The notes under the pieces are model-generated. The model did no database searches. It was given only the letters and a program-made list of their open reading frames with translations, and was not told where the DNA came from. This document shows, piece after piece, positions 1 to 38,709 of a stretch of 38,709 nucleotides of DNA (position 1 is its first letter; each line of letters opens with the position of its first letter). The translations under genes were made by a program, and so were the position numbers. The stretch lies in NCBI GenBank assembly GCA_947380605.1, contig CANCRO010000017.1, positions 1 through 38,709 of the forward strand. The letters are read 5' to 3'. This stretch comes from Chitinophagaceae bacterium. GTDB taxonomy: Bacteria; Bacteroidota; Bacteroidia; Chitinophagales; Chitinophagaceae.

Positions 1-27
1 ACATCCTACATCAATCTCGAAGAGTCT

Positions 28-1161
28 CTAATAATCAATCACCTGTTCTTCCATCACCTTTGGCATCGCCCTAAATTCATATTGCTGGTTGCGAAGTTGT
101 GGTTCAAAACCCGCCTCTCTTATCGCATCTTGAATACTCTTGCTGGTAAATCGATGCGGCGCACCTGCAGCACTCACCACATTTTCTTCAATCATAATGC
201 TGCCAAAATCATTGGCGCCTGCATTGAGACAAAGTTGTGCAGTTTTCTTTCCTACCGTCAACCAACTGGCTTGAATGTTTTTTACATTCGGCAGCATGAT
301 TCTACTCATGGCAATCATTCGAATATATTCTTCTGCAGTAGTTAAATTATGAACACCTCTAATTTTTGAAAGCAAGGTGTCTACATCCTGGAATGTCCAT
401 GGAATAAATGCTAAAAAGCCTTTCGCATGGGCTGGTTTTCGACTCTGTACCTCTCTTAATTTTACTAAATGCTCAAATCTTTCAGTGATCGTTTCTACAT
501 GCCCAAACATCATAGTAGCGCTGGTAGTAATATCTAGTTTGTGCGCTTCATGCATCACATCTAACCATTCTTGACTACCACATTTTCCTTTGCTAATCAA
601 CCTTCTTACCCTATCAGTTAAAATTTCAGCACCTGGCCCAGGTAGACTATCCAATCCAGCTTCTTTAAGTGCAATCAAAACTTCACGATGGGTACTCTTT
701 TCTAATTTAGTAATATGCGCTACTTCAGGAGGACCTAAAGTATGCAACTTTAAATTAGGGTATAAACTTTTTAATTCTCTAAAAAGATTGGTGTAATAAC
801 TTAAGCCCAAATCAGGATGATGGCCACCTTGTAAAAGCAACTGCTCTCCACCGAAACGGAAGGTCTCTTCAATTTTCTTTTTGTAAGTTTCAATATCTGT
901 TATGTAAGCTTCTGCGTGACCAGGGACACGATAGAAGTTGCAAAATTTGCAATTCGCTATGCACACATTGGTCGTATTCATATTCCGATCAATGATCCAA
1001 GTAACCTTACCATGAGGAACCTGAATTTTTCTTAACTCATCTGCCACATACATCAACTCTGCTAGGGGAGCATGCTCGAAAAGATATACCCCTTCTTCTA
1101 CTGATAAGTTTTCGAAATTGAGCGCTTTTTTAAATAATTCATTTATTTCCATAACTGCCAT
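28..1161 (-). CDS. mqnC: Cyclic dehypoxanthinyl futalosine synthase (MqnC)
   Basis: Radical-SAM enzyme of the futalosine route to menaquinone; it cyclises dehypoxanthine futalosine to the cyclic form in the cytoplasm. The CX3CX2C cluster motif is visible as CIANCKFC (C67, C71, C74), followed by the family-typical stretches GGEQLLLQGGHHPDLGL and HTLGPPEVAHI, and a C-terminal FIPWTFQ region. At 377 residues it has the usual family length and looks intact. The related MqnE and the deazaflavin enzyme CofH are the possible confusions, but the GGHHPDLGL segment fits MqnC best. The start at 1161 lies 13 bases beyond a TATTTTTG -7 box; an in-frame ATG at 1152 is an alternative. It is transcribed away from the M16 pair. 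The product matters to this window because ACIII oxidises menaquinol. Confidence 0.93.
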   Translation of the reverse strand: MAVMEINELFKKALNFENLSVEEGVYLFEHAPLAELMYVADELRKIQVPHGKVTWIIDRNMNTTNVCIANCKFCNFYRVPGHAEAYITDIETYKKKIEETFRFGGEQLLLQGGHHPDLGLSYYTNLFRELKSLYPNLKLHTLGPPEVAHITKLEKSTHREVLIALKEAGLDSLPGPGAEILTDRVRRLISKGKCGSQEWLDVMHEAHKLDITTSATMMFGHVETITERFEHLVKLREVQSRKPAHAKGFLAFIPWTFQDVDTLLSKIRGVHNLTTAEEYIRMIAMSRIMLPNVKNIQASWLTVGKKTAQLCLNAGANDFGSIMIEENVVSAAGAPHRFTSKSIQDAIREAGFEPQLRNQQYEFRAMPKVMEEQVIDY

Positions 1162-1174
1162 TGTAAATTATTCG

Positions 1175-1182
1175 CAAAAATA
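1175..1182 (-). promoter_or_regulatory. -7 promoter box of mqnC
   Basis: Reads TATTTTTG on the minus strand, an exact match to the Bacteroidota -7 consensus TAnnTTTG, 13 bases before the mqnC ATG at 1161. I see no clear -33 TTTG. Predicted by motif and position only. Confidence 0.55.
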
Positions 1183-1337
1183 CACCCATTCGGTTGTAAA
1201 ATAAATTTATTGCGCCATCAAGGATTTATTATGCCTATTTTATTGGGTAGCTCTTAAAGTAAGGGCGATCGACAATAAATCATAATTTATCTCTAATGGG
1301 GTCTATTTATCCCTACTAAAAATACTCCAACAGTCCT

Positions 1338-1345
1338 TAACTTTG
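1338..1345 (+). promoter_or_regulatory. -7 promoter box of the M16 peptidase pair
   Basis: TAACTTTG matches TAnnTTTG and ends only four bases before the ATG at 1350. A start site about five to seven bases past the box would fall on or next to the start codon, implying a leaderless or nearly leaderless mRNA. Confidence 0.55.
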
Positions 1346-1349
1346 CAGC

Positions 1350-2588
1350 ATGATTCAATTTGAAAAATTTACGCTTGAAAATGGCTTAAGAGTAGTGGTC
1401 CATCCCGATGAAAGTACTCCCATGGCAGTAGTTAATGTGATTTATGATGTAGGTGCCCGTGATGAAAATCCAGCGAAAACTGGCTTTGCCCATTTATTTG
1501 AGCACCTGATGTTTGGAGGTAGTATTAATATTCCCGAATACGATGAACCCTTGCAAATGGCAGGCGGTGAAAATAATGCCTTTACGACCAATGATCTTAC
1601 CAATTATTATTGCCAGCTACCTGCAGAAAATATTGAAACAGCTTTCTGGTTGGAAAGTGATAGAATGCTGAGCTTGGCTTTTGATAATAAAAGTTTAGAA
1701 GTGCAACGCAAAGTAGTTTGCGAAGAGTTTAAAGAACATTATATCAATAAGCCCTATGGTGATGTGGGACATAAAATGAGAGAATTGGCTTATACCACTC
1801 ATCCTTATCAATGGATGACCATCGGTAAAGAATTGAAGCATGTTGAAGATGCCACCCTACAAGACGTAAAAGATTTTTTCTATAAACACTATACTCCTAT
1901 CAACGCTATTTTAGTGGTGGCTGGAAATATTACCGTTGAAGAAGTGAAAGTCTTGGCTAATAAATGGTTTGGTCCTATTCCTTCTGGTACTAAATACAAT
2001 CGCCAATTGCCTATAGAACCTCCGCAGACTGCTCCTAGGTCGAAGGAAGTGAAGGCCAATGTTCCGCTAGATGCATTATTTAAAAGTTGGCATATTTATT
2101 CTAGGCTTGATAAAAGATATTATGTAACTGATTTGATTACTGAAATTCTTAGTGGCGGTGGTTCTTCTCGTTTATATCAGTCATTGGTCAAGGAAAAACA
2201 ATTATTCAGCAATATTGATTGTTCTCATTATGGTAGTTCTGATGCTGGACTTTTAGTGATTGAAGGCAAGCTAGTAAAAGGGGTTGCTATGAAAGATGCA
2301 GAGGAAGCGTTGAACATCGAACTTAACAAATTGCAAAACGAAGGCATCAGTGAATTGGAATTACAGAAAGTAAAGAATAAAACAGAGAGCATGATGGCTT
2401 TTGAAGATATGAGTGTTATGAATCGAGCGTCTAGTTTGGCTATTTATGAATTACTGGGTGATGCAGATCTGATTAATAAAGAATTAGAAAGATACCATGC
2501 AGTCACTAGAGATGAGTTGATGAAGGAAAGCAGAGTAATATTTAATGAAAACAATTGTAATACATTATATTATTATGCTGCCAGCTAA
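1350..2588 (+). CDS. M16 family zinc metallopeptidase, catalytic subunit
   Basis: Insulinase/pitrilysin-type peptidase of about 46 kDa. The inverted zinc motif HxxEH is present as HLFEH (H48, E51, H52), and the third ligand candidate lies in CEEFKEH (E125/E126), at the usual 74-residue spacing. Two M16 domains follow in order, the second covering roughly residues 190-400. No signal peptide is visible, so it is either cytoplasmic or exported by a route I cannot see. The gene directly downstream encodes an M16 protein without the zinc motif; the two probably form a heterodimeric clamp like the bacterial PqqL/M16B pairs or mitochondrial processing peptidase. The substrate is unknown; short peptides are the family norm. 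Confidence 0.92.
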   Translation: MIQFEKFTLENGLRVVVHPDESTPMAVVNVIYDVGARDENPAKTGFAHLFEHLMFGGSINIPEYDEPLQMAGGENNAFTTNDLTNYYCQLPAENIETAFWLESDRMLSLAFDNKSLEVQRKVVCEEFKEHYINKPYGDVGHKMRELAYTTHPYQWMTIGKELKHVEDATLQDVKDFFYKHYTPINAILVVAGNITVEEVKVLANKWFGPIPSGTKYNRQLPIEPPQTAPRSKEVKANVPLDALFKSWHIYSRLDKRYYVTDLITEILSGGGSSRLYQSLVKEKQLFSNIDCSHYGSSDAGLLVIEGKLVKGVAMKDAEEALNIELNKLQNEGISELELQKVKNKTESMMAFEDMSVMNRASSLAIYELLGDADLINKELERYHAVTRDELMKESRVIFNENNCNTLYYYAAS

Positions 2589-2643
2589 AGCTTTCAGTGA
2601 ATAAACCCCTACCATTTAATTAGGTAAATACTAAAAAATAATA

Positions 2644-3924
2644 ATGATCGATAGAACATCGGCTCCCTTGATAAAAGACGCCATCGAATTTGACCTGAAG
2701 CTAAAGCCATACCAAAAGATGGTGCTCAATAATGGCGTAGAAGTGTATGCTATTAATGCGGGTGAACAAGAACTGCTACAATTAGAAATTGTTTTTTATG
2801 CGGGTAATAGTTACGAAGCCAATAAGGGCGTAGCATTGGCTACCAACTTCATGTTGAAAAACGGCACTTCTACTAAGACGGCTTTTCAGATCAATGAACA
2901 TTTTGAATATTACGGCGCTTATTGCAATCGGTCTTGTTATAATGAAACCGCCGTTTTATCCTTACATACTTTAAATAAACATTTGAATGTATTACTTCCC
3001 GTAATGCGTGAAATCATTACCGACGCTAATTTTCCTGAATCAGAGTTAGATATTTTTAAACAAAATAGTCAACAAAAATTACAGGTCAATTTAAAAAAAT
3101 GTGATTTTGTTGCTAACCGTTTAATCGATGCGTATTTGTTTGGTGAAGACCATCCTTATGGGAAATATTTGTCTGCCGAAAATTATCAAGCACTTAGTAC
3201 CGATCAACTAAAAGCACATTTTCAGCAATATTATGTCAATGGGCGGGCGGTGATTTTTGTAGCAGGTAAATTACCAGCTGATTTATTTGAACAACTTAAC
3301 CAGCAATTTGGTGATTTGACAATCACTAAAAATGGGCAGTCATTAACGGCTCAACAGTTGACTCCTGCTGTTCAAAAAAAGCAACATATTTCTAATGACC
3401 CCAATGGAGTGCAGGCTGCTATTAGAATAGCAAGGCCTTTTCCTAATCGCCATCATCCTGATTTTATGAATGTGATGGTGCTGAATACTTTGTTTGGAGG
3501 ATTCTTTGGTTCAAGACTCATGAGTAATATTCGTGAAGACAAGGGCTACACCTATGGTATACATAGTTATGTACAAAATCATATCCAGGAAAGTGCTTGG
3601 ATGATTAGCACCGAAGCGGGTAAGGAGGTAAGTGAGGCCACGGTTACAGAGGTTTATAAAGAAATGGACTTATTGAGAAATACCTTGATTGAAGAAGAAG
3701 AATTGCTATTGGTTAGAAATTATATGATTGGTTCCATTCTAGGCGACCTAGATGGCCCTTTTCAAATTATTGGCAGGTGGAAGAATATTATTTTAAATGA
3801 TTTGGATGAAAAATATTTTTATGATTCTATCAAAGTTATAAAGACAATTTCTGCTGAAGAATTGAAAGCGCTTGCTGAAAAATATTTGAAGCCAGCAGAT
3901 TTTTACGAATTGGTAGTTATTTAA
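2644..3924 (+). CDS. M16 family peptidase-like protein, non-catalytic partner
   Basis: A second M16-fold protein, 426 residues, 55 bases downstream and probably cotranscribed with the catalytic subunit. Where HxxEH should be (about residues 62-75) the sequence reads GVALATNFMLKNG, so zinc cannot be bound there. The C-terminal half keeps the conserved segment GGFFGSRLMSNIRED followed by KGYTYGIHS (R291, R297, Y302/Y304), which in family M16 supplies the Arg/Tyr pair that positions substrate for the partner's active site. This is the usual division of labour in heterodimeric M16 peptidases, so absence of zinc ligands is not decay. No signal peptide is evident. The start ATG at 2644 follows an AT-rich spacer without a clear Shine-Dalgarno. 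Confidence 0.9.
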   Translation: MIDRTSAPLIKDAIEFDLKLKPYQKMVLNNGVEVYAINAGEQELLQLEIVFYAGNSYEANKGVALATNFMLKNGTSTKTAFQINEHFEYYGAYCNRSCYNETAVLSLHTLNKHLNVLLPVMREIITDANFPESELDIFKQNSQQKLQVNLKKCDFVANRLIDAYLFGEDHPYGKYLSAENYQALSTDQLKAHFQQYYVNGRAVIFVAGKLPADLFEQLNQQFGDLTITKNGQSLTAQQLTPAVQKKQHISNDPNGVQAAIRIARPFPNRHHPDFMNVMVLNTLFGGFFGSRLMSNIREDKGYTYGIHSYVQNHIQESAWMISTEAGKEVSEATVTEVYKEMDLLRNTLIEEEELLLVRNYMIGSILGDLDGPFQIIGRWKNIILNDLDEKYFYDSIKVIKTISAEELKALAEKYLKPADFYELVVI

Positions 3925-4040
3925 TTGAAAGGCAGTTGAAAGCAACTGAGAATTTATATTCTTTTATTATGCATAGTTATTACTATTAAAATTGACTACC
4001 ATTACTAATTAGTTTTTTATCATTTTTTAAAAAAGCAAAA

Positions 4041-4403
4041 ATGAAATTTTTACTTAAAATATTGATCACTACTGTCAATGCCTTTATATTAGCCTATTTG
4101 TTGCCCGGTATTGTCATCAATGATATTTTTACTGCCATAGTGGTAGCAATAATATTAGCAATTTTAGATGCTACTATTAAACCGCTTTTAATAGTTCTTA
4201 CGCTTCCAGTTACTATTTTCTCTCTCGGATTATTTTTATTTGTCATTAATGCTTTTATTATATTAATGGCAGAGCATTTCGTTAACGGCTTTAAGGTGGC
4301 AAGTTTCTGGGATGCTTTATTGTTCAGCATTTTATTGTCATTTTTCAATTCATTTGTTCATAAAAGAGCATTCCCGGTAAAGCAGCCTGAAAATAATAAC
4401 TAA
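4041..4403 (+). CDS. Small PF04020-type membrane protein
   Basis: A 120-residue, very hydrophobic protein with about four membrane helices: residues 4-22, 30-50, 55-78 and 90-110. The segments DATIKPLLIVLTLPVTI and FLFVINAFIILMAEH are typical of the family named phage holin 4_2 superfamily (PF04020; E. coli YvlD-like). Despite the name, most chromosomal members are not phage lysis proteins, and there is no lysis or phage context here. It sits 116 bases after the M16 pair. The molecular function is unknown; an inner-membrane location is clear. Confidence 0.82.
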   Translation: MKFLLKILITTVNAFILAYLLPGIVINDIFTAIVVAIILAILDATIKPLLIVLTLPVTIFSLGLFLFVINAFIILMAEHFVNGFKVASFWDALLFSILLSFFNSFVHKRAFPVKQPENNN

Positions 4404-4510
4404 TTATATTTTTCTTTCTCAACATTAATCAGTTTATTAAAAAAGAATTATACGAACAGCATCATTTCAAGGTATATTACAACTGTTCATTGTAAACCAT
4501 AGTATTCCTT

Positions 4511-4518
4511 TACCTTCG
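4511..4518 (+). promoter_or_regulatory. Probable -7 box of the PhnA-like gene
   Basis: TACCTTCG differs from TAnnTTTG at one position. An ATTG 18 bases upstream (4489-4492) could serve as a weak -33 element. The ATG of the gene is at 4545. Confidence 0.35.
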
Positions 4519-4544
4519 CCCCTTCTAAATTAAAATAGTAAACC

Positions 4545-5129
4545 ATGAAATTAGAAGCATTGCTACTCCAAAGAAGTGAAAATAAATGTGAGTTATGTAA
4601 ATCTACCGAGGAGGTAAAGTTGTATGAGGTATTACCACAAAAAAGTACCAATGAGCAAAACTGTATCATGATCTGTGCCAATTGTTTAGCACAGATTGAC
4701 AAAAAGGCTGAACTAGATAGCAATCATTGGCAATGTCTTTCTGAAACGATGTGGAGCGAGGTGCCCGGAATTCAGGTAGTAGCTTGGCGCATGCTGAATC
4801 GCTTGAAAAATGAAAGTTGGGCCTCCGATAATTTGGATATGCTTTTCTTAGAAGATGAAGTACTAGTTTGGGCTAAGGCTACTGGTGATCATGATAATGA
4901 TTCAGCAGTTGATTTGCACAAGGATTGTAATGGAGTGATTTTGCAGACAGGCGATACCGTTGTATTAACTAAATCATTGGATGTAAAAGGGTCTACGTTA
5001 AATGCAAAAATGGGTACCGTGGTTAAAAATATTCGTATTGTAGAAGAGAATACTGAACAAATAGAAGGAAAAATTGAAGGCCAGGTGATAGTAATTCTTA
5101 CTAAATATGTAAGGAAGCAGCAAGGCTAA
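4545..5129 (+). CDS. PhnA/YjdM-like zinc-ribbon protein
   Basis: 194 residues. The N-terminus carries two CxxC knuckles (CELC at 15-18 and CANC at 44-47) that would form a zinc ribbon. The C-terminal half (about 120-190) is the PhnA domain, an SH3-like barrel with the recognisable run DLHKDCNGVILQTGDTV and a VKGSTLNAKMGTVVKNIRI segment. PhnA proteins were named for the E. coli phosphonate region, but that protein is not needed for phosphonate use and its role is unsettled; no phn genes are seen here. It ends in a bidirectional terminator shared with the convergent small gene. The start is the ATG with a -7-like box 27 bases upstream. Confidence 0.85.
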   Translation: MKLEALLLQRSENKCELCKSTEEVKLYEVLPQKSTNEQNCIMICANCLAQIDKKAELDSNHWQCLSETMWSEVPGIQVVAWRMLNRLKNESWASDNLDMLFLEDEVLVWAKATGDHDNDSAVDLHKDCNGVILQTGDTVVLTKSLDVKGSTLNAKMGTVVKNIRIVEENTEQIEGKIEGQVIVILTKYVRKQQG

Positions 5130-5154
5130 TGGAATGAGTAGGTTTAAATTTTTT

Positions 5155-5185
5155 AAAGCGGACAATTTAATTTGCCCGCTTTTTT
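5155..5185. terminator. Bidirectional intrinsic terminator
   Basis: AAAGCGG (5155-5161) pairs with CCGCTTT (5176-5182); the inner CAA/TTG pairs across one A-C mismatch; a run of T follows. It sits between the convergent PhnA-like gene and the small minus-strand gene. Confidence 0.75.
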
Positions 5186-5192
5186 ATTTCAT

Positions 5193-5519
5193 CTATTCGG
5201 ATGCATTTCCATCTGAATAAAGCGCCAATAACCCTTGCATACTGTCTTTTAACGCCCCTGAGGCATCATCGAATAAATTATCTTTTGCTTTTTTTGACAG
5301 TTTATTATCAGTTGATTTTTTTATCGTAGCCTTCACCATTTCTAGCTCATCAAAAAATGGAGGAATGTTTTTTTCGTAATAAGAATTAATCGCTTCTATA
5401 CTGATTAATAGTTCATCGTATTCTGCAATAATAAGGTTGATGGCTACTAAATTTTCGGAAGAATGTCTTCTTGGAATTTGGTCAAACAATCCGTTAAGTG
5501 CTATGGTGATTGGGTTCAT
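5193..5519 (-). CDS. Hypothetical helical protein, 108 aa
   Basis: I do not recognise this family. The product is acidic at the start and lysine-rich in the middle, with no membrane segment, no signal peptide and no cysteine. Nearly all of it is predicted-helix-like (for example IIAEYDELLISIEAINSYYE, then a KKSTDNKLSKKAKDN linker and a final amphipathic helix), consistent with a short coiled-coil or helical-hairpin protein. It is flanked by the terminator at 5155-5185 and begins with an ATG about 180 bases from the divergent Dabb gene. Codon use resembles its neighbours, and no other strong reading frame competes, so I regard it as a real but uncharacterised gene. Confidence 0.6.
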   Translation of the reverse strand: MNPITIALNGLFDQIPRRHSSENLVAINLIIAEYDELLISIEAINSYYEKNIPPFFDELEMVKATIKKSTDNKLSKKAKDNLFDDASGALKDSMQGLLALYSDGNASE

Positions 5520-5659
5520 TCGTCAAGTAATGGTTAAAACAAATGTACATCAAAGGCTACCGAAAGGGGAATGTTTCTTTTACTAAGCATCTGATGAATT
5601 AATTTCTTTAGTTCTAGGCTTTAAAAAATACGGGATTGTTTGGTTTGATTCAATCAAAT

Positions 5660-5667
5660 TATCTTTG
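5660..5667 (+). promoter_or_regulatory. -7 promoter box of the Dabb gene
   Basis: TATCTTTG is an exact TAnnTTTG match. TTG at 5636-5638 gives a 21-base spacer, close to the Bacteroidota -33/-7 spacing. The box lies downstream of the TTG codon at 5636, which argues for translation starting at the ATG at 5699. Confidence 0.55.
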
Positions 5668-5698
5668 TTTGGATTATATTTATCAAAAATTTAGGCTC

Positions 5699-6085
5699 AT
5701 GAAAAAAATTGGAATATTTTTATATTTAATAATTGCAAGTATGGCACCAAGTATAGCACAAAAAAATGCTGCTTCGCAAAAACTATTGCGTCATGTAGTG
5801 ATGTTTAGTTTTAAAGAAGGTAGTACTCCTGAACAGATAAAAGCGGTGAAAGATGCATTTGCTGCATTACCTAAAAAAATACCTCAGATTAAATCCTTTG
5901 AATGGGGCACTAACAATAGCCCTGAAAATTTAGCACAAGGGTTTACCCACTGTTTCTTTTTGAGCTTTGCTTCTGAAAAAGATAGGGCGGTTTACTTACC
6001 TCACCCTGACCACAAAGCTTTCGGACAAATATTGAAACCAATTTTGGATAAGGTATTGGTATTTGATTACTGGACTGAAAACTAG
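5699..6085 (+). CDS. Exported Dabb (stress-response A/B barrel) domain protein
   Basis: 128 residues from the ATG at 5699: a signal peptide of about 20 residues (MKKIGIFLYLIIASMAPSIA, cleavage before QK), then one Dabb ferredoxin-like domain. Family features are RHVVMFSFKEGSTPEQI near the start, FEWGTNN in the middle and the C-terminal YLPHPDHKAFGQ followed by VLVFDYWT. Dabb domains usually dimerise to a barrel and bind small molecules; in Bacteroidota many are exported and uncharacterised. A longer reading from a TTG at 5636 would bury the signal peptide and start upstream of the promoter box, so I reject it. The next gene begins 20 bases later and is probably cotranscribed. Confidence 0.85.
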   Translation: MKKIGIFLYLIIASMAPSIAQKNAASQKLLRHVVMFSFKEGSTPEQIKAVKDAFAALPKKIPQIKSFEWGTNNSPENLAQGFTHCFFLSFASEKDRAVYLPHPDHKAFGQILKPILDKVLVFDYWTEN

Positions 6086-6105
6086 TCTCCTAATCCAATT
6101 CATTG

Positions 6106-6963
6106 ATGCAACCAGCAGTAGATAAAAAAATTGCTTTAGTATGTAATTCGCTCGCTGGTGTGGGTAAGGCAATTTTATTAGCTGAAAAAATTGCTGCACT
6201 TCTTGCCAATAAAAAAATTAACTATGTAATTTTTAAAGACCACTGGCCAGCGGATTTCAATTCTTTTACTGATATTTTTATTGTAGGGGGCGATGGCACC
6301 CTGAATTATTTCATTAACCAATACCCTGATATTTCATTACCTCTTGTTATTTTTAATGGGGGTACTGGCAATGATTTTCACTGGTTGCTCTATGGCAAAC
6401 AAACCCTCGATCAACAATTGGCTATTGCTTTAAATGATAGTCCTAAGCCAATTGATATGGCTAAGTGTAATGGTCGCTACTTTATCAATGGATTAGGATT
6501 AGGTTTTGAAGGAGAAGTAGCTAAGGCCTTAGTAGGGAAGAAAAAATATTCAGGGAAGATCTCTTTTCTCATCACTATTCTTAAAAAAATATTTACCTAT
6601 CGTTCAAAAAATTATGTTATAAAATCTTCCGAATCTTTTGTTCAAGGGAAGAAATTGCTAGTAGATATCAGTAATGGTGCAAGATCAGGCGGTGGATTTC
6701 ATGTAGCCCCTGAGGCAAAAGCAAATGATGGATTGTTGGATATAATCATTGCAAATCCTATCAATGCCTTGCAACGTTTATGGTATTTGCCGGTGATTGA
6801 AAAAGGCAAACACTTGAAGCTTTCGATTATTCAACACTTTCGTACTAGTGAAATCACTATCGAAAGTGATCAAATCATTCAATACCATTTAGACGGAGAA
6901 TACTTCGAAGATGAAAAATTAATCATTCAATTATTACCTGCCAAGTTGAGCTTCAGATATTAA
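6106..6963 (+). CDS. Diacylglycerol/sphingosine-kinase-family lipid kinase (YegS/DgkB-like)
   Basis: 285 residues, cytoplasmic. The ATP-binding DAGK catalytic domain is shown by FIVGGDGTLNYFIN (GGDGT at about 61-65) and FNGGTGNDF (about 84-92). A second domain holds GLGLGFEGEVAKAL, then NGARSGGGFHVAPEAKANDG with the following LLDIIIA strand, and ends with HLDGEYF; all are typical of YegS/DgkB/BmrU proteins. It probably phosphorylates a lipid such as diacylglycerol, but the substrate cannot be read from sequence. I start it at the ATG at 6106 rather than the preceding TTG. The gap to the Dabb gene is 20 bases. Confidence 0.88.
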   Translation: MQPAVDKKIALVCNSLAGVGKAILLAEKIAALLANKKINYVIFKDHWPADFNSFTDIFIVGGDGTLNYFINQYPDISLPLVIFNGGTGNDFHWLLYGKQTLDQQLAIALNDSPKPIDMAKCNGRYFINGLGLGFEGEVAKALVGKKKYSGKISFLITILKKIFTYRSKNYVIKSSESFVQGKKLLVDISNGARSGGGFHVAPEAKANDGLLDIIIANPINALQRLWYLPVIEKGKHLKLSIIQHFRTSEITIESDQIIQYHLDGEYFEDEKLIIQLLPAKLSFRY

Positions 6964-6997
6964 TTTCAATCTTTTTTTGAAATGGGAATAAATGAAA

Positions 6998-8107
6998 TTA
7001 TACTTTAACTTTTTTACCAGTTTTTACTGCTTTATAAACTGCTTCAATTATTTTTAAATCTTTTACTGCTTCATATCCATCAATAGGAATAACGGGTTGA
7101 TTCCCTTTCAATATAATTCCAGCCATCTCATCCATTTGAACGGTTTGATGATTGAGAGATGGATTATTTAGTTTTCCTTTATTGGTCTTTCCTTCAATAG
7201 GACCGTATCCTGCAGCGGGTTGTAATTCAGCAAATCCTTTTTCTGCAGTCAAGAAAAAACGATCTAGGTTATTCATGTTGTAGGTAGACAAACAACTAGC
7301 AACTGCGCCACTAGGAAATCCCATTTGAAACTGGATGGTCTCATCTATGCCTTCCTTAAATTTTTCATTATCAGTTTTGGTTTCTTGTGCAGTTACCCAA
7401 ATAGGTTCTTCGCCCACCATATAACGTGCACCATTCAACGCATAAATACCAATATCCATCATGGAGCCACCACCAGAAAGTTCTTTATTTAATCGCCACT
7501 GTTTGGGATCACCAATTTTGAATCCACAGAGTCCTTGAAAAAATAATACTTTTCCCAACTTTCCTTCTTTGCGCATTTTCACTACCTCCAAGGTATTTGC
7601 TTCAAAGTGCATTCTATAACCTACAAGCAGTTTAACGTTCGCTTTATTACAAGCCTCAATCATTTCATTGCCTTCTTTAGAACTGATAGCCATTGGTTTT
7701 TCGCAGATCACATGTTTCCCAGCTTTAGCCACTCGAATGACTTGATCGTGGTGCAATGCATTAGGGGTGGTAATATAGACAGCATCAATTTCAGGATTGT
7801 CTTTGATGCTATCGAAATTTTCATAGTTATAACAGTTTGCCTCAGCTACTTTGTACTTGCTTTGCCAATTGCTGAGTTTATCAGGACTGCCACTGATGAG
7901 TCCAGTGAGCTTTGCTAGCTTAGATTCTTGCAATCCATCAGCCACTTTTTTTCCATACACACCTAATCCCATAACGGCTACTCTTAATATAGGCCCATCG
8001 TAGGGTAAGGAACTAATTTGTTCAGCCTTGGCAGAGTTGCTAGTGGGAAGGTTTAAAATAATTAAACCACCCGTTATCTTTTGTAAAAAATCTCGACGTG
8101 AATTCAT
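6998..8107 (-). CDS. Exported Gfo/Idh/MocA family oxidoreductase (Tat signal)
   Basis: 369 residues. The N-terminus is a twin-arginine signal, NSRRDFLQKITGG, followed by a hydrophobic stretch, so a folded cofactor-bearing enzyme is probably exported. The Rossmann motif GLGVYG (47-52) and the catalytic EKP motif (CEKPMA, 136-138) are intact, with the C-terminal family domain after it (GSMMDIGIYALNGARYMVG). Such proteins resemble glucose-fructose oxidoreductase, which also leaves by Tat with tightly held NADP. It is the last gene of a minus-strand operon with an exported isomerase and a second, cytoplasmic Gfo/Idh/MocA member; a role in oxidising or epimerising a sugar or cyclitol is inferred. 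The exact substrate is unknown. Confidence 0.9.
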   Translation of the reverse strand: MNSRRDFLQKITGGLIILNLPTSNSAKAEQISSLPYDGPILRVAVMGLGVYGKKVADGLQESKLAKLTGLISGSPDKLSNWQSKYKVAEANCYNYENFDSIKDNPEIDAVYITTPNALHHDQVIRVAKAGKHVICEKPMAISSKEGNEMIEACNKANVKLLVGYRMHFEANTLEVVKMRKEGKLGKVLFFQGLCGFKIGDPKQWRLNKELSGGGSMMDIGIYALNGARYMVGEEPIWVTAQETKTDNEKFKEGIDETIQFQMGFPSGAVASCLSTYNMNNLDRFFLTAEKGFAELQPAAGYGPIEGKTNKGKLNNPSLNHQTVQMDEMAGIILKGNQPVIPIDGYEAVKDLKIIEAVYKAVKTGKKVKV

Positions 8108-8175
8108 GTACTTATTAAAAATGAGTGATCAATGCAATCAATTGTCAATTATGACGGTGCAGAATAGTTAAAAAA

Positions 8176-9051
8176 CTATTTTAACTTTTTAACTTGATCA
8201 TTGTAAAAATTTACCGTTTCAATTACATCAGGAAGATTGTTTTCCCAATTGGATTCATGTTCGATTGACAACATGCCTTTAAATTTTTGACGATTTAATT
8301 CAGCAAATATTGGCGCAAAATCGATTATACCTTTTCCAACGGTAGCATCCGCTGCTTTCTGCATGCCAAAGGTTACGATATCTTTTAAGTGAACACCAAT
8401 AACATGTCCTTCTAATTTTTTCAAACATTCTGCAGGGTCAAGTCCACTCCGGGCCCAGTGGCCTAAATCGGCACAGGCTCCAATATTGGGATGACCCTTA
8501 GTAGCCGCTAACACTGAATCAGGATGCCAGTAAGGATTAGGATTTGCATGCTCATGTATCGCCACTTTTATTTTATAAAAGCCTGCAAGACTGTCAATCA
8601 AATCCCATTGATTTTTTGGCGGCTCAGAAATAATATAACTAAGACCAAACTCTTTCGCTAGGTCAAAAGTTTTGATCCAGCTTGCTCTGTTCGGAGGATT
8701 AATTACACCCATCGCTACTATTTGCGCCTTGTGTTTTGCTAAAAGACCTTTTAGTTTGGTTCTATCTGCAGCAGTCATATCGATTCCAAATGCTTCTTTA
8801 CCTGACTTGTCTATTTTTTGTCCAATGGTAGCTTCTACATATCTTATTCCAGCAGAGTCAGCCTTTTCCAAAGCTTCTTGTTGGGTAAACAATCGAAAGG
8901 TCCACATTTGTATGCCAAGTTTCCAGTTGGCAGCAATAAATTTTTGAGTGGCATTTCCTGTAGATTTCTTTTGACCATAGACATTAGAAACAGTAGCCAT
9001 CAAAAGAAGCAAACCAAGGATTCCATTGGTAAGTAAATATTTATTTTTCAT
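8176..9051 (-). CDS. Exported sugar phosphate isomerase/epimerase-like TIM barrel protein
   Basis: 291 residues with a Sec signal peptide (hydrophobic residues about 10-24, cleavage near VYGQ) and an AP-endonuclease-2/xylose-isomerase-like TIM barrel. Likely metal-site residues appear in IHEHANPNPYWH, CADLGHWARSG, GVHLKDI and LSIEHESNW. This fold isomerises or epimerises sugars, keto-sugars or inositols, or lyses 3-keto-glycosides. It lies between two Gfo/Idh/MocA genes (68 and 54 base gaps), a combination common in Bacteroidota sugar loci. With a signal peptide it would act in the periplasm, alongside the Tat-exported oxidoreductase. The word phosphate in the family name should not be taken as the substrate. 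Confidence 0.85.
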   Translation of the reverse strand: MKNKYLLTNGILGLLLLMATVSNVYGQKKSTGNATQKFIAANWKLGIQMWTFRLFTQQEALEKADSAGIRYVEATIGQKIDKSGKEAFGIDMTAADRTKLKGLLAKHKAQIVAMGVINPPNRASWIKTFDLAKEFGLSYIISEPPKNQWDLIDSLAGFYKIKVAIHEHANPNPYWHPDSVLAATKGHPNIGACADLGHWARSGLDPAECLKKLEGHVIGVHLKDIVTFGMQKAADATVGKGIIDFAPIFAELNRQKFKGMLSIEHESNWENNLPDVIETVNFYNDQVKKLK

Positions 9052-9105
9052 GATAGTTTTTTTTATTTAAAAATTGCTTTCGTTATATAGAGAAAATCAG
9101 TTCAT

Positions 9106-10299
9106 TTAATCAATCACTTTTTCTATGATTTTGCCAGTTTGTTTGTTCTTTAAAATTAACTTTTTTGTTCCATAGTGAGTCATCTCTTCTTTAATTAGAT
9201 AATGATCTTTATCATATTCTATCAAATGACTTTCTTTACTTAATCCGGTTTTACCGCGCCAAATATCTAACTGAATGGGTTCCCATGATTTAGATTTGGC
9301 AGATTTGTAAGCTGCATCAATGATGGCATTAACGATGTATCCATCATAAAAAGTTTCTCTAGGAGCGGTACCATTTTCCATGCAGTTAAACATTTCTGCA
9401 AACATGTGATTGTATCCAAGCTCATTCAGCTCATCTCCCACAGGAAAAAGCCAGCCACTATTACTCTCTGCTTTTTCTGAAACATAATCTGCCCCTTTTC
9501 CGGTAGTAAACATTTCTAGTCCTGTGCGTAAAAAATTATTTACCCAGATGGTGCCTTCTGTTCCCATTACTTCATCTCTAAGATCAAGGCCACCACGAAA
9601 TGTCCAACTTACTTCAAACTGAGCCATAGCCCCATTTTCATACTTAACCAATCCGATAGAATGATCTTCTGCATCGATAGGTTTTACTTGCGTATCGGCC
9701 CAGCACATGACTTCTATTGGTTTAATATCTTTACCAATATAGGTGCGCGTAATTTCAATGCAATGACAACCTAAGTCAAGGATACATCCACCACCTGCTT
9801 TTTCTATATCCCAAAACCAATCACTGTGCGGACCAGGATGTGCTTCTCTTGATTTAGCCCAAAGAATTCTTCCGAGTGCTCCATTCTTTACACTTTCATA
9901 GGACTTTAAAAACTTGGGTGTGTACACAAGGTCTTCGAGGTAGCCGTTAAAAATACCCGCTTCTTCTACGGCAAGCAACATGCGTTTTGCTTCTGTTGCG
10001 TTGCGTCCTAATGGCTTGGTGGTTAGCACTGCTTTTTTATGTTTGCAGCACAACATCACTGCTTCTTCATGTAAGTGATTGGGAAGTGAAATACATACTA
10101 CATCTACGTCTGGATGAGCAATGGCTTCTTCTAGATTAGTAGTATAGCGGTCGCATTGGTAGTCAGTTGCAAATTTTTTAGCAGCTTCTTCTCTGCGCGA
10201 ATAGATAGAAATAATTTTATCCTTACTTCTTTGTCCCTGTAATGAATCGGCATAAAATCTTCCGATAAATCCGGAGCCGAGCATAGCAATTCTTTTCAT
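9106..10299 (-). CDS. Cytoplasmic Gfo/Idh/MocA family oxidoreductase
   Basis: 397 residues, no signal peptide. The start MKRIAMLGSGFIGRFYADSL carries the NAD(P)-binding GxGxxG motif (GSGFIG). The usual EKP motif reads TKP here (LTTKPLGRN, about residue 95), keeping the catalytic lysine. The C-terminal domain has GGGCILDLGCHCIEITR, where the family usually has its active-site Asp/His. The protein is longer than average because of a C-terminal extension after residue 350 rich in Lys and Glu. It lies between the permease gene and the exported isomerase gene, so a cytoplasmic step in catabolism of the imported compound is inferred. Substrate not identifiable. Confidence 0.9.
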   Translation of the reverse strand: MKRIAMLGSGFIGRFYADSLQGQRSKDKIISIYSRREEAAKKFATDYQCDRYTTNLEEAIAHPDVDVVCISLPNHLHEEAVMLCCKHKKAVLTTKPLGRNATEAKRMLLAVEEAGIFNGYLEDLVYTPKFLKSYESVKNGALGRILWAKSREAHPGPHSDWFWDIEKAGGGCILDLGCHCIEITRTYIGKDIKPIEVMCWADTQVKPIDAEDHSIGLVKYENGAMAQFEVSWTFRGGLDLRDEVMGTEGTIWVNNFLRTGLEMFTTGKGADYVSEKAESNSGWLFPVGDELNELGYNHMFAEMFNCMENGTAPRETFYDGYIVNAIIDAAYKSAKSKSWEPIQLDIWRGKTGLSKESHLIEYDKDHYLIKEEMTHYGTKKLILKNKQTGKIIEKVID

Positions 10300-10348
10300 G
10301 TAGTTCTTTATTTTTTTAAATAGATGTTTATATTTTTAACGGCAATGA

Positions 10349-11593
10349 TTAAATCGCAACTGTTTTATTTCTCGTGTTGTCTTTAAAAAGAAAAATAAAT
10401 ACCACTAATACAATCAAGGCAATCCCTGCAGGGACCAACCATACGCTGGTCCAGTTAGTAACCCCCTCAGTATTGGTATACATTTTTTGAACATAGCCAG
10501 AAATAATGGATCCAATGCCCATTCCTAATCCGTAGGTGGCCAATGAAATTAATCCTTGCGCTTGCGATTTTGTTTTTTCACCGGCTTTCAAATCGGTATA
10601 AATCATTCCGCTTACAAAGAAGAAATCATAGCAAACACCGTGAAGTAAAATCCCTGCATACAACATCCACTCAGCTACATCTGCATTTCCATATCCAAAG
10701 AAAAGGAATCTAGCGATCCACGCCAGCAATCCCGAGATTAACATCCATTTTATTCCAAAACGTAAATAGGCAATTGGTAGTAGTAGCATAAATAAAACTT
10801 CTGATGCTTGGCCAAGAGACATTTTATTTTCTACATAAAAAGTATTCGGTAATGCTTGTCCAGGATGTGCTGAAACGAAAGCAGCTTTATAAGCATCTGT
10901 GATGGCTGGGTTAGCCATTGCATAATAAAAAGAAAGTGGAATACAAATTAATAAAGAGGATAGAAAAAATATGGCGAATGAACGGTCTTTAAATAATACG
11001 AATGCATCTTTACCAATAATCTGTCCAAAGCTAACGGGTCCTTTTGCAGAAGGAGGTGTGTTAGGTAAAGTAAAGGAGTAAGTTCCAATTACTAGAGCGG
11101 TGATAGCGGATACATAAAAAATCGTATTCTTATCACCCCATCCCATGTAGCCCACTAAATTAGTAACAGCGATCCAAGCAACGGTCCCCATTACACGAAT
11201 TAAAGGAAATTCTTTTTGCGGGTTGGTCATTTGTCGCATGGAGATAGAGCTAGTCAATGCGATGGTAGGAGCAAAGGTTAAGCAGTACAACAACATAATC
11301 CAATAAAAGGTATTATAATCAGTAATAGTAGTGAGTAGCAGCAAAAGTCCTGCTCCCACTAGATTTAAAACACCCAATACTTTTTGCGCTGCAAAAAACC
11401 GATCTGCAATCATACCCGCAATAAAAGGAGAGATGATCATGGCGATAGAGAAAGTAGCATAAATATTTCCTACTTGTCCGCCATCGAAACCTATCGAAAA
11501 TAAATATTTTGAAAGTTGTCCATACCATGCACCCCATACTACGAACTGAAGGAACATCATTACTGAAAGCTGAATTTTGGTAGATGATTTCAT
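10349..11593 (-). CDS. MFS permease, nucleoside:H+ symporter-like (PF03825 type)
   Basis: 414 residues from the ATG at 11593, with about 12 membrane helices. The opening KIQLSVMMFLQFVVWGAWYG, then GFDGGQVGNIYATFSIAMI and FIAGMIADRFFAAQKVLG, is characteristic of the NupG/XapB-like family. A reading starting 38 codons further upstream (11707) adds a hydrophilic, charged extension unlike the family, so I use the internal Met. In Bacteroidota, members beside Gfo/Idh/MocA and TIM-barrel isomerase genes probably carry sugars or sugar derivatives rather than nucleosides; that is inference from context. It is the first gene of the minus-strand operon; its promoter should lie in 11594-11800, but I see no clean TAnnTTTG there. 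Confidence 0.87.
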   Translation of the reverse strand: MKSSTKIQLSVMMFLQFVVWGAWYGQLSKYLFSIGFDGGQVGNIYATFSIAMIISPFIAGMIADRFFAAQKVLGVLNLVGAGLLLLLTTITDYNTFYWIMLLYCLTFAPTIALTSSISMRQMTNPQKEFPLIRVMGTVAWIAVTNLVGYMGWGDKNTIFYVSAITALVIGTYSFTLPNTPPSAKGPVSFGQIIGKDAFVLFKDRSFAIFFLSSLLICIPLSFYYAMANPAITDAYKAAFVSAHPGQALPNTFYVENKMSLGQASEVLFMLLLPIAYLRFGIKWMLISGLLAWIARFLFFGYGNADVAEWMLYAGILLHGVCYDFFFVSGMIYTDLKAGEKTKSQAQGLISLATYGLGMGIGSIISGYVQKMYTNTEGVTNWTSVWLVPAGIALIVLVVFIFLFKDNTRNKTVAI

Positions 11594-11801
11594 TATTTTT
11601 TTATTGATGAGTGAATGGCAAAGGCCAATTAAATGATAGTTAAGCAATTTAATTTTTACTACCCGTCGTGCTTCCGCTAAATGAATGTCGACTAAAATAA
11701 GTGGCAATTATTTTTATAGCAGAAGAGTCGACCAAGTTTCTTTTCCGAAGATATATTTTTGATTTAACTCATCCTAAAAAAATCTTCAAGAAATAGCCCC
11801 C
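11594..11801. other. Intergenic upstream region of the sugar operon
   Basis: About 200 bases between the permease start and the tandem array. It is AT-rich, has no supported gene and no clear -7 box on the minus strand. Two GTCGAC hexamers (near 11686 and 11727) flank it in part, but nothing suggests a function. A C-run followed by CCTAAACCCC leads into the array. Confidence 0.5.
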
Positions 11802-12186
11802 CCTAAACCCCTAACCCCGAAATAAAAAGAACAAACAATAATCATACTCTCCTAAACCCGCATTGAAAAGCACAAACAATAATCATACTCTCCTAAACCC
11901 GCGTTTAAAAACACAAATAATAATCATACTCGCCTAAACCCGCATTTAAAAGCACCCTCAATCCGAAAGCTCTTCTAAACCCGCATTGAAAAGCACAAAC
12001 AATAATCATACTCGCCTAAACCTCTAAACCCGAAATATAAAGGTCAAACAATAATCATACTCCCCTAAACCCGCATTGAAAAGCACAAACAATAATCATA
12101 CTCTCCTAAACCCGCATTGAAAAACACCCTCAATCCGAAAGCTCTTCTAAACTCGCAATAAAAACCCCACTCAATAATTATACTCG
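11802..12186. repeat. Tandem array of 41/49-bp units with higher-order order
   Basis: Nine contiguous units, each opening with CCTAAACC or TCTAAAC: 11802-11850 (49 bp), 11851-11891, 11892-11932, 11933-11973, 11974-12014 (41 bp each), 12015-12063 (49 bp), 12064-12104, 12105-12145, 12146-12186 (41 bp each), then a partial opening at 12187. Most units end in AATAATCATACTC. Units 4 and 8 carry a different second half, CACCCTCAATCCGAAAGCTC. Units 2 and 7 are identical; both 49-bp units share an extra 8 bases; units 5 and 9 both start with T and end with G. The order 49-A-A-B-A then 49-A-B-A shows a duplicated block. Unit length is not a multiple of three and there are no spacers, so it is neither coding nor CRISPR. 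Confidence 0.93.
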
Positions 12187-12197
12187 CCTAAACCTTT

Positions 12198-12205
12198 TAT
12201 CTTTG
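12198..12205 (+). promoter_or_regulatory. -7 promoter box of pdxH
   Basis: TATCTTTG matches TAnnTTTG exactly and begins 11 bases after the last complete repeat unit, so the region where a -33 element would lie is inside the array. The ATG of pdxH is at 12224. Confidence 0.6.
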
Positions 12206-12223
12206 AATAATAAACCTCGAAAA

Positions 12224-12871
12224 ATGACTCCAGAAGCGCTTTCAAATATTCGCAAGGATTACACCTTGCATTCGCTTAACGAGGAAGACGTAACGGCTTC
12301 GCCCATAGAGCAGTTTGCAAAATGGTGGGAAGATGCAGTGGCCTCTCAGATTGTTGAAATGAATGCGATGACTGTTGCTACGGCTGATAGTAGAGGAATA
12401 CCTGATGCGAGAATTGTATTACTGAAAGCTTTTGATGAAAAGGGTTTTGTTTTTTTTACCAATTACAATAGTGCCAAGAGCAAGCAGCTAGAAGAAAATC
12501 CAAATGCCACTTTATTATTTTTCTGGAAAGAATTGGAGCGGCAGGTTCGCATTAGTGGGGTAGCAGAAAAAATTACCTTAAAAGAAAGTATTGATTATTT
12601 TGATAGTCGCCCTGAAGGAAGTAAAATTGGTGCCTGGTCTTCACCTCAAAGCATGGTGGTGGCGGGCAAAGCCTTTTTGAAAGAAACCTTTGACTATTAT
12701 GCAGAGCGCTTTAAACATGGCGCAATACCCAAGCCACCACATTGGGGTGGGTACCGTATAAAGCCTTCTAGTATTGAGTTTTGGCAGGGTAGGCCTAGCA
12801 GAATGCATGACAGAATTTTGTATTCAGAAACTACTGTAGGTAGTTGGAAGATTGAGAGATTGGCACCTTAA
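12224..12871 (+). CDS. pdxH: Pyridoxamine/pyridoxine 5'-phosphate oxidase
   Basis: FMN enzyme that oxidises PNP or PMP to pyridoxal 5'-phosphate; cytoplasmic. 215 residues, the usual length. Visible family segments are RIVLLKAFDEKGFVFFTNY, NSAKSKQLEENP, FFWKELERQVRISG, then SPQSMVV, and the C-terminal GYRIKPSSIEFWQGRPSRMH with the ending WKIERLAP, which is nearly invariant in PdxH. The ATG at 12224 is chosen because a TTG-initiated extension from 12203 would overlap the -7 box. It is convergent with the helicase gene and lies immediately downstream of the tandem array, which could influence its upstream promoter region. Confidence 0.95.
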   Translation: MTPEALSNIRKDYTLHSLNEEDVTASPIEQFAKWWEDAVASQIVEMNAMTVATADSRGIPDARIVLLKAFDEKGFVFFTNYNSAKSKQLEENPNATLLFFWKELERQVRISGVAEKITLKESIDYFDSRPEGSKIGAWSSPQSMVVAGKAFLKETFDYYAERFKHGAIPKPPHWGGYRIKPSSIEFWQGRPSRMHDRILYSETTVGSWKIERLAP

Positions 12872-12928
12872 CCGATTTTTAAAAATTGTGTGAGCAAGCC
12901 ACTCGGAAGTCTTGGAATTTGGATTTTT

Positions 12929-14767
12929 CTACAACTCAAATTCCCAAACAGTTCGATACCAACCTTTGTTTTCTATATAAGTTAAAAAGGAATGATAGAA
13001 GGCATCTCCTCCAATGGTAGCACTATCGCCTATTACAAAAAGTTGTTCTTTGGCTCGAGTAATGGCCACATTCATTCTTCGGCAATCTTTTAAGAAACCA
13101 ATATCACCTTCGTCATTACTGCGCACCAGTGATAATATAATGGTGTGTTGCTCCTGCCCTTGGAAACTATCGATGGTACTGATGCGCATTTCTTTCGGCA
13201 AGACTTCCTTTGCCGCCGCTACCTGTCCTGCATATGGAGAAATGAAAGCGGTTTTTAAGGGATCTAAATTTTCGGAAGCAATTAGTTTTAGCGCTATCGA
13301 TAACTCTCCTTCATTTTGTAAGCTCATTCCATTACTTCCATTGGCTTCGTTTAATCCCGACCCTGCAGTATCTATAAAAATCAGGTGAACGCCGGTATCC
13401 ATAAGGTGGCCAGCCGTTTGAAGTAGATTGTTATAAAAATAGTTGCTTGAAAATCCTGCAATGGTTGCTCGCATCCGATATTGCGTATTCAATAAAAAAA
13501 CAGCGTTCACTCTTTCAATACAAACTTCTAGAATAGAATTTTGCAAACCCATTCTTGCCGCTTCAAAGTTCAACACGGTAGGGGGTAATTGCAAATGATC
13601 ACCCGCCAAAACATATTTTTCAGCTAATGGGAAAATACACCATGCCATAGGTTCTATACATTGTCCAGCTTCATCAATTACTAAGGTATTAAAAGTAATG
13701 TGTTTTATTTTTGAATCGTACAATCCAATTGGAGTGCCAGCAATTACTTGTGCAGATAAATAAAGTTTTTCTTCATTGTAGGCCTGTAATTTTTTTATTT
13801 CTGTTCGAATACTTTTTACTTCTTTAAACAAAAGATTGCGTTGTTCTCTTTCAGCTTTTCCAAAACTCCTTTTATATTTTAACGCCATTTTCCTAAACTC
13901 TTCTGCTCTAATTTTTAGTTGCTTGATTTCTTTTTGCTGCTTGCTGTTAGCGAGTTTTCCTTCGGGAGTATGCGCAAACAAAACCTCGTCTACCTTGCTG
14001 GTATTTCCAACCCTTAGTACTTCAATACCTTGTAATAGCAGGCCTTTGGCAATATTATCGACAGCAGTATTACTAGGTGCAGATACCAATATTTTTTCTC
14101 CTGCATGGATTAACTGAAGAATCCCCTCTATTAAAGTGGTGGTTTTACCTGTGCCCGGTGGTCCATGAACGATGGTAATATTTTCATTTTGAGTAATTGC
14201 CTGAACCGCTTTCTGCTGACTTTCATTGAGTCGTTGATTTTTATAATTCAGCGGAAGGGTTTGGACTGAAGTAGTGATTTTTTCTACCGGTGACTCACCG
14301 TGAATTTTTTCAAATAGTTTTTGGGAGAGTAGATTATTTTCCACCTCATTCAAAGCCGATTTTAAAATGGTAGTGGTTCTTTGATCAGGAGCTAGTTTTA
14401 TTCCTACTCCATTATCTTCTATCCAATCTGGAAAGTCTGGAGCATACAGTCTAAACTCTCCTTGTTTACCCTCTAAACTAATGAGTACACCTTTGATGGG
14501 TTCTTCTCCAGAAAAAAAACATTCAATTGCCGCGCCATCTTTGAACTGATTGGTCTCTGAAGGAAAATTAAGTCGAAAAGTTATTTCTGGGTAATCTGCA
14601 TAACCGAAATTTTTTCTAGTGATCATGATTGGATGCAAAGCCAATCCTTCTGCCTTTAATGATTTGAGTGTATGCTGTTGATCTAAACTATATCTTTTTA
14701 TTTGCTCTTTTTCTTCCAGCTCAATGCATTGCAGTAATTTATTGATATATGGATGGGAAGAAGACAT
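12929..14767 (-). CDS. Superfamily 1 DNA/RNA helicase, UPF1/IGHMBP2-like
   Basis: 612 residues from the ATG at 14767. N-terminal OB-like region to about residue 180, then Q-motif LNESQQKAV, Walker A GPPGTGKT (202-209), APSNTAVDNI (motif Ia), a charged helical insertion (about 275-330, rich in Lys/Glu and probably coiled coil), DEAGQ (Walker B, about 365), GDHLQLPPTV (III), QYRM (IV), STIDSFQGQE (V) and NVAITRAKE (VI). All helicase motifs are intact. Eukaryotic relatives act on RNA and ribosomes; bacterial members are poorly characterised and have no fixed name. A longer reading to 14842 adds 25 residues not typical of the family. It is divergent from the CDP-alcohol phosphatidyltransferase gene. 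Confidence 0.9.
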   Translation of the reverse strand: MSSSHPYINKLLQCIELEEKEQIKRYSLDQQHTLKSLKAEGLALHPIMITRKNFGYADYPEITFRLNFPSETNQFKDGAAIECFFSGEEPIKGVLISLEGKQGEFRLYAPDFPDWIEDNGVGIKLAPDQRTTTILKSALNEVENNLLSQKLFEKIHGESPVEKITTSVQTLPLNYKNQRLNESQQKAVQAITQNENITIVHGPPGTGKTTTLIEGILQLIHAGEKILVSAPSNTAVDNIAKGLLLQGIEVLRVGNTSKVDEVLFAHTPEGKLANSKQQKEIKQLKIRAEEFRKMALKYKRSFGKAEREQRNLLFKEVKSIRTEIKKLQAYNEEKLYLSAQVIAGTPIGLYDSKIKHITFNTLVIDEAGQCIEPMAWCIFPLAEKYVLAGDHLQLPPTVLNFEAARMGLQNSILEVCIERVNAVFLLNTQYRMRATIAGFSSNYFYNNLLQTAGHLMDTGVHLIFIDTAGSGLNEANGSNGMSLQNEGELSIALKLIASENLDPLKTAFISPYAGQVAAAKEVLPKEMRISTIDSFQGQEQHTIILSLVRSNDEGDIGFLKDCRRMNVAITRAKEQLFVIGDSATIGGDAFYHSFLTYIENKGWYRTVWEFEL

Positions 14768-14886
14768 GGCGGTAAAATTACCACCGATATAAACAATAAA
14801 AAAATATTCACATTGACTAAGTGATAGTTTCATGATGGACAAAGAGGACAGTTCAAAAAAAATGCCCCGATGATGCTAGATAGCAC

Positions 14887-14894
14887 TACATTTG
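14887..14894 (+). promoter_or_regulatory. -7 promoter box of the CDP-alcohol phosphatidyltransferase gene
   Basis: TACATTTG is an exact TAnnTTTG match. Since it lies downstream of in-frame ATGs at 14870 and 14873, it supports the ATG at 14933 as the start. Confidence 0.55.
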
Positions 14895-14932
14895 CACCCC
14901 GACTATATTGTCCGGTATATACATTCTATTAC

Positions 14933-15709
14933 ATGTCAAAGCTTGCTGCAGAAGAGAAGTTTTTTGATTTCTCTGATTACGGCAGACCAATTGCCAAGCT
15001 TTTTGTCAATCAATTAAAATTTACCCGGGTTACGCCTATTCACATTACGCTTCTTTTTGGAATTTGTGGATTGATTGCCATTTATTGCATTCTAAAGGGT
15101 TGGTATTTTTTCGCAGGTTTTTTCTTGGTGCTTAAGTCAATCATAGATGCAGCGGATGGCGAATTGGCAAGAGTAAAAAATACTCCGTCTTATACGGGAA
15201 GATACTTGGATAGCATTTTTGATATCCTGCTCAACTTCCTCTTTTTAATGGCAATTTGCTATGTTTCAAAAACCACTTTATTGGCTACCCTATTGGCTTT
15301 TATTGGCATTCAATTGCAAGGCACGCTCTATAATTATTATTATGTGATTTTGAGAAATAAATCTGTCGGCGGTGATGCTACGAGTAAAATATTTGAATAC
15401 AAATCTCCAAGGGCATTTTTTGGGGAAAGTCAGCAGTCAGTGAATATTTTATTTGCCATCTATTCTTTTCTTTACGGGGGATTTGATAAACTCATTCATT
15501 TTTTAGACCAAGATGCCTACAAGGTAAAAACATTTCCCAATTGGTTCATGACCTTAGTTTCATTTTATGGATTGGGCTTTCAATTATTGTCTATCGCAAT
15601 CATGTTGCAATGTGGATGGATAGAATACATTATCCCTTTTTTTATTTTCTATACTTTATTTGTATTTGTTTTAATTATCATTAGAAATATTTTTTTACCG
15701 ATTAATTAA
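14933..15709 (+). CDS. CDP-alcohol phosphatidyltransferase family membrane enzyme
   Basis: 258 residues from the ATG at 14933. The full family signature D-x2-DG-x2-AR-x8-G-x3-D-x3-D is present as DAADGELARV, an eight-residue spacer, GRYLD and SIFD (D72, D75, D93, D97), where two metal ions bind the CDP-lipid pyrophosphate. About six membrane helices surround it. It transfers a phosphatidyl group from a CDP-lipid to an alcohol acceptor; the acceptor (glycerol phosphate, serine, inositol or other) cannot be decided. The central DFSDYGRPIAK region and long C-terminal helices are not those of standard PgsA or PssA. It ends in a strong bidirectional terminator. Confidence 0.88.
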   Translation: MSKLAAEEKFFDFSDYGRPIAKLFVNQLKFTRVTPIHITLLFGICGLIAIYCILKGWYFFAGFFLVLKSIIDAADGELARVKNTPSYTGRYLDSIFDILLNFLFLMAICYVSKTTLLATLLAFIGIQLQGTLYNYYYVILRNKSVGGDATSKIFEYKSPRAFFGESQQSVNILFAIYSFLYGGFDKLIHFLDQDAYKVKTFPNWFMTLVSFYGLGFQLLSIAIMLQCGWIEYIIPFFIFYTLFVFVLIIIRNIFLPIN

Positions 15710-15727
15710 AACAAGCATAACGGTCTA

Positions 15728-15766
15728 AAAAAATGCGAATAACCTAGAAGGGTATTCGCATTTTTT
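15728..15766. terminator. Strong bidirectional intrinsic terminator
   Basis: AAATGCGAATA pairs with TATTCGCATTT, extended by CC/GG across a bulged A and by outer A/T runs. It has a T tail on each strand and separates the convergent phosphatidyltransferase and serine hydrolase genes. Confidence 0.88.
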
Positions 15767-15828
15767 ATGAGTGTAAATTATTTGAAAAAGGCGGAATGCT
15801 ATGTTGATTATTCTTTTTATGATGGTTG

Positions 15829-17106
15829 TTAATCTGCGATTGCTTGGTAAGTTAGATTTCTAAATTTTTCTACCACCTCACCATGAGAACCGTATTCTAA
15901 TTGACGGAAGAAAAGGAGCACTAATTTTTCTTTCGGATCTACCCAGTAGAATGTCGCAAATGCTCCGCTCCAGCTGAAAGTGCCTTCCCTTGCTGGAGTT
16001 TTTGCACTTCCTTTTTCTGTTACTATTTGAAATCCAAGTCCAAATTTATTGATACCCATATTCAGATCACCCACCTGATTCATAGTCATCATTCTTACAC
16101 TATTTCTACTCAACAATTGCTTGCCATTGTATTTGCCATTGTTTAAAAGCATTTGAAGAAAAATAGCATAATCATAAATAGTGGAAGAGAGACCACCACC
16201 ACCAGAATAATAGCCAGTCTTGATGAATGGATAATTAACTACAGTGGGTCCATTAAGAATATTTTTGGATGATTTTTGTAGATGCCCTTCCGCATCTTCT
16301 TTGTATAAATTTACTAGTCGAGCAGCTTTTTCTTGTGGTACATAAAAGTAGGTATCCTTCATTCCTAGCGGATCAAAAATTCTTGTTTTAAAAAAATTAT
16401 AGAGGGAAGTTCCTGAAATAACTTCTACTAGGCAGCCCAGTAAATCCGTGTTTAATCCATAGGTGAATTTTTCACCCGGTTGGTGCATCAGCGGCAATTT
16501 ACCCAAACGAGTCATTGCCTCTAATAGCGTGCTGTTAGTAACACCTAAACCGCCAGTGATATTGTTTTTTGCATAAATCGCATTGGATTCCTTACTTCCA
16601 ATTTGTGCATAGTCAAGTCCCGAAGTGTGCGTAAGCAGTTCGCGAATAGTAATTTCTTTTTTGGCGGGAACAGTAGTGTAAGTAGTATCTGCTGGATTAA
16701 ATTTATCTAGCACTCCTTGCTTTTTAAAAGAGGGAATATATTTTGATACAGGATCATCTAACAATAGTTTACCTTCTTCCATCAGCATCATAATGGCTAC
16801 ACTGGTAACCGCTTTGGTTTGTGAAGCAATTCTGAAAATAGCCTCTTTTTTTAGAGGGGTTTTATTTTCAAGGTCATTGTAACCAACAGCTTTATGATAC
16901 ACTATTTTTCCATCATGTATAATCATCGCAGCAGCTCCATTCATCCATTCTTTTTCAACCCATTGGTTCAGCGTATTGTCGAGACGTTGAAGACGAGCAG
17001 ATGAAAACCCACCTGCTTCCGGATTGATTGCAGGTACTATCTTCTGTGCCAAAATAATATCAACTTGAAGTAGAATCAATACAATAATAAAAAGTAGTTT
17101 TTTCAT
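15829..17106 (-). CDS. Exported serine hydrolase, class C beta-lactamase/esterase fold
   Basis: 425 residues with a Sec signal peptide (MKKLLFIIVLILLQVDIILA, cleavage before QK). The nucleophile motif SxxK is SQTK (S95, K98), followed by the family's LLTHTSGLDY (about 157-166) and YGLN (216-219), the counterpart of the YxN motif. C-terminal GAFATFYWVDP completes the domain. Such periplasmic proteins (PF00144) include esterases, D-amino-acid peptidases and penicillin-binding-like enzymes; true AmpC beta-lactamases are a minority, and nothing here marks it as a resistance enzyme. It is probably cotranscribed with the upstream carboxypeptidase-regulatory-domain gene (58-base gap). Confidence 0.9.
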   Translation of the reverse strand: MKKLLFIIVLILLQVDIILAQKIVPAINPEAGGFSSARLQRLDNTLNQWVEKEWMNGAAAMIIHDGKIVYHKAVGYNDLENKTPLKKEAIFRIASQTKAVTSVAIMMLMEEGKLLLDDPVSKYIPSFKKQGVLDKFNPADTTYTTVPAKKEITIRELLTHTSGLDYAQIGSKESNAIYAKNNITGGLGVTNSTLLEAMTRLGKLPLMHQPGEKFTYGLNTDLLGCLVEVISGTSLYNFFKTRIFDPLGMKDTYFYVPQEKAARLVNLYKEDAEGHLQKSSKNILNGPTVVNYPFIKTGYYSGGGGLSSTIYDYAIFLQMLLNNGKYNGKQLLSRNSVRMMTMNQVGDLNMGINKFGLGFQIVTEKGSAKTPAREGTFSWSGAFATFYWVDPKEKLVLLFFRQLEYGSHGEVVEKFRNLTYQAIAD

Positions 17107-17164
17107 GATTTTAATTTTATAAGCGAGCGGATACTATTTTAATAATTATAGAATGGGTAAAATC

Positions 17165-17893
17165 TTAATTGTTATTGACTCTATTTTTTTTAATCAATTG
17201 TTCTTTTTTAAATTGGTAAGATGACTTGAGGATGTATTGATAAAACTCTACGGTGGAGGCCCTTTGCGTAAAATCAAAGCTAGGTCTATACAGCGCCATG
17301 AAATTTTCTAATTCTGCTCCTTCTAAACCGGTGATTCTTTTTACAGCAATTTTATTGAAACGATATTTAATATAGTTTTCTTGCTCTTCTTCCAATAAAC
17401 GAATCTGCATTCTTTGTATTTGTTTGTTTCGCCTAAATCTGAAAATATTGACGAATTCATCTAAGTCTAATCCTACCGAACCACTGCCAGGATTGATGGA
17501 AGAGGATATGCCGGGCTTTTCAAAATTAAATTTTTTGCTATAAAAAATCCGATTTTCAATAGAGTCTTGCCGATAGTTTTGGGAGTAAATTTTTACCTCT
17601 TTTAAGGTCTTAAATTTTTCAGTTACATGCACATGTAAGGAGATATCAAAGCTGCCAATGTTTTTTATCTGCTTTACAGCAAATTGTGCGGTGGGCTTAT
17701 TATTGTAAATAAAAGAAAGCGAATCTTTGTCGGTAGTTACTATTTCATAATGGCCAGTAGAATCGGTGATTGCTTGAGTGCCACCACTACTTTTTACTAG
17801 CACATTGGGCACAGGAATCGTTCTGCTTGAATCAAATACATTACCGGTAATGGTTAGTTGCCCCATGGATGCTCCTGAAAATAAAAGCAGCAA
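17165..17893 (-). CDS. Exported protein with carboxypeptidase-like regulatory domain
   Basis: At least 242 residues. After a hydrophobic leader ending in ASMGQ, residues about 12-95 form a CarbopepD_reg-type beta sandwich (LTITGNVFDSSRTIPVPNVL, then DSTGHYEIVT), as in many Bacteroidota surface proteins and TonB-receptor plugs. The rest is helical and charged (FRFRRNKQIQRMQIRLLEEE), without a receptor barrel, so it is not a TonB-dependent transporter. The start is uncertain: the first canonical codon in frame is a TTG at 17893 inside the hydrophobic core. The open frame continues upstream to about 17953 and would supply a complete signal peptide, with KKFFLNQLVKIYYSLLLL preceding, but contains no ATG, GTG or TTG. 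Function unknown. Confidence 0.72.
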   Translation of the reverse strand: MLLLFSGASMGQLTITGNVFDSSRTIPVPNVLVKSSGGTQAITDSTGHYEIVTTDKDSLSFIYNNKPTAQFAVKQIKNIGSFDISLHVHVTEKFKTLKEVKIYSQNYRQDSIENRIFYSKKFNFEKPGISSSINPGSGSVGLDLDEFVNIFRFRRNKQIQRMQIRLLEEEQENYIKYRFNKIAVKRITGLEGAELENFMALYRPSFDFTQRASTVEFYQYILKSSYQFKKEQLIKKNRVNNN

Positions 17894-17994
17894 AAGTAGA
17901 CTATAGTATATTTTAACTAGCTGGTTCAGAAAGAATTTTTTATAGGAAGCAATATTACGTTATCAAAGCATGACTTCAGTCTTGCAAATTTCTT

Positions 17995-18873
17995 TTAACG
18001 GCTCTTTCGCATTTGAAGTAAATTGTCAATCACTTCTGGATAATGCTGATGTTCTAACTGATGAATTTTTTGAGCAAGTGTTGATGGACTATCCTTTTCA
18101 TCAACCCTACACTTGGCTTGAAAAATTATATTTCCATGATCATAGAGCTCATCCACATAGTGAATGGTAATGCCACTCTCTTTTTCACCAGCAGCAATTA
18201 CTGCTTGATGTACTTTGTCTCCATACATTCCTTTACCTCCATATTTTGGCAATAAAGCAGGGTGAATGTTAATGATATTGTTGGGATAAGCCTTAATCAA
18301 AGTGACCGGTATTTTCCATAAAAAACCAGCTAATACAATAAATTCAATTCCTCTAGCAGTTAATTCAGTAGCATATCCATCGCCGTTCAAGAACTGTTCT
18401 TTTTCTATCAGTAAGGTATCAATCTGGTGGTTAGCTGCAATGGAAAGTACACCTGCTGTGGGTTTGTTGCAAACAATCAAGTCAACTTTAAAACTTCCTT
18501 TACCAGCTTTTGCAGCAATTTCCATCTGCTGAATTATTTTTTCAGCGTTGCTTCCTGCCCCACTGGCAAAAATAGCTACCGAATGAAGGGTTGACTTTTG
18601 TCCACTCATACGCTTTTTAATTTTTTTAAGGTACCCCTTAAAAAAATTAAACTGTCCAAAAGCAATGCTCACCATTAATACAGCAAAAGGCCAGAGAATA
18701 GTAACGGTTAATAAATAAATGAGTAGCCAAATAAATCCTTTGTCAATATTGATCAGTGTAAGAAGTTTTCTAGCTGCATAACCACAAAGACTGCCTCCAC
18801 AAGCAAAAGTGATTAGAATTAACGTCAAATTAAATCCATTAACCCCCCAATGCTTTTTTAATTTTTCGAACAT
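17995..18873 (-). CDS. purN: Membrane domain fused to phosphoribosylglycinamide formyltransferase (PurN)
   Basis: 292 residues. Residues 89-292 are a complete PurN of normal length, which formylates GAR with 10-formyl-THF in purine synthesis: FASGAGSNAEKII at the start, NIINIHPALLPKYGG (catalytic Asn/His), SGITIHYVDELYDHGNIIFQ (catalytic Asp). Residues 1-88 form a separate two-helix membrane domain (hydrophobic 15-35 and 47-73) ending in a basic run YLKKIKKRM, resembling small Bacteroidota proteins annotated DUF6787. The frame is open throughout, so the sequence predicts a membrane-tethered PurN. M89 (codon 18609-18607) could also serve as an internal start giving soluble PurN. CACTTTTG at 18877-18884, one mismatch from the -7 consensus, lies just upstream. 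Confidence 0.9.
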   Translation of the reverse strand: MFEKLKKHWGVNGFNLTLILITFACGGSLCGYAARKLLTLINIDKGFIWLLIYLLTVTILWPFAVLMVSIAFGQFNFFKGYLKKIKKRMSGQKSTLHSVAIFASGAGSNAEKIIQQMEIAAKAGKGSFKVDLIVCNKPTAGVLSIAANHQIDTLLIEKEQFLNGDGYATELTARGIEFIVLAGFLWKIPVTLIKAYPNNIINIHPALLPKYGGKGMYGDKVHQAVIAAGEKESGITIHYVDELYDHGNIIFQAKCRVDEKDSPSTLAQKIHQLEHQHYPEVIDNLLQMRKSR

Positions 18874-19054
18874 ATTGCAAAAGTGGGTTAAAAATTTGTG
18901 ATTTAGTCGGCTAAAACCAAAAAAGAATTTCGATGGAAATTTGTTACGAATTCATGACAATGAATATATGTTTAAGTTAATATTTGGCTGAAATTCAGTA
19001 CAGACAAGGAAAAATATTTTTTTAAAATGTTAGTATTATCTCATATTCCTGTCT

Positions 19055-19062
19055 TACTTTTG
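19055..19062 (+). promoter_or_regulatory. -7 promoter box of the act operon
   Basis: TACTTTTG matches TAnnTTTG, 48 bases before the actA ATG at 19111. The 237-base divergent region from 18874 to 19110 holds no gene. No clear -33 TTTG is visible. Confidence 0.5.
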
Positions 19063-19110
19063 CAAAATAATTAGGATATTTTTCCTCACCAGACACCCGT
19101 TTTCAACTGT

Positions 19111-20355
19111 ATGAGTCTCAATAGAAGAATCTTTAACCAGCTCTCAGCCTTCTTTCTGTTTATTGCCTTGTTTTCCTTTGCAAATACAAGCTTTGCTGCC
19201 GACGGAGAGGCTTTATTTAAAGCAAACTGTGCTAACTGCCACAAACCATTGGAGGACTACATCGGTCCTATGCTTCAAGGGGCTCGAAAAAGAGAGCCAA
19301 ACCCTGAGTGGGCGGTAAAATGGGTGAATAACGTGAACGCGATGCTGGAAACTGATCCGTATGCAAAAGCGATGTTGGCGAAGTATAATGCGAGGATGAC
19401 TCAGTTTAACTTGAAGGAAGAAGAGATTACTGCAATTTTAGATTATGCAGATGCGTATAAAGCTCCCGTTCCTGTTGCTCCTGCTGGTGGTGCTGCAGCT
19501 CCTGCCGAAGATAACTCTCTATTATTTGGAATCTTAACACTTATTCTAGCGGTAATCGCGCTTATATTATTACAAGTAAATAGCAGTCTTCGCAAATTGG
19601 CAGATGAAAAAGACGGAATTCTTCGCGCTGATCCAGTGCCTTTTTATCGTAATAAAAGCTATTTAATGCTAGGTATATTGGTTTTATTCTGCTTTGGGGG
19701 ATATACTACTATTAATGCTGCAATGGGCTTGGGCCGTATGCAGGGTTATCAGCCAGAACAACCTATTTATTATTCTCATAAAGTTCATGCTGGCACCAAT
19801 CAAATCAGTTGTTTGTATTGTCATGGTGGTGCACAAGATAGCAAACACGCTAATGTTCCCTCAGTTAACACTTGTATGAATTGTCATAAGGCAATTAAAG
19901 AATACAAAGGAGAACCAATTGTTAGAGAAGATGGATCTGCGGTGAACGGAACAGCAGAAATTCAAAAACTATATGCTTATGCAGGTTGGAATGCAGATAA
20001 AAAAGTGTACGACCAACCAGGTAAGCCAATCGAATGGGTTAAAATCCATAATCTTCCTGATCACGTTTATTTCAATCATAGTCAGCACGTAAAGGTGGGT
20101 AAGCAAAATTGCCAAACTTGTCACGGAAATATTCAAGAAATGCCTGAAGTAGCTCAATTTTCTGATTTGAGTATGGGATGGTGTATTAACTGTCACCGCG
20201 AAAGCAAAGTTGATTTCTATAATAAAGCAACTGGCGAAGGCAATAAATTTTACAGCATTTACGAGAAGTTCCACAATGATATTAAGGCCGGTAAAATGGA
20301 TAGCGTAACGGTTGAGAAAATTGGTGGAACCGAATGTCAAAAATGTCATTATTAA
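19111..20355 (+). CDS. actA: Alternative complex III multihaem cytochrome c subunit ActA
   Basis: 414 residues. A Sec signal peptide (to about 29) is followed by a class-I-like cytochrome domain with CANCH (40-44) and Met candidates near 89-96. An Ala/Pro linker, two hydrophobic segments (about 137-155 and 184-205), and a C-terminal pentahaem cytochrome-c3-like domain follow, with CLYCH (234), CMNCH (255), CQTCH (334), CINCH (358) and CQKCH (409). The five C-terminal haems are the ActA hallmark; the N-terminal haem site makes six in total. In ACIII this subunit receives electrons on the periplasmic side and passes them toward the monohaem subunit or oxidase. It is the first gene of actABCDEF. 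Confidence 0.93.
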   Translation: MSLNRRIFNQLSAFFLFIALFSFANTSFAADGEALFKANCANCHKPLEDYIGPMLQGARKREPNPEWAVKWVNNVNAMLETDPYAKAMLAKYNARMTQFNLKEEEITAILDYADAYKAPVPVAPAGGAAAPAEDNSLLFGILTLILAVIALILLQVNSSLRKLADEKDGILRADPVPFYRNKSYLMLGILVLFCFGGYTTINAAMGLGRMQGYQPEQPIYYSHKVHAGTNQISCLYCHGGAQDSKHANVPSVNTCMNCHKAIKEYKGEPIVREDGSAVNGTAEIQKLYAYAGWNADKKVYDQPGKPIEWVKIHNLPDHVYFNHSQHVKVGKQNCQTCHGNIQEMPEVAQFSDLSMGWCINCHRESKVDFYNKATGEGNKFYSIYEKFHNDIKAGKMDSVTVEKIGGTECQKCHY

Positions 20356-20380
20356 TCGTTTTACAGGTAGCTGTTAACGA
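20356..20380 (+). other. Intercistronic hairpin between actA and actB
   Basis: TCGTT-TT-ACAG can pair with CTGT-T-AACGA around a GTAG loop. There is no T-run directly after it, so it looks like an mRNA structure rather than a terminator. Confidence 0.35.
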
Positions 20381-20430
20381 CTTGGTTTTAAATTAATTGG
20401 CAATTATCATAATAGCACATTATCACATTT

Positions 20431-23400
20431 ATGGAAAAAAAGTATTGGCAAAATTTTGGAGAATTAAATCAGTCAGAAGCTTATCAGCAGACGGCCGAAA
20501 ATGAATTTAAAGAAGACTTATTGCCGTTAGAAGATCTAGATGACAAAGGGCTTATGGATGCAAAATCTCCCCGCAGAGATTTTCTTAAATATTTAGGTTT
20601 TAGTACTGCTGCGGCTACTTTAGCGGCTAGTTGTGAAATGCCAGTGCGTAATGTAGTTCCCTATTTACAAAAGTCGGACAACTTGATTCCTGGTGTTGCT
20701 AATTATTATGCTAGTACTTGTGTAAATGAAGGAGACGTTACTTCGGTAATTGTGAAACAAAGAGATGGTCGTCCAATTAAAATAGAAGGAAATGAAATGT
20801 CTTCTATTACAAAAGGCGGAACGAGTGCATTGGTACAAGCTTCCGTTTTGGATTTATATGATACTACTCGTTTGCGTTACCCAATGCAAAAAGCAGGAGC
20901 AGATTTCAAAGAAATAACCACTTTTGAGGCTGTAGATAAAATAGTGCTAGAAGCAATGAAAGGACTAGGTGGAAAACCAGTGGTATTGCTTACTTCAACA
21001 ATCAATTCACCTTCTACCTTACAAATCATTGCTGAGTTTTTAGCAAAAAATGCTGGAAGTCGCCACGTACAATACGATGCAGTTAGTTACAGTGGAATGA
21101 TCTTGGCTAATGAAGCTTGTTATGGTAAAAAATATATTCCTTCTTATCACTTTGATAATGCAAAAGTGATCGTAAGTATTGGCGCAGACTTTTTAGGTAC
21201 TTGGTTAAGTCCTGTTGAATTTGCTAGCCAATATGCACAAAATCGCAGAATTACTGGTGAAAAACCAACGATGAGCCAACATATTCAATTTGAAAGCTCA
21301 TTAAGTCTTACCGGTAGTAATGCAGATGATCGTTTTGTACATAAGCCTTCTGAAAAAGGAGCCATTGCATTAGCGTTGCTAGCTAAATTAGGTGGAGCGG
21401 TTACAGCTCCTGCTATTAGTGATGCAGCTTTAAATAAAGGAATTGAATTAGCAGCCGCTGCTTTAAGTGCCAACAAGGGCGCTGCCCTAGTGGTTTGCGG
21501 AAGCAATGATGTTAACTTACAAATTATAGTAAATGCTATTAATGAGGCAATTGGTGCTAATGGCAAAACGATTAACCATGCCGTTAGTTCCAACTATCGT
21601 GCAGGAGTAGACGCAGATATGGTTAAATTGGTAGAAGATATGAATGCGGGTGCAATAGGCGCTTTGCTAATTCATGCTACCAACCCAGCCTATACTTATA
21701 ATGATAGCAAAAAGTTTATTGATGGTTTGGCAAAAGTGCCGGTAACCATCTCTTTCAATGCTACCATGAATGAAACTACTGAACGTTGTAAATTCAGTAT
21801 CCCAGCGCATCATTGGTTAGAAAGTTGGGGTGATGCTCAACCAAAAACAGGCTACATTAGTTTGTTACAACCTACTATCAATCCATTGTTTAAAACAAGG
21901 TCTTTTGAAACTTCTTTATTGAAATTTTCTGAAGATGCATTGGATTATCAAACGTACTTTAAAACTTATTGGGTAGCTAAATTAGGTGGTGAAGATGCTT
22001 TTAATACTGCCATACAAAATGGAGTAGTAGAACCTGCCACTCTATTGGTGGGTGCCGGCACTTTCAATGCGGGTGGTGTAGCTGCTGCAGCTGAAAAATT
22101 AGCTACTGCAAAAGGTGGAGCCTATGAATTAGTAGTTTACCAAAAAATATCAATGGGTAATGGTAACCAAGCCAACAATCCTTGGTTACAAGAATTACCA
22201 GATCCTATCACTAAAGTTACTTGGGACAACTATGCATTGGTAAGTCCAGCTTTAGCAAAAGCAATTTTAGGTATCGATGTGGTAGGTAACCAACGCGAAG
22301 GCGATGGGTATGAAGTTCACCCAGAAAAACCTACTATTACCATTACTGTTAATGGTAAGTCAGTTGAATTACCTGTTTTAATTATTCCAGGTATTCATCC
22401 AAATGTAGTAGCGGTGGCTGTTGGATATGGCAGACAAAGTGCAGATAAAGACAAAACAGCTCAACATATCGGAAGATCAGCGAATGGTGCGGGTCAAAAC
22501 GTGTATCCATTAGTAGGTTTTGATGGAACTAGCTTTAGTTATTCTGCAGCAGCAGATATCAAGAAAGCTGGAAACACTTATATGTTGGCACAAACTCAGG
22601 TGCACGGTTCATCAGAAAGTCGCCCTGTAATTTATGAAGGATCATTAAAGAAATTTGTTGAAAATCCAGAACATATATTAGAAGAAGCTAACCATGAACG
22701 TGCGATTTTGATAGCTGCTTCTAAAGGAAAAGATTTTGTAAAAGATGCTACCATTTATCCGGATTATGAAAAGCCGGGTATCAAGTGGGGAATGAGCATT
22801 GACTTAAATACTTGTACAGGTTGTAGCGCTTGCGTAGTAGCTTGTACTGCTGAAAATAATGTAAGCGTTGTTGGAAAGATTCAAGTATCCAAAGCACATG
22901 AAATGCATTGGTTGCGTATTGACCGTTATTTCACTGGCGATATGCAAAATCCAGATGTAGTATTTCAGCCGATGATGTGTCAGCATTGTGATAATGCACC
23001 TTGCGAAAACGTTTGTCCTGTTGCTGCAACGAACCATAGCTCTGAAGGTTTAAATCAAATGACTTACAATCGTTGTATTGGTACAAGATATTGCGCTAAT
23101 AACTGTCCATTTAAAGTTCGTCGTTTTAACTGGTTAGATTATACAGGTGCGGATAGTTTCCCTGATAACCAAAACCCAATGGTGGAACAAGGTTATATGA
23201 ATGAGTCGGTATTGCAAATGAATGATACATTGACTAGAATGGTATTGAATCCAGATGTAACCGTTCGTTCAAGAGGGGTAATTGAAAAATGTTCTTTCTG
23301 CGTTCAAAGATTACAGGAAACAAAATTGAATGCTAAAAAAGCAGAAGATCCTTCATTAGTTAGAAATGTTAAGACGGCTTGTATGCAAGCTTGTCCTACT

Positions 23401-23649
23401 CATGCGATCAGTTTTGGTAATGTGAATGATAAAGAAAGTGATGTTTACAAGATCAGAAACGTAGAGCAAAAACACCGTAATTTCTATGTGTTGGAGCAAC
23501 TACATATTCTGCCTAATGTGAGTTATTTGGCTAAGATCAAAAACTCTGAAAGGGAGGTTACCAATGAAAAAGAAGAGGTGTTAGAAGGAGCGCATGCTGA
23601 AGAAAAAAACATAGTTAAAACTCAGGTTGAGGGGAACATAAAAAAATAA
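20431..23649 (+). CDS. actB: Alternative complex III iron-sulfur subunit ActB (molybdopterin-like + ferredoxin fusion)
   Basis: 1072 residues. A long leader holds a twin-arginine motif (SPRRDFLKYLG, RR 48-49) and a hydrophobic segment ending LAASC (C68), which may be a lipidated Tat substrate site. Residues about 75-780 resemble molybdopterin oxidoreductases, which in ACIII bind no molybdenum. The C-terminal part (about 788-1010) is ferredoxin-like: CTGCSACVVAC, CQHCDNAPCENVC, CIGTRYCANNC, CSFC and CMQAC, 15 cysteines in all, matching three [4Fe-4S] plus one [3Fe-4S] cluster as known for ACIII. It carries electrons from the menaquinol site to the haems. An acidic, Glu-rich tail follows. It lies 75 bases after actA. 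Confidence 0.93.
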   Translation: MEKKYWQNFGELNQSEAYQQTAENEFKEDLLPLEDLDDKGLMDAKSPRRDFLKYLGFSTAAATLAASCEMPVRNVVPYLQKSDNLIPGVANYYASTCVNEGDVTSVIVKQRDGRPIKIEGNEMSSITKGGTSALVQASVLDLYDTTRLRYPMQKAGADFKEITTFEAVDKIVLEAMKGLGGKPVVLLTSTINSPSTLQIIAEFLAKNAGSRHVQYDAVSYSGMILANEACYGKKYIPSYHFDNAKVIVSIGADFLGTWLSPVEFASQYAQNRRITGEKPTMSQHIQFESSLSLTGSNADDRFVHKPSEKGAIALALLAKLGGAVTAPAISDAALNKGIELAAAALSANKGAALVVCGSNDVNLQIIVNAINEAIGANGKTINHAVSSNYRAGVDADMVKLVEDMNAGAIGALLIHATNPAYTYNDSKKFIDGLAKVPVTISFNATMNETTERCKFSIPAHHWLESWGDAQPKTGYISLLQPTINPLFKTRSFETSLLKFSEDALDYQTYFKTYWVAKLGGEDAFNTAIQNGVVEPATLLVGAGTFNAGGVAAAAEKLATAKGGAYELVVYQKISMGNGNQANNPWLQELPDPITKVTWDNYALVSPALAKAILGIDVVGNQREGDGYEVHPEKPTITITVNGKSVELPVLIIPGIHPNVVAVAVGYGRQSADKDKTAQHIGRSANGAGQNVYPLVGFDGTSFSYSAAADIKKAGNTYMLAQTQVHGSSESRPVIYEGSLKKFVENPEHILEEANHERAILIAASKGKDFVKDATIYPDYEKPGIKWGMSIDLNTCTGCSACVVACTAENNVSVVGKIQVSKAHEMHWLRIDRYFTGDMQNPDVVFQPMMCQHCDNAPCENVCPVAATNHSSEGLNQMTYNRCIGTRYCANNCPFKVRRFNWLDYTGADSFPDNQNPMVEQGYMNESVLQMNDTLTRMVLNPDVTVRSRGVIEKCSFCVQRLQETKLNAKKAEDPSLVRNVKTACMQACPTHAISFGNVNDKESDVYKIRNVEQKHRNFYVLEQLHILPNVSYLAKIKNSEREVTNEKEEVLEGAHAEEKNIVKTQVEGNIKK

Positions 23650-23698
23650 AGCTAACGCCAACAACTAAGTTTGGAGGCTACAAAAAAGCGAACATAAT

Positions 23699-25150
23699 AT
23701 GTCATTATTAAAGTACGAATCACAGATCAGGGAACCGTTGGTAGATGGTAATAAAGACTATCACCAGGTAACGGAAGACATTATACGTCCTATTGAAATG
23801 AAGCCCAGCCGTCTATGGTATATTGGATTTTATATCAGTGTAGCCTTGTTGCTATTTGGTGTATATAGTGTTTACAGGGAGGTTACTTACGGGATAGGCC
23901 AGTGGAACCTTAATAAAACTATCGGATGGGGTTGGGATATTACCAACTTCGTATGGTGGGTAGGTATTGGTCATGCGGGTACTTTGATTTCTGCGATTTT
24001 GTTACTTTTTCGTCAAGGTTGGAGAACCGGTGTAAACCGTGCTGCAGAAGCGATGACCATTTTTGCTGTAATGTGTGCAGGTCAGTTTCCAATTTGGCAT
24101 ATGGGTAGAGTATGGATGGCTTTCTTTGTATTGCCTTATCCAAATAGTCGCGGTCCATTATGGGTGAATTTTAACTCACCGCTATTATGGGATGTATTTG
24201 CGATCTCTACTTATTTTACGGTTTCTTTATTATTCTGGTATTCTGGTTTATTGCCCGATCTAGCCACTGTTAGAGATCGTGCTAAAACCAAATTGCGCAA
24301 ATTATTATATGGTGTAGCTTCTTTTGGATGGACTGGAAGTACTAAACATTGGCAACGTCATGAAAGTTTATCACTTGTATTAGCAGGCTTAAGTACTCCA
24401 TTAGTATTGTCAGTGCATACAATTGTATCTTTTGACTTCGCTACTTCAATTGTTCCAGGTTGGCATACCACCATCTTCCCTCCTTACTTTGTGGCAGGTG
24501 CTATCTTCAGTGGATTTGCAATGGTGCAAACATTGATGATTATTTTAAGAAAAGTTTTTGGACTACAAGATTATATTACCCTAGGTCATATTGAGGCAAT
24601 GAATAAAGTAATTGTATTGACAGGGTCTATTGTAGGTATCGCCTATATCACAGAATTATTTATCGCTTGGTATGGTCAAAATCCATATGAGTGGTATGCA
24701 TTTAAAGAAAACAGAGCCAACTTATTTAGTCCTTATGGATGGAGTTACTGGTTAATGATGTTCTGTAATGTGGTGTCTCCTCAAATGTTCTGGTTCAAAA
24801 AATTGAGAAGGAATATCGCCTTCACATTCTTCATGAGTATTATTGTAAACATCGGTATGTGGTACGAGCGTTTTGTAATTATCGTAACCTCTACTTATAG
24901 AGATTATTTACCTTCTTCTTGGAGTACTTATTACAGTCCGTCTATTTGGGAGATAGGTTTTTATCTTGGAACTTTTGGTTTGTTCTTTACTTGCTTCTTC
25001 TTGTTTTCTAAATACTTCCCTGTAATTGCAGTCGCTGAAATTAAGGCAGTATTAAAAACAAGTGGTGAAAATTATAAGCATAAGATGACTGATATTGAGA
25101 AGGCAGATGCTGAAAAGTTTTATATTGAAGAAGTAGAGCATGCGCACTAA
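23699..25150 (+). CDS. actC: Alternative complex III NrfD-like membrane subunit ActC
   Basis: 483 residues with about ten membrane helices, NrfD/PsrC family. Typical ActC segments are WGWDITNFVWWVGIGHAGT, ILLLFRQGWRTGVNRAAEAM, then FPIWHMGRVW, SVHTIVSFDFA, PGWHTTIFPPYFVAGAIFSG and TELFIAWYGQNPYEWYAF. In ACIII this subunit holds the periplasmic-side menaquinol site and may take part in proton movement. It lies 49 bases after actB with a GGAGG-like sequence in the gap. The length matches Bacteroidota ActC. Confidence 0.93.
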   Translation: MSLLKYESQIREPLVDGNKDYHQVTEDIIRPIEMKPSRLWYIGFYISVALLLFGVYSVYREVTYGIGQWNLNKTIGWGWDITNFVWWVGIGHAGTLISAILLLFRQGWRTGVNRAAEAMTIFAVMCAGQFPIWHMGRVWMAFFVLPYPNSRGPLWVNFNSPLLWDVFAISTYFTVSLLFWYSGLLPDLATVRDRAKTKLRKLLYGVASFGWTGSTKHWQRHESLSLVLAGLSTPLVLSVHTIVSFDFATSIVPGWHTTIFPPYFVAGAIFSGFAMVQTLMIILRKVFGLQDYITLGHIEAMNKVIVLTGSIVGIAYITELFIAWYGQNPYEWYAFKENRANLFSPYGWSYWLMMFCNVVSPQMFWFKKLRRNIAFTFFMSIIVNIGMWYERFVIIVTSTYRDYLPSSWSTYYSPSIWEIGFYLGTFGLFFTCFFLFSKYFPVIAVAEIKAVLKTSGENYKHKMTDIEKADAEKFYIEEVEHAH

Positions 25151-25266
25151 AAATGAACGCCACTTTTAAAGAAAGGTAGGAGTGTTTGAAAAGAACTAAT
25201 TTATTTGAAGCGAATATAATCATCAAAAAACCAAAGGATAAATCCGGAGGTTAAAAGTTAAATTTT

Positions 25267-25860
25267 ATGGCTGGAGGAATTAAAAAATTTGTTGTAGGGT
25301 GTTTCGAAGATGAAGCGGTATTGTTCCCTGCGGTGAAGAATGTTCGCCGTGCAGGTTACAAAATTCATGATGTATACACTCCCTTTCCTGTTCATGGCTT
25401 GGACCATGCAATGGGTTTAAGAGAGACTAGTCTACATACTGCAGGCTTTATTTATGGTATCACTGGAACGACTACTGCGCTAACCTGCATTAGCTGGATC
25501 TTTACAAAAGATTGGCCATTGAATATCGGTGGAAAACCACATTTTGCATTGCCAGCTTGGATACCCATTACTTTTGAGTTGACCGTATTATTTGCTGCAG
25601 TGGGTATGGTACTTACTTTTTGCTATTTGTGTCAATTATCACCTTTTGTAAAAAAACATCATTTTCATCCTAGGGCTACCGATGATTTATTTGTTATGGC
25701 TATTGAGTGTACTGAAAAAACAAATGAAGCGGAAGTGACTGCTTTTTTAGAAAAAGCAGGTGCTATTGAAATTAATACTCAACATGCAGAGACCGGTTGG
25801 TGGATTGGAAGATATGATAAGGTGCAAAAATTATACGCAGAAACTGAAAAGGGGTATTAA
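25267..25860 (+). CDS. actD: Alternative complex III subunit ActD (DUF3341)
   Basis: 197 residues. The DUF3341 signature is clear: FVVGCFEDEAVLFPAVKNVR, then GYKIHDVYTPFPVHGLDHAM, and two membrane helices (about 62-82 and 98-122), with a soluble ferredoxin-like end (ECTEKTNEAEVTAFLEKAGA). ActD is a structural membrane subunit without cofactors. The 116-base gap from actC is unusually long for this operon and contains GGAGG shortly before the ATG. A perfect 11-bp inverted repeat begins at its stop codon. Confidence 0.92.
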   Translation: MAGGIKKFVVGCFEDEAVLFPAVKNVRRAGYKIHDVYTPFPVHGLDHAMGLRETSLHTAGFIYGITGTTTALTCISWIFTKDWPLNIGGKPHFALPAWIPITFELTVLFAAVGMVLTFCYLCQLSPFVKKHHFHPRATDDLFVMAIECTEKTNEAEVTAFLEKAGAIEINTQHAETGWWIGRYDKVQKLYAETEKGY

Positions 25861-25891
25861 TAATTGAGTGCTCAAAAAGAACTCAATTATT
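25859..25891 (+). other. Perfect 11-bp hairpin between actD and actE
   Basis: AATAATTGAGT (25859-25869) is perfectly complementary to ACTCAATTATT (25881-25891), loop of 11 bases, followed by TT only. A second stem, AAAGTTTGAA with TTC and AAACTTT, follows at 25931-25961. These may be partial terminators, processing or stability elements inside the operon. The AAGGAGG at 25971-25977 before actE is a strong but distant Shine-Dalgarno. Confidence 0.5.
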
Positions 25892-25991
25892 TTGATTGAA
25901 AGCTTTGTCTACATCTTAGGTTAAAATATAAAAGTTTGAAAGATTCGCCTTCCAAAACTTTATTGATAAGAAGGAGGAAAAAATAGAAAGA

Positions 25992-26630
25992 ATGAAAAAA
26001 AATACAATCATAACCGTTTTATTATTTTCAGTTGCAGGGTTAGCTGTAATGACAGGTTGCGAAAATAAACGCAAGCCGGGTAAAATATATATGCCCGATA
26101 TGACCTACAGCCGTGCAATAGAAACTTATGCACCATTGGACTCTGTGTTTTTTACTACAGATGAAAAAAATCCTAAGGGTGAAATTTATTACAACAGAAA
26201 ACCGGTGGAGGGATCTATCGCTAGAGGAGAGTTATTCCCTTACACACTTCCAAATGATTCTTTAGGCTACGCGATGAGTGCTCAAGTGAAAAATCCTTTG
26301 CCTCCACTCGTTACAAAAGATAGTGTAGAAGCAGCAAGGTTATTTAATATTAACTGTGCTATTTGTCATGGTGCTGGTGCGCAAGGAAATGGCCCATTGA
26401 GTACTTCTGGAAAAATTGGAGCAATCGCTAATCTTACTTTACCATTATATGTTTCAATGACTGATGGAACGATGTTTCATTCTATTCATTATGGAAAAAA
26501 TAACATGGGCAGTTATGCGGGACAGTTGAGCAGATTACAACGTTGGCAAATTATTCAGTATGTAAGAACATTACAACCAAAGGCCGCTGCTGCTCCAAAA
26601 GCAGACAGCGCTGCAGTTGCAAAAAAATAA
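25992..26630 (+). CDS. actE: Alternative complex III monohaem cytochrome c lipoprotein ActE
   Basis: 212 residues. A lipoprotein signal peptide ends at VMTGC (C23), so the mature protein should be anchored at the periplasmic membrane face. One cytochrome c domain has CAICH (122-126) and a Met-ligand candidate in NNMGSYAGQLS (M172). The C-terminus is Ala/Lys rich. In ACIII-oxidase supercomplexes this subunit, or a mobile cytochrome, hands electrons to CuA of CoxB. CoxB here lacks a fused cytochrome domain, so ActE is a likely direct donor. actF starts 33 bases downstream. Confidence 0.92.
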   Translation: MKKNTIITVLLFSVAGLAVMTGCENKRKPGKIYMPDMTYSRAIETYAPLDSVFFTTDEKNPKGEIYYNRKPVEGSIARGELFPYTLPNDSLGYAMSAQVKNPLPPLVTKDSVEAARLFNINCAICHGAGAQGNGPLSTSGKIGAIANLTLPLYVSMTDGTMFHSIHYGKNNMGSYAGQLSRLQRWQIIQYVRTLQPKAAAAPKADSAAVAKK

Positions 26631-26663
26631 TAAAAAAAGCATTCACTATAAATACAAGTTTAG

Positions 26664-27917
26664 ATGTCTAAATCATTCGAGTTACCGGAAAATTATAAGA
26701 AGTGGACAAAGGGCCTCATAGGCGTCGGTTTAATTGCTTTGCTATATGGCTTTATAGCATTTCATCCTTTTGAGCATGCAGGTCATGGTGAGAATGTCAA
26801 CAGTACCCGTTTTTGGGCGGTGTTATTGCAGAACAGTGTTTTCTTCCTATTAATTACCAATGCAAGTATGTTTTTTATAGGCGTAACAACATTGGCAATG
26901 GGCGGATGGCAGGTTGCATTAAAAAGAGTTCCAGAAGCTATCTCCAGCGTAGTGCCTGTTTTAGGTATCATCACTTTAGTCATCTTACTATCGATAGTTT
27001 GGGGCGGAAGAACTGATATTTTCCATTGGATCGATCCTGAATTATACAACCCCGCTTCTCCGAAATTTGATAAAGTATTAAATGGAAAAAAAGGATTTTT
27101 AAATCCTGTATTCTTTACTGTTTGGAGTACCCTTACCATTTTTCTTTGGTGGTTCATCGGACAAAAAATGCGTTCTTTTAGTTTACAAAGTGATAAAGAA
27201 GGTTCAATGGATTATGAGACAGGTAAAAAATGGATCAATAAAAATATCTTGTGGGCTTCTTTATTCATCGTGTTCTTTGGATTGTCTGTAGGATCTACTA
27301 TTCCTTGGCTTTGGATTATGAGTATTGATGCTCATTGGTATAGCACGATGTTTAGTTGGTATACTTTTGCTAGTTCATTTGTAGCGGGTATGTCCTTAAT
27401 AGCCATTTATATTGTATACCTTAAAAATAAAGGTCAATTGGAATATGTTACCGATGAGCATTTACATGATATTGGTAAATTTATGTTTGCCTTTTCTGTA
27501 TTCTGGACTTACTTATGGTTTTCTCAATACATGCTAATATGGTATGCTAATATTCCTGAAGAAACAGGTTATTTCAAGATTCGTTTAAATGGACCTTTCA
27601 GTGGAATATTTTTCCTTAACCTAGTACTTAATTTTATCTGTCCTTTGTTAATATTCATGAAGAAAAGCACTAAGCGTAATTGGACATTGGTAACCTTGAT
27701 GGGCGTGCTGATTATTTTTGGTCACTGGATTGATTTTTGGCAAATGGTGATGCCAGGCACAGTAGCCAATCATGCGGCATTAATGCCTTTTGAATTTGGT
27801 ATCGCTGCTTTATTTATTGGCATCATTATGTGGAGAGTAGGAGCGTTCTTAAGCAGCCATCCATTGACTGCTAAAAACCACCCTTTCATAAAAGAAAGTA
27901 TTATACATCACACTTAA
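26664..27917 (+). CDS. actF: Alternative complex III NrfD-like membrane subunit ActF
   Basis: 417 residues, about ten membrane helices, the second NrfD/PsrC-like subunit of ACIII. Recognisable segments are GWQVALKRVPEAISSVVPVL, DIFHWIDPELYNPASP, WLWIMSIDAHWYSTMFSWY, FAFSVFWTYLWFSQYMLIWY and FGHWIDFWQMVMPG. It is paralogous to ActC and is thought to form a second helix bundle with a proton path but no quinol site. It is the last act gene; a terminator-like hairpin follows within 40 bases. No separate actG is seen, as is common in Bacteroidota. Confidence 0.92.
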   Translation: MSKSFELPENYKKWTKGLIGVGLIALLYGFIAFHPFEHAGHGENVNSTRFWAVLLQNSVFFLLITNASMFFIGVTTLAMGGWQVALKRVPEAISSVVPVLGIITLVILLSIVWGGRTDIFHWIDPELYNPASPKFDKVLNGKKGFLNPVFFTVWSTLTIFLWWFIGQKMRSFSLQSDKEGSMDYETGKKWINKNILWASLFIVFFGLSVGSTIPWLWIMSIDAHWYSTMFSWYTFASSFVAGMSLIAIYIVYLKNKGQLEYVTDEHLHDIGKFMFAFSVFWTYLWFSQYMLIWYANIPEETGYFKIRLNGPFSGIFFLNLVLNFICPLLIFMKKSTKRNWTLVTLMGVLIIFGHWIDFWQMVMPGTVANHAALMPFEFGIAALFIGIIMWRVGAFLSSHPLTAKNHPFIKESIIHHT

Positions 27918-27922
27918 TAAAT

Positions 27923-27954
27923 AAGCCGACTGTAATAAAAAACAGTTGACTTTT
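27923..27954 (+). terminator. Terminator-like hairpin after actF
   Basis: AAGCCGACTGT pairs with ACAGTTGACTT (one C-A mismatch, one G-U), loop AATAAAAA, then TTTT. It lies between actF and coxB and suggests at least partial termination of the act transcript. Confidence 0.6.
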
Positions 27955-28034
27955 AAAAATATAGAGCTGAATCATTTAATACAAATTAATAGAAAAGCTT
28001 TTAAACAAACTAACTGATTAACCATTACTGAAAA

Positions 28035-28042
28035 TAATTTTG
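28035..28042 (+). promoter_or_regulatory. -7 promoter box of coxB
   Basis: TAATTTTG matches TAnnTTTG and ends four bases before the ATG at 28047, the same geometry as the box before the M16 gene. With the upstream hairpin it marks coxB as the start of a second transcription unit. Confidence 0.5.
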
Positions 28043-28046
28043 CAAC

Positions 28047-29111
28047 ATGACAAAGATTTTGTTGATAGCGATCGTAATAATGATTTTCATAGTCATCTTT
28101 CAAATTTCGAAAGCAAGTGAGTATGTAAGTATTTTAAAAGGCGAGGAAAAAGCACGCAAGCAAAATAATAGAATCAATGCGTTTCTATTAGTAGTTTTTC
28201 TTGTACTAGGACTTATTGGTTGCTGGTGGTGTAATAATTTATACTACGGTAAAACTTTATTTGTTCAAGGAGCTGCTTCAGAAATGGGTGAAAAAATTGA
28301 CTTGATGCTTTACATTACCATCGCGGTTACTGGCGTGGTATTTTTCGTAACTCAAGTTCTTTTATTTTGGTTTTCATTTAAGTACCAAGAAAAAGATGAT
28401 CGTAAAGCGTATTACTTTCCTCACAATACTAAATTGGAATTATTGTGGACTACGGTTCCTGCAATTTTCTTAACTGTGTTAGTGGTGTTTGGTTTAAAAT
28501 ATTGGTTTAAAATGACTGGGGAGGCGCCTCAAAATTCAATAGTAATTGAAGTGACTGGCCATCAATTTGGATGGGAATTCCGTTACCCAGGTCCTGATAA
28601 AATATTAGGCAAAAAAGATTATAGACTAACTAAAGGGGCTAATTCATTAGGAGTAGATTTTAATGATCCAGCTAGTTTGGATGATATGCATGTGCCGGCA
28701 ACCGTTCATATTCCAGTTGGAAGACCTGTAAAGTTTGTGATCAATGCACAAGATGTTATACATGACGTTGGTTTATCTCATTTCAGAATGAAGATGGATG
28801 CAGTGCCAGGCATACCAACTACTTTATGGTTTACCCCTTTGTATACTACTGAAGAAATGAAAGCTCGTACGGGTAATCCAAATTTCGTTTATGAAATTAG
28901 TTGCGACCAGATGTGTGGAAAAGGACACTTCTCTATGCGTGGAGTAATTGTAGTAGATACACAAGAGGAATACTTGAAATATTTGGCAACATTGGAACCA
29001 GAATATTGGACCATTTTTCCAGATAAAAAACCAGGTGCTCCAAAACCAGCAATTACCGATACTACAAAAAGTAAAGCTTCACTTGCGGCTATAATGCCTG
29101 CAGGTAATTAA
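28047..29111 (+). CDS. coxB: Cytochrome c oxidase subunit II
   Basis: 354 residues. The N-terminal part has four hydrophobic segments (about 1-20, 45-65, 88-112, 132-150), two more than the minimal subunit II hairpin. The periplasmic cupredoxin domain carries the CuA ligands in DVGLSHFRMKMDAVPG (His) and in CDQMCGKGHFSM (two Cys, His and Met, about 286-297). There is no C-terminal cytochrome c domain, so this is not a caa3-type fusion and needs an external donor such as ActE. The C-terminal tail is Pro/Lys rich. It is followed 26 bases later by coxA. Confidence 0.94.
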   Translation: MTKILLIAIVIMIFIVIFQISKASEYVSILKGEEKARKQNNRINAFLLVVFLVLGLIGCWWCNNLYYGKTLFVQGAASEMGEKIDLMLYITIAVTGVVFFVTQVLLFWFSFKYQEKDDRKAYYFPHNTKLELLWTTVPAIFLTVLVVFGLKYWFKMTGEAPQNSIVIEVTGHQFGWEFRYPGPDKILGKKDYRLTKGANSLGVDFNDPASLDDMHVPATVHIPVGRPVKFVINAQDVIHDVGLSHFRMKMDAVPGIPTTLWFTPLYTTEEMKARTGNPNFVYEISCDQMCGKGHFSMRGVIVVDTQEEYLKYLATLEPEYWTIFPDKKPGAPKPAITDTTKSKASLAAIMPAGN

Positions 29112-29137
29112 ATTTTTATAGAAAATAAGATAGTACA

Positions 29138-30940
29138 ATGAGTAACACAGCAACAGTACACGAAGCAGAAGTTCATGGAGTTCATGATGCACATCACGAA
29201 CATCATCATCATGAAACCTTTATTAGCAAGTATGTATTTAGTCAGGATCATAAAATGATCGCTCGACAATTCTTGATAACAGGAATGATCTGGGCAATTA
29301 TTGGTGGTTTGTTTTCTGTATTATTTCGTCTTCAATTGGGTTATCCTAATACTACCTTTCCTTGGTTGGAAGATTTGTTAGGCCATTGGGCGAAGGGTGG
29401 AAAATTACAACCTGAGTTTTACTATGCATTGGTTACTATGCATGGAACTATTTTGGTGTTCTTTGTATTAACTGCTGGATTAAGTGGAACCTTTGCTAAC
29501 TTCCTAATTCCTTTGCAAATTGGTGCAAGAGATATGGCTTCACCTATGTTGAATATGTTGAGTTACTGGTTTTTCTTTTTGGCTTCTATCATTATGTTCT
29601 CTTCATTATTTGTTCAAACTGGACCAGCGAGTGGTGGTTGGACAATCTATCCACCATTGAGTGCTTTGGGAGATGCTTCTAGCGGATCAAAAATTGGTAT
29701 GGATCTTTGGTTAGCTAGTATGGCAATGTTTGTGGTTAGTTCATTATTGGGAGGTTTAAATTATATTACTACTATCTTAAACATGCGAACCAAGGGTATG
29801 AGTATGACTCGTATGCCGCTAACTATTTGGGCTTTATTTTTTACAGCAGTGTTAGGCGTTCTTTCTTTCCCTGTTTTATTGTCTGGAGCTATTCTACTTT
29901 TATTTGATAGAAATTTAGGAACTAGTTTCTTCTTAAGTGATATCGTAGTTAATGGAAAAATATTACCGAACGAAGGAGGAAGTGCTATTCTTTTCCAACA
30001 TCTATTTTGGTTCCTTGGCCATCCAGAAGTATACATTATTTTGTTGCCAGCAATGGGTATGTCATCAGAAATCATTTCTGTAAATAGTCGCAAACCGATA
30101 TTTGGTTATATGGCAATGGTGGGATCTTTATTCGCTATTGCAATCCTAGCCTTTTTAGTTTGGGCGCATCATATGTTTGTAACTGGACTCAATCCTTTCT
30201 TAGGAGCGTTCTTTGTATTACTTACTTTATTGATTGCCGTACCTTCTGCTATTAAGGTGTTTAACTGGCTTACTACTTTGTGGCGAGCTAATATTCGCTT
30301 TACACCTGCTATGTTATTTGCTATCGGATTTGTAAGTCTTTTTATTAGTGGTGGATTAACAGGTATTTTCCTAGGAAATTCAGCCTTGGATATTCACTTG
30401 CATGATACGTATTTTGTAGTGGCGCATTTCCATATCGTAATGGGTGTTGCTTCCTTCATGGGTATGTTTGCCGGTGTATACCATTGGTTCCCTAAAATGT
30501 ATGGTCGCTTTTTAAATAATACATTGGGCTATATCCATTTCTGGGTTACCATTATTGGTGCCTACTTAATTTTCTGGCCAATGCATTATGAAGGTTTAGC
30601 AGGTATGCCTCGCCGTTATTATGATTTCTCTGCTTGGGAATCTTTTAAAATGTTTGGTGGCCTCAATGAGTTTATCAGCTTCGTATCAATGATCGTATTT
30701 GCTGCACAGCTATTATTTGTGTTTAACTTCTTTTATAGCATTTTCAAAGGAAGAAAAGTTAAAGATACTAACCCTTGGGGTGCTAATACATTGGAGTGGA
30801 CTACTCCTATTCGTCCTGGTCATGGTAACTGGGTGGGTGAAATACCTGAAGTACATCGCGGAGCGTACGATTATGGAAAAGATGGAAGAGAGTTTATCCC
30901 TCAGACAGAACCAGTAGGTGAAAACGAAAGTCACCACTAG
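29138..30940 (+). CDS. coxA: Cytochrome c oxidase subunit I
   Basis: 600 residues, about 12 membrane helices, haem-copper oxidase type A1. Key sites: TMHGTILVFFV (haem a His), FLGHPEVYIILLPAMG (CuB His; Glu of the D-channel; the Tyr cross-linked to His), WAHHMFVTG (CuB His pair), HDTYFVVAHFHIVMG (haem ligands). The N-terminus before the first helix is unusually His-rich: nine His between residues 8 and 24. It reduces O2 to water while pumping protons. It belongs to the cox unit with ctaB, two subunit III genes and the subunit IV-like gene. Confidence 0.95.
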   Translation: MSNTATVHEAEVHGVHDAHHEHHHHETFISKYVFSQDHKMIARQFLITGMIWAIIGGLFSVLFRLQLGYPNTTFPWLEDLLGHWAKGGKLQPEFYYALVTMHGTILVFFVLTAGLSGTFANFLIPLQIGARDMASPMLNMLSYWFFFLASIIMFSSLFVQTGPASGGWTIYPPLSALGDASSGSKIGMDLWLASMAMFVVSSLLGGLNYITTILNMRTKGMSMTRMPLTIWALFFTAVLGVLSFPVLLSGAILLLFDRNLGTSFFLSDIVVNGKILPNEGGSAILFQHLFWFLGHPEVYIILLPAMGMSSEIISVNSRKPIFGYMAMVGSLFAIAILAFLVWAHHMFVTGLNPFLGAFFVLLTLLIAVPSAIKVFNWLTTLWRANIRFTPAMLFAIGFVSLFISGGLTGIFLGNSALDIHLHDTYFVVAHFHIVMGVASFMGMFAGVYHWFPKMYGRFLNNTLGYIHFWVTIIGAYLIFWPMHYEGLAGMPRRYYDFSAWESFKMFGGLNEFISFVSMIVFAAQLLFVFNFFYSIFKGRKVKDTNPWGANTLEWTTPIRPGHGNWVGEIPEVHRGAYDYGKDGREFIPQTEPVGENESHH

Positions 30941-31011
30941 TATTCTAAAGAGTGGATCGAATAGGGAGTGAAGGATTTTGTAGCGTATTATAAAAAAGAT
31001 TTTTGATAAGG

Positions 31012-31929
31012 ATGTCGAATGATAAAACTACCATAACCAATTCTGCTTCAGTAGCATTGGTATCAGTTGTGAAAGATTATTTTCAACTAATCAAATTCAC
31101 GTTGAGTTTTTTGGTAGTATTCAGTACAGTGATTAGTTATTTGCTCGCTACTGATTATCGAAATGTATCGCATGTGTTGTTATTGTTTTTAGCAGGAATG
31201 CTTATCACAGGCTCTGCTAATACGATCAATCAGATTGCTGAAAAGGATACCGACGCTTTGATGAAAAGAACAGCGGGTAGACCAGTGGCAAGTGGAAGAA
31301 TGAGTGCGACGCATGCAACGGTTTTTGCAATCATTACAGGAGTAGCAGGATTGCTAATCATGCTACTGATATTTAATTGGCAAAGTTCTTTGATTGGTTT
31401 ATTGAGTTTATTTATTTACGGCTTTATTTATACGCCGTTAAAAAAAGTAAATTCAGTAGCAGTTTTAGTGGGTGGATTACCAGGCGCTTTACCCTGCTTG
31501 ATTGGCTGGGCAGCAGCTTACTACAATAGTCCAATAGAATGGACAGGTGGTTGGATAATCTTTGCCATCCAATTCATTTGGCAGTTCCCTCATTTTTGGG
31601 CAATTGCTTGGGTGGCACACAAAGATTATAGCGCCGCAGGTTTTAAATTATTACCGAGTGATAAAGGACCCACTAAATTCACCGCAGTTCAAACCATTAT
31701 GTATAGCACTTTGATGTTACCCATTGGTGTACTGCCTTATTATTATAATATTAGTGGCATCACTAGTTTATGGATATTGATGGTTTGTAATATTGCTATG
31801 ATCGCTTTAAGTGTTCGCTTGTATATCAAGATGGATGTGGCGAGTGCAAGAAGGGTAATGTTTAGTTCTTATTTTTATTTAGCAGTTGTTTTTATCGCAT
31901 TATTAGCTGATAAAGTGATCAAAGTGTAA
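31012..31929 (+). CDS. ctaB: Protohaem IX farnesyltransferase (haem O synthase)
   Basis: 305 residues from the ATG at 31012 (a TTG nine bases earlier is in frame but less likely). UbiA-type prenyltransferase with about eight to nine helices; the prenyl-diphosphate motif is NTINQIAEKDTDALMKRT followed by AGRPVASGRM. Later segments YTPLKKVNSVAVLVGGLPGA and FIWQFPHFWAIAWVAHKDY are typical of CyoE/CtaB. It makes haem O from haem B; the haem A synthase CtaA is not in this window and must be elsewhere. It lies inside the cox unit, the usual place. Confidence 0.94.
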   Translation: MSNDKTTITNSASVALVSVVKDYFQLIKFTLSFLVVFSTVISYLLATDYRNVSHVLLLFLAGMLITGSANTINQIAEKDTDALMKRTAGRPVASGRMSATHATVFAIITGVAGLLIMLLIFNWQSSLIGLLSLFIYGFIYTPLKKVNSVAVLVGGLPGALPCLIGWAAAYYNSPIEWTGGWIIFAIQFIWQFPHFWAIAWVAHKDYSAAGFKLLPSDKGPTKFTAVQTIMYSTLMLPIGVLPYYYNISGITSLWILMVCNIAMIALSVRLYIKMDVASARRVMFSSYFYLAVVFIALLADKVIKV

Positions 31930-31988
31930 CAACTGTTTTGATGACTAGTTTTAAAATTTAAAACAATTCCTTAATCGGAATCAATTAT

Positions 31989-32555
31989 ATGAGTACAGTG
32001 GCAATCGAGCAAAGAAAAAAAATACATCCTACTATGTTTACCCTTTGGGTGGGGATAGCAAGTATTGTAATGATGTTTGCTGGTTTAACAAGTGCTTATA
32101 TAGTGAAACGTAATCAGGCCAATTGGATAAGTTTTGATTTGCCGCTTGTTTTTTGGTATTCAACGGCAGTCATTATTATCAGTAGTATCACTTTGCAAAT
32201 GTCGCACAAGGCTTTTAAGCAAAGAGAAATGGCAAAGTATAGAAGCTTGGTGATTGTTTCGTTGAGCTTAGGTTTATTGTTTATAGTGATGCAGGGAATT
32301 GGATTCAATCAGTTATGGATAAAAGGAATTACCCTAACTAAAAATGTTTCTTTTTCTTTTTTGTACGTGATTGTCGGTTTGCATTCACTGCATGTGTTGG
32401 GAGGGGTAATTGCATTGTTGGTTTTATTTGCTAATGCATTTAGTGCCAAAGTGAGAAATTATAATATTGTGCCTTTAGAAGTAATTAGTACTTACTGGCA
32501 TTTTGTAGATCTTTTGTGGATCTATTTATTGGTCTTTTTATTGATGATTCGATAA
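31989..32555 (+). CDS. Cytochrome c oxidase subunit III, first copy
   Basis: 188 residues with five membrane helices, heme-copper oxidase subunit III family. Segments SAYIVKRNQANWISFDLPLV, VIVGLHSLHVLGGVIALLVL and YWHFVDLLWIYLLVFLL are diagnostic. It has no phospholipid-binding N-terminal helices as in seven-helix COX3, matching the short bacterial form. Bacteroidota commonly carry two adjacent subunit III genes; this is the shorter one. It lies 59 bases after ctaB, with a small ATTCC/GGAAT inverted repeat in the gap. Confidence 0.9.
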   Translation: MSTVAIEQRKKIHPTMFTLWVGIASIVMMFAGLTSAYIVKRNQANWISFDLPLVFWYSTAVIIISSITLQMSHKAFKQREMAKYRSLVIVSLSLGLLFIVMQGIGFNQLWIKGITLTKNVSFSFLYVIVGLHSLHVLGGVIALLVLFANAFSAKVRNYNIVPLEVISTYWHFVDLLWIYLLVFLLMIR

Positions 32556-32577
32556 TAGGAATAAAGCAATATAAAAG

Positions 32578-32610
32578 AATTTAGAACTTTTAAATTGTCT
32601 AAATTTTTTT
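32578..32610 (+). terminator. Weak terminator-like hairpin between the two subunit III genes
   Basis: AATTTAGA pairs with TCTAAATT, with a T-run following to 32610. The stem has only one G-C pair, so any termination would be weak; it lies inside the cox unit. Confidence 0.35.
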
Positions 32611-32659
32611 AACGAACTAATTTTTGAATAAACATTTTTTATAAAATAAAGTTTTATTA

Positions 32660-33535
32660 ATGTCTACAGCAGCAGTACAGCAAGGAACAAAATGGTGGAC
32701 TGGGGGTAAAAGCCCATTCAACGCCAGTTATGGAAAAGTGATGATGTGGTATTTCCTAATGAGTGACGCCTTTACTTTTGGCGCCTTTCTTATCAGCTAT
32801 GGTACCATTCGTTTCAGTGTAAATGATTGGGCCGATCCTAACCATGTGTTCAACTCTTTTCCTTTTGCAGGACACGCTAATCTTCCGTTAGCATTTGTAA
32901 GTTTAATGACTTTCATTTTGATCGCCAGTTCAGTTACGATGGTATTGGCTGTTCATGAAGGACATAACATGAATCGCAAGGGGGTTGAAAAATACATGAT
33001 ACTTACGATCATTGGAGGTATCGCCTTCTTAAGCTGTCAGGCTTGGGAGTGGACGCATTTATTGACTGGCGAACATGTAGCATTGCTTAATGATGGCACT
33101 TTATCTATTTTACCTACTACGGTTAAAGCTAATCCTTGGGGACCTGCATTATCTCATGAAGCAGTGGCCGCGGCTTTACAAAATACGCCTCAAACACAAT
33201 TGGCAGCTATTGCCGCTTCTCTCCACCATGGAACTGAAGTTCATAATGTAGCAGCTATGTCAAATGCGGAATTGATTAAATTCATTGAATCAGCTGATTT
33301 GCATGCTAGTCAAACTGGACCAATTGCATTTGGGGGATATTTCTTTGGCATTACTGGTTTCCATGGCTTCCATGTATTTTCTGGTGTGATCATTAATATA
33401 GTGATGTACATTAAAACAAAACTTGGTCACTTTGATCAACGCGGTCATTATGAAATGATTGAAAAAGCTGGACTATATTGGCATTTTGTGGATCTAGTTT
33501 GGGTATTTGTATTCCTTTGTTTTTATCTAATATAA
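32660..33535 (+). CDS. Cytochrome c oxidase subunit III, second copy, with enlarged loop
   Basis: 291 residues. The subunit III core is evident: MMWYFLMSDAFTFGAFLISY, FILIASSVTMVLAVHEGHN, SCQAWEWTHLL, then FGGYFFGITGFHGFHVFSG and YWHFVDLVWVFVFLCFYLI. Between the third and fourth helices (about 137-219) lies an Ala/His-rich loop of about 80 residues (SHEAVAAALQNTPQTQLAA, then SNAELIKFIESADLH) that is much longer than in most subunit III proteins. Its role is unknown; it would face the periplasm or form supercomplex contacts. Adjacent to the first subunit III copy and followed by the subunit IV-like gene. Confidence 0.9.
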   Translation: MSTAAVQQGTKWWTGGKSPFNASYGKVMMWYFLMSDAFTFGAFLISYGTIRFSVNDWADPNHVFNSFPFAGHANLPLAFVSLMTFILIASSVTMVLAVHEGHNMNRKGVEKYMILTIIGGIAFLSCQAWEWTHLLTGEHVALLNDGTLSILPTTVKANPWGPALSHEAVAAALQNTPQTQLAAIAASLHHGTEVHNVAAMSNAELIKFIESADLHASQTGPIAFGGYFFGITGFHGFHVFSGVIINIVMYIKTKLGHFDQRGHYEMIEKAGLYWHFVDLVWVFVFLCFYLI

Positions 33536-33579
33536 TAAGTAACATTCAACGAATTATTTGATTAACCAATAAACGAATT

Positions 33580-34011
33580 ATGTCAGCACACGCTTCATCT
33601 CCGGAAATTACTTTTCAACCTGATCACTCCGGTGGCACTAAAAAAATATGGAAAACATTTTGGCTTCTTTCTGCCTTAACAATTGTTGAACTTATATTGG
33701 GTTTGTTGATTTATAATATTCATAAAGGTGAAAATCCCAATCATACCTTAGTACTTGCTTTTAAAGGGATGGTGTGTATTTTGACCCTAGCAAAAGCTTA
33801 TTATATTGTTTCAATTTTTATGCATTTAGGGGATGAGGTTAGAAATTTAATTATGACGATCATCGTACCGCTTAGTTTATTCATCTGGTTTATCGCTGCC
33901 TTCCTTTGGGATGGAGATAGCTGGAAAAATTTACGTAATCGTTACAACCGCACAGAGGTTAAGATTGAAAATGTAGCCCCTGCTGCAAAGGAACATGGAG
34001 CTAAAGATTAA
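33580..34011 (+). CDS. Cytochrome c oxidase subunit IV-like protein
   Basis: 143 residues with three membrane helices (about 25-43, 55-78, 88-106), of the prokaryotic COX4/CyoD-like family: KTFWLLSALTIVELILGLLI, then AKAYYIVSIFMHLGDEVRNL, which is characteristic. It is a small structural subunit of the oxidase. It is the last gene of the cox unit, ending at a strong terminator 22 bases later. Confidence 0.88.
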   Translation: MSAHASSPEITFQPDHSGGTKKIWKTFWLLSALTIVELILGLLIYNIHKGENPNHTLVLAFKGMVCILTLAKAYYIVSIFMHLGDEVRNLIMTIIVPLSLFIWFIAAFLWDGDSWKNLRNRYNRTEVKIENVAPAAKEHGAKD

Positions 34012-34032
34012 ATTTTTGAATTAAATATTTTT

Positions 34033-34069
34033 AAAACCATCGTCCAGTGTATAGGAACGATGGTTTTTT
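34033..34069 (+). terminator. Strong terminator of the cox unit
   Basis: AAAACCATCGT (34033-34043) pairs perfectly with ACGATGGTTTT (34057-34067), with an inner CC/GG pair, followed by a T run. This separates cox from the SCO gene. Confidence 0.9.
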
Positions 34070-34095
34070 GTTAGTTCAACTCAAGTAAAATAATT

Positions 34096-34806
34096 ATGAA
34101 CAGAAGGGCCTTATTGGGATTGTTATTGGCGTTTTTTTTTCCGCTTACGGGTTACTATTTAGTAAAATACTATAGTGACAAGGCGGTCAATATGCCCCGA
34201 CGTTATTTTTATGATAGCGTAATCGTAACTGAAAAAAACGGAAAAATTTCTACGGATACCATTTGGCATAAGGCGTCCAACATGACTTTCACTAATCAAT
34301 TGGGAAAAACCGTTACGCTAGATTCTTTGAAGGGTAAAATTTTGGTGATCGACTTCTTCTTTTCAAGGTGCCCTACTATTTGTCCAAGTATGGCAAAAAG
34401 TATGAAGCGACTTCAAAATTCCTTTGTCAATAGCAAGGATAGTATCGTGCAATTTATCTCTGTTAGCATTGACCCTATTCACGATTCTGTACCACAATTA
34501 AGAAAATTTGCCAATCAGTTTACCTCTAATCATGATAGCTGGTGGTTTGTAACGGGCGATAAAAAAAGTATCTATGATTTTGCCATACATGAACTTAAAG
34601 CCAATATAGCTGACGTAGGCGCTGATACGGCCTTTCCTCATACAGAACATTTTTTCTTATTAGATAGAGATAGAGTGGTAAGAGGATGGTATAATGGATT
34701 CGATACCATTAAGCAGGCTAAGCTAGTAAGAGATATTCCTTTGTTGATGTTGGAAAAAAGAAAAAAAAGAACCTTTAAAGAATTTTTAAATGAACTTTTT
34801 GGCTAA
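34096..34806 (+). CDS. SCO1/SenC-family copper chaperone
   Basis: 236 residues. One N-terminal membrane anchor (about 5-23) precedes a periplasmic thioredoxin-like domain with the copper motif CPTIC (C92, C96), the SIDPIHDSVPQL segment, and the third ligand H182 in FPHTEHFFLLD. SCO proteins deliver copper to, or reduce, the CuA site of subunit II, matching coxB upstream. The ATG lies 27 bases past the cox terminator, so it either has its own promoter (not clearly seen) or is reached by read-through. The DUF420 gene follows 33 bases later. Confidence 0.92.
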   Translation: MNRRALLGLLLAFFFPLTGYYLVKYYSDKAVNMPRRYFYDSVIVTEKNGKISTDTIWHKASNMTFTNQLGKTVTLDSLKGKILVIDFFFSRCPTICPSMAKSMKRLQNSFVNSKDSIVQFISVSIDPIHDSVPQLRKFANQFTSNHDSWWFVTGDKKSIYDFAIHELKANIADVGADTAFPHTEHFFLLDRDRVVRGWYNGFDTIKQAKLVRDIPLLMLEKRKKRTFKEFLNELFG

Positions 34807-34839
34807 TGACTTTATTGCCTGAAAATCTAAAATAAATAT

Positions 34840-35424
34840 ATGTTACAACCTTCCATTGAAAAAAATGACCAAAAAGCCAAATTATTAATCTGGACTGTTT
34901 CCATCATCGTTTTTGTAGCGGTTGCATTTTTATCAAAATATAAGTTAACTATTGATCTTGGCTTTAATGCCCATTTATTTGCAAAGGCCAATGCAGTAAT
35001 TAATTCGGTAGTGGCTATTTTATTGGTGGTAGGTTTGATTACCATCAAGCAAAAGAAATATTCTTTGCATAAAATGATTATGATTACCGCCATGGTGTTA
35101 TCGGTATTATTTCTTTTAAGTTATATAGGACATCATTTATTGGCTGGAGAAACTAAATACGGCGATATGAATCATGATGGAGTAGTGGATGATGCGGAGG
35201 TAATGCAAGCGGGAGGCTTAAGAATGCTGTATTACATCATTTTGATAACACATATTCCTTTAGCTGCAATCATTTTACCTTTTATATTATTTACTGCTTA
35301 CCGTGCGTTAACAGGGGAGTATGAGCAACATAAAAAGTTGACTAGGATTACTTGGCCAGTATGGTTTTATGTAGCTATTACCGGGGTAATTGTTTATTAT
35401 ATGATTAGCCCTTATTACAGCTAA
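34840..35424 (+). CDS. DUF420 (CtaM-like) membrane protein with an inserted EF-hand loop
   Basis: 194 residues, about five membrane helices (13-32, 50-70, 78-98, 128-152, 170-190). DUF420 features include NAVINSVVAILLVVGLITIK, the LSYIGHHLLAGETKYG segment and the ILITHIPLAAIILPF helix, with conserved His residues that may bind haem or metal. CtaM-type DUF420 proteins are needed for haem-A oxidase assembly in Firmicutes; the same role is inferred here from adjacency to SCO and cox. Oddity: between helices three and four is DMNHDGVVDDAE (109-120), a complete 12-residue EF-hand loop (D1, N3, D5, G6, D9, E12). Confidence 0.88.
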   Translation: MLQPSIEKNDQKAKLLIWTVSIIVFVAVAFLSKYKLTIDLGFNAHLFAKANAVINSVVAILLVVGLITIKQKKYSLHKMIMITAMVLSVLFLLSYIGHHLLAGETKYGDMNHDGVVDDAEVMQAGGLRMLYYIILITHIPLAAIILPFILFTAYRALTGEYEQHKKLTRITWPVWFYVAITGVIVYYMISPYYS

Positions 35425-35435
35425 ATCTTATCTGT

Positions 35436-35472
35436 ATTATTATTTGAAAATTTATGCCCTTTCAATAATAAT
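35436..35472. terminator. Hairpin between convergent DUF420 and OB-fold genes
   Basis: ATTATTATTTGAAA pairs with TTTCAATAATAAT with one bulged T. It overlaps the stop codon of the minus-strand gene. AT-rich; it may act on both strands. Confidence 0.5.
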
Positions 35473-36189
35473 TTTTGAACTACCTAGATAAGTTATAATG
35501 ACTTGAATTGTATCGCCCACTTTTACTTCAGGTATAGGGGCTGTGTTTTCATTTTTAGCAATCGTCAGTTTGGCTTGTATTTTATTTCCTAAAATATTTA
35601 CGAAAATTCCGTGAGGAGTAATTTTAAAAACAGTTGCTTCCACGGGTGTTTTACTCGCTACATATTTTTGTGCGGTTACATACTCATGAATGAATATTGA
35701 TTTATAAGGAGCCGCAGTAGCCTTATCAGGCCTATCTGTATTTTCAAGCTTAAAAAAATAAGGCTCGTTTAAATTGCTGTCTACCGGTTTTCTTTCCCAT
35801 GGAGATAATTTGAGTGGAAAGAAAATATAGCTACCGGTTTCTTTTACAAAATATTCTTCTTCTACTTTTTTGAGATAGCCTACAAATCTGTTTTCAATGG
35901 CAGATTTATTGATTAAATTGTCAAGTGCATTATTGAATTTGAATTCCATACAGTCGGCAATCATTTTATCGCCTCTAGCAGATAAATTGATTACAAAACT
36001 CACTTCATCACCTACATGAAAGTGATGAATTCTTTTAATGATCTTTTCTGCCTTTAATTTCAATTGCTCTTTCTCACTGATATTTCCAGTAATCGATTTT
36101 TTTTTGCCGTTGAGCATGTACTCGATGGTAGCATATTCCTTATCATGATTGATAAAGGTAATCTTACCCATTATAGATTCTGTTGCCAT
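35452..36189 (-). CDS. Double OB-fold-like (cold-shock/S1-like) protein
   Basis: 245 residues, no signal peptide or membrane helix. Residues about 5-80 read like a cold-shock-type beta barrel (MGKITFINHDKEYATIEYML, then HFHVGDEVSFVINLSARGDK). Residues about 175-245 read like an S1-type barrel (VEATVFKITPHGIFVNILGN, then VKVGDTIQVIITYLGSSKI). The middle third is charged with a SPWERKP segment and is unlike known RNA-binding domains. RNA or single-strand binding is a reasonable inference, but the repeat pattern is weak and I do not recognise the exact family. TACTTTTG, 35 bases upstream of the ATG, is a good -7 box. Confidence 0.65.
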   Translation of the reverse strand: MATESIMGKITFINHDKEYATIEYMLNGKKKSITGNISEKEQLKLKAEKIIKRIHHFHVGDEVSFVINLSARGDKMIADCMEFKFNNALDNLINKSAIENRFVGYLKKVEEEYFVKETGSYIFFPLKLSPWERKPVDSNLNEPYFFKLENTDRPDKATAAPYKSIFIHEYVTAQKYVASKTPVEATVFKITPHGIFVNILGNKIQAKLTIAKNENTAPIPEVKVGDTIQVIITYLGSSKIIIERA

Positions 36190-36223
36190 AAATTCTTGAT
36201 TGATCGAAATTGATTCCTACAGG

Positions 36224-36231
36224 CAAAAGTA
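36224..36231 (-). promoter_or_regulatory. -7 promoter box of the OB-fold gene
   Basis: Reads TACTTTTG on the minus strand, an exact TAnnTTTG match, 34 bases before the ATG at 36189. Confidence 0.5.
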
Positions 36232-36309
36232 AGTGCAAAATTTACATTTGAGCATTTATGTGCATAAGCACTAGCGTGGTGTTACCTTTCAGCAAATTTC
36301 TATTGTAGA

Positions 36310-36687
36310 TTATAAGGTTAATTCGATTGCCGGATCCCAAAATAATTCATCAAAGCCAAGGATTTTATCTTCTTTTACTATTATCTTTTCCTTTTTTAAA
36401 AGGGCCTCCATCAAAGAGGGGGGAGAAAAATGAGCTTTGCCTGTCAACATACCATTTCTGTTGACAACCCTGTGAGCGGGAACTGGAGGTTGAACTTGGT
36501 GGGCAGCATTCATTGCCCAGCCAACCATTCTTGCTGAAAGGCCAGTTCCTAAGTAACGTGCAATCGCACCATAAGAACTTACCCTACCTTTTGGAATTTG
36601 CCTTACTATCTCGTGCACATCCTTAAAAAAAGAATACTCTTTTGGTCGGGAAGGCAAATCATTGGCGGAAGACTTTTTCTTTGGCAT
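36310..36687 (-). CDS. Alkyltransferase-like (ATL) DNA-binding protein
   Basis: 125 residues, MGMT C-terminal DNA-binding fold. Helix-turn-helix parts are visible: IPKGRVSSYGAIARYLG (Tyr39 that flips the phosphate), SARMVGWAMNAA (Arg53, the arginine finger). The active-site motif PCHRV reads PAHRVVN: Cys is replaced by Ala71, so it cannot accept an alkyl group. Proteins with Trp or Ala at this place (E. coli YbaZ, S. pombe Atl1) bind O6-alkylguanine and pass lesions to nucleotide excision repair. It lies three bases after the DUF5522 gene in the trmB operon. Confidence 0.88.
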   Translation of the reverse strand: MPKKKSSANDLPSRPKEYSFFKDVHEIVRQIPKGRVSSYGAIARYLGTGLSARMVGWAMNAAHQVQPPVPAHRVVNRNGMLTGKAHFSPPSLMEALLKKEKIIVKEDKILGFDELFWDPAIELTL

Positions 36688-36690
36688 TAA

Positions 36691-37595
<905 letters not shown>

Positions 37596-37602
37596 TCAGC
37601 GG

Positions 37603-37610
37603 CAAATATA
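37603..37610 (-). promoter_or_regulatory. -7 promoter box of trmB operon
   Basis: Reads TATATTTG on the minus strand, exact TAnnTTTG, seven bases from the ATG at 37595. Start-site geometry implies a very short or absent leader. Confidence 0.55.
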
Positions 37611-37771
37611 ATTATAGTAAATAGAAATGGTCAAAAAAATGAAGGGAAAGGTTAAATAAATGTGAATGAATCAATTGGTAGATGCTTTTTTATATAGACA
37701 AATTAAACCTCTTACCGAAACACTAGTCATAGGCTTGTCAGTAATTTTTATACACCTAAAAATTTTACTCA

Positions 37772-38709
37772 ATGAAAAAAACAGTCACGCTATCATCCTT
37801 GTTACTTCTGGTTATGCTGTTTCAGTTCTGTACAAAAAATGACAGTCTGATTGTTTCTACTAAACCAGTAACTACTGAAACACCTGTAATGACATTTACC
37901 ACCTATAATTATTTGGATACCTATCCTGCACATATACAAGCAGCTTTAGCTACTTCAGATAATACACCGGCTACCAATCCAATCACCAATGAGGGAGCCA
38001 ACTTGGGAAGAATATTATTTTACGATAAACAATTAAGTAGAAATGGAACTACTAGCTGTAGTAGTTGTCACCAGCAGAAAAATTCTTTTAGTGATTCTGT
38101 TGTTTTAAGTAGAGGCTTAGATGGAGGTGCTACCACTAGACATTCGATGGCGCTATTAAATATGCGTTTCTATAAATCGGGAAAAATGTTTTGGGATGAG
38201 CGAGCTGCTTCTATTGAAAAGCAAGCCCTTCAACCCATACAAAATCATGTAGAAATGGATATGACCTTGGAGCTATTAGAAGCGAAGGTTAAATCCTTGA
38301 CTTATTATCCTTCATTGTTTCAAAAGGCTTTTGGCACTAGCTTGATTGACTCTGTTCTCATAGCCAAAGCGTTGTCTCAATTTGAAAGAAGTATCGTTAC
38401 CTATCAGTCAAAATATGATCGAGTAAAACAGGGTTTAGAAACTTTTACTGCTGCTGAAGCAGCAGGTGAACAGTTGTTCTTAACAGTCCCTGCAAATAGA
38501 ACCTGTGCAAGTTGCCATACTCCACCGATGTTTATTACCAGCAGTCCGAGTGCTCCATTCGGATTGGATGATGCGAATGACTTAGGCATTAATAATCGAG
38601 GTAATTTCAAATCGGGTTCTTTACGTAATATCAGTATCCGCTCCAATTTGTTTCACAATGGAAGCGTCGCCAATGTTCAGGAGATGCTTACGGCAGGAAA
38701 TCCAGGAAG
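37772..38709 (+). CDS. Di-haem cytochrome c peroxidase family protein (MauG/CcpA-like), 3' truncated by window
   Basis: At least 312 residues, open to the right edge; the C-terminus is missing because the window ends. An N-terminal signal (MKKTVTLSSLLLLVMLFQFC) is either Sec type or a weak lipobox with Cys20. The first haem is CSSCH (about residue 110) after LGRILFYDKQLSRNG, the second CASCH (about 247) after GEQLFLTVPANRT. FKSGSLRNISIRSNLFHNGS precedes the edge and matches the di-haem peroxidase core. Periplasmic reduction of H2O2 or oxidation of a partner are the likely activities. No -7 box is evident directly upstream. Confidence 0.9.
   Translation, partial: MKKTVTLSSLLLLVMLFQFCTKNDSLIVSTKPVTTETPVMTFTTYNYLDTYPAHIQAALATSDNTPATNPITNEGANLGRILFYDKQLSRNGTTSCSSCHQQKNSFSDSVVLSRGLDGGATTRHSMALLNMRFYKSGKMFWDERAASIEKQALQPIQNHVEMDMTLELLEAKVKSLTYYPSLFQKAFGTSLIDSVLIAKALSQFERSIVTYQSKYDRVKQGLETFTAAEAAGEQLFLTVPANRTCASCHTPPMFITSSPSAPFGLDDANDLGINNRGNFKSGSLRNISIRSNLFHNGSVANVQEMLTAGNPG

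Follow-up and report, generated by a model that had tools for sequence, protein, structure and literature searches.

A lineage-specific intergenic minisatellite upstream of pdxH in a Chitinophagaceae bacterium

Introduction

A pdxH gene and a divergently oriented transporter gene of a Chitinophagaceae bacterium (assembly GCA_947380605.1) are separated by an array of tandem repeats, raising the question of what this array is made of, how it arose and whether it matters for the genes on either side. The array lies in a stretch of 38,709 nucleotides (contig CANCRO010000017.1), which is referred to here as the window. The first-pass annotation of the window described nine units of 41 or 49 bp arranged in duplicated blocks, and proposed that they form a length-variable, recombination-prone and possibly mobile element that could modulate the pdxH promoter. 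Here, the structure of the array is compared with that of similar arrays in the same genome and in related genomes, and with the orthologous spacers of sister species.

Results

The array consists of an octamer and a 33-bp module

The elementary part of the array is an octamer, (Y)CTAAACY, which is followed by a 33-bp module with the consensus CGAATTTAAAAGnACAAACAATAATnATACTCn; the 41-bp unit is the sum of both (8+33) (Table 1). CTAAAC starts at positions 11803, 11852, 11893, 11934, 11975, 12016, 12024, 12065, 12106, 12147 and 12188, giving steps of 49-41-41-41-41-8-41-41-41-41. TRF called a repeat at 11810-12194 with a period of 41 and 9.2 copies and in addition reported a 172-bp period with a score of 534. 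The scores of the head-to-tail units (362 and 534) are far above chance, since 500 dinucleotide-shuffled versions of the intergenic region scored at most 74, confirming that a tandem array is present. The start at 11802 holds, but the end moves from 12186 to 12194 because one further octamer follows. Likewise, the 49-bp form exists but is not a different unit, since it is a 41-mer with one extra octamer ahead. The identity of units 2 and 7 was confirmed, and the proposed duplication of a whole block agrees with the self-comparison of the array: a shift of 172 bp gives 149/172 matches, and a shift of 213 bp gives 81% identity.

Table 1. Coordinates of the array, its parts and the flanking features in the window
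Feature	Position	Strand	Description
Whole array	11802..12194	+	nine 33-bp modules, one octamer ahead of each; extra octamers at start, middle and end
Unit 1	11802..11850	+	49 bp: octamer CCTAAACC, degenerate octamer CCTAACCC and 33-bp module
Unit 2	11851..11891	+	41 bp; identical to unit 7 (12064-12104)
Unit 3	11892..11932	+	41 bp
Unit 4	11933..11973	+	variant B module (...CCCTCAATCCGAAAGCTC)
Unit 5	11974..12014	+	41 bp
Free octamer CCTAAACC	12015..12022	+	creates the second "49-bp form"
Units 6-9 (A, A, B, A)	12023..12186	+	second block
Terminal octamer CCTAAACC	12187..12194	+	overlooked in the first-pass annotation
TATCTTTG, -7-like box	12198..12205	+	conserved in the sister species
pdxH, pyridoxamine 5'-phosphate oxidase	12225..12871	+	Pfam PNPOx_N, PNP_phzG_C; ATG conserved in the sister species
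Divergent gene, nucleoside:H+ symporter-type MFS transporter	10349..11594	-	Pfam PF03825; from the likely ATG

The CTAAAC core is nearly invariant and the module is about 72-78% identical, although that core also served in part to select the units. By eye, three cores with mutations were noticed in the arrays on contigs C7 and C24. The + strand of the pdxH array contains 30% C and 7% G and folds no better than shuffled sequences (z = 0.06). Stop codons occur 9-10 times per forward frame and 6-10 times per reverse frame. We infer that placement at gene edges is tolerated for two reasons: the C-strand has little G and no structure, and CTAAAC/GTTTAG contains the stops TAA and TAG; with so many stops in all frames, an array may abut genes without long read-through products.

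Several other readings of the unit were considered and rejected. A conserved RNA fold of the unit was found on neither strand; the whole array reaches a z of -4.2 on the reverse strand, which we treat as a repeat effect, single units having a mean z of -0.45. Rfam gave no match in 11500-12500 at E<=1. Sigma-70-like sites that recur per unit on the minus strand are consensus matches of the repeat and not promoter evidence. Selection for G-quadruplexes is not favoured, as the dinucleotide that separates octamers varies (CC in 44 of 113 cases at the G019 loci examined), and a CRISPR array is rejected because there are no spacers and the units are diverged. Short tandem duplications are also found elsewhere in the window, at 28489-28513 (13 bp x 1.9) and 3778-3826 (25 bp x 2.0).

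A putative pdxH promoter box next to the array is conserved

The pdxH start is most likely the ATG at 12225, judged by its retention in the sister species, and the TTG at 12203 would be a mechanical start of the open reading frame only. Upstream of this ATG lies TATCTTTG, which fits the -7 consensus of Bacteroidota, TAnnTTTG. It is separated from the array end by 3 bp and not by the 11 bases given previously. The box is kept in the sister species, but the sequence directly upstream is not, since it belongs to an array in only one of the two species. The suggested promoter-modulating role is not supported, and the array probably has little or no influence on pdxH or on the divergent transporter operon.

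Similar arrays are dispersed at gene edges in the same genome

A search for the 41-mer in its own and related genomes, as recommended in the first-pass annotation, detected dispersed copies. The genome (2.88 Mb, 161 contigs) contains seven more arrays, as read from the stretches around the matches; six have the 41-bp unit and a diverged one on C24 has a 40-bp unit, giving eight loci in total. Strong 41-mer units number 39 at seven loci including the window, and all solitary hits are sub-threshold. The arrays sit at the edges of about eight genes, among them rfbA (TIGR01207), three collagen-like secreted-protein paralogues (Pfam Collagen) and pdxH, together with a sugar-isomerase-like gene and a regulator-like gene on C89 (both named by eye). 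At the collagen-like paralogues the ATG follows directly after the last octamer, and on C89 the first TAA of the array is the end of the upstream gene. Different array loci have no flanking sequence in common, except at the paralogous collagen-like genes, and neither terminal inverted repeats nor a shared leader or tail were seen at them.

Arrays of GTGAATG-type heptamers were observed directly left of 41-mer arrays at loci L003, L005, L007, L009 and L159. At L159, complementary heptamers (CATTCAAC/TTGACC) lie on the right, so that the 41-mers form the loop between two inverted heptamer arms.

Orthologous spacers differ in copy number

Among 93 congeneric species, the 41-mer is present in three, the species of the window, G045 and G019, and it was not found in the sampled genomes of other genera of the family. 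G019 has some 25 loci, which consist mainly of octamers in tandem, with about ten or twelve copies at most. Octamer triplets also occur in named genomes of Ferruginibacter, other Chitinophagaceae, other Bacteroidota and scattered outsiders. The genus of the window is probably Ferruginibacter or close to it.

The pdxH protein of G019 is 87% identical to that of the window, and its contig is colinear with window positions 9851-11782 and 12195-14836, the flanks being 80-81% identical. Between these flanks, the spacer measures 412 bp in the window versus 141 bp in G019, where it contains five octamers and no 33-bp module. Length variability and proneness to recombination, both suggested earlier, are thus supported by comparison between species; an identical unit count everywhere with no copies elsewhere, which would have spoken against them, was not observed in this comparison. 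Two other sites show growth in place. In the window, the spacer at 34800-34845 is without an array and the gene stop near 34806 reads GGCTAATGACTT..., while its G019 counterpart reads GGCTAAACCCCTAAACTCC..., with five octamers from the conserved stop GGCTAA to the next ATG. In a spacer between convergent genes, CTAAAC is absent from one of the three species, single in another and present in twelve copies in the third. These orthologous spacers indicate growth in place and not the insertion of a finished element.

Units from orthologous loci of different genomes share 78% identity, as much as units inside a single array (79%) and more than those from different loci of one genome (72%), which argues that arrays are mostly inherited in place. 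The 33-bp module is nevertheless common to several loci and therefore points to some past exchange between loci.

The presence of this module at several unrelated loci would also be expected of a mobile element carrying a minisatellite, similar to BrickBuilt of Porphyromonas gingivalis. We disfavour this explanation and consider it very improbable: outside the paralogous genes no leader or tail is shared, terminal inverted repeats were not seen, solitary strong units are lacking, and comparison of the orthologous spacers points to replacement or in-place growth. The earlier label "mobile" is therefore not retained.

Arrays tend to be oriented with respect to neighbouring genes

The gene at the 3' end of the C-strand is nearer to the array in 24 of 34 arrays (p=0.024), whichever direction the gene runs, and the same bias was found in the complete genome of a congener, G059, for 26 of 35 arrays of another octamer, YCAAATCN (p=0.006); these p-values are indicative only, since loci were chosen for repeats, gene calls were simple ORFs and the arms of one spacer are not independent. 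Several arrays end exactly at an ATG. The arrays of the window's genome fit a forward layout ahead of the start codon, and several G019 and G045 arrays face stop codons. Together with the nearly invariant core, the 3'-end proximity bias and the arrays that end at an ATG count against a purely neutral repeat.

These features could reflect a cis-regulatory array, in which CTAAAC is bound by a protein of the S1, Csp or CsrA type that acts on DNA or mRNA, and the number of copies modulates the neighbouring gene. The conservation of the core is in line with this, as are the 23 of 34 arrays that have the C-strand in mRNA sense between two genes running the same way. Moreover, each of the three species with the 41-mer has arrays that run up to the ATG of collagen-like paralogues and arrays just before rfbA. 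We nevertheless regard such regulation as unlikely. Six of the 34 arrays read against both neighbours and three are located between convergent genes; no function common to the downstream genes is evident; the promoter box follows the pdxH array, which is thus outside the pdxH mRNA; and the sister species retains pdxH with five octamers.

Some related loci carry inverted arms

GTTTAG/CTAAAC inverted arms were found at named Ferruginibacter and other Chitinophagaceae loci. At about 1430-1500 of a locus of Ferruginibacter sp. Go_SlAct_bin_317 (L189), the two arms form a nearly perfect long hairpin of -40.9 kcal/mol. A gene of 118 aa encoding a 23S_rRNA_IVP/four-helix-bundle protein (PF05635, TIGR02436) beside rfbA has inverted octamer arrays on both sides in three species, at L166 (G000 C66), L161 (G045 C191), and L140 and L151 (G019); in the genome of the window, a contig end cuts the left arm. 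G059 is without the 41-mer and has outward-pointing gene-edge arrays of its own octamer, where the (YCAAATCN)n runs in its spacers (loci L313-L330) often have a left arm (GATTTGRN)n, resulting in outward-pointing inverted arms.

The pdxH array could accordingly be one arm of an inverted-repeat element, (GTTTAGRR)n-spacer-(CTAAACYY)n, that forms RNA or DNA stems between genes, acting in RNA processing, insulation or termination, with the left arm absent at pdxH. The long stem in Ferruginibacter, the arms around the 23S_rRNA_IVP gene and the same outward layout of a different octamer in G059 fit this idea. It appears quite unlikely for the pdxH array itself, which has no left arm, is unstructured on its + strand and shows no consensus fold at the unit level on either strand.

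Discussion

The tandem units exceed chance, and at pdxH and two further loci the species differ in copy number, as expected of a bacterial minisatellite or VNTR. Literature searches on CTAAAC-type repeats and on tandem repeats of Ferruginibacter yielded nothing relevant. Comparable repeats exist in other bacteria. In heterocystous cyanobacteria, lineage-specific long and short tandem repeats (LTRR and STRR) are dispersed in intergenic DNA. The arrays described here share the lineage-specific, dispersed and intergenic nature of these tandem repeats, but phylum and sequence are unrelated (LTRR as cited in PMC2408588).

The intergenic heptamer direct repeat TAACTGA occurs in Beggiatoaceae, Cyanobacteria and five Bacteroidetes (MacGregor, 2015; PMC4679880). 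It is mostly forward-oriented just ahead of start codons, overlaps stop codons in some cases and carries stops in all three frames, some relatives lack it, and recognition by an S1, Csp or CsrA type protein was suggested (PMC4679880). The arrays analysed here are likewise made of short tandem units at gene edges, often before start codons in the genome of the window and sometimes across stop codons; the forward repeat has stops in three frames, and copy number varies between relatives, some of which are without repeats. However, the TAACTGA unit has 7 bp, whereas here an 8-bp CTAAACYY core is joined to a 33-bp module; there is no sequence relation, the 41-bp composite is confined to few species of one genus, and the array is not a member of that family.

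In BrickBuilt of P. gingivalis, a minisatellite of 23-bp units is contained in a MITE that has a leader, a tail and inverted ends (Klein, 2015; PMC4596501). The 41-mer arrays, too, are dispersed intergenic minisatellites of a bacterium of the Bacteroidota, made of imperfect tandem repeats without spacers and restricted to few species. A BrickBuilt_6 copy also adjoins pdxH, which is probably a coincidence. Unlike BrickBuilt with its 23-bp unit, the arrays have no conserved leader, tail or inverted ends, and they do not belong to it. The pdxH array thus resembles the TAACTGA repeats in layout, departs from BrickBuilt by lacking its ends and is a lineage-specific intergenic minisatellite.

As to its origin, we consider it probable that the array is a near-neutral composite in which an octamer seed expanded in place and a 33-bp neighbour was co-amplified. 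In this lineage, slippage or short unequal exchange would multiply the (Y)CTAAACY octamer at the edges of genes, and at some loci a neighbouring stretch of about 33 bp would be caught between octamers. The resulting 41-bp composite would then be amplified and the 172- and 213-bp blocks duplicated later. At pdxH, the array fills the spacer and leaves 3 bp before the -7 box. How the same module came to several unrelated loci is a matter of guesswork; octamer-seeded ectopic gene conversion is our guess.

More broadly, a process at the level of the genus or family might write lineage-specific octamer arrays (CTAAACYY, YCAAATCN) at the borders of genes. Such arrays would point outward, in many cases as inverted arms with the potential for long RNA stems; the layout and not the octamer sequence would be maintained, and the array in the window would be one composite arm. 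This proposal is tentative and rather unlikely.

Nothing unusual follows for pdxH itself. Since sister species have the same spacer with no array, a short one or a long one, the origin of a bacterial minisatellite can be traced from a seed of the size of a stop codon. If the outward layout with different octamers holds across whole genomes, this would suggest that the intergenic DNA of Chitinophagaceae is shaped by a process not yet described.
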